A DNA stretch of 64,000 nt, from NCBI GenBank assembly GCA_001599595.1, contig BCHH01000001.1, forward strand, positions 2,389,837-2,453,836. The letters are read 5' to 3'. Made by a program: the position numbers and the translations under genes. Below the pieces are notes generated by a model. The model did no database searches and was not told the origin of the DNA. It was given only the letters and a program-made list of their open reading frames with translations. This DNA comes from Beverwykella pulmonaria (taxonomy: Eukaryota; Ascomycota; Dothideomycetes; Pleosporales; Melanommataceae). Position 1 is the stretch's first letter. Each line of letters starts with the position of its first letter. Below are positions 1 through 64,000 of this stretch, piece by piece.

Positions 1-1
1 T

Positions 2-835
2 CATTTGACTAGGTACATCCTCCTCGACAAGCAGCTCGTCGACTTTGCAAATACTGCCATCAACCGTCCAGATATGAAAGGCGAACATGACATATTCAAT
101 CGAGTCATGCCCCGAGATGATATCGGTGTGCTTGCGTTCTTGGAAAATCGCGCGACAGGTTCAAGGTTGATTGTCGGAAACGTCCACGTGTTCTGGAATC
201 CCGCATTCACGGATGTCAAACTTGTCCAGGTTGCAATCCTGATGGAGACAATCGCCAAGTTCGCCAATAAATGGGCAAAGTTCCCGGCTTGCACCGACAA
301 AGTCGTATACAGGTTTACCAACGGAGACGGTGAAGATGGAAAGGAACCGGATGCTACGCAGGCACCAGGACCCTCTATGGAGTACTCGGATGGGTCTCAG
401 ATTCCTCTGCTACTTTGTGGTGATTTCAACTCACTACCCAACTCAGGCATATATGACCTTATCGTACAAGGTGTATTACCCAACTCGCACTCGGACCTCG
501 GCACCCGTAAGTACGGCAACTTCACCCGAGACGGTATATCCCATCCATTCAGTCTCAAGTCGAGCTACTCGGCAATCGGGGAATTAGCCTTTACAAACTA
601 CACACCCAGCTTTGTTGGTGTGCTAGATTACATCTGGTACTCAACAAACACGCTCCAAGTCCTTGGTCTTCTCGGTGACATAGACAAGGATTATCTTCAG
701 CGTGTTCCTGGTTTCCCGAATTATCACTTCCCTAGTGACCATGTCGCTCTGTACGCACAATACATGATTAAGAGTCGGAAAGAAAAGAAGGTGACGGAAA
801 CCGACTTCGGCCAGGGTCGGGATCGCCGGTCATAA
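2..835 (+). CDS. CCR4: CCR4 deadenylase, 3' part (5' end outside window)
   Basis: This is the C-terminal part of the exonuclease/endonuclease/phosphatase (EEP) nuclease domain of CCR4, the catalytic poly(A) deadenylase of the cytoplasmic CCR4-NOT complex. The frame is open from the window edge, so the start codon and the leucine-rich repeats lie upstream. Recognisable blocks are DKQLVDFANTAINRPDMK, a VGNVHVFWNP strand (CCR4 proteins usually have NTHLFW here), the LLLCGDFNSLPNSG block with the catalytic Asp/Asn, the DYIWYS strand, and the terminal FPSDHVALYAQ motif with the catalytic Asp-His. There is no intron in the visible part. It ends at TAA 833-835 with a short charged tail. Variation such as VHVFW for THLFW is mild and the catalytic residues are kept, so the enzyme looks functional. 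Family assignment is firm; the paralogue is inferred from the DKQLVDFAN and NRPDMK context. Confidence 0.93.
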   Translation, partial: HLTRYILLDKQLVDFANTAINRPDMKGEHDIFNRVMPRDDIGVLAFLENRATGSRLIVGNVHVFWNPAFTDVKLVQVAILMETIAKFANKWAKFPACTDKVVYRFTNGDGEDGKEPDATQAPGPSMEYSDGSQIPLLLCGDFNSLPNSGIYDLIVQGVLPNSHSDLGTRKYGNFTRDGISHPFSLKSSYSAIGELAFTNYTPSFVGVLDYIWYSTNTLQVLGLLGDIDKDYLQRVPGFPNYHFPSDHVALYAQYMIKSRKEKKVTETDFGQGRDRRS

Positions 836-1785
836 ACACATATATACCATGTCAAACCCTGAAATCCCCGCAGACGTCCAAGGAGGACGTTTCCACTTGT
901 ACATTTCGCTACAACCAGGGTAATCACTTGCTTGGAAATCTGTCCATAGGCGCGTGTACGGGAATTCTTCATCGTATTCAGTTCAGGCGTCATTGCTCGG
1001 TGTCCGGTTGCGTGTTATTCAAGAGTATCTCATCCCTTTTTACTGAGCCAAATACTGGAATATCTGGCTTGTTCTGTGCAAATGAGCGTCCAGTTGGTCA
1101 AGGTCAGTCTTCGGTAGACGTACGGGTTTTCGGGACATTGAGGATGATTGGGCGGACGGCGGATTTGGGATTTTGTGGGTCAGAACAAGAATCTCAAGTC
1201 ATGTTGGTTGTTCTGTCCTCACTCATCATGGCTCGACGAAAGCTCTATACTCTCTTTTACTCTACTACGAAGCGCTGAATGGTTAGGTGGGGAGCGGCAG
1301 CGGTGTTCTGGCGGCTCTTGTTCTTGATCTCTGTGGTTCTGAGGCGGTTTCTCTATTTTATTTTTCTTCTTGCAGTGTATGAGTTAGGCAGTCTAGTTCG
1401 ATAAAATGGCTGTGTCCCCTTCTCCCGATTGCTGGAGATTGGGTTGACTAAGGCTTCACCCTTCCAACAGCGGGTTTCTGTCCTGTGATATAACTGCATG
1501 ACAGTGATCAGAGTTAAAAGTGTACTTATGAGGAGCTGACATCTGGCGTCTGTCATGGGCAAGTCGCATCTAGTCAGAAGGTTCCTTGGGTGGCTGAGAC
1601 AAGAGGTCGAGGTTTCAGTAGTGCCCCTCGCTTCGCGAGAGGCTGCAGCGCGCTCCGCCTAGACCGCAACTTCGTCATCTCTCCCATTTCTCAAAGCCTG
1701 CACCCTGAACAATCCCTCTCCGCCCGCCCTCCCTCTCCTACTGCTCTTTACGACCCTTCCTATATACCTTGAGGACTCTTATATC
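836..1785. other. Intergenic, CCR4 3' side and SEC14 promoter
   Basis: No supported gene. The last ~110 bases before the SEC14 start (about 1675-1770) are pyrimidine-rich (CTCTCCC-type runs), typical of promoters of well-expressed filamentous-fungal genes. Short open frames here have no recognisable similarity or codon character. Confidence 0.5.
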
Positions 1786-3034
1786 ATGGCTTCCGAGGGT
1801 GCACATGAACTGAAGCTCGACCCCAAATACGACGACTACGAATTCCCCACGACGGCCCCTACGCCTCAGAATGGCCACCCCGGCCACACGACGCCCGAGC
1901 AGGATGCCCAGGTCTTCCAGCTGCGGAGCCTCCTCGAGGCAGCGGGATATACCAAGAACTTGGACACATTGACCATGGTATGCTTCCTCGTGGCAACTGG
2001 TGCCTCCCAAGCTAACTATTTCCAGCTGCGGTTCCTCCGTGCACGCAAGTTCAATGTCGAGCTCTCGAAGCAGATGTGAGTGCAAATGAGCAATAAAAGG
2101 CCCATGGAAGAGAACTGATGAAATCCAGGTTCATAGATAGTGAAAAGTGGCGGGAGGAGTACGCGGGTATCGGCGTCGAGGAGCTGGTCCGCACCTTCGA
2201 GTACCCAGAGCGAGAAGAGATCTTCAAGTACTATCCGCAGTACTATCACAAGACGGACAAAGTATGTTCCTATCATCTCTCTATCTATTCCGACATATGT
2301 ATACTGTCTAGATCGTATCTTTGCAGACCATATGCTGATAGCAGACACAGGATGGCCGCCCCGTCTACATCGAACAGCTCGGCAGCGTCGACATCACTGC
2401 CATGACGAAGATCACCTCGCAAGAACGGATGATCCAGAATCTCGTCTGTGAGTACGAGAAAATGGCCGACCCCCGTCTCCCCGCCTGCTCTCGCAAGTCC
2501 GGGTACCTCCTCGAAACCTCGTGCACAATCATGGACCTCAAGGGCGTCGGCATCGCCAAGGCCACATCTGTCTACGGATACCTAGGGGCTGTCAGCGCCA
2601 TCTCGCAAAACTACTATCCCGAGCGTCTTGGCAAGCTATACATTATCAACGCCCCGTGGGGATTCGCTGGTGTATTCAGCGTTGTCAAGCGGTTCTTGGA
2701 TCCGGTTACTGTCAACAAGATACACGTTCTGGGAAGCGGGTACGAAAAGGAATTACTGAAGCAAGTCCCTGTGGAGAACCTACCCAAGGCATTTGGTGGG
2801 CAGTGTGACTGCCCAGGCGGCTGTCAACTCAGCGATGCTGGGCCCTGGCAGGACCCGCAATGGGTGAAAGAACCGAAATGGGCAACAAAGCCGGAGAAGA
2901 AGGGTGATGCGATTGATAACACACAGCTGCCGGGCCCCACCGAAGGAGCTGCTGCTGCTCCGGCTCCGGCACCAGTGCCTTCTGAGCCTGTAGCTCAACC
3001 CGCAACTGCGCCCGCCACGCAACCTGCGACCTAA
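1786..3034 (+). CDS. SEC14: SEC14-type phosphatidylinositol/phosphatidylcholine transfer protein
   Basis: CDS join(1786..1977,2026..2075,2129..2261,2351..3034), 352 residues. It exchanges PI and PC between membranes and supports Golgi secretory function. The CRAL-TRIO-N helices contain [11 protein letters not shown] and KWREEYAG. The CRAL-TRIO domain shows the substrate-pocket segments [32 protein letters not shown] text ([19 protein letters not shown] in the protein), [34 protein letters not shown] and [15 protein letters not shown]. The splice sites are canonical and each junction restores a conserved word (QMFIDSEKW across intron 2, DKDGRPVY across intron 3). The C-terminus after [10 protein letters not shown] is an unusual Ala/Pro-rich low-complexity tail of about 35 residues; the yeast protein lacks it. 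The gene is co-directional with CCR4. Confidence 0.96.
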
Positions 3035-3618
3035 AGGGGTACCAAGCACGTTTTACGAGCTTGCATTGAGAAGGCGGAAAACAGTATAGCGGATGGGATT
3101 TTCTTGTTCATTTTTTCCTAATCGCCTACAGTTCACATAGACAATTGTGGTAGTTTCTTGGGACCCCATCTTGGGACCCTACAGTCGTGGGAGGAAAATG
3201 CTCGTGTCTAGAATAAGGTACATGGGTACAAGGTCTGGAAGTTAGTCTTAGATAGCGACTATGCATGTCTTGCCTTTCCCTTCGTTCACTCGCGTGCCGT
3301 TTTGGTTGAGGGGTACGAGGAATAGTTAGTAGGTGTGTCTTTGTCTGATCTCGACGTGGGAGTGTTCCACTCACCTTCGTTCTTTGTTTCTAGCTTGGCA
3401 CATGGACAACTCAACACCCTTTGAATTGCATTCTAGTAGGTAACCTTCATTTTCTACTGGCTCATGTCTATATTTCTCTTCTGCTCCTACACACCGGTCC
3501 TTCCCCTCGTTCATGTCTAATGTCGTTTTGGCACATCTCATCTCCGTCCACATGAACCAAGTCATCCACTCTACCTTGCGACCTCGAACCCCGATCCAGC
3601 GCACTTATCAACGCTTAA
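3035..3618. other. Intergenic between SEC14 and the amidoligase-like gene
   Basis: No supported gene. A stop codon (TAA) directly precedes the ATG at 3619 in the same frame, so there is no N-terminal extension without an upstream exon. I could not identify such an exon. Confidence 0.4.
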
Positions 3619-5763
3619 ATGTCAAGAGACCACAGCACATCCACACCCACCTCCCGATGGCCAACACTAACTCTACAAATCCCATTCCATCTCCTCGGCA
3701 CGCACAATGTCCCCACGTATGTCTACAACTATACCGAGCGCCGCATAAAACCGCTACAAACGTTGCATGCTGCTTTTGGAAAGGCTTGTCCGGATGTCCC
3801 CATCTCAGTATGGATTCCGGATCCGAGGCCTGTGCCCGAAGTAGGAGTGGTGTGTAGAGATGGGACGAAGATGGCTGAATTTGAAAAGAAGGTTGGTGAA
3901 TGGAGGGAGGAGGAAGCGAGGAAGTGGGAAGAGATGAAGGAAAAGGGGTGGGTGTTGAGAAGGGCAGAGAGTAATGGGGAAATGGAAGAGGAAGGACTAG
4001 TGGGGTGGAAGAAAGGTGATTCTCGTTTCACGGCCTGTGAGACGAAGGTTGTGGGGAGCGTGTGGAGTTTCTCCGCCGTCCTGCAAAGATTCAAGGTCCC
4101 GATGAGCGAGACGGGCAGACTGAAATTGGATGTTGAGATCAGGAGCATATGTGGGGTTTTGAAGGGTGCGTTCGGGTATAGTGAGGAGGAAGAGGGTGAG
4201 AAGGAGGGCGGGGAGTTGCCTGGGTTCGGGAGCGATGGGAGGAAGATGTTCTTAAGAGTCATGTGCAGTGAGAGGTGCTGGGCTAGGATTGCAGTGTATC
4301 CGCCGGTCGAGATGAAGCCCGACGCCGACCTACAAGATACGCATACCCGGGGTGGAAACGTAAATGAGCAGGGCTGGCCGCTCCACACAATCGCAAAGAT
4401 ACTGTTGCTTCTTGTTGCTTTTGAGCGCGAACTACTTTCCCTCAGCAACGTATCCGGAATCCTTGAACATGCGCCTCTATCCCGCTTTCTCGAGTATTTT
4501 TGTGTTAATAATTTCAGAAGGGAGAAGAGGGAGATGTGGCGCGCCTTGCACGTCGGTCAGAATAATGCTAATGATGCAAAAGAGAGGGAGCGGAAGAAGA
4601 AGTCCTGGGCGAGAAACCTAAATCACGAGGGCGAAACCGATGGAAGGGCGTTTGAAGACGACAGGCTCGGACTTTGGACGGTCATCGATGGAATGGTTTG
4701 CGGGGTCAGGGCGGAAGAGAGGGTGGGCGTGTTGGTAGGGGAGATGGGGAAATTCGAGGAAAGGAAGAGGTTGGCTGTGAGTTTTGCTTCGAAGTACGAC
4801 GGAAACCAACATCCATTTACTTTCACCACTACGAAAGCATCGGTCAAACCCGAAAACAAATCAAACGAAGCTCCAGAAACCCCTCCTCCACCTTCCCCAT
4901 TCATCCCTCCAACTATCCCATGCATAACCTTCCAAGACTACCACAGCACACTGGACGCCTGCCATCTCCTCGCATATATCGATCTCGCGACGCGCATCGT
5001 CGACTACGCGATCTCAAACCGGTACACTACACTAAAGACAAAAGTCGAGACGTTCAGAGAAACGGTCGAGGATCTCGATGAAGAGGTCAGGGTGTCTCTG
5101 AACAGGCTTTTGCATATGCTGGGGTTGAGGGTGTGGGCTGTGAATGTTTTAATGGGAGCTAAGAAGAATGAAATCGTCGATAAAGAGAAGGGGAAGGAGA
5201 AGGGCAAGAGAAAGGATGACAGTAGGGTAAAAAAAGGAGGCACCTTGGAAGAAATGGAAAACGATACATGGAAAGAAGAATACCCCTTCATGCCCCTGCT
5301 CTCGTACATCCGCAAAACCTGCCTCAAGGACAAAGAGTACATGACAATCTTTATCCGCCGGTACACCGAAGCGGGGGGGTTTCTCGTTATTCCGCGGACA
5401 AAAATACATGACCTCCTCCTCGTCCAAGATAAAGCGAAGAACGAGAAGTTCGCGGAAACGGAAGCGTGGGCCAATGGTTTAACGTCTACAGGCCTCCTGA
5501 GTGAGAACGACGATGAGCTCAAGAATGAAGTCTATGAGGTAGGGACAACAGGGTTGGTCATTGCGAGTCCGGTGAGTCCGGTGAGTTTAGAGCACCCTAT
5601 TACACCGATTTCTCCGCTGCATATTCGGAAGAAAAACAACGCAGGAGGAGGAGTAGGAAATACTGGGATCGATGAGGTTTTGCGTTCTCCAGGTTTGGGT
5701 GGTAGTGTTGGGAGTTTGGAGGGGATTGGGAATGAGGACAGAGGGAAGAGAACGACAGTGTGA
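3619..5763 (+). CDS. Diverged amidoligase-like protein, probably non-catalytic
   Basis: Single open frame of 714 residues. The family call rests on two blocks. The first, around residues 265-285 (GWPLHTIAKILLLLVAFERE), resembles the 'FPLxTLKNLxxLxxAFE' block of fungal putative amidoligases. The second, around residues 437-460 (ITFQDYHSTLDACHLLAY), resembles their 'IEFRQHxGTLDxxxxxxW' block. The His-x-His-Val-Gly motif expected between these regions is replaced (CSERCWARIAVYPP), and the usual N-terminal 'FGVExEF' segment is not seen. The protein therefore looks like a degenerate or repurposed member. It contains Lys/Glu-rich insertions (about residues 520-545) and a Gly/Ser-rich tail. The same frame continues as protein-like sequence after the TGA TAG double stop (see findings). 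Function unknown; it could also be a fungal orphan. Confidence 0.5.
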   Translation: MSRDHSTSTPTSRWPTLTLQIPFHLLGTHNVPTYVYNYTERRIKPLQTLHAAFGKACPDVPISVWIPDPRPVPEVGVVCRDGTKMAEFEKKVGEWREEEARKWEEMKEKGWVLRRAESNGEMEEEGLVGWKKGDSRFTACETKVVGSVWSFSAVLQRFKVPMSETGRLKLDVEIRSICGVLKGAFGYSEEEEGEKEGGELPGFGSDGRKMFLRVMCSERCWARIAVYPPVEMKPDADLQDTHTRGGNVNEQGWPLHTIAKILLLLVAFERELLSLSNVSGILEHAPLSRFLEYFCVNNFRREKREMWRALHVGQNNANDAKERERKKKSWARNLNHEGETDGRAFEDDRLGLWTVIDGMVCGVRAEERVGVLVGEMGKFEERKRLAVSFASKYDGNQHPFTFTTTKASVKPENKSNEAPETPPPPSPFIPPTIPCITFQDYHSTLDACHLLAYIDLATRIVDYAISNRYTTLKTKVETFRETVEDLDEEVRVSLNRLLHMLGLRVWAVNVLMGAKKNEIVDKEKGKEKGKRKDDSRVKKGGTLEEMENDTWKEEYPFMPLLSYIRKTCLKDKEYMTIFIRRYTEAGGFLVIPRTKIHDLLLVQDKAKNEKFAETEAWANGLTSTGLLSENDDELKNEVYEVGTTGLVIASPVSPVSLEHPITPISPLHIRKKNNAGGGVGNTGIDEVLRSPGLGGSVGSLEGIGNEDRGKRTTV

Positions 5764-8024
5764 TAGGATTTAGGAAATGTGTATAGGAATGAGGATGGAG
5801 GGGTCGGGAAAGTGGGGAGTGGGAGCAATATTACGAGTTTGGCAGAGAGGTTTAAGAGGAGTCGGAGATTAAGTAATACGGAGTATGAGAGAGTGAGTTT
5901 ATAGGGAGGAGAAGGGGGTCCAGAGGGTTGGGGAGTTTGTCATGGAAGGGGGTGGGAAGTCTAAAGAGGGGGAGAGTCCGTCAAAGAGGGAGTAAGATGG
6001 ATCCTTAGTTATAGTAGGTAATATATACTTTCTTGAATTTTTTAGGTAGGCTTACTTCATTCAGAATATGCAATGGAGTAGTGAAAGCAACTGTTCTTAT
6101 TGGGTTCTCTTTCAAGACCAGGCAGATTGGCAAAATATCATTATTCTTGTTGGTATATTCACTTCCTATGATTATTCGGGTTTCGGACACGAATCAAAAT
6201 GATTATTTTTAAAGGTAGATTATAGCTCAAAATCATTGTGAGCATTGATGTTCATTTACCACTACTTCGCGGATCTGGTTGATAGATGGAAGAGTATGGC
6301 GTTTTGTTTTAAAGGCTAAGCCAAGGACCGAGCACAAGAATTTGGAAATGTTACTTGTTTATCAGTTTATGCCTGATTTACGGGTCTGGATTTTACAAAC
6401 TTTAGAGTTTTGATCGTACAGAGTTCGATGAAAATAAGATTGCAATAACTTGTCCTTCCACTAATCTATCTCGACACAAACGTCCCACAGTAAACGCAAA
6501 CTGTCTCTACGGCACCGATTGTACCTACGACGTGACTCTCTAAACTCATACCTCCCATACGCTCCACAGAGCCTATCTTGTCGCGTACAACGAATTCTCG
6601 CATTAGCCCCAGAAGGCACAATCCTCTGTTCTTACGAGATCGATTTAACGAAGATGCTGGGCGATCTGAATGATCTCTCTGTCATGTGGTGTTGATGAAG
6701 GATGTTATGCGTGTTATGTGTCGATGAACAGGATACGAGGATAAGGGCTGAAGAAGGTAACGAGGCCGTAGTTGAAGTGAGGCGTTGCGGGATGTTGGCC
6801 CTTTGCAGACTTGTTTGCTTGATAATCTTGAAGATGTATAGAAACGAAGCCGGTTGAAGATTCTTTGCGAGGGCTGGCGTTGAAGGTGGTGACGCTGGTA
6901 GTTGATGGTGAGCATGATGGAGGCTGTGAAGTATCTGGGCTGTTCACTGCCAGAGGAAGCAAGTTCCTTATGCCCCCTCAGGTGTGAGTATCATGTCTCT
7001 CGTAACGTAGGAGACTAGGGATGAAAGTATGTATGAAATTGAAATATACATACCCTCTTTCATGAAAACTTTTCTTCCTCTAGCGAATCTCATGTTCATC
7101 TAACCAAATCACTATTTGTGCAGAATTGAGGGGATTATCAGGAGTCGGTAGCGAACCGCGATCGCGATGTAAGGCCTTCACTTGTATATATACCCATCTT
7201 ACTCCCGAACTCGGTTCAAATTAATCGTGTTCAGGAAGAGCCGACCGGTGAAACTTCTCGTCTAGCACCACAAAAACACGAAGAGATGATCTACACATAA
7301 TGTTCATAGCATCGCTCATCGAATCGCGATACAAATAGTGCAAAGCCATGTTGTTGGGAGGATGTTATAAGCAGTCCTGGATGGTTTCACAACGCTGTTG
7401 TAGTGAATTACCAACTATGTGCTCCCAATAGGTTCCGAATTCCGTTGGCTTATTTGATAAACAGCTCATGCTGACTTAAAGGTCGAGGAAAGAAGTAAAT
7501 GACTGGAGAAGTCGGTGTATGGGAGGCTACAGTGTGGAAGCTATGGCGTGTGACAAATGTACATTGAAGATAGTGACAAGACCATATGATGGTTGGTTGA
7601 ATGTATGTGAAGACTAGGCCATGTGCTGGCTAGGCTGAATGAAAATGCATGTCCCTACTCCTCCTCCTCCAACTACTCTGCCCATTCGGGAAACGGCATC
7701 AAGTGAACTGAGGCATTCCAGACATCGATAACAGGGATTGCCTTCATGTCGCATTCACGTGTAGGTACATTTGCGTATGTACGACGGCTGTGGTGAATAT
7801 CAGCATTGCTTCCCAGGCGAATTAAGGGCGTGATGACTCGTACATGAGGAGCTGTTTCAGTGCTTGCTGTATTTGAGAATCTTGTTCTTCGAGATTGACA
7901 GCATATACACGAGCGGGATTCCCATTGCCAATATCATGACTATGTGTGGATTGCGATATTTCCAATCCAACTTCCAGTCGCTCCAGGAAGGTACAGTTGC
8001 CCGCTCTAATCCACGGCCCAATAT
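5764..8024. other. Gene-poor stretch with coding relics
   Basis: No intact gene supported. From 5770 to 5903 the frame of the preceding gene stays open after a TGA TAG pair and reads as plausible protein (SNITSLAERFKRSRRLSNTE) up to a TAG. Around 6500-6696 an open segment ending in TGA reads RILALAPEGTILCSYEID, which looks like the end of a decayed coding exon with no start. The remainder (6000-8000) is AT-richer and has only short, unsupported frames. Confidence 0.35.
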
Positions 8025-8619
8025 TCACGACAAGCCTTTCGGAGGGAAACTTGACTCTCGTTTTACGCCATCTCTTGAGATCCGCACAGGTCTAATGGTT
8101 GCCAGGCCCGACCATTGTCCGCCCCATTCTTTCAGCTTCTTTAGATTCTCCATGTCCTGGAGATCCGGCAACCAGAATCCGGAGGTGTATTCGCCTTGCT
8201 CTACAGATTGTGCCTGCTTCAATAAAGTCTCGCGGGTGCTCGGGGGCCTTCCGGGGCGGCGCTCTGCCTTTATCTTCGCGAGCTCTTCGTCGTCTCGGCC
8301 CAAGTAGTCCTCAATCATGGCTTGGATGTCAGGTATGGAAGGCGGTGTTGTGTGTTCTACGGTGTATGACTGGAAGGATTTGACTCTCAAGACTGCATAG
8401 GAGTAAGTGTGTGAAGCCTTGAGACTGTTATGGTCATAAAGACATACGATAGTGTCGATTTTGTTTCTCTCGCATCGCCGTCAACCGATTGAGCTTGTTG
8501 TCCCTTGCGCTGGCGGACTGCAGTCGCTGTGTGTCTCGGCTGTTCTCATGAAGAGCCGCATTCTTCCCCTTCTTCTTCGCGATCTGTTTCTGGACCTTGT
8601 TGAGGCGATTGAATCCCAT
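8025..8619 (-). CDS. TMA16: Translation machinery-associated protein 16
   Basis: CDS complement(join(8025..8392,8448..8619)), 179 residues, almost the length of yeast Tma16 (178). Tma16 is a nuclear/nucleolar factor that associates with pre-60S ribosomal particles. Diagnostic text: N-terminal LNKVQKQIAKKKGKNAALHE and ENSRDTQRLQSASARDNKLN, then DYLGRDDEELAKIKAERR, RRPGRPPSTRETLLKQ and the C-terminal EYTSGFWLPDLQDMENLKK. The single intron has GTATGT donor and TGCAG acceptor and joins the exons in phase 1. It is divergent from EXO1 with 343 bp between start codons. Confidence 0.95.
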
Positions 8620-8962
8620 AATGGCAATGTGTGAGGATGTTGGTTGATTGTTCCGTGGGGGTCGTGCTTGCCATAATTTTTTCTGCGGGGATGTCGGTAG
8701 TTCGAGGCCAGAGTTGCCGACATGCTAGCCTGTTTCGCTACTAGCGTACTTTGGGCGCGTTCCTTCCTCTACGCGTCGCAAGGGAATACCTCCCCAGACA
8801 TCCTGCGTCCAGATTGTTCAACGGCCCCTCTTTTCGCAATTCTTCTGCACGAAACGTCCGACTTCTCTTCTATTATCTACTAGAAGTCCTTTCACCATGA
8901 TATAATAGCAGCGTCGAGGATCCGTTGTTGGAGCGCGCCTCCCTAGGCGGCAAAGGCTCAAG
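8620..8962. promoter_or_regulatory. Shared TMA16/EXO1 intergenic promoter region
   Basis: The 343-bp gap between two divergent start codons must hold both promoters. I see no clear TATA box or recognisable operator. A ribosome-assembly gene and a DNA-repair gene share it, but there is no direct evidence that they are co-regulated. Confidence 0.45.
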
Positions 8963-11211
8963 ATGGGCATTTCCGGACTTCTTCCGTTGCTCAAATCGAT
9001 TCAGCAGCCATGCAACCTGAAGAAGTTCGCTGGAAAGACCATTGGCGTGGACGCCTATGGCTGGCTCCATCGAGGAACGGCTGCCTGTGCCATTGATTTG
9101 GCCCTGGACAAACCAACCACAAAGTACACAATGCCTGCATCCCGGAGCTAGACATGAGCTTACCGAATACTAGATTTGTCGAATTTGCTATGAACCGTGT
9201 TCGAATGCTCATACACTTTGGAGTAACGCCCTACCTCATTTTCGATGGAGACTACCTGCCTAGCAAAGCCGGGACGGAGAAAGAGAGGCGTGAACGCCGA
9301 AAGGAGAGCAAAAGACTCGGGCTGGAACTGCTGAAAGTTGGCAAGACATCTCAGGCACAACTAGAGCTGCAGAAGGCTGTCGATGTGACCCCAGAAATGG
9401 CACGAATGTTGATTGACGAACTGAAGCACCACAACATCCAGTATATCGTAGCCCCGTACGAGGCTGACTCGCAAATGGCCTACATGGAGCGCAAGGGAAT
9501 TATTCATGGAATATTATCTGAGGACTCCGACCTCCTGGTCTTCGGCGCCAAATGCCTAATCACAAAGTTAGACAAGTTTGGCGATTGCATCGAAATCAGT
9601 CGGAATCATTTTACTGCTTGTCGGGAAATCAGCTTGGTGGGATGGTCAGATGCCGATTTCAGACGGATGGCGATGCTCAGCGGCTGCGATTACCTTGCAA
9701 GTATTGGTGGCATGGGACTCAAGACCGCCCACCGGATGTTGCGAAAACACAAGACGGTCGATCGGCTTATCAAAGCTGCACAGTTCGACGGCAAGTTCAA
9801 GGTGCCTGCAGGCTACTTCGAAGCGTTCACGCAGGCAGAAAACACGTTTCTATACCAATGGGTTTTCTGTCCTCTATCTAAACAAGTCATCAACCTGACA
9901 CCTCCTGACTCTGAAGCTGATACCGCAGAGATGTCGTTTCTTGGAGAACAGGTTCCATCGCACATTGCAGCAGGGGTAGCACTCGGTGACCTCCATCCTC
10001 ATACGAAGAAGCCGATTATAGTCGAAGTTATAGACCGGTCACGCTCTAAACCACTGAGGCCGGCTGCTCGGAACATTTCTGCCGTTCAAACACCTGATAT
10101 GAAGCACACGAAATCCATCGACACGTTTTTCAAGCCTAGGCGTACGCCTTTGGCTGAGCTAGACCCGAACAGTTTTACCCCATCGCCTAGCCAGCAATTA
10201 CTGCTGCAACAGAACAACGTCCATGGCTGGGCCGCAGTCCTTGCTCCACAGTCACATGCACAGCAAAGGACTGCACCACAGCCTCCAAGACGGACGATAT
10301 CAGACTTGTACACTGCGAGACAATCTGCTCCAAATCCATCAAAGAGGCAACGACTGTGCTCTGACAGTAGTTTCAATACTCCAGGGTCTTCCAATACCGG
10401 AGTTGAGCGCAGTCGATTCTTCGCGTCTTCTCTGGCAGATCCAAGCCCTTCTCTTCGAACTTCAAAGAAGATCAAAACAAAGCCTGCTGAGGATGTCAAC
10501 ATTTGGTCTGACGATTCCATAGACGATGCCATGGCTGAATTAGCAGATCTCGATGAAACGGCGTCCCATTCAAAGAAGAAAATCAAGGTCTTCAAAGAAA
10601 GAGAGCTCAGATTTAGCACCAACAGCGATTCGCAGTCGACGACAGCTTCTAGGAGGAGCACCATTTTTTCGCAGGAGACTACGGGCACACTGACCCCAGC
10701 TTCTTCATGCGATAGCCCTGTGCCAGGAACGGACGCGATTGAAGAAACGACGGTGTTCAGTGGGTCACTTTCAGCGCAGGTCAAGGACCTACGCTCGAGA
10801 TTTTCGTATACAAGCTCAGCGACATCAGTGCAGTCTTCTCGCAGCTCGTTACCACAAACAGCTTCCCCGACGTATACTACCAAATCGTCCAGAGCCGTAT
10901 CAGTCACGACCATGCTAGAATCAGTCTCGGGCATTCCTCCACAGGCATTAACAAAGAAAGAGAAAACAGCAGCTGCACCACCCGAAGACAACACAAATGA
11001 GCTCGATGATTTAACATTGGCGGCCATGGAAGCCGAAGTAGTTGTCGCTGCTAGCGACACAGAAGGACATTCGCCATCTGCGCGAACTCCATCTCGAAGG
11101 CTAGACATCAAAGGCAGCGAAGACTTACTGGTGCCAGATAGCGAGGTGGAGAGCGATTGTTCACCACAGAAACCAGTGTTGAATTTGGGGCGGTTTGCGT
11201 TCAGCGGTTAA
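8963..11211 (+). CDS. EXO1: Exonuclease 1 (5'-3' exonuclease/flap endonuclease)
   Basis: CDS join(8963..9123,9174..11211), 732 residues. EXO1 is the nuclear RAD2-family nuclease used in mismatch repair, double-strand-break end resection and telomere processing. The XPG-N domain begins MGISGLLPLLKS. Metal-binding acidic residues are visible at D30 (VDAYGWLHRG), D78 (LIFDGDYLPSK), E150/D152 (YEADSQMAY), D171/D173 (EDSDLLVFG) and D226 (GCDYLASIGGMGLKTA, start of the helix-two-turn-helix). The 50-nt intron separates PTTK from FVEFAMNRVRML, a conserved junction. Residues beyond about 320 are a Ser/Thr/Pro-rich, low-conservation tail, as usual in the family; QxxSIDTFFKPRR near residue 365 resembles a PIP-like PCNA/MMR contact motif (inference). 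All catalytic residues are present. Confidence 0.97.
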
Positions 11212-11973
11212 GGGTGTACATAGCGCCGTGTATCTGTAGCATTATTATTTGACACTATTAGGAGGTTATAGCGCGTTTTGCACTTATCAAGAAGAAATTA
11301 TTTCGAAAGAAATGAATAATAGACATCTCCCAGGGGTTTTGGGACGTCTTATATTGTACAAGGGAAGCACCATTTTGAGAGAAAAGTTAATGTCGTTGTC
11401 GTTGCTAGAGGGTTTGAAGGTCTTGCACGCAGTCGAAGATGACCATGGAATGAGGAGGAATAGATGGACGACAAGAATACGAGCGAGAGCGCGAGCTTCC
11501 CAGTCGACTGAGTTGAGCAGTTGATTTCAATACCCATATTGCTTGTTATCGTTTCAAACTCGTATCCGTGTTAGTCCGCCTTCACCTAAGCGCTACTTAC
11601 ATTTCTACTCTACATTATCCAACGTCTTGTGCCAACCGTCCGCAACGTCAAGAGTTTTGGAAAAGATTTCGCAGTCATGTCACTGAGCAAAGGCAAAGGC
11701 AAAGATATTCGGGCATATCAATCCATGATACTGATTATTCCATTTATATTGTTCTCTCCCCCCAGTCAAGTCCTGTCAATCAAAGTACCGGTTTCTATCG
11801 ATAATACCGAAGATCCAATTCCAAATGTGCCCGTAGGCCCAAGTAAAGTAAATTGCGCCCTTCCCAATAGTTTCGTTTGAATGTGCGGAGGCGCTGACAT
11901 TAAGCTGATGGTGCGTTGGTTCTTAGCTCAAGTCCTCCTTGTCAAGTAGTTGTAGTATGGTGGTTGGGATGGT
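11212..11973. other. Intergenic between convergent EXO1 and the small secreted-peptide gene
   Basis: Holds the 3' ends of two convergent genes. No additional gene supported; the open frames at 11568-11880 lack recognisable similarity. Confidence 0.4.
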
Positions 11974-12179
11974 CTAGCAGCCCACAATCTCGGACACTTG
12001 CCCGTTGACGCTGGTCACGCACATGCCGTGATTCTGGCGGGCTTCTGTATATCTTATTAGCATACTGTCCAGCATCTCTCCAGTAGGGGTTTGGATGACA
12101 TACCCTCAACGGCAACGGGGGCCGCGAACGCAATAGCGGCGAAAGAAAGCACAGTGGCGAAGATAGTGGAGAACTGCAT
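11974..12179 (-). CDS. Small secreted peptide (48 residues, two Cys)
   Basis: CDS complement(join(11974..12044,12104..12179)). Exon 1 encodes a clear signal peptide, MQFSTIFATVLSFAAIAFA followed by APVAVE, with cleavage expected after AFA. Exon 2 encodes EARQNHGMCVTSVNGQVSE and ends IVGC then TAG. The intron is canonical (GTATGT donor, ATATACAG acceptor) and joins in phase 1. The mature peptide would be about 29 residues with two cysteines, one of them the last residue, so one intramolecular disulfide is possible. No family is recognised. Such peptides in plant- or animal-associated ascomycetes are often effector candidates or extracellular signals; here that is inference only. Both exons are below normal ORF-length cutoffs, so automated annotation could miss it. 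Confidence 0.72.
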
Positions 12180-14812
12180 GATTACGGTATAAAGTAACTT
12201 GTTGATGAACTTTAGAGTATTGAAAGGAGAGTGCAACAGGTATGGAATCGCCCGGCGATATAATAAAAAAAAGAATGAAAGAAGTTGAGGTAGGTTGAAT
12301 AGTAAGGTTTGCTGAAGTGAATGGAGAGAAGAGCCTCAGCGGTTGTAGGGCATGTTGGCGCTTTAATACGCCGCCACAGCCCTCAACTATTTTCAAATCA
12401 TGACGATGAAGATGGCTTGTGCTGGGCCTGAGACTCCACCCGAAAAAGTGCGTGGTAGATTTGGCTGTGCTTGAAACCGGATACCCGTCGTTCCTGAGGA
12501 TCGCTCAGAGGACGAGGCCAAGCCGGGACGAAGCGGTGAGGTGGTATTGGATGGACAAGTAGGGAGAGGCGGCAAGTGTGTCAGGCCCACGGAGGGGCTG
12601 CCTCAGGATGCCAAGAAGGGGAGGGGAGACGCGCACATGGAGAATATTGTAAGATTGCAGGTAAAGCCGTGTTAGGCTTAGGATCCCGAATGCCGCGGAT
12701 TTGAGCGCCTATACAGTAGACTGTGTTGGTTTGGTTGAGGTTACTTTTGGATACATAGATTGTGCTACGGCTTTGCGAGGGGTTGTTGGCACGGAGATAT
12801 TTCGAACATCGAATTATCCCAGCTTTTTTTAGACTATGCCCCATCTACTAAAATCCACAACCACCTAGGCCCCGATTTTCAGGTGGGGAACACGTTCATC
12901 GTTCTCCCTGAGTTGTTCTGGAGATCCTCAGAATACCGGCGCGGCATGAAACCGGTGCGAAGATTCTCAAACCGACGCGAAACCCGGTGTGAACGATCGT
13001 CAGAAGTCGGGCTTGAGGCTGAGATGCACGTGTTGAGTTTGGATGTACGAATAGGAAAAGGAACGACACGGATTGTTCGAACGTGAACGAGGATGGAGAA
13101 TTGAAGAGGGGGAAGAGGAGATATTGGAGGTGAGGTTGTGGTTGGTGGTGGCGCTAGTCCAGGTTGGGATCGCAGGGGTTGAGCGGTTTAAGGTTACCAA
13201 CTAATCGAATCTCATTCAATAACGTAGTAGGAACCCTCTCAAAAAGGAAGCAAGAGCACAATTGGAACTGTACAACTGAGATGATAGTCAATGGAGACTG
13301 GCCCCTAGAATCGAAGCGCGTAAATCATCGATCTTGATTGATCGCACTGGCTTCCAGGTATTTCTTGCCCCTTTGAGATCATAAGCAAGTGAGATATCTA
13401 GTCTCTCTTGCTATTTTCTCTCTTTAGTCTTAGTGTTTGTTTTGTCCTGAATTTCATCTTTCTTTTTCCTTTTGCAGTGCACGTCGTTTAAGTATATCTT
13501 ATAATGTATTGTTCTATTTACAGTTAGGCTGCCAAGCACCTCATCTACAAGAATTCTCGCGACGAGATATCTCAGCCTCATCACATCCACCTCATGTGAG
13601 CTCATCTCATCAAGCCTCTCACGCGACGCTTGATCGACGATTTGAATCACCCACCCGCCGTCCCTTTTAGCTTTGTTTTTTATTTTTGTTTTTTAGATAG
13701 CATCTCCCAGCTTCGTCTCGGTCTCCGTTCAGGGGGATCAACACCTCACTGATCGATAGAGAAGCTCTACTATCTCTACTCTGATAGGCCTGTCTTGCTA
13801 AGCTCACGGCAAGCTTCAAGGCAAGCACAACGCTCACGGGGCCTATCACGAGCCTGAGTACGAGCCTATCGGTCAATTACGTGAGGCGAGACGAGCTCTG
13901 GCCCCCAATACAAGCGTTCCACAACCAAACTACCTACTTCCTGCAGGCCGGAGTGATAAATAGAGCGCTGTCAAATACTTGAGGCGGACACATAGTGCCA
14001 AGTTTTTGATTCTCCATTACCCATTCATGATCTTTAAAAGACCGGGAAGTACGAGCACTTGGATTTGTCTATGCCAATTCCTCTGGGATATCTCAATCAT
14101 GGTGGATGGTACTTGGCAGCTGACTTTAGGATTCAAGAGCCTGGGGAAATGAGATAATTGAAGGGCATTAAGGGACATGCGAATGTAGGATTGTGGATGT
14201 GAGTTGGATCAGATGCCCTAATGCTCTGATGATGATGGTGAAAATTGTGCTGGGTGCTGTCACGCATGAGAAGGGTCATGAATCTGCTGCTACTGCCCCT
14301 GGACGGTACAATGGGGCAATGTAGGGAAAGGCTCCTAAAACTTCTTAGAAGGTCCCTGGATCAGAGTCTGTGAGTGTAGACATTCTGTAAGCTTCAATTC
14401 GACCTGAGGAGTGTAACTAACGTATTACACTTAGACTTGACTCTATTGCCCGAGTCTAGCTCTACCGGCCACATGTGATGCTTTCCGTGCAGTCCTTTAG
14501 TCAAATTTAGTTGAAGGCGAAGGTGCCTATCGATTTGAGAGGGCCTTGAGGTTAACGCTTGTCGTTACTAGTTGTTTCATGTCACTTCCATCTCAGTCTC
14601 TCATCATCAATGGGAGCTGGCGGTGAAAGTGAGTGAAAGAGAAAGCTAGAATCAGCGTCGTCGTCGTCATTTGCTACCCCGTTGTTGTCTTATTGTATGT
14701 TGTCCTGTCGCCTTTGACAGTCGCACTTTCCATCGACCACGCCAATGCTTCAGCCTCACAACGTCGTTTCTCGTCTCCTACGTACAGTAATACTGCCTAC
14801 CTCAACAATACC
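12180..14812. other. Gene-poor stretch
   Basis: No gene supported on either strand. A lone intron-like signal on the + strand (GTAAGC at about 14387, CTAAC, then TTAG near 14434) has no convincing coding flanks. In-frame coding upstream of 14813 is possible from an ATG at 14633, but those residues look like translated leader sequence. Confidence 0.35.
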
Positions 14813-17102
14813 ATGAACAAGATTGCAGTCTCGGCCGGTCAACTCGTAAGCCCGAAAAAGTAAGTTTACCGCCACGAGCGAGGTACAGAGACACATTCAC
14901 TCTCGAGCAAGAAATGCCGACGACTCCACCGTGCCAGACAAGGACGAAAAGACAGAAAGGGACTGGCGGAAGAAGATTACAGGTGCTCGGTCAAAGACAC
15001 CTCTGCAGCCCACATTTGCAGCTCTGGACGAGGATGTCAACGAACTTCGTCGCCGTCAACCTTCAGACAAGCTTGACAAGACCGGCTGGAGGAAGACCGT
15101 TCACGGCACCCGACCACAAACCCCCGTTGGAGCCACGGGTAAGCCTGCTCCTGTTGATGAATATGCAGAGGATGCCTGCAACCAGCATGGATCAGAGACA
15201 CCCAGATCCATGCCACGCCAACGGAGCGTACCAAGACCTACTCTATCACGATTCATGTCCGGATATCTTGCACTCACAACCACGCCGAAAGATTCAACAT
15301 TCTCAGAGCCATGGGGTGAAGATTCTCCGTCAATTTTCATTGCACTAGTGAGTACAATTTCAATGTGTTGCTACAAGATCTACACAAGATCGCACTGGAG
15401 TTGGAACGTATTGACTTTTCATCACAACAACAGGTTGACCCCATGGCCGTGTTGTAAGCAATTCATTCTTACCTATGTAACAGCTTCTCCGAGCCCATCC
15501 CACCTCAGCATTATAGTGGACTTTTTCGTGTGTTCGAAGATTACAGGAAACTAAGAGAAAAGAAAGACAATTTAAAGACCTTGTTGAAAGAAACTCTGGA
15601 GGGCTACCAGGATGCTGAGGAGTCTTGGACGGCGGCGGAAGATAGCTATGAAGCTGAGATCCGTCGTCTAGAGCTGCTGATTGCACGTGACACATCCGGA
15701 ATGCTAGGGCTCATGGCTGTCCGACAAGGTAGTGTGTTGAAGCACTCCCGACCGCAGCGAAAGACTTTGCCAGCAGATCAACTAAAGGCAGCGTATGAAC
15801 ATTTATCACCGGGCGAGCTCGATACACAAATAAAGGCGGGTATTCAGAGAGGTAAAGCGTTTGCGAACGTTTGTTTGAATCATGGTAATTAAACTAACAG
15901 ACCTTGTGTAGTACTCCTGTATCGTCCGTCATCACCTTCAGGAAAATGGCTGCTCTTTCCAGACAGTTCTCAAGCGACGATTCTTCCCAAGAAGAACGGA
16001 TAATTGGAACCCCACCTAGCCTTGGTGGCAAGGGGCATGGTACCCTGTCACGAAAATTGAAGAGTAAGTTAGATTTGCCCAATTTGGGTAATATGGGAGC
16101 CTCAAACTCGTTGACTCGATCCGTTTACTCTGGTTTCTCTGGATTCGGGGACCTTTTGCCAGACGAAATCGAAGCTGCTAATACAAGCTTCCTGGATACT
16201 GGAGTGGAGTGTGAGGCTTTTGTTGCGCTGCGAGACTTGGGCACCATTGGTTGCTCGGAGGTGAGGTATCAACGCTGAATTATTTATCAACAAGCTTATG
16301 TCGTTCTTCCACTCTAGCGAAGAGAAGTGCAACAAGGACACGGACTCGAAATCGTCGAGTAAAGAAGAGGATACCACGATTTTCGCACCCGCCAGTCCTC
16401 TCGGAGGCATGGGCGACTAGACCCCGAATCGTCGTCTACAGTCATGGCTGAGTTCCGACCAGAGACGACGAAGGTATTTCTCCTTCTAGCACGGCAACGA
16501 TCAACTTCGGACTCTCGAAAGGAACCTTGAGGTGTATCAGTTACAGACGGAGTCGTGACGCACGCCGTCTCCCGACTTACGTGGTCTTGTATATGATTCT
16601 CGATCGAAAGCTTCTTCAAGTCGACTTCACACACTTAATGCTGAGCTTCAGAAGCCGTCTAAAATCCCAAGTCCTGTCCAAAGACCTACCTTCAGACATG
16701 TTCGCCGAGATAACTCAGTCTCCAGCGTGCAGTCTGTTTCTGCCAGACCTCGAATGGACAATCGACTTGCCTCAAGGTCCAGCATTGTGACGGTGATCTA
16801 TGGGTCTAGTGGAAGCATGCGACTTCAGTCGACCAGCAGGGGCAGTTCTATCCACAGATTGCGTCAAGCAGAAAGCCACACCACAAAGGAGCAGACCGGC
16901 AGCTTTTAGACTTCGTAACAGTGTCGTTGCATTGGCGGCAGCGAGGGAAACTGATAATGCGAGCAAATCAGCTGGATCGAAGGGTGAAAGTAGTCCGGCG
17001 AGTTCGAAGACTCGAGCAGCTCGCACTTCTACAAAGGTCCAATCCGAGAATGACGCTCCAGAAAAGCATTCCCCGGTTCATTATGACTGGTGGAAACCTT
17101 AA
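14813..17102 (+). pseudogene. Decayed multi-exon gene, coiled-coil protein of unknown family
   Basis: A run of protein-like segments on one strand cannot be joined into one open frame. Exon 1 (14813-14859) splices cleanly to 14912 (SPKK/NADDSTVPDKDEK). Frame 0 then stays good to about 15340 (RDWRKKITGARSKTP, two similar 'GWRKTVHGTRPQTP' motifs). Coding character then shifts to another frame (FNVLLQDLHKIALELERID), which is cut by an in-frame TAA at 15455 and resumes as SFSEPIPPQHYSGLFRVFED plus a Glu/Lys-rich coiled coil (about 15540-15690). After a canonical intron (15852 to about 15911) the protein-like frame (LSRQFSSDDSSQEERI) is out of phase with its donor. More shifts follow before a plausible terminus, HYDWWKP then TAA. 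At least four independent lesions indicate a pseudogene, or a locus with assembly indels. Not recognised as any named family. Confidence 0.55.
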
Positions 17103-19383
17103 TATATCCGAAACATGGCAGTCGCTCCCACGGTTCGCATATATATAAAGTGATGACAGATTGATGGTGTAGGTTAATAGCCGGGCGAATGTTGAAGTGG
17201 AACCCCGTTGGCACATACACAGTAAGATTATTTGTTGAGGTGTAACTCTGGTGCATGTCACCCACATTGTCCAAGCACAATTCATTTGTTCTCTACTAAT
17301 CTGGTATTTTTTTAATCAAATTCCTCATGTCTTTCGTCTCACTTCTATAGCATGGTTGGTCGCTATATGATGGCGACCAGAATGGTGAGAGGATACGTTG
17401 GCATGGGATCGCTGTACAAACGATGTAAGGATCATGGCTAGGGTGGTAATTGAGGGATCACACACCTTGTGTAACACAATAATGAAATTCACAGTTCAAA
17501 TCTTTAAATCCCGATCACATCTCACATCAGCACCGCTGTTCTGCGATGGAGACGAAGGTTTCTTTGATCGAGCTAATCTACTGATAGGCCTCGTAGCACT
17601 GGAGGTCACATCTACCCCCTCTTTTCGGCTAATGCATATCTTTCCCAGCTGGTGTCTGGCGTCCTAAGGTACGTTGCGGTGCGAGATCCCAATAGGCCGA
17701 AAAGACTTTGGAACGGTCCAATCTACGACGCGGCGTTTGACACCGTGGCTGTGCCACACAAAGTACGCGTCTTCAAGCCGACTACGACTCATGGCAGAAG
17801 ATCTAGACAAAAAGATATTCCCTTGGGAGGTTCAACTTTCGCCACAATGTTCGTCAGCGATCAGCGCGACGGCGCCACAGATGTCGCGCCACACGTCAAC
17901 GTCGTCGGGCAAATAAGGGAGCAATCGGCAGGCCGTGCGGGAGCTCCAGTTCCATCGGGTGGTGATGCGACATATCCCGCACATAGATGTGCCGTTTTGT
18001 AAACTAACATTCCGCCACAGTTTTTCTTACGACACAAGGACGGCTATTACTCTGCAGTTGGACCGAGCACGCACTGGCGAACGGCAGATGCCGGAAACGT
18101 GCCGCATGCTGACCAGGCCGGTGCTATCATGCATTTGTGCCCACTCGCCGTGGCTCACGACGAAGGACTCGGAAAGAGGACTCTTTTGTCGAGGTAACAT
18201 GAAGATTGCAGACTCGGCATGGATTCGGGAAAACCGGCCGCCTCAAAGTCCCCTTAATCTCGGCTGGTGACTTTGTTCAAGAAATAAGTAATGTTATCTG
18301 ACTAGGCCGTCAGCGGGCAAGTTGGATATTTCCCAAGCGATTACGGCTGATTGAGTTTTGACGCTGGCTGGCGTGTGGTTGGCCATCATGGATCGTTTTA
18401 GCGGCGGATGGCGGGGCCATCCTCGTCGGCGCTCATCCGCCGTCGAACGCAGGGGAAATTGGTAGCAAGCGTGATTCAAGGACGGGCACTCTTTGGCGGG
18501 TTGTTTGCACTGCTCACCCAGTAATGCGACGTGTGGGCGGCAGAGCAACATGGGCAAATACGAGACATTGGGATGGACATGGAAAATGGGCTGATATCGA
18601 TGTCCACGGCTGTTCTATGGCAGATGTCATCGCTCGCCAGACGTTGTGTGCTGCCAGCGCACGGGAAGCTGGAGCTTTCGGCTCTTGCTGCCCACGTACT
18701 GTTTCGCTGCAAGTGGCGTAGTGCTTCTCGGATGGGCTCCTTTGGGACGATAATTACCGGAGCTACGCCCGGCGCTCAGAGGTCGCGACGGATTCCAGAA
18801 ACGACGGGCTGGGACAGGGTGTGGCACAGACACCGTGGGCCGCGCGCACGTAGACAGTTGATGGGAGGGACTGCACTCTGCAGCGACAATCGCACCCCTT
18901 TTGGGCACGCAGGGCTTCTGGATGGCCTGCCGAAGACGTAGGGCAGTGGCGGTGCACGCGCCTTCGCCGCCCGCACCGACGAAGCGGTGGTGTCTCACAG
19001 AGAGCAGCTCGGCGCGAGGCATCACGCCGCAGCGCAGTAACGCATCACGTTAGAGCACGCAGCGCACGGCCATGCCTCTTCCCTCCCCACTCATCACTCC
19101 CGCTGCCCTCTGGCACTAGCTGTCCCATGCTCCATGCCATGCCCTCCAACAGACGCGCGACGCCCCCCAAGCGCTGCCGTTTGATCCAGTCAAAGCTCGC
19201 CTGCTAGCTTGATAAAAGACGCCTGACCTCTGAGTGTATGCCGCTGGCCCTGGTCCTGTGGCTTGACTCGGTGTGGCATTTGCTCCGCTCAAGTCACCTT
19301 GGAGCCTCTCCCATCCTCCGACCTCACCTCACTCTCGATGCACTTGACGAACACCCATCACGTCTGTTTAGAGCTCCCCAGCG
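17103..19383. other. Gene-poor stretch upstream of the CP2-type factor
   Basis: No gene supported. The part from about 18,400 to 19,100 is clearly more GC-rich than its surroundings, but its open frames overlap on both strands and none looks like protein. The final ~300 bases should be the leader and promoter of the CP2/Grainyhead-type gene. Confidence 0.4.
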
Positions 19384-22199
19384 ATGTTTCGAAATCGGTA
19401 CGATTCCTCATGTGTTGTCGCGTTGGTTGACAGCTCGCTCTGGTGTGCGCGTCGCGCGCGCATTTCCTGGCTGTCTGCGTAGACCTTGTACCTAACTAGA
19501 CAGCAGGACCAATTCGCAGAAGCCGGATGAGGAGTTGATCCAGAACTTCAAGGCTTCATTTCCACACCTTGCTGCGACCTCGCGCTCGCAGTCCCTCAAC
19601 AATCCTACGGCAACATCGCTCACTGATGCGCTCGATGTAGCACATCATTCTCGGTATGTTCTTCGAGTCTCGCTCCCGCTGCGTACCCACCTGGCCGTCA
19701 TGCGCTGGCCTAAACGCGCTATTTTTCGCACCTGAGCTCACCGACTCCAACCCCCATTGCGATACCTCCAACTTCCAAAAACTGACTTTGTCTTGTCTTG
19801 TAGACATTTTGGCGACCAGGAAGATATCAAGGACCAGGACCCAACGCCTCGGCCAAACCCCGAGCAATGGAGATTTACGCCGTCCCTCCTCGACCCAAAC
19901 AGCTTTGCATTCACTTCTTTCGCTAACCAGCCGCCTGGATATTACACTCCTACTCCAGGTGGCACCAACACCCTCTATCACAGTCAGGCTGGAGACCTGC
20001 ATACCCCCGGATTTAGCTTTGGCCTAGGCACTCCGCTCTCGTTAGCCACGTCAGAAGGTGGTCTGCATGCTGGTCACTCTGGGCAAAGCAGCCATTTACA
20101 CGGTTTCAATCCTCATGCTCTTGGGACTCATCATTTCGCAAATCAAAATCCTTTCGCGCTTCACTCCCAACATGCCCCAGCCTTTGCGCCGCATCAATTT
20201 ACTCATGGACCTTCGGCGTTTGAGCCCCCTCCGCTCGCGCGGACCCACGAGAGCTCGCCCATGGACAACACGATGCAAGATGTCGAAATGCAAGAGCAGT
20301 CGCCATTGATTGGCTTCACACCTCAGACATTTGATGAAACCGTTCAGCCCACCCTGTCGCGCCAGCCTACCCAGAAGTAAGTTTAAATCAAGAATTAGCT
20401 CTGTGTAGTTCTGTAAGAAAGTTGATCCAGACACTTACAAGCCGCAGTTTCCGCTATCACGTTACTTTAAATGCACCAACAGCTATGATTAAAACAGCAG
20501 ATGAAATACCGGTAACATATCTTAATAAAGGTCAAGCGTACTCGATTGCATTGGTTGATACGGCTCCTGTCCAGTCATCGTCCGCTCCAGTCAAGTACAG
20601 GACTTTCATCCGCATTTCTTTTGAGGACGAACAACAGCGAGCCCGTCCTGCAGCATGTTGGCAATTATGGAAGGAGGGTCGCGGTACCAACGAAGCCCAT
20701 CAAAGAGGAGGTCGTCTCCAAGCTGTTGAGTTCGTCGATCCAAGCCAGGTCGGCGGCGGAGAAGTGCAGGGACGGCCAAGAGTCGAGCTCGAATCATCCT
20801 CCTTCGACGGTTTCTGTGTGACTTGGACACCCGTTCACAACAGCGCCCCAGAATGCTCTATCGCCGTGCGTTTCAATTTCCTCTCCACAGATTTCAGTCA
20901 CTCCAAGGGTGTCAAAGGCATACCAGTTCGGTTATGCGCAAAGACGGAGCTGCTCGCGACTGGGCCTGGATCGCCGCCGGAGACTGCGAAGGAGCTCTGC
21001 TATTGCAAAGTAAAGCTGTTCCGAGATCACGGGGCCGAGCGAAAGCTGTCAAACGATATCGCGCACGTCAAGAAGACGATTGACAAATTAAAACAACAGA
21101 TCGCCCAAGTCGAATCAGGTATGAAAGACTTTGGAAAGCGAAAGCGCAGCGGATCCATATCGAAATCTACGCCCAGCGCGCGACCAGGCAAAGTTCCGAA
21201 GCACAAGAGAACGTGGTCAATGTCGTCGGCAAGCTCAGCGTCTGGAACTCGCGCTCCGGCTGAGGAGGACTTGCATCAAAAGCTAGCTACTCTTCAAGAT
21301 ATGTTCAGCTCGACCAGACCCGCAAGCGTACTCTACCTCAAGGGCGACGAGCACGACGATCCCGATCTACATCCCGTGCAACTCACTGGAACACCACAAG
21401 ATCTGGCCAAAATTGACACAAATATTGACACGACAATGTGGGATAAGCACAGTAGCAATACTGGAGCAACATCATCCATTGTATCACCTACACCGAGTTC
21501 GCAATCTCTACACTCTGAGCAGCGTCGGGGCTCCTCCTTCCAGCCGCCGGCTCCCTTCCAGCCTGTGTCGCGAATGTCGTCGAACGAATGGCGAAGCCTA
21601 CAACAGACAGCAACAGGCGATCTCAAACCCCTCGCAAGCATTCCTGGGGGATCCGATGTTCCGACGAAAGTTCAGCGACCCTATACCGACGATCATAGCC
21701 TTTCTGGGTGGATTGAAGCCTTAGGCGTCGATCAGACTTATCAACCGCCACCCGAGCCCATGCTAAAGCCAGGTACGATTCCTTCTCATGTTTTCATACA
21801 TCATATGCTAATAATAGTCACGTTGCAGTCGCATGTTTCTTCGTTCAACCCAGGATCGCCGGTAAACAGCCGGAAGACAATTACTTCAGGGCCGTGTATC
21901 TAATGGACCGCACGGAAAAGGCGCTAGTTCAGGGAATCGCAATGAAGATCAATATCGAACCCACAAAAGTCGCCCGAACGATCCGAATCAACCAGAAAGG
22001 GTTACAAATCCTCATGGACGACGACGCGGTCCAAGAGATCCCGGAACAACAGGACATGACGGCCGAATTCCACGAAATTGCCACGCCGCCGACGAAGAGA
22101 GAATGGGACGCTGGCCCCACAGACATACAGGTGGATGGTGACATCAGTGTTACCGAGAATGTGAACTCGACCAGCTACGAGCTCCGACTTCTCTTCTAA
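19384..22199 (+). CDS. CP2/Grainyhead-family transcription factor
   Basis: CDS join(19384..19397,19504..19653,19804..20376,20448..21772,21829..22199), 810 residues. The gene is identified by the CP2 DNA-binding domain at about residues 246-440: FRYHVTLNAPTAMIKTADEI, ITYLNKGQAYSI-type text (VTYLNKGQAYSIALVDTAP), FRISFEDEQQRA-like (FIRISFEDEQQR), SSFDGFCVTWTPVHNSAPEC, and GVKGIPVRLCAKTEL with the following KVKLFRDHGAERK. A Lys/Arg-rich linker and Ser-rich region follow. The last exon encodes a ubiquitin-like dimerisation-type tail (DNYFRAVYLMDRTEKALVQG). In Neurospora the Grainyhead-like gene is csp-2, needed for conidial separation and cell-wall remodelling; the same role here is inference. 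Exon 1 is only 14 nt (MFRN plus two bases). Acceptor 2 is a tandem CAGCAG (19501-19506), which allows one optional Arg. All other junctions are canonical. Confidence 0.9.
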
Positions 22200-25100
22200 A
22201 GGCACACAGTTTATCGCTGCTGCCGGACTCCCATCCCACTCTAGGCCCCCACACCTTTCCCTACCGCGGCAGACATTACCACCTAATGACCATACCTAAT
22301 GACACCTGTACTATTCGCACACTTTGGAAGCGCTGGCTTGTCGCTTTCTAGGATGAATATTGTACACTGGAACCAAACTTTACAGGTCGCGATTGACTGA
22401 TTGATTCGCTTCACACCAACGGCGTTGAAACCTTCTGATTCAAAGATACCATAGCTCTCCTTGAGCCAACATTATTATTTCTACTTTTCTTTTGTTTGTT
22501 CCGACTCGACTTGCCTTTTTGTCGAGTCTGTTTTACGATACCCAGTACCTTTGACACCCCCTTGGAGATATTTGATCGCAGGGAGATTGGAGAATACATA
22601 TTACGTGGAATATTGGAATATTACATCTACATTGCCTTAACAACGTACACATATGCATACCTGTGGGGGGAAGGCAGGGTAGTGCTCAGGGGGGGTTAAT
22701 GGTTTGTGGTACGTGATGGATGGGTTTATAGTGCGAAGAACAAATAGAAAGATTGTTCTTTCAGCTACTATTGACAGAGGTTTTTTACTACATGAAGACG
22801 TTGATACTTATATCTACCTTTAACTACATGTATACCATTCTACCTTCTCGCTTGCATGCTCTTCCGATGCGTTAGCTGCACTATCTGGTCGTTCCTAGAC
22901 AGCTCTCCGGCCGGACAGGTCTTTCGGCATCCATTGGAGATATGCGTTCTGCGTCGCCTGCTTCCAAAAGCAGCTTTATCATCTTTTATCGTCATCCTCT
23001 TACCCAGCCTTCTGAGGCCACGATTTTCGATTTATTAACTACGCCTATAATCCTACAACGCTTGACTAGGTTCGATGCTTAGCTATTTCCCTACACTAGC
23101 GCTGCCGAACGAGTCAAGGTGCAAGGACGGATCCTGGCGTGTCTTGTCTTATTTAATAGTGCAGTCTCCGAGGTAATCAATTGTAAGGGCAACTCTACAT
23201 GGAGGGGTTGAACAAATCTTTCGCATTCATTTGAAATTCACAGGAAAAGTGATCATGTTGCGCACGGTGGAGAGGGTATGATGTTGCTTTTTCTCTATCT
23301 CTATCTCTGTTTGTATTGATATGGACTAGGTGTCTGCGAAGGTGAGGACCGTATGCAGCAGACACGCCATACATGCTGTTAGGTAAGGTCATGAGACATC
23401 TGCACTCTTCGGGCCGTCTTCTTGCGATTTCCTAGCCACACTTCCGGATTAGGAAGTACGATGTGTACCTAAGAACGCAGTGTTTTGGGTTTGTGGTTAG
23501 ACGGTTTGCAGTTTCTTGGGTCAGATGAGGGATAAGAGACCCTTGGGACTGGTGGATTTAGTTGGTGGATAGGTTTGCCGCGCGGGGAGGGGGCTCTCGG
23601 TGGTTCGTCGGAACGTACTTGACGTCATTGTACATGCGGTGTACTCCCACCGGCCGCTACCGGTGGAATTTAAGGGTACGGGTCTCCACTAACAATCTGT
23701 TAGAGGTGATGAAGACCTTGAGAAGGAGAGAAGAGCGCAAGACAGGGAAAAGGAAAGGATGAAGTCGGTCGTTGGATCGGGTTGGATGGACTGCCGTCAA
23801 CGACGAGAGGATCCGAGCCGCCCTACAGCCTTGCCCAAATTATCTCTGTTTCATGACAACCATCAGAGCCGCGATTGGCTGGAATTAAGATCAAGAGGTT
23901 TACTGGTAGGGAGAACAGTTATCGGTGGCCCTTCACCGCTTGCTCGACGTTGTCTCCGCCAAAATGAGGCGCGAATAGCCAGCCTATCAGATCGCTGAAG
24001 TACTTTGTGATAGTCGTCCCAAAGTAGCCGACTATTTCTCTTGACGCAGGCGAAACGTAGGAGAATGATTCAGACCGCTGGACCAGACTGTTAGACCGCA
24101 CCAGACCGCTAGACCGCTATCTGAAACGATCAAAAGTGCGAGTCTGGCTTTAAGGTTTGTGGTCTGTCGAAAATGAAAGAATAGGCAAGTCACAGCTTGT
24201 GGACCTGTAACGGGAAGGTTGTGAGTCCCGAGGTCCGTTCTGACGGATGTGATGTTTTGTCTTTGGGGTGGTGGAGTTGAGATGCCCAACCCGTCTATGG
24301 TTTCCGTCGTGGCCATGGCGTATCCGTTGGTTCTTGCAGGGCTCGTGAGGGAATTCAAGGGTCTACTGACACGTATGTTCGCGGCTTCGAATCAGTTCAT
24401 TTTGCCACTGACTTGGTAATATGTGGCTTGTTATCGTGGACGCCGAACGATTTGAATGAATCAAAATTTGTCCGTACTCGTTGCCAGGTGTGCCATGAAC
24501 GCATCGCTGACTTGGACACATAAACGTTCTCGCGTACTCGCTAGACAAACAACATCTATCGTTATAATTAGAAATTCTTGGAAACCTTGTGTTTGAAGAT
24601 CTTGTCCGGTAAGGGGCCTACTTCGTCTATCATGTTACCGATCTGCAAGATCACCGTAAGTGTTTCCGTTTATGGAGAAACGGCTGCCTATGGAACCACA
24701 GGGTTGCCGCATCTGCTGTGGCGAGCGCATGAGGTTTGCCACAGCGGCTCGCGTCTAGAGAAATGTTCTGTGGATGAAGCTGTTGGACGAACGGGCGGTA
24801 TATGCAACTCTGCTGAGGCTCGGGAAGTAGGCTATAGACCCGGCATACGTGTACAATTCGCCACTCGATGTTAATCACAACAGAGAAGCTTTTTTAATTC
24901 GTACTTTCATGGTGGTACCTAGAAGTCTGAACAGTTGTCGCAAGATAGTGAGGCTATTGGATATGGATATCACGAACTTCCCTATTCGGAATAGATAGTC
25001 TCTCACAGCGACAACTTTTGACGAGAAACGTGGGGTTAAGCTTCTTTACCGTTTGCCCTAGCTTGCACGACGGGCAAGGGCTGGAAAGGTTTCGTGGTGC

Positions 25101-26787
25101 ACTGCCACGAAGAGTCTGGCCTTTTAGCGGCCCGCATGGCGCATCGCAGCAGGACCCTTTGCGCGAATGTGCTGATCTTGTTCCTCTTTGTGAGTTGCGT
25201 GACGTCGCCTGTGGACTGCACCTCTGGAAGCAGTTTCCCTGGTCTTATCGCACGCAAAGGCTCATCAGGAGAGTGCGCCGATATCGATTCAGGTGCTGAC
25301 TCGTCACTCTCGCAGAAGCTCAACCCCCAGATTTTACGTATCCTGGCACTATGCGACTAAACTCAAAGCTCTCTCGTGACTGTGAGGCCACGAAATTTGC
25401 TGACTTCGAGATTGAGGTGACGAGCCTTGTAAGCTACATGGACACACCACCTTCCCATACTCGCAGAGGTGGCGTCTGCAAAGACTGTGATGTTCTCGCT
25501 TGTCGGCTCAGAAGTGAGTTTGTTGGGCCTTGGCTGAAGGATACAATGGAGGGGCCCGCGTAGACAAAAAGATCGACGTGCATGGTATATTAACGGCAGT
25601 CGAGGCAAAGGTTCGGCATTGAAGTCGGCTTAGGTAGTGGCCCCGCTCCAGCCAGTTTGGAATGGAAGACTTCGAGCAGCAGTGTGTGTGTGTGTGGCCT
25701 GACAAGTCACAGGAAAGCTGTATGTTGGTCAGGTTAGTGTTTTGGTTGGTGGTGGGCTTGTTTCAACTTTCAACGTGCAGTAAGTCCAGAAAGTGTGACG
25801 TGGAGAGACCTAGAATGTTCACGAGCGTTCCTGCACCTTGATACCCCCCTCGGCGAATGCCATCCCCAGCATTTTTTGCGCAATCGAAGAAGGCTGCATT
25901 CCTGCATGCAGCAGTATCGTGCTTCCTTTCTGCCTAAGTGGAGACATGCTTCTTCTGGCGAATGGGATCCTTTGCTGGCGCAAACGAAACGCCGCAGGCT
26001 GGAATGTTGCCGGTTGGTGGGAGACCTTGAATCGCGAAGGGCCACGTCGAGGGGCATCAGGGATATCAGGGTGAGATGGCGCTTTTGGGAGTTGGGGATT
26101 GGGGGATATCGAGGGCAATTACCGAGCCTCCATGCTCTCCTGACAACGGTGTCCTTGCCTCCATCTTCATAACAAACGTCGGAATCATATCGACGCGTAT
26201 ACAGTACGGCTCGAGAAGATCTCCGAAATCAATAGTTTGTGGATGCGTTGCGGTCAATATTGGGTTTGTGAGCTAGAGCTGTCAATCACTGCTGGGTTGA
26301 GGTTGGCCACCCCGCTTTCGTCATCACCGTCGCATCTCGGGGAGATCGCACACAAGCATTTCCGGATTCCATGCCTCTTGGTGCTTGGTCTCCGGGAACC
26401 GTCCTTCGGTCTCGGATCCGCGATGATGAGGGTCTCGTTGTTGAACCGATAAAGGAGGTTTTCCCCTGTGCATCATGCTGGGCAATAATTCGCCCTGGTC
26501 CGCGGGTTCGTTTGGGAATTCATGTCCGGAGCTGCAATGTTTCGAGGTGGGTGTGGCTGGTGAGTGTATTACTCGTAGGGTGTATTGATACGGGAATGTT
26601 ACGATAGGACGATTTTGACGTGAAGGATGTGTAGACTGCTTTTGATGCGCACCGCCACAGGTCGTTCACTAAGAGCGCCTTATGAAGCCAATATACACCT
26701 TGATGAGAATCAAATTTCTAGCCCTTTGATGAGGACGATTGAAAACAGTGACTAGCCAGATGGTACTGGATAAGTCCGACGAATCGA
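22200..26787. other. Gene-poor 4.6-kb stretch
   Basis: No gene supported. I checked the longer open frames; some have local protein-like character (for example 25136-25360 with a hydrophobic N-terminus, and a - strand frame at 26066-26257), but none has a recognisable domain, consistent splice signals or a convincing start. No transposon termini or tRNA were recognised. Confidence 0.35.
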
Positions 26788-27904
26788 TTAATCGTCCAAC
26801 TCCCTCCCAAAGTCTATCAAGCGCAATCTTTTCGCGTCCTTGGAATCAAACTGCGCTATCTTCGCCCTCACTAGGAATCGCGATGCCGCTGAATCCCTCT
26901 CGAGCTCATAGTACGCTCTGCCCCCTCCAGGTCCTGTGTATATTGCAAACAGATTCTCGATGAGCTTTCGCATCTCGTTATCAGCAGCTTCCGGTTCTGT
27001 CAACAGCTCGCCATCTTCATCAGCGACAGCCATATTGCCCCAAATTTCGCTGATCTTGCGCTGTCTCTTCTTGTCAGGGACTGCCTTCTTCGTGGACTTT
27101 GCTTTCCCCTTCTTCGTGAATCCCGCTGCGAGCGTTTCATTTTCCACGTCCAACATGTCGCCTACTACGGGACCCCCCAGCTCTTCCGCTGCAAGCATGG
27201 CAGACAGATGGAGCTCAACGAAGTCCTCGAAAGCTTGCCCTAGTTGCCTCATCTCCTTCTCATAACTGAGCTTTTGCGCCTGCTTAGCCTCAATCAACTC
27301 TTTTGCGAGTTGATTGGTCGTTTTCTGAGACCTATCCTCTCGATGCGTACGGAGTCTCTTGATGCGTTCCTCCATGGCTTGGGTGATGAGGTTTGCATCG
27401 TGTAAATTTGCCTCTTCTTGTCGGAGGGTAGTTTCTATTTTCATAATCTGCTCTTGCGTGCTTGCGATGGTTTCCTTGGTCCCTTCTATGTTCTGCTGCA
27501 AAGTACGTGTAACAAGTAGTGCAGGGAGGACTGAGTCTTTGGCTGGTAGAAAAGGCGCAACTGGCGTGAGACGCTTGTACGCATCTTTGACAGCAATCAG
27601 TTGCTTGAGCTGCTCGCGAGGATCGTCCGAGGCATATGCGGCCTTATGCAATTCGACTCTTGACGACGCACGGAACTGGATCGAAATGAGTGCATGGTTT
27701 GAGGTGAAAATGGGAATATTCTCCTCGCACCTCTTCCAGAACCGCTTGCTGCTCCCGTACGCGTGCTTGCAGCTCCTGCACTGTCTGTTCAAGACGTGCT
27801 TCAGTACCAGACGCGTCGAAATCCATCAGTTCGGTATGCAATTCGCGGGACTCCGTAGCATACTGCCGTATGTTGGCGAGTGTCTCGCTTTGCGGTTGCG
27901 CCAT
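26788..27904 (-). CDS. CENP-K-like inner kinetochore protein (Sim4/Mcm22 family)
   Basis: CDS complement(join(26788..27675,27731..27904)), 353 residues. CENP-K is a coiled-coil subunit of the constitutive centromere-associated network (Sim4/COMA-associated complex) in the nucleus. Supporting text: an N-terminal coiled coil (TEARLEQTVQELQARVREQQ), then the characteristic segment PREQLKQLIAVKDAYKRLTP with PVAPFLPAKDSVLPALLVTR, and a long central coiled coil (about residues 120-210) ending MRQLGQAFEDFVELHLSAML. A basic Lys-rich patch (GKAKSTKKAVPDKKRQRK) follows, which could be a nuclear localisation signal. The intron (GTGCGA donor, GATCCAG acceptor) joins in phase 0. The assignment rests on the block order and the FLPxxxSxLPALL motif, not on long identity, so the paralogue within the complex is less certain than the kinetochore role. 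Confidence 0.7.
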
Positions 27905-28823
27905 GTTTGAAGCTGAGACAGCACTTCTTTCGAGTCTGGAAGAGTCCTGTTACTCAATGAAGCAGTGACAGCGAGAGGGCGATGGTTCGATTTGACGTTT
28001 CGTCTAATACCAAATACCAAATACCTCAAACCTTGATAGCGTCGCCGTAGTGTTCTCGTTGAGAGCTTGCTTTGCGCAATTGCTGGAATGGCACGGTGAA
28101 TGAACAAAATGCAGTAACCCAAAATCCTCTCTTTTTCTCGTGTGATTCACCGTTACTTGGGACTGTGGTAGGAGATCGATTGCGCGCAGGAATCGTGCAG
28201 GTACCCTTGATCACATGACGCCAAGACACTAGAAGACTCTCCACTTCATTTCGCCGACGACGCAACAACGAGCATCTTCTTCTCCACATCTACCCCCTTC
28301 TCCCTCCCATCTGCCTTCTTCGCAGCACATCCATCCTCCGTCCCTTCCAGTTGTTTCTCGCGCTTTGGGAAGTTCACGCACACTCGAGCCTGCTCTCCAC
28401 CTGAGACACCAGCTCTCTCCTCACAAGGTTTGACGAGCGAGCTTTCTTTCCTTGGACCAGTTCTCTTTTGCTCGACATCTCCACCCAAACATTCACACCA
28501 TCCCCTCCGACACTCCGCTTCACCTTCACAAGCTCTGGTGACGTTTCGCTCATCGAGAAGTCGTTCCTCCGACTACCACACCCGCATGCTCACGCCCTCC
28601 AAGCCCAACTCCCAGCTTCCGCCGATTCTGCCTCTACGCTCCCTCCAACAGCACTGTCGCAATTCCTGTCCAACCGCCAGCACCAGCACGTTTTCCTTGA
28701 CAGCCCCTGCTGTACATAACGTGGCAAAGAATCGAAGACAATTGAATACTTCTCAGCAGTTCGCTTGAGCACTCTGGAACGTGAAGAGCTTCTATACCTG
28801 TTGCAACTCATCAAATAGGAACT
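27905..28823. other. Divergent intergenic region, with unresolved coding-like sequence
   Basis: Lies between the divergent CENP-K-like and KH-protein genes. From about 28260 to 28720 the sequence is pyrimidine-rich on the + strand and open in several frames on both strands. One + frame (28468-28719) has C-rich wobble positions and reads like protein. It is either the long leader of the KH gene or a small overlooked gene; I cannot decide from sequence. Confidence 0.35.
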
Positions 28824-30399
28824 ATGTCTGCATCACCCACCATTGCGGTCTCATCGACAAAGCGGCCTCTCGAGGAGCCGTCCTCCCCCGCCGGGGCCAA
28901 CGATCAGCCTGATGCCAAGCGCCCGGCTCTTGACAAGATGGTGAAGGACGAGCCTGAGGATATTGACATAGCAGAGCCAGTGAAGGCAGAGAGCATCGCC
29001 GCGGAAGATATCAAGGTCGACGACGTCAAACCTGATGTTGTAACAGACGCCGATCTCACTACCCAGAATGGCGCACACGATACCCAGACGGACACGGTTA
29101 TTCCAGACGCCCCATCGGCCAATGCGATTCTTGAGACTCAGCCAATCCAGTCTACTTCAGGTGCCAATGGCCGCCCTATCTCGCACAGCCAACACACTGA
29201 TGAGACAAATTGGCTCCATTTACGTGCAGTTATTGGCACAAGCGAGGCTGCGACCATCATTGGCAAGGGAGGCGAGAATGTTACCCAGATTCGACGCATG
29301 TCTGGTGCGAAGTGCACCGTTAGTGACTACGCTCGGGGTGCTGTCGAGCGCATCTTGACTGTGAGCGGTCAGGTGGATGCTGTCTCAAAGGTTAGATACA
29401 CCGATTTCCATTTTATAGTACATAGACTAACGCATTCAGGCATTTGGTCTCATTGTTCGTACTCTCAACCAGGAAGATATTGAGACGCCTTCTACCTCGA
29501 CGTCAAAGGCTTATCCCATGCGCCTCCTTATTCCACACATCCTCATTGGCTCCATCATCGGCAAGGGCGGGGTTCGCATTCGCGAGATTCAGGAGGCGTC
29601 GAATGCCAAGCTGAACGCATCTGATACTATGCTTCCCAACTCTGGCGAGCGCTCACTTGTCGTTCTAGGTGTCGCCGACGCTGTCCACATCGCTGTGTAC
29701 TATGTCGCTCAGACTTTGGTCGAGCAGTTGACGGAGCGATTTGGAGGACCAGCCGCCTCTCAGTACGCTACCCGCAGCGGAGTTGCTGCAAATGTAGTAC
29801 CAGGCGGTATGTCTGTCCAGCCTTACGTTCCCCAACCTGCGGGAGGTCAGTACGCGCACCCGGACAACTTTCGTCGCCAGAACAACCCCCAACGGACGCC
29901 AGCGAATCCGCACGGTGTCCCTTATCTCCAAGGACAGCCTCCGCAACAAGCTTATGGACAGCCGACCATGCCATATGGAGCCGGATCGCCCGCCCGTCCT
30001 CACTATGGTGGCCCTGGACCACAACAGCCCACCCCGTATGGAGGTCACCATCCTGCCGCTCCTGTTGCACATGGCGGGGTCCCCAATGCAGCTCCCGTGG
30101 CCATTCCTGGTGCGCCACTGACACAGCAGATTTTCATCCCCAACGACATGGTCGGTGCCATTATTGGCAAGGGTGGAGCAAAGATTAACGAGATCCGCCA
30201 ACTGAGTGGTAGCGTCATTAAGATTAATGAGCCCACCGACAACAGCAACGAGCGCCTCGTCACTATTACAGGAACACAGGAATGCAACCAGATGGCGTTG
30301 TACATGCTGTATTCCCGGCTCGGTGAGAGATCAGAATCGCATAGCATAGGATCTTTAGACCACTAACACAAGGCAGAGTCCGAGAAGCATCGAATTTGA
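28824..30399 (+). CDS. Three-KH-domain RNA-binding protein (PBP2/HEK2/Rnc1 type)
   Basis: CDS join(28824..29390,29440..30322,30377..30399), 490 residues. This is a poly(C)-binding/hnRNP K-like protein; relatives (yeast Hek2/Pbp2, fission yeast Rnc1) regulate mRNA localisation, stability and translation. Three KH domains each carry an intact GxxG loop: ATIIGKGGENVTQIRRMSGA (GKGG 147-150), GSIIGKGGVRIREIQEASNA (GKGG 230-233) and GAIIGKGGAKINEIRQLSGS (GKGG 432-435). An acidic N-terminus and a Pro/Gln/Gly-rich linker (about residues 290-410) separate or flank the domains. The last exon is tiny: the junction at 30322/30377 gives YSRL/ESEKHRI then TGA. Without that intron the frame would read GERSESHSIGSLDH. 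The spliced tail is preferred because donor, CTAAC and CAG are all present. A mutated copy of this terminal intron and exon follows immediately. Confidence 0.93.
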
Positions 30400-30425
30400 G
30401 GGTGGGATATCTATGAATAGGAATA

Positions 30426-30523
30426 TGCTGTGTTCTTAGCTCGGTGAGAGACTAGAATAGCACAAGCGGCTTATTTCAAGCGCTAACCTAAAGCAGAGAC
30501 AGGGAGGTGTCGAATCGAGTGTG
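30426..30523 (+). repeat. Degenerate tandem copy of the KH gene's terminal intron and exon
   Basis: Bases ~30426-30523 align with ~30304-30409: ATGCTGTxTTC, then CTCGGTGAGAGA (the donor context), then CTAAC, then xxGCAGAG (the acceptor), then TCGAATxxGAG and GTGG. Most differences are transitions (CC to TT, GG to AG). The copied exon has lost its TGA, so splicing into its acceptor (cag ending at 30496) would give a different, longer C-terminus. Confidence 0.7.
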
Positions 30524-31268
30524 GTACGTTTATAACCGCTCACGATTTGAGCAACGGTACATCGACACGAACAAATCAATTTCGATCTGTTTTATTGGCC
30601 TAACAATGGCAGTGCATATGACATGGCGCACACGGATAGGGATTATAGGCTTTGGTTTGTATTCTGGGTTTTTATTTCATCTCAGCATGCGAAAGCAGGG
30701 CTGGCGGCCCATAGCTTTGGCATCTCCTAGAGATGAAGAGGTGGTAGATGAATGTGGGCTTCGTGCGCTCGGTAATCTGTTCCACACCATGTATACTTCG
30801 CTAGGTAGGCGAGTGGCTCTGCGGAGCTCCTTTTCTCGGCAATTTCTAAAAGTTTAAACGATATTTCCGTTTATAATTCTTCTTTTGATGTGCGCTTCTT
30901 GTGGACGTAAGGTCTTCGAGTGTGTCCGCCGCTTTTGGCGTCTTTGTTGTACTCTTACGTCCCTTGGCAATTATAGGCGTTCAGTGGAACTTGACACTTG
31001 GAAGAAAAAGGCTGGAAGTTCATGTAAGAAGATCACATGGTATCCGAATGCTGATTGATATGACTTACAATGCAAGACAGGAAATAAAGTACAACACACC
31101 CCGGATCGCGACTCACAAATCCAGGGGCAAAACCGGAGGCCTTCCTATCGGCCCCGGCTACACATCATCCAAGAACTCGACCCACCAAACAACCCCTCTC
31201 CTCTTCCAACTCGTATCGTCCTCGTCATCCCCTCCCTCATCCAGGCCCAACCCTCAGCAACCATGCAG
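30524..31268. other. Intergenic, convergent 3' ends
   Basis: Between the KH gene and the BTB gene on the opposite strand. No gene supported. The long + frame covering 31145-31758 is the antisense of the BTB gene. Confidence 0.45.
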
Positions 31269-32304
31269 TCACCGGCCCATAAACACATCCCCACACCGCT
31301 CCGTCTCCACATGCTCATGGTATGCCTTACACCGACTCCCTCTCCACGGTTTACAGGCCTCCCACCTCGTTTCTCTCCCTTCTTTACCCTCACAACCACT
31401 GCGCCCCCTCCCCTCCTCCCAACTCGCCATTCCGGTTCCTTCTCCCACACACCGCACACACCACGCCAACGCGCACTCTTCACATCCCACGGCGCCGTAC
31501 CGGGGCGGGAGAACACACTTGCAGCTCTCGCAGGCGCGCGTCGCATGCCAGCTCTCTGGTATCCACATTCTTAGATTATGTCGCAAGAGCGCCTGCCTGC
31601 AGGGTTTCTTGAGGCGCACGACGAGGTCCCGCAGGAAGCCCGCGTGCCATCGATCCGCGTGGTCTCTCAGCAATCGATCCGTCTTTTTGAACGCGAAGAG
31701 GTCGAGGATCAAGTCGCGGAGCTTGTCCCCGCTAGCGCCCTCGGGGACTTGCTCGTAGAGGATTCGCGTGTCGGATGGTGTCAGCACCGAGTTCGTCTGG
31801 TCTGCGGCCTCGGATATCACGTCCACGATGGTGTTTCGCAGACCCTCAAAGGCGAGCCGGTCGGCGAGGATCCAGAGGTGGAGGAGCGTGTAGTAGGCTG
31901 GCTTTCCGTCTTTGAAGGGGATTGGTGTTATGGTGGAGGTGTAGAGCCAGGACACGAGCTGCGAGAATACATCCACGGAGACATCGGGGAGGGAGATGGA
32001 TTGTGTGGTCGACTCGAGGAAGGTGGATGTTAGGGCTGCGCGGAAGTAGGGCGACTGAGAGGTTAGGAGGGATGTGTGTAGGAGGAAGCGCGTTGGGAGG
32101 GGCCCGACGAGAAGTTCGGCGGTGGTCATGAAGGAAGTGGCGTCTGTGCTGGGGTGTGTGGGTTAGCGTGGTGTTGAGGTGTGGGCTCCCTTACATCCAC
32201 GCATAAGCTTGGACTTACCGAAGACTCCGCGTCCTAGTCGATGTATATGGCGGCGGGAGGCTGGTGGGAATGGACGGCCTTCTCCGGCTATTGGCGCGCG
32301 TCAT
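31269..32304 (-). CDS. BTB/POZ domain protein with Cys-rich C-terminus
   Basis: CDS complement(join(31269..32148,32219..32304)), 321 residues. The BTB fold is recognised from LLVGPLPTRFLLHTSLLTSQ, SPYFRAALTSTF, SISLPDVSVDVFSQLVSWLY and the following LLHLWILADRLAFEGLRN, which is the usual order in fungal BTB proteins; these often act as CUL3 adaptors or as scaffolds (general family knowledge). The N-terminal exon (MTRANSRRRPSIPTSLPPPY, basic and Pro-rich) is joined by an intron with GTAAGT donor, CTAAC branch and CCCCAG acceptor; a downstream in-frame ATG (32129) is an alternative start. Residues ~225-255 hold paired cysteines (CESCKC, CEECALAWCVRC) spaced like a small zinc-binding knuckle. 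The last ~50 residues are charged and Cys-containing with no recognised domain. Confidence 0.83.
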
Positions 32305-32988
32305 TCCGCCCCTATTCTTCTCTTCTATCCAACCTTTCACTCTTCTCCTTTTCTTTCTCTCACAACACCCAAGGACACAAAAATAAGTAATGACAGATAG
32401 GCAGATAGGCAGGCAGGTATACACTAAGCAAACAGCAAGCAGGAGAAAGGCCAGCAGGGGAAGCAGTCGGCACTCAATTTGAGCATCTTCATATGCCTAT
32501 CCGCGAGCGGAAACTCTTTGACGCTGGGATGCGTGAGGAATGCATCTCAACCTATCCGACCGCCGTATTCCTTTCTCCTGCGCTGCTATGAGTGCTACGT
32601 GGCGGATGCGTGCGGCGACAACCCGTCTCGCTGTCTTTATTCTGGAGCAAACAACGTGCCGGAAGCGGAAGCGGTGAACACGCACGAACAACTCAGAACG
32701 CCAAACAGGGCTGCACGAAACACGTCCACAACCACAAACATAGGGCAACCAATTAGTTCCGAACTTGCAAATGGTGAAGAGTGGAAACACGCTTGCGCGG
32801 TGATTTTGATACTGGGGTATCTATGGGTCATACTTCCCATACATACATACTCGTGAAAGTTCTTTCTTCAACGAGGTATTTATTGTACACCGCCCGTTAG
32901 ATGCCTCGGCCGTTACGTGAGGAAAGGTAAGATATAAACTAATACAAGGGAGTGGTCTCCAAGATGCATCATGGCGCAACGGTCCAGC
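32305..32988. other. Intergenic between the BTB and MAM33 genes
   Basis: Both neighbours are on the - strand, so this holds the BTB promoter and the MAM33 3' side. No gene supported. Confidence 0.45.
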
Positions 32989-34097
32989 TTACTCAACGAA
33001 CGTCTTGAGGTCTGCAATCTATTAGCATGGGTAAGATGGATAGCGTGTGTATGTACGCACTGTTCAACCACCGAATGTACTCCTTTTGCTCCTTGTGGTC
33101 TATGTAGTCGGGGATGAACAGGGCCATGCGGGTATTGATGCCACGCTCCTCGAGGTACTTCTCGAGCAGGATCTGGAGGTCCTCGTCCAGGTTGTTGAAG
33201 GGAGGCCCGGTGTACAGCGACCGCCGCTTGTACTCCTGCTCGGCGGTCTGGGGGTCGGCCAGCTCAGCCGAAGAGAAGTGCCAGAGCTCCTCAATCAGGA
33301 AATCGCCATCCTGGGCCGAGGCCTCGATGGCGAGCGCGCCCTTGCCGGGCCGCTCGATGCGGATGTTGGCGCGGGCGGGGAAGCCCTGCTGCTGGGCGTC
33401 CTCGTCGAACTCGTCGTCGAGCTCCTCGCGGTCGGCCGGGGCGATGCGGTCTTCGGGAGCAGTGCGAATGTTCCCATCCTGTGTATTGCCCTGGTTAATC
33501 GCGCCTTTGGTGTTGGCCCCGCCGGACTTCCCCTCGCCGATCAGGTCATCCACGTCGTTGTCGTACATGGCCGAGTCCATTTCTTGCGCGTCGGGGACGT
33601 TGTTGTTGAGATCGGCAGTGGAAAAGGTGATGCGGATCTTTTCATCGCCAAAGGTTCGTGTCAAGACGACTTCCTGGTGGCCGGGCTTGTCCTCGATCTG
33701 GGGTGCATCAGCTCTGCTGGAATGAATACAGATGGCGGCAGTACCTCGAAGGGGCTGCTTTCAAGGTACTCCTTGATATTGGCCGAAAGGTCCTCGTCCT
33801 CTTTCATATCCTCCTCCATGGAGATTTCATTCTGAAGCTTCGCGACGAGTTCTTCGTTGACTAGAATATATTAACCATTGTTCTGCGTCTAACGAAAACA
33901 TGGGCTTCGTTACCGCCACCATCTTGTCTCCGCGCAGCCGAGGCGTGGAAAGCAGCGGCGAGTCTCGGGGCCTGGGTCCGTAATGGCTGGAATGCGGCGG
34001 CCTGTCGAAGCAGGGATGGTTGTGGGCGGACGGCTTTGGTGGAGAGACGAGTGATGGACCGCGGGGCGGAGCGGGCAAGACTCCGAAGTGCATACAT
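32989..34097 (-). CDS. MAM33: Mitochondrial matrix acidic protein, p32/MAM33 family
   Basis: CDS complement(join(32989..33011,33061..33697,33745..33860,33914..34097)), 319 residues. MAM33/p32 proteins form doughnut-shaped acidic trimers in the mitochondrial matrix and support mitochondrial translation. Exon 1 encodes a classic Arg-rich, acid-free presequence (MYALRSLARSAPRSITRLST and onward to HASAARRQ). The mature part has the N-terminal helix NEELVAKLQNEISMEEDMKE, the strand block VLTRTFGDEKIRITFSTADL, a long acidic stretch (DREELDDEFDEDAQQQGF), and the C-terminal helices YTGPPFNNLDEDLQILLEKY, YLEERGINTRMALFIPDYID and KEQKEYIRWLNNLKTFVE. Four exons, with every intron canonical and in phase. 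The gene is head to head with CTP1. Confidence 0.94.
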
Positions 34098-34533
34098 GTT
34101 GTATGTGCGGAGAGTATCTCAACAAGAGGAGCAAGAGAGGAGGACGTGGAAGAAGGGGGGAATTGGCGTGGGAGGATGTGCTTGTGATGATGCACTCTCG
34201 AGAAATCGTAAAAGTCAAAAGTGCGCACGGACCGCGTGCATTTCGCCCACACGTGCGGGCAAAATGCGTGACCACCGAACCTCCGCCGCTATCGGCCTGC
34301 GCGAATACCCAGTCTGAAATTCTGCTTCACGGAGCTCATACGCGTATACACCGGAGATGGGATTGAAGCTCTATATACAATTTACATTCCCTTCAAGCCC
34401 ACCCGCTGTTCCCTCTAGGCCAGACTTTCGAGGTATTCAATTGAAGCTTCTTAAGTAGCACGCGACACCCAGGCACGGTAATCCCTCTCTTGGTCCACAC
34501 TCCTCCAAGTGTACCATCTAGAGCTCTCCCACC
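34098..34533. promoter_or_regulatory. Bidirectional promoter region between MAM33 and CTP1
   Basis: A 436-bp gap separates the start codons of two divergent nuclear genes for mitochondrial proteins. The MAM33-proximal half carries CGTGCGCACxx/CACACGTGCGGG-type GC-rich palindromic text (about 34224-34262, including CACGTG). I do not recognise a named operator; shared control of the pair is inference. Confidence 0.5.
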
Positions 34534-35804
34534 ATGGCTACAACTGCAGAGAAGAAGAAAAAGGTGCACTCAAACGCCCAATCACCCTCTCATGGCGCAA
34601 CCCATCTAACACTCTCTAGCCAAGCGCGATACGTTCCATCCTCGCCGGCGCAACAGCAGGAGCCGTAGAAATATGTAATATCTCCCATATTGTCCCCCAC
34701 TCACACTTTGCTGACCTCAATTGCAGCAATAACATACCCCGCCGAATGTATATCCCTCCTAACCCTCCTCCGTTGTTGCATACCTGACCCTCCGCACCAG
34801 TCGCAAAAACAAGAACACAACTCAACAGACGGCTACCCGACGGAAAGAAGCTCCCCTGGCCCCCCTTCGGAAAACAGTGGTATGCAGGTTGCACAACGCT
34901 GATCATAGGGAACTCATTGAAAGCCGGGATACGTACGTCATAGCCCATGGAGAGGGACCGCGAGAGGAAGAACCTATGGGCTAATCCAAGTTGCAGGATT
35001 CGTCGCCTTTGACTTCTACAAATCGCTACTTGTCGACGCCAACGGTAAGGTTTCCGGGCCTGCAACCGTCGTAGCCGGCTTCGGCGCCGGCGCGACAGAG
35101 TCGCTGCTAGCAGTAACGCCCTTCGAGAGCATAAAGACACAACTGTACGCCTCCTCTCCCACTGTTTCTCACTCGATATTTGTATCCCCCAAACACAAGA
35201 GGTCCCGGCTCATGGGTTTGTAGAATCGACGACCGTAAAGCCGCAAAGCCGCGAATGCGCGGCTTCCTCCACGGCTCCGCGGTCATAGCCCGCGAGAAGG
35301 GGATCAGAGGGTTTTTCCAAGGCTTTATTCCTACGACCGCTCGACAGGCCGCCAATTCTGCGGTCAGATTCTCGAGTTATACCGCGCTGAAGCAGCTGGC
35401 GCAGAGTTATGTGGCGCCGGGCGAGAAGTTGGGTGCTGTGAGCACGTTTGGGTTGGGCGGGCTGGCTGGCGTAATTACGGTCTACACCACAATGCCAATC
35501 GATACAGTGAAGACGCGGTATGTATCCCCAATTCCTCCGCTCGCTAATGTCTCCTTTTTTAAAAAAAGGCTCATGCTAATATGACGTGGCGAATAGAATG
35601 CAGTCGATAGAAGCGCGCTCCATGTACAAGAACAGCTTCCAGTGCGCCGCCAAAATCTTCAGAGAAGAAGGCATCTTGACATTCTGGTCCGGCGCCGTCC
35701 CGCGATTAGGCCGTCTCATTCTCAGTGGTGGTATCGTCTTCACAATGTACGAGAAGTCCATGGAGTTCATGGACAAACTCGATCCTGAGGGGCGATACAT
35801 TTGA
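34534..35804 (+). CDS. CTP1: Mitochondrial citrate (tricarboxylate) carrier
   Basis: CDS join(34534..34563,34620..34674,34727..34747,34801..34932,34997..35144,35224..35517,35597..35804), 295 residues (yeast Ctp1 has 299). It exchanges matrix citrate for cytosolic tricarboxylates or malate across the inner membrane and so feeds cytosolic acetyl-CoA. Three mitochondrial-carrier repeats each show the Px[DE]xx[KR] signature: YPAEFAKTRTQLNRR, TPFESIKTQLIDDRK and MPIDTVKTRMQSIEA. Other blocks are RSILAGATAGAVEISITYPA, RGFLHGSAVIAREKGIRGFF and GFIPTTARQAANSAVRFSSY. It has seven exons, two of them very short (30 and 21 nt), and each junction reconstructs conserved carrier sequence. The donors and acceptors are canonical. 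Confidence 0.96.
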
Positions 35805-36153
35805 TGTATATCTCTCATTTAGGTTTCATTTCATATCCTTTAACTGCTCACGGCACAAATCAGGCGCAAAAGACGGGAAGGATATAGAACAAACGGGCGA
35901 TGGAGGTAATGTAAGAATATCGTATATTATGGAAGAAACAATCGTTGGCGAATAATAAGCAAACGGGAACACAAATACCACAATAGCCTCTAAGGTCTTT
36001 ACCTCGGGCATACGTTCATATGAAGGCATCGCAGCTCACGAAATATTGTGTAGAAAATGACTTCTATATTCACTAACAGAGAGTAAGAACTTGATAAACA
36101 CCCGTGGCACACTAATTACAGACATATACCCTGTTACTTACTCTAGATTATTC
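35805..36153. other. Intergenic, convergent CTP1 and Zn2Cys6-gene 3' ends
   Basis: About 350 bp of AT-rich sequence between two convergent stop codons. No gene or clear terminator structure seen. Confidence 0.5.
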
Positions 36154-38903
36154 TTATTGCAGTCCACTTCCAGCTTGCGGCCACTGCAGCTCACTCGGCG
36201 AGAACTGCGGGAATGTGAACGGCGGGATCATGATACTGCCCGCCGACATCTCGGCGCCGCCAAACAGTTGCTCCCATTCATTCTGTTCACACAAGAAGTT
36301 AGTCACGATCCGAATCTCAAGCAACTAAAAAAAAAAAAGCGTACGCAAGGGATACGTACCCAGTCAATATCAGGGATGACATCCATCGGACTGCCCCCTG
36401 TCGCACCCACATTCGGCGCAGTCCCACTCGACCCATCACTCGGCCCAGGACTCAAACTCTGCGATATTACACCCGGTGGTGGTCCTGCGGGTGCAAAACC
36501 GCCGAAGTTATACGCTTCAGTGCCGTTCGAGCTCGTGCTTGGCCCCTGCACTGGGGGCACAACTTCCATAGACACGAATTCGAGATCGGCAATGGCACCT
36601 AGACGGCCCACGAACCGAGTGTTCAGAGCTTGACCTGGGATGTTACTGCTATCCACAGCCGTGAAGCCGCCGACGCCAGATACGTCCGAGGCACTGCGGT
36701 CGCGCTCGTGCTCGCGGTTCTCAGACTCGCTCTCCCGGTGTGCGCTCTTTTTTTGGTAAATCCGTACACCTGGCGCTGGCATATTCGTTGGTGCGCGTGT
36801 CCGACGCAGGGTTTGAAATATGCTCGTTCTATCGACGAGCTCTTCGAGGATGAAGCGAGATTTTTCAAATCCGACGAGACCGGCAGGTAGATCGAAGACG
36901 TAGTCTAAACACCTCCAGATCCGCGCTTCGACAGCTTCGTCGCGCTGGCCCGCGTACATCTCCGACAATAAGAGGAGAGAAGTATGGTACTGGTGCAGTG
37001 CGCCGACGTACCAAGACCAGCGGGCTAGTGCAGGCTGTTCTTCTATTGCCATGCTGTGCTCGAGGATCATGATGCATGTACTTATGAGAATCTGTCTGAG
37101 ACGCTCAGGCATGCGCAGGCGGTCTGAGCTCGCGAACTTCTGGAGCACCATGATGTACAATCTGTCGCTGAGAATGCCGTACATTTCCATAGCCACAACA
37201 TGCAGCGGCACGCTCTTGTTAAACATGGGGAGGTATGTTTTCTCCATTGCAGCTTTGAAGGCTTGGATGCGAGATAACAGAGATGTGAGCGTGACTTTCT
37301 TTTTCTCGAGCTTCGGTCGCTCGATCCAGAGAAGGCGGTGCATTTCGTAGCATTCAGCCCGCATCCGTGTAATTGTCATATCGGTGAAGTACGTCTGGTC
37401 CTTTGTTGGGGCTTCATCGCGCTCGAGGTCGACGTCGTCGACGTTGAGGGGAAACTTGGTGTCGTATTCCTCGCGCCGGATTTGGGGACGTGGGCCGGTC
37501 GCTTCGCAGGTACGAAGGTCAAGAAAACAGATTTGGTACCAGATTAGGCGTCGAACGTGGATTTCAACAGGAGAAGAGCTCCATTGTGACGGGTCCCGGT
37601 GTAGACCCATGCATTCGGCAAGTCGGATGACGGTACCTGTCAGAGCAGAGTGGGCGCGAGATACTTCGGCGCGGCAAAGCGGAATCTGATAGGATGGGTG
37701 TGAGTTGTGATCCACGGCGAGACGAGGAATTACGAAATGGCGTGATACAATGAGTTTTTGGTCGACTTACAAGGTACATAACGAAAGCCTGGAGCGTCTC
37801 CAGCTTCGTCGTCCGCAGGAAGTTGGCCCTGGCTAACGCAGACTCGGTCCCTTGCTTGAAATTGTCAACCAGACCCTGCTTATCGACAGCGAATTCTGTC
37901 AAAACTCTTTCTTCAGACATACTGATAATCGAGGATAGCAGGGCGGCGAAAACCACAGCCTGAAAAGATATGCGGGGTTCAACCCCATTGGAGATGTTAG
38001 TCCAAAATGTCTCATACTGCCTTTCAAAGGACGGACGATGCACCATTCGGGCTATGACGTGGACCGCCTCCCAGTAGTGAGCCATCAGTTTGTCGACTAG
38101 TACCTTTGAGGGGAGGTAGTTCATGAGGGTGGTTTTCTCGACACCAGGAGCAAAGAAGAAGCTCGAGGTTGGGGCTACATAGTCAGGTCCTGGTGCCATC
38201 CACGAGTTTTGCGTTTTCTGCGAGAAGGGGTTTCGTGTCTCTGTTGCAGGGACTTCCTTGAGGGCTTGTGCCAGCTGGGAGAGATGCCGAAAGTCAGGTT
38301 TTTGCATGAAGAGACGTTAATAAATTGACTTACTTCCTCAGAAAACCTTGGTCTTACAAAGCCCCCAATTCTTTCGTTGATCCTGAGCTTACCCATGGAG
38401 ATGCCGAGGTCGACGATATCGTCGTTGCCCTCGTCTTCATAGTACGCAGCGTCTTCGGTTGACAGCCGATTTGGCTCCAGATCCCTTGCATCTTCCTCCT
38501 CTTCCTCGCTGTGCGGACCTTCTTGGCCTGGCAGGGTCGGCGACCCTAATGATCCTATCGCGGACCCCGAGGCCGATTTCGAAGTACTGCTCCGAGCAAC
38601 ATCTTCCTCAAGAGTCCTTTCTAGCATGCCCATCTTTTCCTTGACCTCGGCGAGGCGTGCCTGGGCTTCGGGGTCCAGGCCGGGAGCTATGAAAACGCAT
38701 TGGCGTGAGAACTTGGTGCAGTTCAGACATGGCTGCTGCTTGTCGCACTTGAGCTTTCGGCGGCGACACTCCAGACACGACGTGATCAGGCGGTTGCGGC
38801 GCCGGATTCGTGGTTGTGAGTTGTGTGCCTTTTTCTCCGAAGCTGTGGGGAGTGTGGCTGAGGTTCCATGTGGAGAGGATGGCGTGGGGAAGAGATCAGC
38901 CAT
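36154..38903 (-). CDS. Zn2Cys6 binuclear-cluster transcription factor
   Basis: CDS complement(join(36154..36282,36360..37685,37771..38274,38334..38903)), 842 residues. The Zn(II)2Cys6 DNA-binding cluster is complete: C43, C46, C53, C59, C62 and C69 within SCLECRRRKLKC and PCLNCTKFSRQC. A linker with a short coiled coil (LAEVKEKMGMLERTLEEDVA) follows. The fungal-specific transcription factor ('middle homology') domain covers about residues 230-560, with LVDKLMAHYWEAVHVIARMV and AECMGLHRDPSQWSSSPVEI, and then VRRLIWYQICFLDLRTCEAT. The last exon adds NEWEQLFGGAEMSAGSIMIP and an aromatic/Pro-rich acidic end, a likely activation region. All three introns join in phase 0. The intron before the last exon carries a 12-A/T tract. 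The target pathway cannot be told from sequence; no cluster of metabolic genes is adjacent. Confidence 0.92.
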
Positions 38904-41900
38904 TCCGATCGATGCCGGAAATGAGTATGCTGCCGTACAGCGTATGCAATCCTATGCAATCCGTGTTATCGGCCGTACGTCGTGCGCAGGCCTGCGGTAA
39001 GGCGCTTACGGACGTAGGTAAGCGAAGAGTAAGAGTTCTATGCGAATCGGACGGCGACGGGAATAAATACAGTCGAGACGTCTATCTATATAAGGAGAAC
39101 GCTGTATCTTAGGTTTGCTCTCTGGCTGTTCAGCTCAGCGCCGCGTCCGGGAACAGTTGTTCGCCCTATCGTTGCGTGGTTGATGGCGGGGATGTTCGGA
39201 TGACACCTCGACTCTTGGGCCCAATCCAGGTCGACACTCAGCAATTCCAGGGTTCGTTTCTTTTTCGTTGCACAGCTTATGATCTTTTGATACAAGTCAG
39301 AGCCTCATTTCAATGGTGTAGATGGCGTTGTCCTGGGTATGTTGCTTGAAGTTTCGTTCGTCGTGTCCGTCGTCGCTCACCGCGCCCGCTCTTTCCCGAA
39401 GCGGGACGATGTTGCGAGGCTTGATGCTGTCGTTGATAGAGAAGGGGCCGCTCGGTCTATCTTTGTCAGCCATCGGACCGCTGACTACGAGATGCTTCAA
39501 AAAGCCTCTCCTCACATTAAGTCGTTCGCTGGTGTTTCTGAGCTCCGGTCTCGTCGAGATGTTTTCACCCCCAAGGTTAAATTGCGAGGTCGAGAACATA
39601 ACACACCTCGTATCTCTACGCATCCCCATGTGTCCCCTTTGTTATTCTCCTCCCGGCTATCCTCGCACGCGAGCGTCGTACCGATATCTCAGCATGAGGT
39701 CATGGGAGGTGTGCCTATCTCACGGGGCAGTTCAGTGTGCGAAACACACACGCCGGCGACTTTTCCTCTTTCTTCTCCGCATTCCGGTGTCGACTCCGCC
39801 GTCTGATTGATTTCTTTGATCGTGCAACTGATAGTGTTCCTGATTGTCATTTCCTGGCTTGAAGAATCTCGGGTGTTGGCCAAGACAGCTCGCGGGGATT
39901 CCGCTATTCCAGGTTGTAAGGCTGATTTATCCCCCCTCGCTTCTGACAAGGCCGATGCTGTGCTCAGAGTTGTTGCGAAACCAAGTTGGGCGACCATGTT
40001 GGTGAACCGGAATGCTGTTATGTCTCACTATGAGTCTAGCCTCCCTCTTTACGACATCGGATCCCTTCTGGAACATTGTGGGGATCGGTTCTTGTATGCT
40101 CCATAGCCTCCTGTTGCAGTACCCGCAATTTCATTTAACGGAAATATTGACTTGGAATCCCCGCTGCGGGTAGGTTCGATAATTTCAACAGCGCTTGATA
40201 TCGAGCCGCTAGATGCAAGGTTTCAGTCCGGATCGAGAAGCGGGTCCATGGAGTGTCCTTAGGTACCAATTGTCCCACAATAGCCCGGCACTCAAGCAGA
40301 ATCACAGGGGACAGCGATATACGTTCAATGTGGGCTATAATCATGCAGATACCTGCGGCTAAATGATAGGGTATTGGTTGCTCAAGATACACTAGATGCA
40401 CAAGGTGAGTCCGCAGTTGTATCACTAATGTGGCAATTCATTTATCTCCCCTTCTCTTTCCTATTTTACAATCCTATTTTAAAATCCTAGTTCAGTAATC
40501 AAACTCGTCTTTCGAGAGGGACTGAGGATCCGGAACGTGCAGTCTGCCTATCACTCATTAGGAGAGACTCTTCTTCCCTTCCAAGCGTTCTTGCAGGCCC
40601 CGCGTCAACAAGCTCTTCTGACTTTTTGGAGTCTCTGAACCGAAGGAAATGTATGTGCTTTTGCTATCCAAGACCAATTTTTCCGGATCGAGACGTTTTC
40701 CCTAGATTTTAACACGCGTCTCAGGATCGTAGCAGGGGACTGCTAGAACACCTTCTAAACTTTTCGTCCATACTTCATTAGAATTTCGAATTGCAAAAAA
40801 TTAATTTAGGAGCCAAACTATCAAGGAGTGTCCAAGCTGCAGGAGATAGGCTGTGGAAAGCTAGGCTAGCCATCAGAGTTCAAACACTCCCTCATTGCCT
40901 CGACTTTCGCTCCTTGGTGCCTTGCGAAGGCCGTCTAAGTTTGAAGGCCCGACGAAAATGATTCACGGCACCATTTTCGCCATATCAGTCTGTCGAAACT
41001 GAGTCCAAATGACGAGAGACAATATGGTGGCAGTGCATCCCTCTGGCCTGCAAATAGAGATGCAAGCTAGCCCTCAATCATGGAACCTTTGAGGCCATCC
41101 CTAGGCAGTTCCAACAACCATAGAGTAAGCATTAGTTATATGCTTTGGATCTTTGGTATCGTAAATGATCTAAGAAAAGCTACGGACAAATAATAGCCAG
41201 TCATCCGCGCATCCTCCTTCGTTCACTCCAGTGAAGCTTTGCACTGGCTGTCAGTTCAAATCACGCTAGCTTCTAGCGACTTTATTCTATTTACGCCGCT
41301 CTGCTCACGTGGTTGTGAGTGTAGTTACCACACCTGGAGTAGAAGATATCAGCTCTGTAGTTCAGGTTTCTTATATGATTCTGGAAAGAAGTATTGCAAC
41401 ATGCAGCATTCTATGCGAGCTTGGGGAGAACTACTGACGAACCCCTATCTTCGAGTAGCTCTCATCTGAGAGGGTTGTTAAGTGTCTTGAGTGACCTAAG
41501 TGTCGCTCCAAATCTTATGCTATCGTCCTTGGTATACAGGTGAGATATGGTCATGTTCATCTCCGAACACAAGACTGTTCGCAGTGCTGGTAGCGTGAAT
41601 ACACTTCAACTGTTTATCTACAGTAAGCGACTGAATCAACCTATAATTTGTCAATATTTTGAGTTAACAGCAATGCTTTCTCGCTTTCTTAGCAGGAAGT
41701 GTATTGAACGTAAATACAGGTCTTGTCCGAACGCGGTATACGCTTAGGGATGGTGTTAGTTCTGAGAGGGTTGCAAGAATTGGCATACCCCCTGGCAGCC
41801 TCCCTCTCGGTTCACTCCTTCCTTTCCATTGAGTCGCATCACAAATTCTCCGCTATGGGTTTGTCATCACCATCCTGTCTCTGAACACTGCTATGTAATT

Positions 41901-42094
41901 ACCTGTTTCCATATTCGGATTAAGTGAGGCCCCACCTCTAGAAGCGGGGTAGTTCTGCAGTGTCTCGCCTCAAATTTCGTACAACAAATGCTCCTGCTGC
42001 AACACATAAGAACTCTCAACCGCATGTGCTTTTGAATCCATCAAGCCGATTACACAGCTTCTTGGAAACTATCCATCATCTCCGGATTTGCATC
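38904..42094. other. Gene-poor 3.2-kb stretch
   Basis: No gene supported. On the + strand 39339-40106 contains two successive open frames with locally protein-like text (HRTADYEMLQKASPHIKSFA), and on the - strand 40135-40425 there is a 96-residue frame. Neither has a recognised domain or consistent splicing. They could be relics of one decayed gene. Confidence 0.35.
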
Positions 42095-42837
42095 ATGTCT
42101 GAGCCAGTCACAGAAGTCGTCCAACTCCCTCTGGCAACTGGAATCGACATCTCAACGGGGGAGCACCAAAAATCATGGAATGAGGGTCTCAAAACGGTAG
42201 CTTCGCAGCCGGGATGTATAGCCGTTTATTGGGGCCGCCGAGTCGAGAATCCAGAGATCGTGCATATGGTTGTCGGTACGTGAACCTACATTCTTTCACA
42301 TATGTATCCCATCAAATCCTCTCGCACTAACCATCTCAAACAACAGACTGGGAAAATCTCGCCGCGCACAAAACCTTCGAAGCGCAACCCTACTACGGCC
42401 CCTTTTTAGAGAATATAACCCCACTCCTCGCTTCCCCCCCACAAATCTTCCATATCGCCCTCCCCCCCAGCACGCCCTTTTCTCATCCCGCCTCTGCACC
42501 CGTTACTGAATGCATCAATCTATACTTCCCCTCCACTTACTCCCCTGACAATTACATCCCCAACTTCAACCTCTTCCGGGACCGCGCCCTCGAGCACGGA
42601 AAGGAAGTCCAGGGCATCGCAGGCGCATGGAGTATTGAAAAGGTGAAGCATGAGGGTGTGTGGAAGGAGGAAAATGGCGAAGAGGGAAACAGTTTTGCAG
42701 TGTTTATTGGGTGGCCGAGCGTCGAGGCACATATGCAATTTAGACAGACAGACGAGTTTAAAGTGGTTATTCCGCCGTTGAGGGATGGGCCGAAAGGAAT
42801 CGAGGTCTGGCATGTGGAGTTCCAGAAGGTTGTGTAG
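42095..42837 (+). CDS. Dimeric alpha/beta-barrel (ABM/EthD-like) protein
   Basis: CDS join(42095..42275,42347..42837), 223 residues. The layout is two ferredoxin-like halves. The first has VASQPGCIAVYWGRRVENPE, then MVVGDWENLAAHKTFEAQPY and the repeat unit ends near ALPPSTPFSHP. The second has FRDRALEHGKEVQGIAGAWS and SFAVFIGWPSVEAHMQFRQT and ends with GIEVWHVEFQKVV. The pattern 'hydrophobic strand, W/D-x-x-x-x-H-x-x-F, helix' matches antibiotic-biosynthesis-monooxygenase-like proteins. These act as small stress or secondary-metabolite proteins, and the substrate cannot be inferred here. The single intron is canonical (GTACGT, CTAACC, AACAG) and joins in phase 1. It stands alone, with gene-poor sequence on both sides. 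Confidence 0.8.
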
Positions 42838-44880
42838 GGGGTTGCAGGAGGAGGAGGAGGTATGTTCTGAAGTCTGGGAGAGGATGATACCGAGTAGATT
42901 GTATGGCGCAGTTTGTTCTCGACGTACTTGCCCACACTTCTCATAGTCTGCTGCGGGTTCCTCGCGATTTATGCGTGATTTTTCCTTGTTCGCGCTACGC
43001 GAGTCGTTGGTCTTGAGAACGATCGGAAACGTGTTTCTAGTTGCAAATTCTCAAGAGTTAATATTCGTGCACAAGAATAAAGATCGGGACTCGATACTGC
43101 AGGGTGGGAGATGGATTTAAGGGTGATTCAACTTTGGGTAAGTGAGATGATATATGAGTTGATGAAGGGGACAAGCTATGTCATAGGCTTTGTTATTGGA
43201 CCGTGCTGAAGAGGTGTTAGGAAAGGGATATATGCTCTCTGCTTATAATTTTGTGGGAAATGGTTGTTTTGGGGCGAGTAAAGCTGTAAGATATGGATAA
43301 ATCCACGCGCATATTTGTCTCATGGGACCACTATAAAGAGACCGAAAGAATTAACCTCCACTCGCAAGTTTCTGCAAGAGTTTAGCAAACTTGGATGCAG
43401 TGTAACGTCGGCCTAGCTCGCACATCCCTTACGCATTGGATCCAAAGCTCTTCATCAGCGAAAATCCATGGTCTTCTCTACCTTTACATAAATCAATGAA
43501 TCAGCAAGACACTTTGTCTGGACCACGAGAGGTTCTCGACGGGCGCCTATCACCGCTTATCAGCTTATTAGTAAACCCTCAATTGACCTCCTCAGAAGAG
43601 GTTCTGGATACGATAATCCTCATCTACTCACACCTACCTCCCTGAAACCTACTAGCCTTTCCTGCTGGCATAGACAACGCGATAGCTCTATACAGACTTG
43701 ATTAAACATACCACATCACCTTCGGTGGGCCCATCCATTTCTCTGTTCTTTGGGGATCTGCTAGGTGAATGCGAAATCTGTGGTCCTGGAGCTTCCCTGT
43801 ATATGGCACGACTCGACTTGCGAAGACTGATATGTTGCCTGCGAATGCTCTCTCGCACTGTGCACAAATGAGATCCAATACCACGCAGCATAGATGTTGT
43901 TACCTTCAACTGTCTACTTGCATTGCCAGACTTGCTTCTTATGTCAGCGAAACCAGCATTTCCCCGAAAAAGCATCTACAAGTATGTCGATTTCACAATA
44001 ACAGTGGCCTTAAAAGTCATTGATAGCTATCTCTAACTTTGAGTGCACACAGGCTTTTGGTTCGTGACGAGAACGTGTGAAGTCCCATTGGATTTTTCTC
44101 TTCTAATTCAAGGATTGTGCATACAAGCACAGTTGGACCTACCTTTCCCATCCCAAGGCCATGTTTTAGAAACTGCGGGCATAGCTAGCAGCATGCAGTG
44201 ACTATTTTCATGCTGTACGATCCATATAATTACACGTACGCAGATAACTGTTCATGTTTGTGCATGCTTTTGCATGCATCCAAAAACTTAAGCGAAGGTT
44301 AACTCTCCCGTATGCTCCTGGCCCAGCACAGCATACTTCATTTCTCGCCCTGTTTCATTTCAACCCAACCCCATCCCTATGCCACCTCCTAACCCCCCGA
44401 CCATGCCCTCAGCACAGGGCCCCCCAAAACCTAAACATTGTGCCGAAATAATGTCTGCGCCACACTCCCATTCTCCAACAAAGAAACCGCAATCCTATTG
44501 AAATCATCTGATTCACCTTATCCAGCTCCCCTCCAAAACACTTTCTCAAACAAAGAATTGTCTGCTCGACATTTTTCGTTGCATTCTCAGCATTGTGCTA
44601 TGCATGACGTTGTTCGCTTCCGTGTTCTTGATGGCTTGTTACGTTTCCACATTCGGCGCGTTGAGCAAAAACGCCAAGGACAATAGGTATATAATGCGGA
44701 ACTCCATTATTACGGTGGAAGACTTAGTTTTCTCCCTTTACCCTTACTCCATGAGCAATTTCTTGTCCAATTTGATTTGATCGAAGGAAGGCCATCTGTT
44801 ACCTGTACAATACGATAGCTTTCGACGTTTTTTAGCCATCACAAATACCATCGTTTCACTTCACTTCACTAAACCAACGA
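42838..44880. other. Gene-poor stretch
   Basis: No gene supported. Short open frames only, none with recognisable similarity, signal peptide plus splice signals, or domain. Confidence 0.35.
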
Positions 44881-45259
44881 CATGGCTCCCAAGAAAGCCG
44901 GCGCCAACTCTTTCGCGCCGCTCTCAAACTAGGTTCGCGTAAGTCACTCTTCCGCCAGTCCCCACTGTCTTTATCCCCTCAACTAACTCATCCCCAGACC
45001 ACCCCGTGCGGCAACCCCGCAGGCCCCACCCTACGCAAATCGTCGCCGATACCCTATAAAGAAGCCACGCTCGTAAATTTATAGGCAGCAAAAAGCGCCG
45101 GCGGCACAAAAAAAGCTAAAAAAATACACTGCTAGAAAGATCGAAATGGGCCGTGTGACCAAGAACCCACGGAAACACTGTGTCAAGGTTAAGCAGATCT
45201 CACCTTTGGTCAATAAGTCCAGCGGGGGTCCGTGGAAGTTCAAGACGTCGGAAAAGTGA
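44881..45259 (+). pseudogene. Decayed small basic-protein gene
   Basis: ATG at 44881 begins MAPKKAGANSFAPLSN then a stop; one base out of phase the text reads FRAALKLGSR. A canonical intron-like segment follows (GTAAGT at 44939, CTAAC, CCCAG near 44998). The 3' part (about 45077-45259) is open and Lys-rich, reading QKKLKKYTARKIEMGRVTKN and ending SGGPWKFKTSEK then TGA. The parts suggest one small basic protein, interrupted by a frameshift and stops. No family is recognised. A real gene with different splicing cannot be excluded. Confidence 0.3.
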
Positions 45260-45727
45260 GATTGTATTAACAAGGTTCTACTCTATAGTTTTCCATTGCA
45301 GATCCTACATTAACTTGTAACGTAATTCTAAAGGACTCTAAGGCTTGATAAAAGCTCTTAGCTTATGTAGGTAAAGATTTACGTCTAGTAGTCCTGCCCA
45401 CTGTCTTTAGAATTGGTGTTATACATCCGAAAGTGTTTGACTTTAATTGAGTTGATTGAGTTGCTTGGGCTAGATAAATATATAAGGATCAGATAACGCA
45501 CAGGCTCAGTTTGAGTCTAGGGATATTTGAACAATAATATGATGTATACGCGCAAAAGCAAGATTTGCAGTAAAATGCATTAGCCAATTGACTATAATAC
45601 GTCTAATATTCGTTGTGGTAATGACAGGAACCCGTTCTATCCGGCCTGAGCTGAAACCTATTGAAGGAACTCCTTGCAACGGATAGAACTCTCATATTCA
45701 ATCACTTTCCGGCTATATCCTTTCGAA
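45260..45727. other. 3' flank of the single-codon-exon gene
   Basis: AT-rich sequence with no open frame of note. It would carry the 3' untranslated region and poly(A) site of the gene on the - strand; I see no unambiguous AATAAA. Confidence 0.4.
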
Positions 45728-48700
45728 TTACTACGTAACGAGTTAGCAGCAGTCTTGTCAACCATCTAGCCCGTCATAAAAGGGCGCTTGATCCACTTAC
45801 ACCCTGCACCACGACCGTTAGTTAGCAGCCTGTCTAATCAGTCCATCTAGCAATAGGATTGGAACCACTTACACCCTGCACCACGGCCATCAGTTAGCGG
45901 CCTGCCTAACCAGCTCGTCTAGCAAGAGGATTGGGTCCACTTACAAACTGCACCACGACTAGCAGTCAGCAAATTGCTTCGTTAGCCTATCAAGCAAGGA
46001 CTTAAGATCCACTTACACCCTGCACCACGAATAGTAGTTAGTAATTTGTCTTTTTAGTCCGTCAAGCAAGGGTATTACATGTACTTACTTCCTGCATAAT
46101 GACCAACAGTTAGCAGTCTGCTTTATCAACCTGTCTGTCAAGAGGATTGAATCCACTTACGAACTACAACATGAGCAGAAATTAGCAAATTGGCGCATAA
46201 GCCCGTTAAGCAACATTGTAGTTTTGACTTACACCCTGTACCACAACCAGTAGTTAGAAACTTGTCTTATCAGTCCGCCAAGTAAGGGTATTGCATCTAC
46301 TTACACGCTGAATCATGACCAACAGTTAGCAGTCTGCCTAATCAGCCTGTCTATCAAGAGGATTGGATCCACTTACGAACTACACCACGACTAGAAGTTA
46401 GAAACTTTTCTTATCAGTCCGTTAAGCAAGGATATTGTATCGACTTACGCCCTACACCATGACTAGTGGTTAGAGAGTTGTCTTATCAGTCCATTAATCA
46501 AGGGTATTGAATTGACTTACTCCCTATACCACGACCAGTTGTTAGAAATTTGTCATATCAGTCTGTTAAAAAAGAGTGTAGGATCTACTTACACCCTGCA
46601 GCACGAGCAGCAATTAGCAAATTGTCTCATCAGCCCATTAAGCAACATTGTAGGATTGACTTACGTGCTGCACCACAACCAGAAGTTAGAAACTTGTCTT
46701 ATCAGTCCGTTAAGGGTATTGAATCGACTTACTCCCTAAATCACAACCAGTTGTCAGAAACTTGTCTTATTAGTCCATTAAGCAAAGGTATTGCATCGAC
46801 TTACACCCTACACCACGGCTAGTAGTTAGAAACTTTTCTTATCAATCCATTAAGCAAGGGTATTGCGTTAACTTACACGCTGCACCACAACCATTTATTA
46901 GCGATGTGTCTTATCAGCCTACAAGTAAAGATAACTCATTCACTTACTTCCTGTATCACAATCAATAGTTAGCATCTTGCCTAATCAGTCTACAAATTAA
47001 TAGTGTATGATCAACTTACACCCTGCACCATGAGTAGTTAGAAACTGGTCTTATTATTTTTTTAAGCAATGGTATTGCATTAACTTACTCCCTAAACCAC
47101 GACCTGTAGTTAGAAACTTGTCTTATAAGACAATTAATCAAGGGTATTGCATCAACTTACTTCCTACATCACAACCAACAGTTAGCAGTCTACCAAGTCC
47201 ACTAGTCTGTCAAGAGAATTGAATCCACTTACACGCTACACCACAACCAGTTGTTAGAATTTGTTTTGTTAGACTACTAAGCAAGGGTGTTGCATCAACT
47301 TACACCCTATACCACGACCAGTAGTTAGAAACTTGTCTCATTAGTCAATTAAGAAAGGATATTATATCGACTTACTCCCTACACCATGACCAGTAGTTAG
47401 AAAGTTGTCTTATCAGTTCATTAAGCAAGGGTATTGCATTAACTTACTCCCTAAACCACGATCTGTAGTTAGAAACTTGTCTTATAAGACAATTAATCAA
47501 GGGTATTGCATCAACTTACTTCCTACATCACAACCAACAGTTAGCAGTCTACCAAATCAACTAGTCTGTCAAGAGGATTGAATCCACTTACACGCTACAC
47601 CCAACCCGTTGTTAGAATTTGTCTTGTTAGTCTATTAAGCAAGGGCATTGCATCAACTTACACCCTATACCACGACCAGTAGTTAGAAACTTGTCTTATC
47701 AGTCAGTTAAGAAAGGATATTATATCGACTTACGCCCTACACCATGACCAGTAGTTAGAAAGTTGTCTTATTAGTCTATTAAGCAAGGGTATTGAATTGA
47801 CTTACTCCCTACACCACGACCAGTGGTTAGACAGTTATTTTATCAACCTGTTAAGCAAGGGTAATGCATTTACTTACTTCCTGCATCACAACCAGCAGTT
47901 AGCAGCTTGCCTAATCAGTCTGTCAAACAAGAGTGTAGGATCAACTTACACCCTGAACCACGACCAGTAGTTAGAAACTTGTCTTATCAGTCCATTAAGC
48001 GAGGGTATTGTATTGACTTACGCCCTAAATAATGACCAACAGTTAGAAACTTGTCATATAGGTCTGTTAATCAAGAGCATTGTATCAACTTACTTCCTGT
48101 ATTACAACCAACAGTTAGCAACTTGCCTAATCAGTCTGTCAAACAAGACTGTATGATTCACTTACACCCTGCACCACGATTAGTAGTTAGAAACTTATCT
48201 TATTAGTCCGTTAAGCAAGGGCATAGCATTGACTTACACCCTGCACCACAACCAGTAGTTAGAAACTTGTCTTATCAGCCTGTTAAGCGAGGGTATTGCA
48301 TTTACGTACTTCCTGTATCACAACCAACAGTTAGCAGATTGCCCGATCAATCTGTCAAACAAGGGTGTAGGATCGACTTACACCCTGCACCACGACCAGA
48401 AGTTAGAAATTTGTCTTATCAGTCCATTAAGTAAGGGTATCGCATCGACTTACGCCCTACGCCGCGGCCAGTAGTTAGAAACTTGTTTTATCAGTCTATT
48501 AATCAAGGGTGTTGCATCGACTTACTTCCTGTATTGCAACCAATATTTAGCAGTCTGCATAATCAACTCGGCTGTCAAAAAGATTGAATCGACTTACACC
48601 CTGCACCACGACCAGTAGTTAGAAACTTGTCTTATCAGTCTGTTAAGCAAGGGTATTGCATTGACTTACGCCCTACACCATGACCAGCAGTTAGAAACTT

Positions 48701-51700
48701 GTCGTATTAGTCCGTCAAACAAGGGTATTGCATAAACTTACTTCCTGCATTACAACCAATAGTTAGCAGTCTACCTAATCAACCCGTCTGGCAAGAGGAC
48801 TGGATCAACTTACACCCTACACCGCGACTAGAAGTTAGAAACTTTTCTTATCAATTCGTTAAGCAAGGATATTGTATCGACTTACACCCTACACCATGAC
48901 TAGTAGTTAGAAACTTGTCTTATTAGTCAGTTAAGGGCATTGCATTAACTTACGCCCTACACCATGATCCATAGTTAGAGATGTGTCTTATCAGCCTGTT
49001 AAACAAGGGTAGTGCATTTACTTACTTCCTGCATCACAACCAACCGTTAGCAGATTGCCTAATCGGTCTATTAAATAAGAGTGTAGGATCGACTTACACC
49101 CTGCAACACGACCAGTAGTTAGAAACTTGTCTTATCAGTCCATTTAGCAAAGGTATTGCATTGACTTACTCCCTACATTACAAATGGTAGTTAGGAACTT
49201 GACTAATTAGTCTGTTAAGGGTATTGCATCGACTTACGCCCTACACGACCAGTAGTTAGAAACTTGTTTCATCAGTCCGTCAAGCAAGGGTATTGCATCG
49301 ACTTACTTCCTGTATTGCAACTAACAGTTAGCAGTCTGCATAATCAACTTGGCTGTCAAAAAGATTGAATCGACTTACACCCTGCACCACGAATAGTAGT
49401 TAGAAACTTGTCTCATCAGTCCGTTAAGTAAGGGTACTGCATTGACTTACGCCCTACACCATGACCAGCAATTAGAAACTTCTCTTACTAGTCCATTAAT
49501 CAAGGGTATTGCATAGACTTACTTCCTGTATCACAACCAACAGTTAGCAGTCTGCCTGATCAACCTGTTTGTCAAGAGTATTGGATCCACTTACACCCTG
49601 TACCACGACCAATAGTTAGAAACTTGTCTTATTCGTTTTTTAAGTAAGGGTATTGCATTGACTTACACCCTACATTATCACTAGTAGTTAGAAACTTGTC
49701 TTATCAGTCCATTAAGCAAGGTTATTGTATGGACTTACTTGCTGCATCACAAACCAACAGTTAGCAGTCTGCTTAATCAACCAGTCTATCAAGAGGATTG
49801 GATTAACTTACACGCTGCACCACGACCAATCATTAGAAAACTTGTCTTATCAGTCCATTAAGCAAGGGCATTGCATCAACTTACTCCCTACATTACAACC
49901 AAGAGTCAGCAACTTGCCTAATCGGTCTGTCAAGCAAGATTGGAGGATCAACTTACACCCTGCACCAAAACTAGTAGTTAGAAACTTGTCTTATCAGTCT
50001 ATTTAGCAAGGGTATTGCATCAACTTACACGCTGAGCCGCGACCAGTAGTTAGAAACTTGTCTTATCAGTCCGTTAAGCAAGGGTATTGCATCGACTTAC
50101 TCCCTGAATCACAACCAGTAGTTAGAAACTTGTCTTATTAGTCTATTAAGCAAGGGTATTGCATCAACTTACGCCCTACACCACGACTAGTAGTTAGAAA
50201 CTTGTCTTATAAGTCCGCTAATCAAGGATATTGCATCAACTTACACCCTACACCACGACCAGTAGTTAGAAATTTGTCTTATCAGTCAACTAATCAAGGG
50301 TATTGCATCGACTTACACGCTGCATCACAACCAGTTAGCAGCTTGCTTTATCATTCTGTCAAGCAAGAGTGTAGGATCTACTTACACCCTGCACCACGAC
50401 CAGTAGTTAGAAACTTGTCTTATTAGTCCGTTAAGCAAGGGTATTAAATTGACTTACGCCCTACACCCCGACCAGTAGTTAGAAACTTGTCTTATCAGTC
50501 TTTTAATCAAGGTTATTGCATTGACTTACACCCTGTACCACCACCAGTCGTTAGAAATTTGTCATATCAGTCTGTTAAAAAAGAGTGTAGGATCTACTTA
50601 CACCCTGCAGCACGAGCAGCAATTAGCATATTGCTTTATCAGTCTGTAAAGAAAAATTATAGGATCGGCTTACATGCTGCTCCACGACCAGAAATTAGAA
50701 ACTTGTCTTATCATTTAATTAAGCAAGGGTATTGCATCAACGTACATGCTGCACCACAAACAGTAGTTAGAAATTTGTCTTATTAGTCTGTCAAACAAGA
50801 ATGTAGGATCTACTTACACCCTGTACCACGAGTAGCAATTAGCACATTGCCTCTTCAGCCTGTCAAACAACGTTGTAGGATCAACTTACATGCTGCACCA
50901 AGACCAATTGTTAGAAACTTGTCTTATAAGTCTATCAAACAAGTGTATTGCATCGACTTACATGCTGAACCACGAATATTAGTTAGAAACTTGTCTTATC
51001 AGTCTACTAAGCAAGGGTATTGCGTTGACTTACACCCTACACCACAACCAGTAGTTAGAAACTTGTCTTATTAGTCCATTAGGCAAGGATATCGCATCGA
51101 CTTACACGCTGCACCACGACCAGTAGTTAGAAAATTGTCGTATCAGCCCGTTAAGCAAGGGTATTGCATCGACTTACTCCCTACACCACGACCAGTAGTT
51201 AGAAACTTGTCTTATTAGTCCATTGAGCAAGGAAATTGAACCAACTTACACCCTACATCACGACCAGAAGTTAGAAACTTGTTTCATCAGTCCGTAAAGC
51301 AAGGGTATTGCATCGACTTACACCCTACACCACGACCAGCAGTTAGAAACTTTGTCTTATCAGTCCATTAAGCAAAGCATATTGCACAGACTTACACGCT
51401 GCACCACGACCAGTAGTTAGAAATTTATCTTATTAATCCGTAAAGCAAGGGTATTGCATCAACTTACACCCTACACCACGGCCAATAATTAGAAACTTGT
51501 CTTATCAGTCCATTAAGCAAGGGTGTAGCATCGACTTACGCCCTGTATCACGACCAGTAGTTAGAAACTTGTCTTATCATTTAATTAAGCAAGGGTATTG
51601 CATCGACTTACACCCTACACCACGGCCAGCAGTTAGAAACTTGTCTTATGAGTCCGTCAAGCAAGTGCATTGCATGTACTTACTTCCTGTATCATGACCA

Positions 51701-51851
51701 GCAGTTAGTAAATCTTTAGTACATGAACCAGAGAGGTTTCCGGTATACTTGCCTGTCGAACCTGAAGCTCTCCGGCCTGGGCGGCCTCAGAGGTTGGAAG
51801 CGCTAAGGACAGAGATGCCATGAGCATGCTGAAAAGTACGAATAATTTCAT
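45728..51851 (-). CDS. Secreted Gly-rich protein gene with 83 single-codon exons
   Basis: Proposed gene of 85 exons and 84 introns encoding 116 residues. Exon 1 (51851..51753, 33 codons) starts MKLFVLFSMLMASLSLA, a clear signal peptide, and ends ELQVRQ at a CAG/GCAAGT donor in phase 0. Intron 1 is 51752..51687 (GC-AG type, with CTAAC and TACAG). Then 83 exons of exactly three bases follow, each flanked by an AG acceptor and a GT donor. The last intron (45800..45731) ends TAG and the next three bases (45730..45728) are TAA, in phase. Microexon codons, by left coordinate: Glu at 51684, 49523, 49307, 49026, 48742, 48526, 48310, 48094, 47878, 47520, 47161, 46948, 46089. Arg at 51396, 51106, 50317, 50029, 49812, 47592, 47233, 46877, 46305. 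His at 50962, 50890, 50746, 50674, 46665. Phe at 46377, 46161, 45945. Gln at 49739. The other 52 are Gly (31 GGT, 11 GGC, 10 GGA). The product would be a secreted Gly-rich chain with regularly spaced Glu or Arg. Only about 6% of the locus is coding. Seen: splice signals, phase, codons. Inferred: that the introns are really removed one by one. Confidence 0.72.
45731..51752 (-). repeat. Tandem array of 84 spliceosomal introns, ~72-bp period
   Basis: Each unit on the - strand is a 69-nt intron plus 3-nt exon. Consensus features by intron position: GTAAGT 1-6, an 8-bp hairpin in Gly-type units (arms 19-26 and 36-44 with one bulged A), CTAAC 48-52, CAG or TAG 67-69. Of the 83 donors after microexons, 80 are GTAAGT, two GTACGT (48304, 50740) and one GTAAGC (50668). 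The branch motif is CTAAC in most units, with CTAAT or CTGAC in a few. Left ends of the three-base exons: 45801 45873 45945 46017 46089 46161 46233 46305 46377 46449 46521 46593 46665 46733 46805 46877 46948 47020 47089 47161 47233 47304 47376 47448 47520 47592 47662 47734 47806 47878 47950 48022 48094 48166 48238 48310 48382 48454 48526 48598 48670 48742 48814 48886 48954 49026 49098 49170 49238 49307 49379 49451 49523 49595 49667 49739 49812 49885 49957 50029 50101 50173 50245 50317 50386 50458 50530 50602 50674 50746 50818 50890 50962 51034 51106 51178 51250 51322 51396 51468 51540 51612 51684. Twelve of the 82 steps differ from 72 (68-74). Confidence 0.92.
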
Positions 51852-51962
51852 ATTGAAAACGATTGTAGTAGTTTAGGATTTAAAATGATGCAATAAGAGA
51901 GTGTACGTAGGAACTGTTATTGAAACTTGTTGGTCGACTTCGCGAAATGGGAACTTGTTATA

Positions 51963-51972
51963 CTTTTATATA
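51963..51972 (-). promoter_or_regulatory. TATA box of the single-codon-exon gene
   Basis: TATATAAAAG on the - strand, about 112 nt upstream of the ATG at 51851. A TATA box at this distance with an AT-rich, C-containing leader between is what an inducible ascomycete gene would show. It supports transcription of the array from this side and strand. Confidence 0.6.
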
Positions 51973-51981
51973 GGTTTGCCT

Positions 51982-54900
51982 AGCTCGACTGTCTATCTGA
52001 TTCTTGGCGAGCTAGATTAACCTTAGACAAAGTTACCATGCTTTCGGATTCTCATTTAGTGTTGTGCAATGCAAAGAGCGCCATTACAATCGAGGCTTCA
52101 GAAGCAGAAGATAATTGCTATACACGTTGCCTCTTAATTAGCAAGAAACCTCATTTCGCCTTGGCAATATTTACACCACATTTCAGCCAAGTGTCCGAGA
52201 TCACCATCCTTTGCGCATGCCTATTTTAACTAAAGCAAAGAGGCGAAGTAGAGTGCATGTGGTTGGCCAGGGTAAGGGTTGCGAAGGTATGAATGTCGCT
52301 GCACATCGAGATGCAATTTCCACTGGTGTCTCACCCCGCGATTGGGACTGACAAATCCAGACGCACGAAACTTGAGCGAATCGCGCCGTTCCTCGGTTAC
52401 GCATGTGCAAAGTACTTCGCCTATGGCTGGGCAATAGCTATCCACGTTCAGGAAATATTCCTAACTGCGGTTGACTATATTGTGAGTAAAGCGAGACATT
52501 GGTTCGTTGCTGGATGGGTGACGTATTTGGCGGAATGCTAGGGTTTGCAAGGATTCAAGAACGAGCGGATTATCCTCTAACTGCATGGCAATGAATGAGT
52601 GGAAACAAGAGTAATATGGAAGATGTCGTCCTGAAACAAGAGATGAGCCTAGGTAAGTCGGCATCCATCTTAGCCTGCTTAAAGTGTAGCCACATATGCT
52701 CTAGTGGTCGTTCCGCCGATCATTTCAAAGCAGGTACAAGGTTTCGGCGGCGCTACAAGGAGACAGAAGTATGTTGTTCGAGTTTGGGCGGTTGCACGGC
52801 GCCTCAGCAGGGAGGAGGCAGCCGCGGTGCACGCAACTAAGTTGGCGGATGTACCAGCCATGAGCTGCACCCGGCCTGTTTGGTTAGGGAGGACGCAAGT
52901 CGTGACGATGTTATGCAGTAGGATTGTTTAGAGTTGGGATGGGGGGGGGGGGTTGTTACTGGTGTATTGACGGCTCTCGCGTGAAATGGTGAAATGGTAC
53001 TTTGATATGGTTGGAATAGAGTTTGCCAAGCACTGCACTGTTATATGATGATCTACTGAGTATTCCCCACAGGCAGTCCTCTGAGATGACTCTGAAGTCT
53101 GACCTTTGTTCCAAAAAAAAAAAAAAGAATACGTGGACGTGGACGTGGACGTTACGCAATCCGCGAAGTAGACATTGAGTGCCAGTCATTCCTGGAGAGG
53201 CGTTCTGTTGGAGATCATTATCAACGAGACCAAGCAAAGATGGCAGAAACATAGAGATTCAAGACCTGGGTGCGCGATCCGAGGCTGGCCTCGAGGATGT
53301 AGAGCAGCGGACGCTGGTTGATAGACAGTTGTCTGACTCCCACGTAACTCGAACACTACCGGAGGTAGATCTTCTATATAGCCGCCGCATTGCTTTTCGT
53401 ACAAGCAATTTCCTGGTAATGCATTGCCCTCCAGAAATATCCCTTAGCTCATCGGTAAGTGTTGAGACAGGGTTGAAGGGATTGCTGTTCCGTCAGCGCA
53501 TTTCGGAAATTGGTCTATTTTTCATCCACTGATCTACTTTCTTGAGATCTCAGGGTGCTCCCAAAATTTTAGGCTCTCGAAATTCGATGTAGAACCCTTC
53601 AGAAAGTCTTCCACTAGCAAGTTAAATTAAATTTAGAGCTACTCCCGCTCAATAGTAACGTCAAAAGGTGCCCTCTCTTGTCGTCGACAATGGGTAAAAG
53701 AATCTCAAAGATGTACTATCTGACACATGCAGATCTAACACGATCAAGGAAAGGTTGCCTGGCGACAATGCCCCGCCCGTAGGCAGTGTTCTGCACTTAT
53801 ATCTCTACGCGCCAAACAAGTCCTGCATTAAAAGGACCTAATAAACATAGAGTGCCTATAATTTCGTAGCATCAATTGTTAGCCACCTAAAGCAGAAGGG
53901 GTACGTCAGCACCTATGCTCAGCTAGTCAAGTTTGCAACTAACGTAGCTATAGCGTTGTAGTTAGATGAATTGAAAGACTTGTACGCGAGGGACGAGGCT
54001 TAGTTAAAACAAAGAACGCTACCTATAAAATATACAATCTACTGCAAGATCACCCTCAATGAGCATAGTATAGAGAAGACATAGCATTCCAACAATAAAT
54101 TAAGACTTGTAATAGAAGAACAACTTCTTTGTACGCTAGAAACGCCTACTAACGCCTATAGTGGTAGTTTCACATTCCTGCATCTAGGCCCTTACTTTTG
54201 TTTATTTTGTTAAGGGAGAAAATAACACAGGTTGTGTTTACGACGTTTAACTACTTAGCCTTTTACATCTTAAAAGACGCCGCACTTACCATATTATCTT
54301 GCAGCTAAAAAACAAGGCTTGCTATTTCGTAGGACGACGGAATTACTAAAGTGGTTCCGATCCACAAAGGGTCTTGCCTAATAGAGGAGACTTTGAAGTT
54401 TGTTATGGCTGGTAGAGATTTGACTGACTACCCGATGAATCTTGAAGGAAGGAGGCTAATATCCCACTACCAAGGCTGAGCGCAAGATTGCGCGAGATAT
54501 TGCGGTGGAGGAAAGGTGTGTGATATAGAAATACCACCAGGGTAGGAAGGTGACTCGCAGCCATGAGATGTCCGAAACAGCAATGCACTGATGGAGGAGG
54601 GACGGTGAGGATCAATGTGAGGTTGTATCTAGCTACCAAACCAAGGATGAAAAAAGAAGGTGTGATGAAAAGCAGAAGAAAATTTGTGTACTAGTTGGGG
54701 TTCGGTTGATGGTGATTGCTCTCGTGAATTGTGGTCCCTCCATGTTTTTCCATGGGTGTGGTGTTCGGATGCCCATATATATACCGCGTTGATTGATGAC
54801 GAAGCAAGCAGCTGACAGAGAAACCAATACCCGTTCCCTGCACCCAAACTTTTAACCTGTGCTAGTGGTGCATTCGAGCAAAGTAGCACTTTGCTACGGC

Positions 54901-55300
54901 GCAATATCAAGGAGATATTGTTTTACGCGGCGTTTGACTTTGAGAGAGAGATGAACCTTGACTTAGGAATAGAAAGTGTGTCTTACGAGTTTCCAGATGG
55001 CTAAGTTATCACTATTGACATGTCAAAAGAGGACGATGACGAGTATAGGCTGTCCGTTATGCACTAGAAACGCACATAGACGAAACGTTAGAAATGAGCA
55101 TTTCAGGGTGTCTTAAGTCGCGAAGATGTTTTCTCTTTTAACTGCTTAACACTAAAATAAAATTAGAAATTTACTGTATGCTAGAGCATATATCAAGTAT
55201 AAATTTCTTCATAGCTGTAAACTAATGTCTGTTTAGGATTTATCACGCGTGCAAAAACTACTTGTGGGGCAGGCCTGGGCGGCGTTTTACTGTAGCCAGC
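51982..55300. other. Gene-poor, AT-rich stretch
   Basis: No gene supported. It contains a 12-G run near 52941, an 'ACGTGG' triple at about 53131-53150, and an AT-rich block (about 53560-54320) with many stops in all frames that looks like an old decayed element. No terminal repeats or transposase motif were recognised. Confidence 0.35.
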
Positions 55301-55357
55301 ATGTGTTGGTATCACATGATTTCTCAGCGTTGATATCACGTGATTTCCCCGCTCTGG

Positions 55358-55501
55358 CGGCAGTCACATGATCAGCTTTCTGAGTCAAGGATCCTCAAGG
55401 ATCCTCGGCAGTCACGTGATCAGCTTTCTGAGTCAAGGATCCTCAAGGATCCTCGGCAGTCACGTGATCAGCTTTCTGAGTCAAGGATCCTCAAGGATCC
55501 T
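55358..55501 (+). repeat. Three tandem 48-bp repeats with CACGTG/CACATG cores
   Basis: Copies start at 55358, 55406 and 55454; each begins CGGCAGTCACxTGATCAGCT and ends with GGATCCTCAAGGATCCT. Copies 2 and 3 are identical; copy 1 has CACATG instead of CACGTG. Two more matches to the core (TCACATGATTT about 55311 and TCACGTGATTT about 55336) lie just upstream. CACGTG is the E-box bound by bHLH factors. No gene start is evident within 1 kb, so a regulatory role is inference. Confidence 0.8.
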
Positions 55502-56722
55502 CGTATCTTAGAACCTCAAGAATATCATCACCACACAAGCAGGACACTAATACTACGGTATTGGAGCCCACTGCTACGTGGTAATACATTCAACCAGTCG
55601 ATTACCTCTACTGTGACCGTGAATAACCTCGGGGTTACCGACAGCATGTTATTTGTAGGTTACTATGCCATTATAAATTAGTGGTGATCAATAAGTTACG
55701 TTGCATGGATGGACTAAATCGTCTCAGAATATGTGATTGGGGTTTTTATCCTATGCAGGATGATGCAAACATTTAACACCTATCTAGTTCTACTGGGGAT
55801 CTGACAGAATGAGTTAGTAGAAGCTAATAGTGTGAAGGAGTCAAACTTCTTTATTAAAATGCCGTGCACAATGCTTACGACCGACGCTTTGCTGGAAGGT
55901 GGGAGTGGAGGCTAGATCCCGTTCGCTGACCTTCTTAAAACTCAGCTGTGCTCTGCGTTTAAGGTGAGGCCGTTTCGCTCCTGACTGTACAGCATTTTGC
56001 TGGCTACAAAAATTGTCGCTTACTACTTTTATTGCGTCTTAGCAGATACAGAGAACAGCTTAGAATGGACTAATCCTGCTGTCCGGTGGCTGGATGTCAG
56101 TCTCTGCAAAAATTCCAGGAAACGACCCTTCGTAAAGGAATCATACTATGATTTCATCGTTGTTGATTGACGGGAAGAGTGTTGGACATTACATTAGTGT
56201 GATTGGAGTCGCAGAGATTGAAAGAGAGGAAGAATGGGGCATTATACTATCATAAAGTCCTTCCGTACCTTCATCGCTTTTGTGGTGTACCTCAAAGACC
56301 TTTCATGCTGATGGCCACCATCCCGGAAGGATCAAATCTAGAGACAAGGTGTTAGCTCAAAAGCAAACAGTTTCGCCATGACCTTAATTTCACCTCATAG
56401 CACTCCCTCTTGACACGTATCTCGACATGCGCGGTTCCCTCCAGGACGCCATAGGATGTCGGATGCGGTCTACGAGTGGGTGAAGTTTGTGTGTGTATGG
56501 AAGTAAAGGGTTGGTGGAGACGAGAAGGTAGTCGCAGGTGAGGAAGGTGCAAAGCTAGCAGCTTTTCCCGATTTCGAAGTGAAAAGTAATAGAAAATGAA
56601 GTGACAGTGAGAGGCAAAAGTCAAAAGACATTTACCGTATGTTTTATACATCATGCTAGACTTTGTAAAACATACTCCTACTAACACCATATGGACCTAC
56701 AACCTCACAAGCATCCAAACCC
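55502..56722. other. Intergenic, DOP1 3' side
   Basis: No gene supported. The DOP1 3' untranslated region, and possibly a last small DOP1 exon, lie in the right-hand part (see the DOP1 entry). Confidence 0.4.
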
Positions 56723-59700
56723 CTACTCCAAACCCCTAGCATCTGCTACCACACTCCCCCAAACACCCTCCCAATCTGCCTTCCCCCCCCCATATGTTGC
56801 CTCAAAACTCACCATCGCCAGTTGGCCCAAAAAAGGCCTCACAACCCTATCTACCAGCTCCCTCCTTGCCATATCCGTGACCTCAGCATCTTCCTCCTTC
56901 TCCAGCGCCGCAATAAGCGGATCCAAAAACAAACACCTCTTCGGCTCGTCTGTAGACATAGAAGTAAGTGTATGAGCCTGAGGAAGGGATGGTCGCGGAC
57001 GACTGGTGGGTGTCTCTGATGCAGACAGGATTTCCGAGATCTCGTCTGTGAGGCTAGTGGGGTAGGCTTGCACGGCGGGTTTGTACACCGCATCGATAGT
57101 GTCGGATATGAAGAGCCATTCTATGAGTTGGAAGTCGTCTGGGTCGAGGACCACGAGCTCGTCGAGGAGTTTGCAAGCTTGTATTATACTGGCATTGTTG
57201 TAGGAGTCTTTGTTCTCGGCGTCCGGGAGGAGCGAAGATAGTGCAGAAGTGAGTTCTCCATTAACGACAGGCCAGAGTGGTGCAAGGGCGATTGAAGAAG
57301 TCTTCAGGATCATAGCCCGTAGGAGGATGAGTGCTTCAGCGCGTGTTGTGCTTGATGGTGACGAGGCAGGGGTAGCGGTTAGGAGTTCGACGATCTTCTC
57401 CATGACTTGGGGGAGGTTAGGTGTAAAGGTGTCTTCTGGGGAAGCGAGGATTAGTAAGGTGATGCGGCGAAGTGTCAGTTGCGTTTTCCTATCTGCTTCT
57501 TGTCTTGCTGAAGCAGCGCCGACGCCGAACATGATGCCTGCGGTCGTAGGTGCAGACAATCTAGATAGTAGCTCAAGAAGCCTGTCTTTATCTGAGTTCG
57601 TCCATTGCGCGATAATGGGCAGCCAAGAGTCCTTTAGTAATGGTAATGGTGTATGGAAGAACCGAGGATCATTGAACGCATCATAAACATCCTTTTTCCA
57701 AAACTTGTTGGTTTGTGCCACTCTAGTAATTTGGTACAAGAGATCTAGTATAGTCTTGGACACATTTTCTGGGAATGCTTTGGCGCGAAAGGTTGGACCA
57801 ACAACGCTGGTCGAGATACTTGTGACTACGTTTGTGACGCGGTCGGTTTCTACAAGGATAATGGGGAGATAGGGAATAATGGCTGCGAGGATGGATACTA
57901 CGTCGGTTGCGCGCTTTTGACCCAGGCCGCTGTTCGTTGATGCAGATGTGGTCGCCTTTTCTGCGGCGGCGACTTGAGCTGGTTCTTGGAGGAAGCCCAT
58001 AGATCGAGTAGTGAACACTGCTGTGAGAATCCTAGTAAAGATGTCCTTGATGACTGTTAGCTATCATCACAATAAAGAACACCGAAACATACTGCAAGCT
58101 CCTTCCTCATCTTCTTCTGCTCACCGAAATTCGTGTTGTCGACCTTTTGCCCAATCACGGCAGTGAACTCCAATAACGTTGGCAGTATCTGTCGATGAGG
58201 AAGGGGGTTTGCCAGAACGTCGCGCAAGAAGAGTGTGCAATCGGACCAAATCTCATCCATGGCATCGTCTTCTAAGGATTTCGTATAATCAACAAGAAAA
58301 GTAACAAGGTCTGTATCCGCCAGGTCCGACGTCAAAGTAGACATCCTGTTGGGGTCCAACGCGTGCGGATTGGTCCGGCTGTAGACTGCATTGAAGATAG
58401 CTGGTATCGTATGCTTGGGCTTGGATCCATTCAACACGTTAAGCAGGCCCATGACTGCCGTGGCTTGTATATCATCTTTCGTGGCATGCGCCCAGAGAAC
58501 AGCCAATGTCTCCAAACACTCCAAAGCATCCGCAGCGAAGAGGTGCTCTAAGATACGACGAGCTCGATTACGCATCCGTAGTGATGTATATCCAAACGAA
58601 GCTGCTGAACTTGGGTCTTGTCGCCCATCTGTTAGGCCATATCCACCCCATGACCATATTGCGAAACATATGCGAACTGTGTCTTGGAAACATAGCAAGA
58701 CCGTTAATCGGCTGTTCGCCGTTGGGGTGCGCGTTTGATTTGACTCCGTCGCGAAAACCCCGGAAACCATGTTGCCAAAGAAGCCTTGTGGTTGCTCCGG
58801 AGACTTGCTGACCGTGCTCTTCGTTTCTTGGATCATCAAACGATCATGCGCTTTGGCTAGGATCTGCTCTAGGCCGTTGATGAGTGAAATTAGAGTCGTT
58901 TCAGGTGAGATCTCGGCGGTCGACTTGGGAGAGCTGAAGGTGCGCTTCAGCTCCTCAAAAGTTTTGTTGATCTGCTTGCAGAAGCAATCTACAAGCGGCA
59001 TGAGGTTTTGGAAGATAGTATCTGCGAACAACGGAAGAACCTCCACAAGGAAGTGAACCCAGTCGTCAAGGACCAGACGGCTGGAGGCTGAAGAGAAGCC
59101 GTATTTAAGACAGTCGACTAGCTGGGGAGGTGGCGGAATTGGCGGCAGCTCGACATCTTCTGCGTCTCTATTCAAGGCTATTGAAAGCCTCGATCGATGT
59201 GTAGGCTGACTCGGGACTTTTGGATCTCCATTCTGTTCTTCGGCTGGACGCGTTAGGCGCAGTTTCAGTGCGAGAAGAATTGCGTCAAGTAGAATGGTTT
59301 GCAGAGATGGGCTTGATGTCCGCAATCTCGCCATCAAAGGGACTTCCAATTCCAAAGCCCTGAGCGAAGTAGCAAATGGACTTTGATATATTTGACAGAT
59401 AATTGTGACAGCGGTCCTGTACAATTCCTGGAGATGAGGTTCTTCATTAGCTTCGGTCGCACCGTTGTTGATCGAAAGCGCCCGTAAACAGATTTGCACG
59501 ACCCACTCCTGTAGAAAAACCTTCTGCGAGGACCCATCAGCTTGAGGAGCAATGTCCTCACTTAGGGTAGCCCATGTATTCTCCGAAGGTCGCTTCAAAA
59601 GGTAAAAGATATGTTTCAGGTAATAAAGACATTCCTTAGTATCAGGCACCGGAATTCGAGGATGCTGTGTTCGAGTGACGCTACCGGGAGCTAAGCTTTC

Positions 59701-62570
59701 ACTACCCAACAGGCATCGGAGAGACTGTATATGAATGGCAAGGATCTCGAAGATTTTGTTCAAAGTAGGAAGATCCTGCAGCCAACTTCTCACGAAGGCG
59801 GAAAGTCCTGTTCCTTCGTCCGCGAGCGAGTCGAGGAGTAGAAGTAGTGGTCTCGTCAAGATAGCTTGGAATCCTCCATCAGAGGATAATGGAGACGGAA
59901 TACCAATCCCGCTAGAGCGTCGTGATATAGTCCCTCGTTTCTCCGTTTGTAAACTGAGTTCATGCATAGTATGTGTCCAGAGCACGGCGAATCGACGCCC
60001 GTTATCGGATGGAGTGGCTGTCGCCGGATTCGGGAGCGAAGATTGAGATCTAACGAGAATCGAAGAGATGGCAGCTTCAACCATTCGACTCGACGGTGAA
60101 ATCGCGTGCAGTTGGAGAATACAACGCACACTTTCTACGTGATATTTCGGCATTAGCGGCGTTAAGTAATGCCAAAGAGAGGCAACTAAAGGGTGTATGA
60201 TTTCGGAAAGTTGGTCAAGACTTAAGTATGGATCAGAAGGCTCAGCAACCTGCAGTGACGAGAGAACGGTAGTCATAGCGCTAAGATGTGGAAATGGGAT
60301 TCCTTGGCTTAATTGGGAAGTCCGCGTTGAGAGGGCTTGTTGAAAGACAGAGAACGGATCCAGTAGGTTTAGGAGTTTCAGCCCCTGAACCTTGAAGATA
60401 AGACTTGAAAATGTTCTAGAGGGTATTTCGGAGAAATTTGTAGCTGCGCTCGACTGGATAGATGTCGAAAACATACGGGATGATTCACGCAGAGCGAATT
60501 GTCCGAGCTCAGTTGCGGTGAATGGAGGATCAGAGAAATCCAGATTTCCCTGAGAATCTTCATAGAAGAGTCCGATTTTCTGAAAGACAGTATCCGATGG
60601 TGTCTTCAAAGAGGTACTTGAGTCCTCCTCACTGGTACGTTCATCTCTCAATGCCCGATCTGGCACTATTTGGACAAGAGAGTCTGCAATCTCGAGAGAG
60701 ATGTCTACAACTTCCTTTTCTAAGGTCATCTTACCGGCGGCCTTGTCAAACGCCACGTTGAGTGCGGCGAGAGTCGAAAGAATCATAAGAGGCATGTGGT
60801 GTATGAGCATTTCCTCCTCTTTCAAGTTGAAGCGGGAAAGAACGAATTTGGCTAGTTTCATTTTGCGAAGTGCCTCGTGATGATTCGAGCTCTTCTTCGG
60901 GTCGAGGGAAGACGTGACCAGATTGATTAGTTTTCCCCAGATCAGGCCGCTGTCCACACCATCGAAGAAGGCACTAGCACTCCTCATTACCTCTTCTAGC
61001 TGATCCTTGGTAGCTACTTCGCTGTATGATTGGATGCTCTGTATTGCTGGGAGGAAAACTTCCGGGACAATCAAACCACCCACCTCCCAGCGATCCATAA
61101 GAGATAGACACACCCGGAAAGGTCTCGCTCGGTCAGACGGGAGAATGCCAGGGCGATTGATCATTTTCATAACGCTGTGTGTCAACGCTTGAAGCCCATA
61201 ATGCGAGAAGTATGCTGCATGGTGAGCGGACACATCCTGAGCTGCGCTATGTCTGTCTTGTGTGGGTGACGTCAAAGACTCATTCCCTTCAGTGACAGCA
61301 GAAGGCTCGGGTCCAAGAAACCATGCATAAAGCCTTCGGTTGAGACTCATTTCTCTCCGCGACACAACGCTAACAGCTGCGGTTACCAGCCGTTCAAGAT
61401 CCTCCTTGCTGATTCGTTGTTGCAAGATGGGCGATTCTAAGGGCAAATGACTGACGAGCAAATCCAGGAACCCACGCTGTATTAGTAATTGAGGGTCTGA
61501 CAGGCCGGATTCAAAACAGCGAATGAGCAGGCCAGGCTCGGGTGATATGGCTGCCTCCGCTTCTGGGGGTAAAAGCTCTGTGGACGCTGGAGCTTCATCT
61601 GCAATGGAGCCTCGACGATTCGGAAGTCCAAACTTGGGTAGGCGTCGGACAAGGAACGCAAGAGCACCCTGCCTTCGGGACGAGTTTGTTATAGCTGCCA
61701 GGAAGAAGCACTGCCAAAAATGCGAGGAGCCGCTCTCGCCTTTAACATCAACTACTTCGTCCGAGTGGTATTTGACAGTGGTACGAAGCTTGTTGAGTGC
61801 CGAAAACATACGCTCAAAATCCTCACTTGTTTCGTCTTCAAGCCCGGGTAGGAGACATAATATTAAAGCTTTCAAAGGTGGTCGAAGCGCAGCTCCGTCC
61901 AACTTCAGAATGTATTTCTCAAAGATTGAGAGAAATAACGGGCGGACCGAAAGTGATGCAAAGGATAGCACAGAAGCCAGACCAGGGAAATAGAGGTTGA
62001 GATCACGAGCGAGGGCATCTTTCTGGGTCCTGGTCAGCTTTCTGGAAAGCATATCTCAGCGCAATCATACTCCAATGGTTAAAAATATATAACCGTAGAC
62101 TTCGAGAGCCTTCTGATGTACACCGGAGGGTAGAATTGGATTCAAGCACTGCGCTAATCGAAGTGCGACTGCATCGCTATGTGGTATAACCGTAGCTTCG
62201 GCGGGATGTGATTGGAGAGCCTGAAATGAAAGCATCATAAGCAAGACGGATCCCCAAACATAGTCACAAGGATAAATTGACCTTCAGCAGGCGCCCCAGA
62301 AACGATATATAGTCGGCCCATTCTTGCTGTGCAGCATCCCAGAGGGCGAGGGCACGTTCGACGCCGGCGGCATACCGTCGGAAGACTTTGTCCTTCTTGA
62401 ATAGAACTGTGGAAGCTCCAATCAGCTACATACATGGAAATTATGGGTGTACTAGCGCGCATACCCTCCTCGGTGACGTTGCGGGTTGCTCTTGGCGAGG
62501 GCGATGTGCGGCCGGAGCCCGTAGGAGAGAATATCTGCAAGTTAGTGGTTGCAGAGGGATCAAGAGACAT
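56723..62570 (-). CDS. DOP1: DOP1/Dopey endosome-Golgi trafficking protein
   Basis: CDS complement(join(56723..58045,58093..62022,62071..62220,62282..62406,62465..62570)), 1877 residues, similar in size to known fungal Dop1 proteins. Dop1 works with the Arf-GEF-like Mon2 and Neo1 flippase on endosome-to-Golgi membranes and affects cell polarity and morphogenesis. The conserved N-terminal Dopey domain is rebuilt across four junctions: KDKVFRRYAAGVERALALWD, EWADYISFLGRLLKALQSHP, LAQCLNPILPSGVHQKALEV, YIFLTIGKDALARDLNLYFP and LKALILCLLPGLEDETSEDF. The acceptor at 62023 (CAG) is preferred over the upstream one because it restores TIG/KDALARD. The C-terminal junction gives KELADIFTRILTAVFTTRSM. 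The end is uncertain: a GTGAGT donor follows PFLGQLAM (near 56815), and the last ~30 residues of the open frame look like intron sequence. The gene may therefore end in a short further exon. Confidence 0.93.
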
Positions 62571-62875
62571 GCTGGGCCTGGCAATAGAAGAGATGTCCGT
62601 ATATTGAATGCAGGTCGCAGGACATGCTTGTTGTAGTGGTGTAGGAAAAGTGCAGCGAGATCCTACTTCTGCCTGCAGAGGGAAGCTTGAAAGACGTTTC
62701 GCGAACTGAACACGAGATGCGGAGGAAGAACGTTGTTCCTAGCGCCGTTCTTGTACGGCAGTCACATGTGTGCGAATAGCAACAACTTGTATAACACCAC
62801 ACGACGACCTCACATACAGACGGATTTTACGATAGAACAAGTCCGCTGCCTCTGATAGATAGGAGGCAATTCTCC

Positions 62876-63264
62876 ATGACCGACTCATCGTCGGCAAGCA
62901 TTCTCGCCACCGTCACCATAGTCGCCCTACTGACCAGCAGCAGACCCCACGAGGCCAACCTCCCCCCGCCGAAGGGCCGCACTCCATATACTACATACAC
63001 CCCCCAGATGACCCTCCGCCCTCATACGATGATGCGACGCACTCGTCCAACACCCCTCTCCTCGTAGGACCGCCTCCAGACTACGGCACCGCATACAGGG
63101 CATACCCAGAGCCAGACGCCTCGTCCACGGCAAGCAGCAACATCGAAAGGACAACAAGATCTCTCCCCGAGTGGGTCGGGCAGGCACTGGTTGTGTTCTG
63201 CTTTGTAGCCATCATCTACGCATTCTTCACGCTCGTCAACGACTCTGACGGCTCACCTGGATGA
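62876..63264 (+). CDS. Small PY-motif, single-pass membrane protein
   Basis: CDS join(62876..62893,62944..63264) as preferred, 112 residues. Exon 1 encodes MTDSSS. The intron begins with a GCAAGC donor (GC-AG type) and ends in a CAGCAGCAG acceptor run, so ends at 62937, 62940 and 62943 are all in phase and differ by one or two Gln. Exon 2 encodes a Pro-rich cytosolic region with two PY motifs (DPPPSYDDAT and GPPPDYGTAY). PY motifs are bound by WW domains of Rsp5/Nedd4 ubiquitin ligases, so this may be an adaptor for membrane-protein ubiquitination (inference). A C-terminal transmembrane helix follows (WVGQALVVFCFVAIIYAFFT), then a short tail ending GSPG. Without the intron the two parts are in different frames. 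It is divergent from DOP1, with 305 bp between starts. Not recognised as a named gene. Confidence 0.72.
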
Positions 63265-64000
63265 CATGACGTACCTGGACTTCTATACGAAGCAATTGCA
63301 AAATCGGAAAGGAAAATCCTGATAATCAGACAGTGTTAATCGAGAAATTGTAAGACCCGGAATCACCATGGTCCGTATTGGTGGCCCTGGAGCACCAAAA
63401 CGAGGGCACGTGACCGAGGTTAAGTCCGCGAAGGACCCAATGGAAGATTCTTCTAATAGTAAAATTCGTCCGACAGCTTGGAAGCAGAGGAATTCCGTCG
63501 AATCCAGGACAATATGTCAATCAAATCGAACAGCCGAGGTCTGGTAATCACTGTACCCCTCCCACATTCATCATATGTGGCAGTCCAATACGCGCTATTC
63601 TATATCGCGATGCAATTCGTAACCGTCTCATCAACCATCCATCGAGTCAACCTTGCCGCACTTAGACCAATCCTTCCTCCTCCGTATCACCCTCTATACT
63701 ACTTTCTCTCCGCCTGTTCCGACCGACTCGCTCCGCCGTCACCGACCTTCCATGGCATCTGACAAAGCAAACAAGCTAAGACGATAGCTACATTGATCGA
63801 GAGTGTGCCTGGAGCTCAAGTTTTGACCTATATATCGCCTCAGCCTGCACACCAGCAGTTTTGCGTTAGCATTTCCACAGTCTCACGCATAATCATCAGC
63901 CTCGACCAATCAAGAATCGAGGACCCTCACTTGATCATCATGCCACCAAACCAAGAATTATGAAGTGCGGGCGCTATTCCACGATATTGTATTGCGAATG
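63265..64000. other. Terminal stretch without a supported gene
   Basis: Only short open frames (63478-63762 on +). Nothing recognisable; the window ends before any gene start is evident. Confidence 0.4.

Follow-up and report, generated by a model that had tools for sequence, protein, structure and literature searches.

One codon per exon: a family of candidate secreted-peptide genes built from three-nucleotide exons in a fungal genome

The minus strand of the window (the whole 64-kb stretch of DNA analysed here) contains an array of about 72-bp repeats in which every repeat appears to carry a complete intron. The question raised by this locus is whether the three bases left between one acceptor and the next donor are exons in their own right, or whether the repeat only looks like a series of introns. 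Our best-supported answer, held with good though not full confidence, is that the feature is a protein-coding gene belonging to a family of at least seven members plus a decayed copy, with the mature peptide encoded one codon per exon.

Layout of the focal gene and its splice signals

The gene has a TATA box (TATATAAA, 51965..51972, minus strand, as for all of the features below), located 121 nt upstream of the ATG. Exon 1 (51753..51851; MKLFVLFSMLMASLSLALPTSEAAQAGELQVRQ) comprises the ATG, a secretion signal called by eye and a pro-region, and its 99 nt, or 33 codons, end in phase 0. The exon 1 donor is GCAAGT, and intron 1 (51687..51752, 66 nt) is of the GC-AG type. From 51686 down to 45801, 83 one-codon exons alternate with 82 introns of 65-71 nt (69 nt in 70 of the 82), the first exon being GAA (51686-51684) and the last GGT (45803-45801). 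The last intron (45731..45800, 70 nt) leads to an in-frame TAA that forms the opening three bases of the last exon (45728-45730). A conserved 3' element of about 85 nt, with a 10-bp stem and an inner hairpin, begins 31 nt past the stop (45612..45696). Removal of all 84 introns leaves a coding sequence of 351 nt, which translates into a Gly/Glu/Arg-rich product. The original prediction had proposed this same structure, and its entry exon, exon and intron numbers, in-phase TAA and coding length were all reproduced exactly. No Rfam match was obtained at gathering scores in the window, nor at E values up to 10 in 45480-45800, and no tRNA was found in the window.

The repeat had also been described as a series of splice units with three bases between acceptor and next donor, and all 83 units indeed read AG-NNN-GTA[AC]G[TC]. 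The GTAAGT donor expected in each of them is exact in 80, the others being GTACGT (two units) and GTAAGC (one). Donor-to-donor spacings range from 68 to 74, with 72 in 70 of 82 cases, and no unit is missing. When 82 focal units are aligned, nine of the 72 columns are invariant, corresponding to the donor (G1, T2, A3, G5), the acceptor (A68, G69) and the branch site (C48, T49, A51), as anticipated for each unit. The chance that all nine would fall within the 13 splice columns is 8e-9, these 13 having been named post hoc. Outside the splice sites, columns 35 (80/82) and 42 (81/82) are near-invariant.

The units were defined by the donor and acceptor columns, with the branch columns playing no part. 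Across the seven related loci described below, the CTRAY motif, equally unused in the definition, sits at the same position in 373 of 414 introns. In all eight arrays, the distance from branch to AG is 18 in 354 of 433 introns, a decoy AG at least 10 nt past the branch is found in only 10 of 433, and interval length departs from the modal length of its own locus in 122 of 434 cases. Six sister units have AAG acceptors (three in L012, two in L015 and one in L038), and one L009 unit has CAA, without any AG.

A parser left free to choose exon length returned 83 exons of 3 nt from the focal array with a score of 1112, against 217 for the reversed sequence and 240 for the opposite strand. Run on the arrays without L038, and with L014 chained in its 3' part only, it gave 3-nt exons throughout, the only departures being two L009 exons and a single L012 exon. 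The pattern GTAAGT-N48..78-AG-NNN-GTAAGT has 383 matches genome-wide, compared with 30 for the reversed pattern; with six bases instead of three there are 5 matches against 20 in the control, and no new array of 6-nt exons emerged from this search. The three-base spacing is specific.

A family of array genes

Eight array loci were recognised: the focal gene, L009, L010, L012, L013, L014, L015 and L038. The genome, which its DOP1 protein places in the Pleosporales, holds at least six further genes of the same anatomy, one decayed copy, and one more array of 3-nt exons whose introns are at most distantly related to those of the seven genes. These seven additional arrays strengthen, and support, the interpretation that the original prediction gave of the focal gene. 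The seven related genes have in common a TATA box, a secretion-type exon 1, homologous introns, an early stop and the 3' hairpin element. Each of the six sister loci has an intron consensus 81-84% identical to the focal one, and the core pattern of the 3' element has exactly seven matches in the genome, one per related array gene. In six of the seven the stop comes first in the last exon; in the seventh that exon begins CCA TAG. The decayed locus, on C11, lacks an intact exon 1 and has few units and a degraded 3' element.

In all eight array genes the ATG is preceded, at a distance of 109-122 nt, by a TATA-like box (TATATAA in seven, TATAAGA in L009), and by-eye reading of their exons 1 found a resemblance to fungal signal peptides in each. 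The focal exon 1 was aligned with its counterparts in five of the six sisters, and dN was lower than dS in all six exon 1 pairs tested (15 are possible). The number of recognised one-codon exons per gene varies from 20 to 88.

The census is a lower bound: loci from the pattern search are those among the matches listed, and the complete list covers only T-initial exons. A search with one exon-1 peptide recovered two places, itself and L009, and therefore missed known members. Nothing new was found among arrays with a GTGAGT first donor (30 matches against 41 in the control, made up of loci already known, isolated single matches and a dispersed repeat) or with shorter introns (2 against 20). In viral contigs, 31 stretches fit a three-donor pattern, and the six with at least five clustered motifs resemble tandem repeats of the ordinary kind. 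A search for 5.8S rRNA in the genome itself found none.

Encoded peptides, splicing and competing readings

The eight arrays contain 443 codons and no stop, where 6.9 stops would be expected from the base composition of each gene (P about 0.001); this count excludes a TAA from an overlapping match in L013, and a misplaced TAA in L009 is replaced by the unit with the CAA acceptor. The prediction of a secreted Gly-rich protein holds for the focal gene only; the peptides of the sister genes differ greatly, being Cys-rich or hydrophobic. Six Cys are found in each of L009 and L013, and an odd number, five, in L015. None of the seven spliced proteins submitted to Pfam, focal included, matched a family at the cut-off; below it, DUF1505 was reached by L038 (E 0.017) and EMP70 by L010 (E 2.2). 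Two spliced sister proteins had no homologue among 5.8 billion predicted proteins, in a search that reaches relatives sharing short exact words.

When paralogous arrays were aligned on intron similarity alone, the result did not exceed that for permuted order, and protein alignment was therefore used. By codon position, identity was 0.67/0.78/0.82 for L012/L014 (intron 0.79; 27 of 45 residues identical), 0.39/0.67/0.76 for L010/L012 (intron 0.78; 22 of 75) and 0.54/0.68/0.76 for L010/L014 (intron 0.78; 18 of 41). In none of these three pairs was codon conservation above that of the aligned introns. NAG codons account for 1 of 30 in the arrays; in the exons 1 of these genes the figure is 26 of 47. 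This avoidance was considered as proof of exact exon definition and rejected as not specific, because G-ending array codons are avoided in general: among A/G-ending codons with another middle base, 8 of 54 end in G in the arrays, the corresponding figure for five reference ORFs being 681 of 1290.

Introns preceding the same codon are more alike than others (0.786 vs 0.738, above all 500 permutations), which is not the case for introns following it (0.749 vs 0.747). Among lags 1-19, intron similarity is highest at lag 3, and one pair of introns at a distance of five units shows 99% identity. Such arrays would grow by duplication of intron-plus-codon blocks. In a lower-bound search, at least 126 matches to the intron sequence all fell inside array loci and none elsewhere; genome-wide introners were rejected, as the intron consensus matches at array loci only.

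We conclude, reading the sequence, that the array genes are likely to be real genes assembled from one-codon exons, and their products are inferred to be small secreted peptides. Exon 1 would provide the secretion signal and pro-region, while the last exon would have at most one codon ahead of the stop. Splicing probably proceeds by intron definition, each 69-nt intron being recognised across itself, with the branch A lying, in most cases, 18 nt ahead of the AG. Since each acceptor sits 3 nt from the next donor, adjacent introns could not be handled simultaneously and would therefore be removed serially or in alternating rounds, the upstream exon gaining one codon at each step. Retention of a focal intron introduces a stop codon in 81 of 82 cases, and exon skipping keeps the frame. 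By simple arithmetic, 83 introns removed with 99% accuracy each would give the full-length product less than half of the time. This counts against the one-codon-exon reading, as do the paralogue codons that are no better conserved than their introns, the non-canonical sister acceptors, the odd Cys number of L015, and the negative outcomes of the Pfam search at its cut-off and of the homologue search with two sister proteins. The 3' hairpin probably regulates the array transcripts, through stability, localisation or splicing. A bolder and rather unlikely extension is that these form a dedicated fungal gene class in which the hairpin, acting in cis, marks the pre-mRNAs for the serial removal of dozens of introns, with exon skipping, whether controlled or arising from error, and block duplication generating in-frame peptide diversity at both the RNA and the DNA level.

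The strongest competitor, which retains a minority share of the probability, accepts a real spliced gene and holds that exon inclusion is partial, deliberately or unavoidably, so that splicing generates in-frame peptide diversity. With donors and acceptors alike throughout and a single phase-0 codon in each exon, skipping would yield a large in-frame peptide family: the frame survives whichever later acceptor a donor is joined to, focal splice-site sequences are nearly uniform, and the block duplication indicated by the lag-3 peak and the 99% identical introns already alters array content. Against this, the Cys-patterned peptides of L009 and L013 suggest that a defined sequence matters, and intron definition generally favours the nearest acceptor. 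It is quite improbable that one very long intron spans the whole array, or that splicing crosses it in long jumps, so that exon 1 is the only product left. Exon 1 is in phase with the final stop, and codon divergence equals or exceeds that of the introns in the three paralogue pairs, yet the leftover product would be a bare signal peptide, and neither the 443 stop-free codons and Cys-rich patterns nor the maintenance of internal splice signals would be expected. A single 6-kb intron is, moreover, far beyond normal fungal intron sizes.

Still smaller is the probability that the introns are the product, in a host gene for small intronic RNAs resembling snoRNA hosts. The likeness of the six sister intron consensuses to the focal one would fit such a gene, and SNHG14, with dozens of tandem RNA-bearing introns, offers a precedent (PMC11608373). 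But the 69-nt introns of four loci showed no consensus structure beyond column-permuted controls and folded less stably than shuffled copies (up to 60 introns per locus), so that structured intronic RNAs were rejected for the four loci tested; the lack of Rfam matches at gathering scores in the window points the same way, and the varied stop-free peptides would be left unexplained. Least probable of all is a plain tandem satellite with chance splice-site likeness, or a decayed gene. The array is a 72-bp tandem repeat of 82.5 copies, but its invariant columns are splice columns only, which already contradicts this reading, seven loci show the same anatomy together with a unique 3' element, and the true decayed copy on C11 looks different.

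If the one-codon exons are transcribed and spliced as their sequence implies, these genes would represent an extreme of spliceosomal splicing, with up to 88 recognised 3-nt internal exons. The use of adjacent 3' and 5' splice sites, the sequential splicing of short introns and per-intron fidelity would become testable in a filamentous fungus, as would the question of whether introns serve as recombination spacers for codon-by-codon peptide evolution. The two sister peptides without a homologue in the predicted-protein collection, as searched by short exact words, suggest that gene finders miss such peptides.

Comparison with known systems

No close precedent for genes of one-codon exons was found among the systems compared, which are set apart by their published descriptions. 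The micro-exon genes (MEGs) of Schistosoma, which automatic annotation handles poorly, encode variable secreted proteins that carry a signal peptide at the N-terminus. Their many short exons are mostly in frame and measure 6-81 bp (3-81 in the abstract), most of them 15 bp, with 10-20 short exons per gene and introns of 0.1-5 kb (PMC10526429). Array genes resemble them in their many tiny exons and, putatively, in having a secreted product. They differ in their 3-nt internal exons (up to 88), homologous introns of about 69 nt and common 3' element; the MEG pattern of 15-bp exons, 10-20 per gene, was not found in them, nor were long introns in the focal array, where they measure 65-71 nt. Aphid bicycle genes are fast-evolving putative effectors with many small exons that share a phase, in most cases phase 2; the megacycle product, of about 2000 aa, is spread over more than 100 microexons (PMC9168663), which must therefore be tens of nucleotides long. 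Many small same-phase exons are common to both systems, but those of the array genes are in phase 0 rather than 2 and have length 3; one-codon exons are not among the features given for bicycle or megacycle genes in the relevant passages of that source (PMC9168663).

Exons of 1-3 nt can be spliced, as indicated by the 1-nt plant microexons of APC11 and VPS55, the latter flanked by GTRAGT donors, and by the 3-bp exon of human RPS24, one of three adjacent microexons of 3, 18 and 22 bp (PMC8831610, PMC11162997). As described there, such exons otherwise occur one per gene, whereas array genes have runs of dozens that would encode the whole mature peptide. The introner-like elements (ILEs) of Dothideomycetes are multiplied, near-identical spliceosomal introns found in unrelated genes (PMC4457414); they share with the arrays the multiplication of like introns and the fungal class, but the array intron multiplies in tandem together with a codon. 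In a stwintron, one intron is nested within a splice element of another (PMC8469720), while every donor and acceptor of the focal array is whole and 3 nt apart.

Finally, a review associates recursive splice sites with very long introns (PMC13149111). A zero-length exon, with the acceptor directly followed by a donor, is absent from the focal array; L010, L012 and L014 each have one (CAG|GTNAGY), in a first intron of 129-130 nt, 69 nt before the first codon. Array genes differ from recursive splicing in that their introns are short and nearly every step would add a codon.

Array anatomy and splice signals

The array gene runs on the minus strand from a 99-nt exon 1, starting at 51851, to a TAA stop codon that opens the last exon and ends at 45728. 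Between them stand 83 units, each with three bases from an AG acceptor to the next GTAAGT-type donor, and all the counts of the original prediction (83 one-codon exons on the minus strand between these positions) were reproduced. The first intron is 66 nt long and of the GC-AG type, the between-codon introns measure 65–71 nt (69 nt in 70 of 82) and the last intron 70 nt. Spliced in silico, the gene gives the predicted 351-nt coding sequence with its in-phase TAA; the product begins with MKLFVLFSMLMASLSLALPTSEAAQAGELQVRQ and continues for 83 residues in which Gly, Glu, Arg and His are abundant. In-frame retention would introduce a stop codon in 81 of 82 window introns.

Outside the gene, a 48-bp unit (CGGCAGTCACGTGATCAGCTTTCTGAGTCAAGGATCCTCAAGGATCCT) is repeated three times with 98% identity at 55358–55503 on the plus strand. 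A nearby DOP1 open frame shares 83% identity over residues 1–500 with a Pleomassaria siparia protein, the best named match, and 84% with two unnamed proteins; the other recognised named top matches are from Pleosporales.

It had been claimed that the repeat is not plain satellite, and the pattern of conservation agrees, since only splice columns are fully invariant among the 82 aligned window units. These are nine of 72 columns (G1, T2, A3 and G5; C48, T49 and A51; A68 and G69), corresponding to donor, branch site and acceptor positions. The chance of all nine falling within 13 splice columns, named after the data had been seen, is 8e-9. Units were defined by donor and acceptor, the branch motif playing no part. 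Columns 35 and 42 come close to invariance (80/82 and 81/82).

A parser using the general fungal splice consensus with free exon length returned 83 exons of 3 nt at this array, with a score of 1112; the opposite strand scored 240 and the reversed sequence 217. At the seven loci with related introns, 373 of 414 introns have CTRAY at one constant position. Across all eight arrays, which include the more divergent array L038, the distance from branch A to AG is 18 nt in 354 of 433 introns, and a decoy AG at least 10 nt beyond the branch occurs in 10 of these 433. Besides the main CTRAY, which lies 22 nt from the 3´ end of the intron, 189 of the 414 introns carry a second CTRAY-like motif at 38 nt. 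Genome-wide, the three-base acceptor–donor pattern gave 383 matches versus 30 for the reversed pattern, while six-base spacing gave 5 versus 20.

A gene family with a shared 3´ element

The same anatomy is present at six or more further loci of this genome (45.6 Mb, 31 contigs), a family invisible to the original prediction that supports its gene interpretation. Recognised 3-nt exons number 36 in L009 on contig C2 (38 with two more 5´ ones from the free-length parser), 88 in L010 and 80 in L012 (both C3), 22 in L013 (C5) and 55 in L015 (C15). L014, also on C15, has 14 + 45, counting recognised units only, with an N run of ~1.1 kb inside the array between the 14th and 15th. With free exon length, three exons in the sister arrays exceed 3 nt. 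L012 has one, at an AAG acceptor, and L009 has two, of which one belongs to the unit whose acceptor is broken. In that L009 unit the acceptor has no AG, and AAG acceptors occur in six units outside L009.

A putative secretion-type exon 1 opens all the related genes. When six of the seven were aligned, leaving out L015 with its longer exon 1, dN was lower than dS in all six pairs tested (15 possible). A TATA-like box lies 109–122 nt upstream of the ATG in all eight genes, L038 included, reading TATAAGA in L009 and TATATAA in the other seven. Sister intron consensuses are 81–84% identical to that of the window, and a lower-bound genome search (126 matches) placed window-type intron sequence only at the seven related loci and a decayed locus on C11. 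Five of the seven related genes have TAA at the start of the last exon, one has TGA and one CCA-TAG. A search with a GTGAGT pattern also picked up a dispersed repeat, starting GTGAGTAAGGTTGTC or a near variant, on C1, C4, C8, C12, C16 and C21.

The 3´ element, of ~85 nt, begins 31 nt past the stop codon of the window gene. With up to three mismatches allowed, a genome-wide search for its core gives exactly seven matches, one downstream of every related gene, and the control gives none. The fold of the element comprises a 10-bp stem and an inner hairpin. Across eight sequences, including the decayed one, pairing holds in 98.4% of cells, equalled by 1 of 500 shuffles, and three stem pairs are changed on both sides, with as many in 13 of 500. 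Further pair types showed no excess over shuffles (267/500), so the covariation support is moderate. No Rfam family matched; as a guess, the element might regulate splicing or stability of the array transcripts.

L038, on the minus strand of C3 at ~1.859 Mb, has 20 recognised 3-nt exons and a different signal peptide. Its 75-nt intron consensus is 61% identical to that of the window, and its core score is −8 versus a shuffled mean of −18 (sd 4); it may be either a very distant relative or an independent array. Its last exon adds ~14 codons, judged by eye, and the predicted product matches the Pfam family DUF1505 below the cut-off (E 0.017). The decayed copy, L039 (C11, minus strand, ~4770–5650 of the reverse complement), has a few one-codon units, an unrelated-looking stretch within the array and no intact exon 1 seen; a degraded 3´ element follows.

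Coding status of the array codons

Stop codons are absent from the 443 codons of the eight arrays, where the positional composition of each gene would predict 6.9 in total (P ~0.001); two apparent TAA units proved to be parsing artefacts and were corrected. The encoded peptides differ widely. Whereas the window gene is Gly-rich, the L009 peptide has six Cys in the order C-C-CC-C-C, an order known from knottins, and that of L013 has six among 22 residues. The chains encoded by L010, L012 and L014 are hydrophobic and finish in related FCA...KC-type sequences, and the L015 peptide is rich in Gly, Ile and Cys, with an odd number of Cys.

Conservation of codons above that of aligned introns was not found in the three paralogue pairs compared. 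Identity at the three codon positions was 0.67, 0.78 and 0.82 versus 0.79 for introns in L012/L014 (27/45 identical residues), 0.39, 0.67 and 0.76 versus 0.78 in L010/L012 (22/75), and 0.54, 0.68 and 0.76 versus 0.78 in L010/L014 (18/41). Purifying selection on the peptides therefore cannot be shown; such divergence would fit fast-diversifying secreted peptides and also unused codons. The L009 acceptor without AG, the six AAG acceptors and the odd Cys number of L015 likewise count against a coding role. Of the 443 codons of the eight arrays, 321 have T as third base and 9 have G, although G is commonly preferred immediately before a donor.

Proposed splicing, array growth and precedents

Since exon definition is implausible for exons of 3 nt, the introns would have to be the recognised units (intron definition), and the uniform 69-nt introns with near-perfect donors are consistent with this. 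U1 on a donor and the step-two machinery on the acceptor before it would probably overlap, in which case adjacent introns would be removed at different times. In L010, L012 and L014, the first intron (129–130 nt) contains CAG directly before GTTAGT or GTAAGC (CAG/GTNAGY), a zero-nucleotide exon that leaves a 69-nt intron before the first codon and might serve for recursive splicing.

Within the window array, introns that precede identical codons resemble each other more than the rest do, and intron similarity peaks at lag 3 (lags 1–19). Four intron pairs five units apart share 93–99% identity, a sign of recent block duplication. Together, these features suggest that the arrays grow by duplication of codon–intron blocks.

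In the open-access literature, no gene of one-codon exons, fungal or other, appeared in the titles and abstract openings of the matches listed, weak evidence of novelty as bioRxiv and most subscription journals lay outside the search. In the excerpts of these sources, runs of one-codon exons are described neither in a 2026 review of non-canonical splicing (PMC13149111) nor for the structures among the closest in kind: schistosome MEGs (PMC10526429), aphid bicycle and megacycle genes (PMC9168663), plant 1-nt exons (PMC8831610), the 3-bp exon of RPS24 (PMC11162997) and introner-like elements (PMC4457414).
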